Assembly: GCA_030620115.1 (NCBI GenBank)
Contig: JAUXFG010000143.1
Coordinates: 1 to 10,043 of the forward strand
DNA: 10,043 bases
DNA from: Candidatus Fermentibacterota bacterium
Lineage (GTDB): Bacteria; JAFGKV01
Reading direction: 5' to 3'
The first letter of the stretch is position 1. Each line of letters begins with the position of its first letter. Made by a program: the position numbers and the translations under genes. Below are positions 1-10,043 of this stretch, one piece after another. The notes under the pieces were generated by a model that saw nothing but the letters and a program-made list of their open reading frames with translations, had not been told where the DNA came from and ran no database searches.

Positions 1-133
1 CGTACGGTCAAGGAAGAATATACACGTAGGTCTTTCGGATGTCAATAGTAGTATCAAGTCATGTGAGATTTGCTATAGTTTGCGGGAGAGAAGCTCATCC
101 AAACATATGGCAGCTTCACCCCGGAGTAAAGAT

Positions 134-163
134 GTAGGTCGGGTTAGCACAGCGTAACCCGAC
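134..163 (+). repeat. Palindromic GTCGGGTTA repeat, copy 1
   Basis: A 30-bp unit, GTAGGTCGGGTTAGC followed by ACAGCGTAACCCGAC. Its arms GTCGGGTTA and TAACCCGAC pair, so the unit folds as a hairpin with a short GC-containing loop. Its reverse complement matches the unit at 266-295 at 29 of 30 positions, so the two copies form an inverted pair. The layout resembles extragenic palindromic (REP-type) repeats and their paired arrangement. I recall similar GTCGGGTTA palindromes as multicopy repeats in other bacteria, but cannot check this here. Confidence 0.8.
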
Positions 164-265
164 AACTCCATATCATTCGTTTCCCACGTCCTCCCGATCG
201 CCACGCCCCAAAATCCTCCGAGTACGCGCCCCTATCCACGTATCGCCGCGTGCCCAAGCCGGAAT

Positions 266-295
266 GTCGGGTTACGCTGGGCTAACCCGACCTAC
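266..295 (-). repeat. Palindromic GTCGGGTTA repeat, copy 2 (inverted)
   Basis: The inverted partner of the repeat at 134-163, differing at one central base (GGG against GTG when aligned). The two copies enclose 102 bp with no gene. A transcript crossing both could form either two small hairpins or one long stem of about 30 bp. Its position upstream of the lipoprotein gene fits a mobile intergenic palindrome rather than a gene-specific regulator. Confidence 0.8.
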
Positions 296-347
296 GTTAC
301 TTCACAAACCAAGAACCTCTGAACGGCTACGAAAAAGAAGAAGAGCG

Positions 348-376
348 TTGACAGGCATTGGCGCTGGGTATTTATT
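348..376 (+). promoter_or_regulatory. Possible sigma-70-type promoter
   Basis: A perfect TTGACA at 348-353 is followed after 17 bp by TTTATT at 371-376, which matches 4 of 6 positions of the -10 consensus. A second, weaker pair lies just downstream: GTGACA at 401-406 and TACACT at 423-428, with a 16-bp spacer. Either would give a leader of roughly 260-310 nt ahead of the lipoprotein gene. This is a consensus match only, in an organism whose promoter preferences are unknown. Confidence 0.3.
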
Positions 377-694
377 CATTCATACGGCATTCCTTGGCAT
401 GTGACATTGGCACGTCTCATGTTACACTCGGTTCTTGCGGGCAGACCAATGGTTTTTTGTGTGCGGGAAACGCCCGAGGTCTCTCGTGGTTTGCGTCTAG
501 TTTGTTCGCGGGCCGCCTTGAAAGGGACAGAATGATATGCGATCCCGTCAAGGCAAGGCCGCAGCTGCACGGCTCGTTGGGAGAACCGATGTTTGGGGTT
601 CAGGCACAGAGCAGGACCCAGCGTTCGTTCGCTTCTCCCTGTCGCCGTAAGTTCACTCGCGAACGAGGTCTCGCCGCACAAAGGGGGTATGGTC

Positions 695-1132
695 ATGAGA
701 CCGTACATCTTCGTCGCCGTCATCGCCGTCTTTCTCCTGGGCGCCTGCGAGGAAACGGGCAATAAGCCTCTCGTCCTCGCTGACCCCAGCGCAAGCCCCC
801 GCATCGCATCCACCTTTTCCGCGGATGCAGACCACTCGATAAACATCGAGGCTGCTGCTGAATTCATTCAGCGATCTCGTGAGGCCAGAGGCTTCGATGC
901 CACGCGGGGTGGCGCATTTGGGAAATCCGCGCTCCTTGATCTTCTTGGTCAGAAGGATTGTATTGGCATGCGATTCTACTATGCCGCCAAAGAAGATTGG
1001 GAACCGACGCTGGTACTGGTCGGCGTCAATAAGGATGGAAACGATATGGCGGGAGGCATCATACTCGAGTATACCTACCCCTGCCCCCCATTCTGCGGAG
1101 ATGGTGGCGGTCCCTTTGATGATGGTCCCTAG
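695..1132 (+). CDS. Small predicted lipoprotein of unknown function
   Basis: The 145-residue product begins with a short basic N-terminus, a hydrophobic stretch at residues 4-15 and the lipobox L15-G16-A17-C18, so lipid attachment at Cys18 is predicted. Glu rather than Asp at +2 is compatible with sorting to the outer membrane. I chose ATG 695 because AAGGGGG at 681-687 sits 7 nt upstream; an in-frame ATG at 689 is too close to it, and a longer frame from 593 would bury the signal peptide. The mature part has a helical segment (about 50-65), a Gly/Phe turn (72-77), a core with LVLVG at 106-110, and a C-terminal CPPFC (Cys130, Cys134) before an acidic, Gly-rich tail. I recall hypothetical proteins with similar core and CPPxC patterns in Bacteroidetes-like genomes, but cannot name a family. 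It appears to be a single-gene unit. Confidence 0.75.
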   Translation: MRPYIFVAVIAVFLLGACEETGNKPLVLADPSASPRIASTFSADADHSINIEAAAEFIQRSREARGFDATRGGAFGKSALLDLLGQKDCIGMRFYYAAKEDWEPTLVLVGVNKDGNDMAGGIILEYTYPCPPFCGDGGGPFDDGP

Positions 1133-1156
1133 ACCCGATTTCTGAATGTGCGAAAT

Positions 1157-1199
1157 GCGGGTCACGCGGGCCAAATTACCTGGCCTGCGTGGCCTTCGC
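1157..1199 (+). terminator. Stem-loop after the lipoprotein gene
   Basis: The arms at 1160-1172 and 1182-1194 pair at 11 of 13 positions, the other two being one G-T wobble and one mismatch, around a 9-nt AT-rich loop. Outer GCG/CGC pairs can extend the stem past a small bulge. It begins 25 bp after the stop codon, which suits a terminator or 3'-end-stabilising hairpin. No T-tract follows, so intrinsic termination is uncertain. Confidence 0.45.
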
Positions 1200-1340
1200 A
1201 CTAGGGTTCACGCGCCAACCGACAGGTATGATGGCGTCGCAAGGGCGCCGGGTGTCAGGATCATGTGGCTTCATGAAACATTGCCCGCGTCCCATAAGAG
1301 CCTCATGGCGCACAGGGATGACTGATTAGCTGAAACTCAC

Positions 1341-1469
1341 GCAGCTTCTCAATAGGTGCGGACGATATCGGAAAATCCCCTCACCGAGCCGTAGGCTCTA
1401 TGAGCCGGAGGCCTCAATCCCCTTTGCGAAAGGGAGGAGGTCGGGTGCCCGGGCTTATTGAGAAGTTGC
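1341..1469. mobile_element. MITE-like element, 129 bp, with TIRs and 8-bp target duplication
   Basis: The left end (1341-1354, GCAGCTTCTCAATA) and right end (1456-1469, TATTGAGAAGTTGC) are inverted repeats identical at 13 of 14 positions. Immediately outside them is a perfect 8-bp direct repeat, AAACTCAC, at 1333-1340 and 1470-1477, as expected for a target-site duplication. The interior has no coding capacity but contains two perfect small hairpins: GAGCC-GTA-GGCTC at 1386-1398 and CCCTTT-GCG-AAAGGG at 1420-1434. Inverted ends, a target duplication and no transposase together define a non-autonomous element. The mobilising transposase family cannot be assigned from this sequence. Confidence 0.75.
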
Positions 1470-1484
1470 AAACTCACGACGAGC

Positions 1485-1491
1485 AAAGGAG
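1485..1491 (+). promoter_or_regulatory. Ribosome binding site deciding a GTG start
   Basis: AAAGGAG lies 8 nt before GTG 1500 and defines the start of the seven-helix membrane protein. An upstream in-frame TTG at 1458 lies inside the terminal repeat of the mobile element and lacks such a site, so it is unlikely to be used. The mobile element ends 15 bp before this motif. Confidence 0.65.
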
Positions 1492-1499
1492 TAGCGGGA

Positions 1500-2129
1500 G
1501 TGTTTCCACTCTTTGCCCACATCACGACATTGACGTACGGAGCGCTCCTATTCATCGGCCTCAGGAGATGGAAACTCCTGGCCCAGCCGATGAAACTGAT
1601 AGTAGGCTTCCTATCGTTAGCCTTTGTCACTGATCTCCTTTGTCTATATCTTGCCTTCCAAAACATGAACAACCTCTTGGTCTTCCATATCTTCACATTG
1701 CTAAGTTATGTGGTACTCATGACGGCTTTTTCCATCTGGGCCGGCAGACGACGATCCCGGAGAATAATGCAACTCTCTATCCCCCTGTTTACGGTGTGGT
1801 GGCTGGTGGCAAAACTGACTATTGAGAAGCTTTCCCGTTTTGATACCCTCACCCTGCCTCTGGCAGCCATGCTGCTCGTGGCGGCTTCAGTCTATACCCT
1901 CTACCATCTTAGCAAGAGCGATGTACTCTTGGTTCACCGAGATCCCCGGTTCTGGGTTTCGGCAGCGGTAATGATCTACTACTCCACTGGACTGGCTACA
2001 TATGCCGTGGCAAATGCGATACTCTCGGACGAATCCATCATGGTTTCGGCGTGGCATATACGTTGGGTCCTTAGCATCGTTTCAAACCTCTGCTTCGGAG
2101 GAGGGCTGATGTGCCATCGGGTGGAATAG
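1500..2129 (+). CDS. Seven-helix integral membrane protein, probable sensory partner of the histidine kinase
   Basis: The 209-residue product is almost entirely hydrophobic. Seven candidate transmembrane helices can be read at about residues 3-21, 31-53, 59-80, 89-108, 117-136, 150-174 and 185-204, joined by short polar loops. The loop at 81-88 (RRRSRR region) is strongly basic and probably cytoplasmic, which would place the C-terminus in the cytoplasm too if the helix count is right. No enzyme motif, signal peptide or soluble domain is visible. The gene ends inside the start of the histidine kinase gene (19-bp overlap), implying translational coupling. I infer that it is the membrane sensing part of a split receptor, comparable in layout to kinases with fused N-terminal 7TM sensor domains. 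An unrelated transport or structural role cannot be excluded, and I cannot name the family. Confidence 0.75.
   Translation: MFPLFAHITTLTYGALLFIGLRRWKLLAQPMKLIVGFLSLAFVTDLLCLYLAFQNMNNLLVFHIFTLLSYVVLMTAFSIWAGRRRSRRIMQLSIPLFTVWWLVAKLTIEKLSRFDTLTLPLAAMLLVAASVYTLYHLSKSDVLLVHRDPRFWVSAAVMIYYSTGLATYAVANAILSDESIMVSAWHIRWVLSIVSNLCFGGGLMCHRVE
2097..2105 (+). promoter_or_regulatory. Ribosome binding site for the GTG-started histidine kinase
   Basis: GGAGGAGGG inside the 3' end of the membrane protein gene lies 5 nt before GTG 2111. It is an unusually strong match to the anti-Shine-Dalgarno sequence and supports the overlapping GTG start over later in-frame starts. Confidence 0.7.
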
Positions 2130-4555
2130 AGCTGTGGTGGGGAGTCATTGCCATCACGACGGTGCTCTTCGTTCTGGGGCTTGGCTTTCTCGCAATGATG
2201 ATACTCAGCGATCGCAGAGCCTTGGCCGCGGAGAAGCGCCGGCGCACGGAGCAAAGAGAAGCCGAGCGGAGGTATCTCGAGCTCTTCCACAATGTCAGGG
2301 ATATCGTGTACATCCATTCCCTCGACGGCACGATACTCGAGATCAACGACTCAGTAACCAGGGAGTTGGGCTACCCAGTCAAGGAGGTCGTGGGCAAGAA
2401 GATGGAGATTCTTTTTCCCATGCGGTTGCGACGCATGGGAGAACAGTACCTCAAGACCATGACGCATGCTGGCCAGATGAGAGGATTGGCGATTCTGGAG
2501 ACGACTGGCGGACAGGAGAGAGTCTTCGAGTTTTGGAATTCCACGGTAGACCACAATGGCGAGTCCGTGGCGGTTCGTGGAATCGCCAGGGATGTCACGG
2601 AGCAACGGAAGGCTGACAAGACCCTCCGACGTGCAAGGCGCCAGTTCAAGACCATAGTGGCATGCTCCCCCATCCCCGTGGTGGTGGAGGCATCCGGGGG
2701 TATCGCATACGCCAATAGCGCTGCGATCCATCTATTGGGAGCTCGCTCATCCCGGGAGCTCGTTGGGCAATCCATCCTCTCTTTCGTGCGGCCGGAATTC
2801 GCCGAGCCGCTGCAAGAGAGAATTCGCGCAGTAGTGGAATATGGGGAACGTGTTCCTCATTCGGAGATAGGCCTGAGGAGATTGGACGGAGCGCCACGAG
2901 AGGTCGAGCTCTCGGCAATTCCCGTGGTGTTCGACGCCCAGGAAGCAGCACAGATTGCCATCGTGGATCTCACTGAGAGGAAGCAATCGGCAGAGGCCCT
3001 GGCCAAGGAAAAGGAGCGTCTCGCGGTCACACTCCAGTCCATAGGGGATTGCGTGATCGCCGCCGACACCGCAGGAATCATCAGCTTCATGAGCCGGGCG
3101 GCGGAAGCCTTGACAGGATGGTCAAGCGAAGAAGCCGTTGGCATACGCTTGGAGGGGGTTCTTAAATTCACCATAGAGAAAGGCGGTGATCCCATTCAGG
3201 ACATTGTGAACACCGTACTAGGAGAAGAACCCCTCTTTGGTGAGGCCGGGGAAGCGTACTTCGTGAGCAGAGACGGTGTAGAAAGGCCTATCGCGGGGGG
3301 CGGCTCGTGTATCAGGGATGACAGGGGACAGACGGTCGGTGTGGTCCTGGCCTTTCGCGATATCACTCCGCGGAGACAGGCGGAGGAGGCCCTTCGGAAG
3401 AGTCAGGAACAGCTCCGCCAGGCACAAAGGATGGAAGCAATCGGGCGTTTGGCAGGAGGAATTGCTCACGACTTCAACAACATCCTCACGGTCATCAATG
3501 GCATAAGCAGCCTCATTCTCCGAGACCTCGAAGACCACGATTCTCTTCATGAAGACGTGGAAGAAATCGCAAGCGCGGGTCGTAGGGCGGCTACCCTGAC
3601 CAACCAGCTCCTTGCCTTCAGCAGGAAGCAGATACTCAGCCCCACAATCATTGACCTCAATGTCGCGATTGATGACATAGAAAAGATGCTGAAGCGACTC
3701 ATAGGGGAAGACATCGACATAGTCACACATAAAGAGCCTCACCTTCTCGAGGTGGAGGCCGATCGCTCCCAAATCGATCAGGTGATTCTTAATATAGTGG
3801 TCAACGCGCGCGACGCCATGCGCGATGGCGGCAAACTCATCATCGAGACCGCCAATGCCTTCTTGGACAAAGCCTACGTTCGTCAATACCCTGAAGTCGC
3901 ACCTGGCCGCTATGTTCGACTCAAGATCACCGACACGGGCTGCGGGATGGATGAAGAGACCCTCTCCCGAGTCTTCGAACCCTTCTTCACCACCAGAGAA
4001 AAGGGAAAAGGCTCGGGGCTTGGGATGTCCACTGTCTATGGCATCGTGAAGCAGAGTGGTGGGCACATCACCGCGCACAGCGAGCTTGGCATGGGTTCGA
4101 CTTTCACCATCTACCTGCCGGCTCTGACGATTCGCAAGACATTGAATGGATCAGATCAACAAGACAGCGATCCGACGGCGCCCGGAGGAGAAACGATCCT
4201 GCTCGTCGAGGATGAAGAGTCGGTGAGAAACTTCGTCGAAAGGCTTCTCCGGGACTATGGCTACCGCGTAATGGCGGCCAAAGACGGCATCGAAGCAATA
4301 AAACAATGCAAAGAGTACGCGGGACACATCGACCTTCTCCTCACCGATGTCGTCATGCCAAAGATCAATGGCGCCGAACTCTACCGTCAGGTCATTCAAA
4401 AACGCCCAGAGATCAAGGTTCTCTACATGTCGGGATACACGGATGACGCCATTCTTCATCATGGCGTGTTGCTCCCGGACACGCGTTTTATCCCAAAACC
4501 CTTCACCGCGGAAGTTGTCGCCCGAAAGGTCCGAGAAACACTGAATGAACCCTAG
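2111..4555 (+). CDS. Hybrid sensor histidine kinase (TM-PAS-PAS-PAS-HisKA-HATPase-REC)
   Basis: This 814-residue membrane-anchored kinase should autophosphorylate on His and pass the phosphate to its own receiver domain. One transmembrane helix (about 9-32) is followed by a basic coiled segment (35-55), then three PAS-like domains at about 52-165, 172-290 and 298-422, each ending in a typical DxT-type linker. The HisKA helix carries AHDFNN with the phosphoacceptor His453. The ATPase domain shows the N-box Asn565 (VVNARDAM), the G1 box DTGCGMD (608-614), an F-box EPFFTT (623-628) and the G2 box GSGLGMS. A C-terminal receiver (694-814) keeps the acidic Glu700/Asp701, phosphoacceptor Asp746, Ser774 and Lys796. 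All catalytic residues are present, so activity is expected. It overlaps the seven-helix gene upstream. No DNA-binding regulator lies in the window, so the output partner is unknown. Confidence 0.93.
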   Translation: MPSGGIELWWGVIAITTVLFVLGLGFLAMMILSDRRALAAEKRRRTEQREAERRYLELFHNVRDIVYIHSLDGTILEINDSVTRELGYPVKEVVGKKMEILFPMRLRRMGEQYLKTMTHAGQMRGLAILETTGGQERVFEFWNSTVDHNGESVAVRGIARDVTEQRKADKTLRRARRQFKTIVACSPIPVVVEASGGIAYANSAAIHLLGARSSRELVGQSILSFVRPEFAEPLQERIRAVVEYGERVPHSEIGLRRLDGAPREVELSAIPVVFDAQEAAQIAIVDLTERKQSAEALAKEKERLAVTLQSIGDCVIAADTAGIISFMSRAAEALTGWSSEEAVGIRLEGVLKFTIEKGGDPIQDIVNTVLGEEPLFGEAGEAYFVSRDGVERPIAGGGSCIRDDRGQTVGVVLAFRDITPRRQAEEALRKSQEQLRQAQRMEAIGRLAGGIAHDFNNILTVINGISSLILRDLEDHDSLHEDVEEIASAGRRAATLTNQLLAFSRKQILSPTIIDLNVAIDDIEKMLKRLIGEDIDIVTHKEPHLLEVEADRSQIDQVILNIVVNARDAMRDGGKLIIETANAFLDKAYVRQYPEVAPGRYVRLKITDTGCGMDEETLSRVFEPFFTTREKGKGSGLGMSTVYGIVKQSGGHITAHSELGMGSTFTIYLPALTIRKTLNGSDQQDSDPTAPGGETILLVEDEESVRNFVERLLRDYGYRVMAAKDGIEAIKQCKEYAGHIDLLLTDVVMPKINGAELYRQVIQKRPEIKVLYMSGYTDDAILHHGVLLPDTRFIPKPFTAEVVARKVRETLNEP

Positions 4556-4566
4556 CCCGGACTCTG

Positions 4567-4587
4567 AACATCCAACATCCAACATCG
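4567..4587. repeat. Short tandem repeat, AACATCC x3
   Basis: Three adjacent 7-bp units, the third differing at its last base (AACATCG), begin 11 bp after the histidine kinase stop codon. They directly precede the first large repeat unit. Confidence 0.7.
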
Positions 4588-4589
4588 AA

Positions 4590-4760
4590 TGAGGGGAGAG
4601 GAGAGCGAGCAGCATGCAGCGTTGAGATGATGGAACAAGGACGAAGGAGAGATTCTTCGCTCCTTGTGGTCGCTCAGAATGACAGCGATAGTGCCCAAAA
4701 TGGATATGTGAATGTGTGTCATTCTGAGGGAGCAGAACGAGCGAAGAATCTGGGGAAATG
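4590..4760. repeat. Large intergenic repeat, unit 1
   Basis: The first of two tandem units with a period of about 170 bp. It starts with a purine-rich GAGGGGAGAGGAGAG-like segment and a short AGCAG/GCAGCG stretch. Two 35-bp arms follow, 4650-4684 (AGATTCTTCGCTC...CTCAGAATGACA) and 4717-4751 (reverse orientation), matching at 31 of 35 positions when one is inverted, around a 32-bp spacer. The unit can fold into a long hairpin and is organised like a non-autonomous palindromic element. I recall ATTCTTCGC...CAGAATGACA palindromes as common intergenic repeats in various bacterial genomes; this is memory, not a search. Confidence 0.8.
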
Positions 4761-4930
4761 AGGGGGAGAGGAGAGCCAGCAGCGTGTAGCGTGCAGCGTT
4801 GAGATGATGGAGTAAGGAGAGATTCTTCGCTCCTTGTGGTCGCTCAGAATGACAGGAGCAGGTAGTGCCTAAATGGATGTGAATGTCTGTCATTCTGAGG
4901 GAGCGGAGCGACCGAAGAATCTGGGAGGAG
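4761..4930. repeat. Large intergenic repeat, unit 2
   Basis: The second tandem copy of the preceding unit. Its left arm (4820-4854) is identical over 35 bp to the left arm of unit 1. Its right arm (4888-4922) has diverged in the middle (GCGGAGCGACCG). A 7-bp length difference lies between the GTTGAGATGATGG segment and the left arm. The copies are more alike than expected for old neutral sequence, which suggests a fairly recent duplication or continuing conversion. Confidence 0.8.
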
Positions 4931-4992
4931 GAGGGGATGCTGGAATGAAATTGAGGGATGGTGATTTCTATATCTGTTCACTCCGGGAAGCC

Positions 4993-5024
4993 ATCACCCC
5001 ATCACCCCATCGCCCCGTCACCCC
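4993..5024. repeat. Short tandem repeat, ATCACCCC x4
   Basis: Four adjacent 8-bp units: ATCACCCC twice, then ATCGCCCC and GTCACCCC. The strand is purine-poor. It separates the 170-bp repeats from the 197-bp palindromic element, and I see no function for it. Confidence 0.75.
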
Positions 5025-5110
5025 ATTCCTTCCTGAGAGAAACCATACTTGACCACTGGGAGCTGCAAGGGTTTCCTTGTGACCGTTCATTTGCTTGCCG
5101 GGCCGAGGTA

Positions 5111-5307
5111 TAGCCCGGATTTCTCACCAGCCTTCTCTTACAACGGCGGATATGGCATCCCGCGTCCGCCGCGGGGCTTCGTTACGCTCTGTCGGGCGCC
5201 CTCGGCGGATCGCAGAGGATACGCCTTCGGCCGGCCTCGGTCGCAAGCCTTGCGGGCAATGCCATCTCAGCCATTTCACGACGAAGGCCGGTGAGAAGTC
5301 CGGGCTA
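5111..5307. mobile_element. Palindromic 197-bp element with 25-bp terminal inverted repeats
   Basis: The left end 5111-5135 (TAGCCCGGATTTCTCACCAG...) and right end 5283-5307 are inverted repeats matching at 23 of 25 positions. Partial inverted similarity continues inward (ATGGCATCCCGC on the left against the inverted GCGGGCAATGCCAT on the right), so the element is an imperfect long palindrome. There is no coding capacity. I see no clear target-site duplication. It ends 20 bp before the start codon of the secreted FlgD/Ig-domain gene, so any promoter must lie in or beyond it. It is probably a non-autonomous mobile or multicopy palindromic repeat. Confidence 0.65.
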
Positions 5308-5327
5308 GCGTAGTGGGAGCCAAGATC

Positions 5328-6107
5328 ATGCAACGAGTTTCTCCTCTGCGGTTTTCCATCACTTTCTCGTGGATTATGCTCGGCCTATGCTTAGGGCATT
5401 CTGCCTTTTGCTTCGAACTCACCGTACTGCGCCCATCCGGTGGATCACCGGCACCCGCGGACAATCCTCCTCGCATCGAGGCAATGGTCACCGGTGGAAT
5501 TCTACATGCGCGCTCTTTTCGGACAACGATCGACGGCATTGAGACCGAACTCAATCCGGCACGAGATGGCTTCGATAACGATGGTGACGGCCTCATCGAT
5601 GAGGATGGGGAACAGCTCGTGAGCTGGCCCGGCCCGGACGTGACGAAGTTCGCGGCAATTTGGCCTTGGGCTCTGCAGGCGGATGATCCCGCGACTCGGC
5701 ACATCAATGAGGGCCTGCACGTCCTCCAGCTGGAGGTCTCTCTGCCGGAAAGTGGAGCTCTCAGCGCCGTGGTGGATTTCGCCATTCTCTCCCGGGGAGG
5801 AATCGACAGCTTGATCGTGTTCCCGAGCCCCTTTGATCCGGGCGAAGAAATGGCTCGAGTCGCCTATCGAGTTTTGACCCCGGGGGAAACGAGAGTCGAG
5901 ATCCTGGATTTCCAAGGAGAGACCATCGCCACGGTGTCTTCGTGGAATCAACGAAGCCCTGGGTGGTCTCAAGACCCTGTTGATGTGTGGGACGGAAAAA
6001 ACAATAACGGAGATATCGTGGCAAACGGGGTGTATTTCATTCGTGTGGAATTCAGGGACGGCTCACTTTCTGACGAGTGTATTGAGAAATGCTTGCTCTC
6101 TCACTGA
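5328..6107 (+). CDS. Secreted protein with Ca-binding-like motif and FlgD/Ig-type C-terminal domain
   Basis: The 259-residue product has a signal peptide (basic Arg3/Arg8, hydrophobic core about 9-27, likely cleavage near Ala26-Cys28). The N-terminal part is an unassigned beta-rich domain containing an Asp-rich DxDGDG-type loop at 80-93 (Asp80, Asp83, Asp85, Asp87, Asp91, Asp93), like the calcium-binding loops of thrombospondin type 3 and dockerin repeats. Residues about 162-245 match the FlgD Ig-like fold seen at the C-terminus of many exported proteins, with the hallmark WDGKNNNGDIVANGVYFIRV segment (221-240). I chose ATG 5328 over the in-frame GTG 5313 because GGGAG at 5315-5319 is well spaced. 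The last 19 bp overlap the next gene, so the short Cys-containing tail (DECIEKCLLSH) may partly reflect that overlap. The substrate or partner is unknown; the product probably acts in the envelope or outside the cell. Confidence 0.75.
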   Translation: MQRVSPLRFSITFSWIMLGLCLGHSAFCFELTVLRPSGGSPAPADNPPRIEAMVTGGILHARSFRTTIDGIETELNPARDGFDNDGDGLIDEDGEQLVSWPGPDVTKFAAIWPWALQADDPATRHINEGLHVLQLEVSLPESGALSAVVDFAILSRGGIDSLIVFPSPFDPGEEMARVAYRVLTPGETRVEILDFQGETIATVSSWNQRSPGWSQDPVDVWDGKNNNGDIVANGVYFIRVEFRDGSLSDECIEKCLLSH

Positions 6108-6967
6108 TCCTCATCGCCGCATGCGCGACAGGGCTCTTTGCCGATACTACAGACCCGCCGGTTGACACTTGGCTGTTCGGGGCGCGAAGCGCGGCTCTTT
6201 CGGGAGCTGTGCTCGTTTCCGGGAACGGGGCGCACGCTTTGTTCCACAACCCAGCCGGCATTGCCGGCCGGATGAAGCCCCAGGCCGGCGCAGGGATGCT
6301 CAAGCTCGCATTGGATCGAACCGTCTCCTGGGCAGGCGTGGTGATACCCAGAGGGAGATGGTGTGCGGCTCTTTCGTGGGGGGAGACAGCCGTCTCCGAC
6401 ATCCCCATGCGATCGGAGGATGGGTCGCTCTCCGGCTATGAGTCGTGGCGGAGAGATCGTATTGGTGTAGCATATGCCAGGATGCTGAACCTGCTCACAT
6501 TTGTAGGAGCAGACGCCCATTATGTGGGGACACACATGCCGGGCAACTCAGGGAAAGGCTTCGGTCTTGATGTCGGCGCCGTACGGCTTGTGCTCCCGCC
6601 GCTCCTCTCTTTGGCACTCGGCGTACACGATCTCGTTTCGGTCATACAATATGAGAAAACAGACAGAAGGGAAATCGCCGGCCCGCTGGTGACCGGAGGA
6701 ATCGTTTTAGGGCTCGTCGAAGGCAAGCTTCGATTCGAGTTTGACGTTTCGAAACGGCTTGGTCGGCAGGAGTGGAGAAGCGCGGCCGGAGTCGAGATCA
6801 AGGTGCACGATGGCCTGAAGCTGCGCGCTGGCTTCGGATCCACAGGGATCTCCGCCGGCCTGGCGATTTCCGCGGGTCCTGTAGAGCTAGCCTATTCTGG
6901 TATCCCTGATCCACTTGGTAATTCAGGCCAAGGGGTGGAGGCAATATGGACCAAACACGACGAGTAG
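6089..6967 (+). CDS. PorV/UPF0164-like outer-membrane beta-barrel protein
   Basis: The 292-residue product starts with a hydrophobic export signal (1-18, cleavage probably after LFA). It then shows the typical PorV/PorQ/UPF0164 opening: GARSAALSGA at 31-40 and FHNPAGIAG at 52-60, in which NPAG follows a Gly-rich strand. The rest alternates polar and hydrophobic residues with many Gly and aromatic strand ends, as in an outer-membrane barrel of the FadL-like class. The signal lacks the usual N-terminal Lys/Arg and contains IAAC at 9-12, which resembles a lipobox, so lipidation is possible but less likely. ATG 6089 is the earliest possible start because a stop lies two codons upstream in frame. 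The gene overlaps its upstream neighbour by 19 bp and the next by 22 bp. Family members include type IX secretion shuttles, but no other such gene is visible. A transport role is an inference. Confidence 0.72.
   Translation: MLALSLILIAACATGLFADTTDPPVDTWLFGARSAALSGAVLVSGNGAHALFHNPAGIAGRMKPQAGAGMLKLALDRTVSWAGVVIPRGRWCAALSWGETAVSDIPMRSEDGSLSGYESWRRDRIGVAYARMLNLLTFVGADAHYVGTHMPGNSGKGFGLDVGAVRLVLPPLLSLALGVHDLVSVIQYEKTDRREIAGPLVTGGIVLGLVEGKLRFEFDVSKRLGRQEWRSAAGVEIKVHDGLKLRAGFGSTGISAGLAISAGPVELAYSGIPDPLGNSGQGVEAIWTKHDE
6937..6941 (+). promoter_or_regulatory. Ribosome binding site for the fusion enzyme
   Basis: GGAGG lies 4 nt before ATG 6946, inside the 3' end of the PorV-like gene, and fixes the start of the phosphopentomutase domain at MDQTRR. 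Confidence 0.7.
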
Positions 6968-9417
6968 TAGTGATCGTGATGGATGGCGTGGGAGTTGGGG
7001 AGCTCCCCGATGCCGATGACTACGGGGATCAGGGATCCAACACTCTCGGCAATTTGGCCCGACACAAGAAAGGGCTTACTCTCCCGAATCTGCAGCGCTG
7101 GGGACTGGGCAACATCATCGAGATTCAGGGGATTTCACCCACGAAAACACCGAGAGCAAGCTTCGGAAAAATGAGGGAAACGAGCCCTGGAAAAGACAGT
7201 ACTTCCGGGCATTGGGAACTCATGGGCTGCCCGTTGGTCGAGCCTTTTCCCGTGTATCCGGATGGCTTTCCACCCGAGGTTATTCAGCTCTTCACCGAGG
7301 TGGCGGGAATGCCGCCGCTGGGAAACGTGGCGGCATCAGGGACCGAGATCATCGAGGAACTGGGCAAGGAGCACCTCAAGACGGGAAGACCTATTGTCTA
7401 TACCTCTGCGGACAGTGTCTTTCAGGTAGCAATCCACGTCAAAGTCTGGCCGATAGAAAAGCTTCATGAACTCTGCGCAAAAATGCGTGAGAAGCTTACC
7501 GCTCCCCATGAGATTGCCCGCGTGATTGCCCGTCCATTCTTCGGCAAGCCGGGCCAGTTTATACGATCGCCTTCCAGAAAGGATTACACCGTCGCACCAC
7601 CCAACCCCACGATCATGGATCATCTTAAGACCGCAGGATTTCCTGTGGTGGGTATCGGCAAGATCAGTGATCTTTTCGCGGGCCAGGGCCTCACACGATC
7701 CAAACCATCAAAGGGTCTCGACATCTGTCTTGAGGAGATCCTCGACACCATGGATCAGGTGGACCAAGGCCTCATCTTCGCGAATCTTGGGGAGTTCGAT
7801 ACCCTGTGGGGCCACCGGAATGACCCTGATGGCTTTGCCAAAGGGCTCGAGCAGCTGGACGAATGGATTCCTGAGTTCGAGGAAACACTCCGACCGGGAT
7901 GTGATATCGCGATCCTTACGGCCGATCATGGCTGTGATCCCACGACTCCTTCTACGGATCATTCACGGGAATACGTGCCTCTTCTTGTGTGGTCAGGAGA
8001 GAGCCCCGGGGTGGACCTTGGTGTCCGGGAGACATTCTCCGATGTGGCCGCCACCATCGAGACATTCCTCGATATCGAGATCGGGATGCCTGGCACAAGC
8101 TTCCTGCCTCTATTGCCTGGTGCGGTGATCAAAGATGAAGCGGGATCGGATGAGCCACCTGCCGGAGTACATGAGGAACCATCCCCCGAGGAGCCGGCCG
8201 AAGTACGCAATCTCTTCTTCTCAGTCCTCGAGGACGAAATCGCCCTATCCAAGGAAGAGATAGAAGCCAGTTGGGAAACACAGAAAGAACGGGGTGTGTT
8301 CGCCGGCAATCATTTGGTTGAGATTGGTAAGCTCTCTCACACCGATCTCATCGAACTGCTTGGTCTCGTTCTCGTTAGGTGGCTTGATCAAGCAGGCCTC
8401 TATGACGCTGATGTCAAACGTGCCTTCGAGAAGAGGACCATCACCATCTTCTTGGGAGATGAACTCGTTGACAATGGGCTGATACCAGAGGAAGAACTGG
8501 TGAGCTTCTACGTCCGCGCATGTGGTATACCGTATATCCAGCTCTCCGGACATGACGTGCCATCCGAAACCTCTCTGCTCTTGCCCCGCGAAGCCGCAGT
8601 GGCGGCCGGTGTTCTCCCCATGGAGAAGGTTGAGGATATGGTCACCGTGGCAACCGCGAGACCGGCAGATACGAAATTGGTGGAGGAGGTTTCGGAGTGG
8701 ACCGGATGTCGAGTTCGTACGGTGGTGTCCATGCGCGGCCAACTGCTTGAAGCCTTGGGAAAAACCTATGTGGAGAGTCCCCCTCAGGTGGCTGAACCTG
8801 CGGAGGAAGCCGATCAGGAAAAGGCCGACTCTGAACCCGTAGAGGTGACGGCAGAGAAGGAAATCCCCACCGAGCAACCGAAGGAGCCGACGCCACCCGA
8901 ACCCGAAGGCCGGGAGCCTGTACCAAGCGAACCCCCGGCAGAGACAACTGAGGCTACACCGGTTGCTCCTTCTGCGGCCGAACACCCGGAGGAGGAGGCA
9001 CAGGGCGAGGCCATTCCCGGGAAGGAAATGGAGGCGCTCAGGCAGGCGGCCAAGGAGGCCAGCGAACATGCATATGCCCCTCACTCGAAGTTGAAGATCG
9101 GAGCGGCGGTATTGACGGATGACGGCGAGGTGTTTACCGGCAGCAATGTCGAGAACGACTCATACGGCCTTTCCATGTGCGCAGAACGAGTGGCAATCTA
9201 TAAGGCAGTGAGCAGTGGGAAGAGAGGAATCAAGGCGTTGGCGGTCGTAAATGAGACGGTTGATCATTTGAGACCATGTGGCGCGTGTCTGCAGGTCATC
9301 CACCAGTTTGGACCCAAGACGATCCTGGTCTTCGAATCTGCCGGTGGTGTGATTGAAACTGCCCACTTGAGCGACCTGCTTCCCGATGCGTTCTTTCTGA
9401 TTCAGGAGGATCACTGA
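6946..9417 (+). CDS. Three-part fusion: phosphopentomutase - MshEN-type module - cytidine deaminase
   Basis: One uninterrupted 823-residue frame. Residues 1-391 are a full-length phosphopentomutase (DeoB; deoxyribose- or ribose-1-phosphate to 5-phosphate). Expected metal and catalytic positions are present: Asp13, Ser85 at the nucleophile site (GKDSTSGHW), Asp156, Asp285, His290, Asp327, His328 and His339. After a short acidic linker, residues about 424-608 form a GspE/MshE N-terminal-type module: two helical LGxxLVxxG-type repeats (432-477 and 484-528), then the alpha/beta part with LLLPREAA (544-551). A Pro/Glu-rich linker spans 611-690. Residues 694-823 are a full-length cytidine deaminase with zinc ligands Cys745-Ala-Glu747 and PCGAC (Cys778, Cys781), plus substrate-site NVEN (734-737). 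The product is expected in the cytoplasm. The stop codon overlaps the start of the phosphorylase gene, whose product acts between the two enzyme steps. The role of the middle module is unknown. Confidence 0.9.
9404..9409 (+). promoter_or_regulatory. Ribosome binding site of the phosphorylase gene
   Basis: AGGAGG, 7 nt before ATG 9417, lies within the last codons of the fusion gene. The stop and start share one base (TGATG), which favours coupled translation. Confidence 0.75.
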
Positions 9418-10043
9418 TGCACGAGCATAGTATGACTCGGCTCCTGGATCAGAAGAAACGAGGTGGAGAACTGAGCCCAGGGGAATGGGAGTGGATCGCC
9501 GATGCCTTTACTGCCGGCGCAATTCCGCGCTACCAGATGTCCGCCCTGCTTATGGCCGTGTGGTTCCGTGGCATGTCAAGCACCGAGACATTGGCATTCA
9601 CCGAAGCCATGAGACATTCGGGGTCATGTCTCGACCTCTCCGGTCTACCGAGGCCGACTGTTGATAAGCACAGCACGGGGGGCGTCGGTGACAAAGTATC
9701 GCTCGCCCTGGCGCCCTTGGCTGCGGCCTGCGGCTTGGCGGTACCCATGGTCTCTGGTCGAGGTCTTGGGCATACGGGGGGAACGCTGGACAAACTTGCT
9801 TCAATACCTGGATTTCGCGTGTTCCTCTCACCGGACGAGTTCGTTCGACAGGTCGAGACTATCGGCTGTGCCATGATGGGGCAGAGCAAGGGAATGGCCC
9901 CGGCTGACGGCAAGATATATGCGTTGAGAGATGTCACAGCCACCATCGACTGCATCCCATTGATTGCGGCGAGCATCATGAGCAAGAAGCTTGCTGCGGG
10001 GCCTTCAGGGCTCGTCTTCGATGTCAAGGTGGGATGCGGCGCC
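9417..10043 (+). CDS. deoA: Pyrimidine-nucleoside (thymidine) phosphorylase, N-terminal part, cut by window end
   Basis: 209 codons are visible and the frame is still open at the window edge; family members are about 430-440 residues, so roughly half is present. The enzyme splits (deoxy)uridine or thymidine with phosphate to give the base and (deoxy)ribose-1-phosphate. Family signatures are clear: [13 protein letters not shown] (phosphate-binding loop, about residues 81-93), the [15 protein letters not shown] motif (about 112-126), and the [21 protein letters not shown] and [10 protein letters not shown] segments, the latter including active-site Arg and Lys positions known in the family. The protein could equally be named Pdp by substrate range, which sequence alone does not settle. 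It is coupled to the DeoB-MshEN-Cdd fusion, whose deaminase supplies its substrate and whose mutase uses its product. Confidence 0.93.

Follow-up and report, generated by a model that had tools for sequence, protein, structure and literature searches.

A phosphopentomutase and a cytidine deaminase joined through an MshEN-type module in a single Fermentibacterota protein

The locus

The window, meaning the whole stretch of DNA that was analysed, has 10,043 nucleotides and corresponds to contig C123 of a Candidatus Fermentibacterota genome (G000) of 4.1 Mb, which is 98% complete and available as a draft in 296 contigs. It contains a gene that joins deoB, an MshEN-type module and cdd in one reading frame. 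The features of this gene and of its neighbours are the following:

5313..6107, + strand, conserved neighbour with a FlgD-Ig / type IX secretion-like C-terminus (domain models; same place in the related locus L034)
6089..6967, + strand, conserved neighbour, PorV/PorQ-like protein (weak model match, below cut-off; same place in L034)
6937..6941, + strand, ribosome-binding site (GGAGG) for the fusion, read from the sequence 5' of the ATG
6946..9417, + strand, fusion gene deoB-MshEN-cdd, a single open reading frame of 823 aa with an ATG start (ortholog: L034, 1951-4428)
6955..8106, + strand, phosphopentomutase domain (DeoB), residues 4-387 (scores for TIGR01696 and NF003766 exceed the cut-offs)
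8110..8211, + strand, linker 1, residues 389-422, acidic and Pro-rich, 397-420 predicted disordered (alignment, full-length model)
8212..8523, + strand, four degenerate MshEN_N-type helical repeats, residues 423-526 (alignment to paralog L093, repeat scoring, confident model)
8524..8775, + strand, PF05157 MshEN match, mostly the MshEN_C alpha/beta subdomain, residues 527-610 (Pfam; fold match to MshE 5htl)
8776..9024, + strand, linker 2, residues 611-693, Pro/Glu/Ala-rich from about residue 636, predicted disordered (alignment, full-length model)
9025..9396, + strand, cytidine deaminase domain of the tetramer type (Cdd), residues 694-817 (scores for TIGR01354 and NF004064 exceed the cut-offs)
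9417..10043, + strand, deoA/pyrimidine-nucleoside phosphorylase, N-terminal 209 aa (open reading frame and family-model match)

The genes are tightly packed: the fusion gene starts within the 3' end of the upstream frame (6089-6967), and the start of deoA shares one base with the fusion stop codon. The end of the contig at 10043 cuts deoA, whose remainder appears to begin at the end of contig C172 of the same genome (L146, G000). Elsewhere in the window, positions 2111-4555 encode a hybrid histidine kinase that combines PAS domains, HisKA and HATPase with a receiver at the C-terminus.

Domain models match all three parts within the 823 aa, in agreement with the initial annotation, which had described one frame carrying DeoB, an MshEN-type module and Cdd; the observation of the fusion is thus confirmed. 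No ATPase domain of type II secretion or type IV pilus systems was matched by the domain models across the whole protein. As a possible internal start for free Cdd, there is an ATG at residue 695 that aligns with one in L034, with no well-spaced ribosome-binding site in either.

The enzyme domains

The N-terminal domain is complete and, judging from its sequence, a predicted phosphopentomutase. It scores 432 bits with TIGR01696 (cut-off 341.2) and 471.5 bits with NF003766 (cut-off 256), and it is related to PDB 3m8w with an E value of 1.9e-114. The metal-binding residues D13, D285, H290, D327, H328 and H339 are invariant in an alignment of 25 sequences. At the position of the nucleophile Thr85 of the B. 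cereus enzyme the fusion has Ser85, a residue found there in several other DeoB proteins too. The C-terminal domain is likewise complete, a predicted cytidine deaminase of the tetramer class, with 121 bits for TIGR01354 (cut-off 113.65) and 131.7 bits for NF004064 (cut-off 74). Its zinc and catalytic residues are present in intact CAE and PCGAC motifs. The earlier claim that both enzymes keep their metal and catalytic residues therefore holds, with serine for threonine at DeoB position 85. Given the match of its Cdd domain to models of the tetrameric class, the fusion protein probably assembles as a tetramer.

The middle module and the linkers

Pfam model PF05157 matches residues 527-610 with 49.1 bits (cut-off 23.1). 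The MshEN-type identity proposed initially for the middle part is right, whereas its extent has to be enlarged: the module spans residues about 423-610, with four repeats followed by MshEN_C, and thus carries an additional repeat pair that had gone unmentioned. The predicted structure of residues 411-650 has a mean pLDDT of 85, with values >90 over most of the module, and displays a helix run that would fit four helix pairs, and after it the alpha/beta subdomain. The best fold match of this model is the MshE-c-di-GMP structure 5htl (Z 14.5, 2.8 A, 138 residues), and the top rows in both Foldseek and VIA-align are MshEN/GSPII domains, including PilB-PilZ 7lko and XpsE 2d28; these matches lie mostly at model residues 61-200, i.e. 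the last repeat pair and MshEN_C, and say very little about the first repeat pair. A stand-alone MshEN protein of the second genome (L093, G001) has the same four-repeat plan and is 33% identical to residues 426-616 of the fusion.

Both junctions fall in linkers of the acidic, Pro/Glu-rich kind that had been expected of a real fusion. In the predicted full-length model, whose middle and C-terminal parts were supported by few sequences, the enzyme domains are ordered and confidence is low at residues 397-420 and roughly 604-688. Such predicted disorder could equally be a sign that the domains work independently. In L034, linker 1 contains an additional short helix-like segment (GEEIAQLVREIQEELP) that the window lacks and that resembles encapsulation peptides in character.

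Conservation in a second genus

Among the named genomes of the collections, the closest relative is Candidatus Fermentibacteria JAFGKV010000254.1 (L034, contig C318 of genome G001), which belongs to the same family of Fermentibacterota but to another genus. Its 825-aa frame holds the three parts in the same order, the protein is 60% identical to that of the window, and the same two genes lie upstream and deoA downstream. The absence of relatives sharing the architecture, which had been proposed as an argument against the fusion, was looked at, and the fusion stands. Misassembly can also be set aside. A chimeric contig or missed stops might be suspected in a draft of 296 contigs with a contig that terminates within deoA, but an independent genome repeats the frame, order and neighbours at 60% identity and under codon-level constraint; a misassembly shared by both is very unlikely, and we regard an assembly or annotation artefact as having a negligible chance.

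Between the window and L034, pN is 0.21 in DeoB, 0.41 in the repeats, 0.25 in MshEN_C, 0.29 in Cdd and 0.48-0.49 in the linkers, with pS in the domains at 0.74-0.78, which is saturated. All three domains are under purifying selection, and the linkers are relaxed. At the protein level, MshEN_C is 63% and the repeats are 46% identical between the two genera, against 28-38% for the linkers, which indicates that the module itself is under selection; segments such as RWLDQAGL and GIPYIQLSG are unchanged. No second DeoB or Cdd was detected beside the fused copy in either genome (G000, G001). Neither deoB nor cdd was found in the third genome of the phylum (G002), which is 82% complete and has the tail of deoA beginning at a contig edge. 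We do not take it as a counter-example, because the locus probably lies in a gap.

Rarity and origin of the fusion

In a sample of 386 genomes, the DeoB model matched 157 and the Cdd model 191, and among the matches listed only the two Fermentibacterota genomes have both in one frame. Long DeoB frames also occur in G239, G367, G244 and G371, among others. The long DeoB or Cdd frames inspected were those of G027, G068, G174, G101 and G305. Those of G027, G068 and G174 have deoB and cdd in different frames and are only open frames of G+C-rich DNA, and those of G101 and G305 were likewise judged to be mere open frames that precede an ordinary Cdd.

In 16 other genomes, deoB and cdd are separate genes within about 430 bases of each other, with deoB first in 15 of them; in G068, deoB, cdd, rpiB, deoC and deoA are consecutive. 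Separate neighbouring genes are therefore the likely ancestral state, and their merger with an intervening MshEN gene would be a natural origin of the fusion. The separate deoB-cdd(-rpiB-deoC)-deoA operons, such as that on contig C35 of G068 (L097), have the same enzymes in the same deoB/cdd/deoA order as the window, but the genes stay apart and there is no MshEN module.

Such a merger might have been a mere accident, leaving the module as nothing more than a long spacer with no function of its own and bringing at most an equal stoichiometry of the two enzymes. The common adjacency of deoB and cdd, the flexible linkers and the existence of a stand-alone MshEN paralog with four repeats all fit this explanation. 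Nevertheless, MshEN_C and the repeats are better conserved than the linkers, with some segments unchanged, so we consider a purely passive fusion rather improbable.

We found no description of a DeoB-Cdd fusion in the literature, nor of DeoB or nucleoside phosphorylases with microcompartments, in searches that covered mostly papers accessible without subscription. The architecture is apparently undescribed and made of known parts. What is novel is how the domains are combined and that c-di-GMP sensing seems to have been lost; no new enzyme is involved. Known MshEN/GSPII proteins (MshE, PilB/PilF, NfrB; PMC5013675) have the fold of the module in common with the fusion, which differs from them in carrying two nucleoside enzymes, an extra repeat pair and a lost c-di-GMP motif. 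Other two-enzyme proteins with a C-terminal Cdd occur in a single other family (L138, L139 and L143 in the three genomes G032, G314 and G179), in which Cdd is fused to a carbon-nitrogen hydrolase; the partner enzyme is different there, and MshEN is missing.

The c-di-GMP motif and the role of the module

MshEN domains bind c-di-GMP via two 24-residue motifs starting with RLG (PMC5013675). We scored the tandem 24-residue motif RLGxx(L/V/I)(L/V/I)xxG(L/V/I)(L/V/I)xxxxLxxxLxxQ at 11 positions. Repeat scoring and alignment found the motif-start Arg in none of the four repeats of either fusion. In 500 shuffles the highest score was 7, a value that the best repeats equal or surpass with 7-8 of the 11 positions; the motif ancestry is therefore still visible though the site is degraded. 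With the motif model NF053729 the fusions reach 22.1 and 16.0 bits (cut-off 38), whereas 47-74 bits are obtained for five further MshEN proteins from G000 and G001. Comparable motif loss in XpsE goes with abolished c-di-GMP binding (PMC5013675), and similar losses abolish binding in GSPII-A of PilF (PMC12002112).

As the motif is degraded in both fusions and kept in the five other proteins, control by c-di-GMP through the module is unlikely from its sequence. The initial annotation had suggested that a ligand bound by the middle module might control salvage flux; this is now less likely, because the motif for the established MshEN ligand is the one that has decayed. A regulated switch might still work if the module bound c-di-GMP or another nucleotide non-canonically and controlled the mutase or the deaminase, tying salvage to life style. 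MshEN is, after all, a c-di-GMP receptor domain that sometimes binds with imperfect motifs (PMC5013675), its fold is intact in the predicted model, and GGDEF proteins are abundant in the genome. Against this, the Arg is missing from every repeat, the scores are far from those of the five other proteins, and the losses in PilF had abolished binding, which together make a switch quite improbable in our opinion.

MshEN-fold relatives are also found in protein complexes, among them PilB-PilZ 7lko, GspE-GspL 4pht and EpsE-EpsL 2bh1, all retrieved as fold matches. Given that MshEN-type domains bind proteins as well as nucleotides, as in PilB-PilZ and GspE-GspL, docking is the better guess for the fusion. 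From these comparisons, the module most likely serves as a spacer or as a protein-docking part, e.g. for DeoA or another partner.

MshEN is joined to further partners within the phylum. In L101, L103, L105, L110, L114 and L115 (G000, G001, G002) it is linked to a DnaA-type AAA+ ATPase domain, Pfam matching both Bac_DnaA and MshEN in L101 and L115, and several of these proteins are clustered with a PilB-like ATPase (contig C14 of G000 and also contig C299 of G001). L109 (contig C275 of G001), of 390 aa, has MshEN followed by a region that resembles a ParA/MinD-type ATPase by eye; Pfam matched only MshEN.

Metabolic context and proposed function

The route from (deoxy)cytidine leads over (deoxy)uridine and a sugar-1-phosphate to the sugar-5-phosphate. 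A likely use for the latter is at hand in the phylum, in which a BMC-H shell gene lies beside an RpiB-DeoC fusion in all three genomes (G000, G001, G002). In the genome of the window, the locus, which the initial annotation had not mentioned, is the following:

Contig C96 of G000, L152:4176-10060, SPU-type locus with RpiB-DeoC fusion

This locus adds trimeric shell proteins resembling CcmP and PduT, along with EutN and an aldehyde dehydrogenase of the EutE/PduP type. By the definition given in the available part of PMC4207490, shell genes together with DeoC, RpiB and aldehyde dehydrogenase make it a sugar-phosphate-utilising (SPU) microcompartment. That part of the source reports an aldolase-isomerase fusion from Marinimicrobia and contains no mention of a DeoB-Cdd protein; the SPU system with RpiB-DeoC resembles the present case in containing an enzyme fusion, and it uses the product of DeoB. 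Amphipathic helix-like stretches, encapsulation-peptide-like by eye, are present in the RpiB-DeoC linker and at the N-terminus of the aldehyde dehydrogenase.

The SPU substrate, (deoxy)ribose-5-phosphate, is the DeoB product, so the fusion and DeoA would form a feeder path to the microcompartment. The fusion and the SPU locus lie on separate contigs, and we infer their link from metabolism. We lean, with moderate confidence, to reading the sequence as a bifunctional enzyme that takes part in the breakdown of pyrimidine (deoxy)nucleosides and feeds the SPU pathway, with the module as spacer or dock. The tetramer-class Cdd parts would form a tetramer at the centre, with the MshEN-type modules and the DeoB domains carried outward on four disordered linkers. 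The Cdd part would deaminate (deoxy)cytidine to (deoxy)uridine, which DeoA would cleave to yield (deoxy)ribose-1-phosphate, and the DeoB part would turn this into the 5-phosphate. RpiB-DeoC of the microcompartment may then produce glyceraldehyde-3-phosphate and acetaldehyde, the latter being converted into acetyl-CoA by the aldehyde dehydrogenase of the shell locus. The middle module, having lost its c-di-GMP motif, would space the enzymes or dock a partner such as DeoA rather than act as a switch.

Perspectives

More tentatively, a sensor domain of pilus motors without its nucleotide site might have been re-used as a scaffold for the two enzymes, and possibly for DeoA, in a complex that feeds the microcompartment. 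We think of this as a possible reading that is, on balance, doubtful; if it were true, most of the deoxynucleoside pathway of the phylum would run on fused enzymes. An MshEN module inside a metabolic enzyme, apparently undescribed and with c-di-GMP sensing seemingly lost, would be uncommon and may illustrate how a signalling module can turn structural. Moreover, the fusion offers a single protein for testing channelling between deaminase and mutase. Fermentation of nucleosides by Fermentibacterota is suggested when the fusion is considered alongside RpiB-DeoC and the SPU microcompartment.
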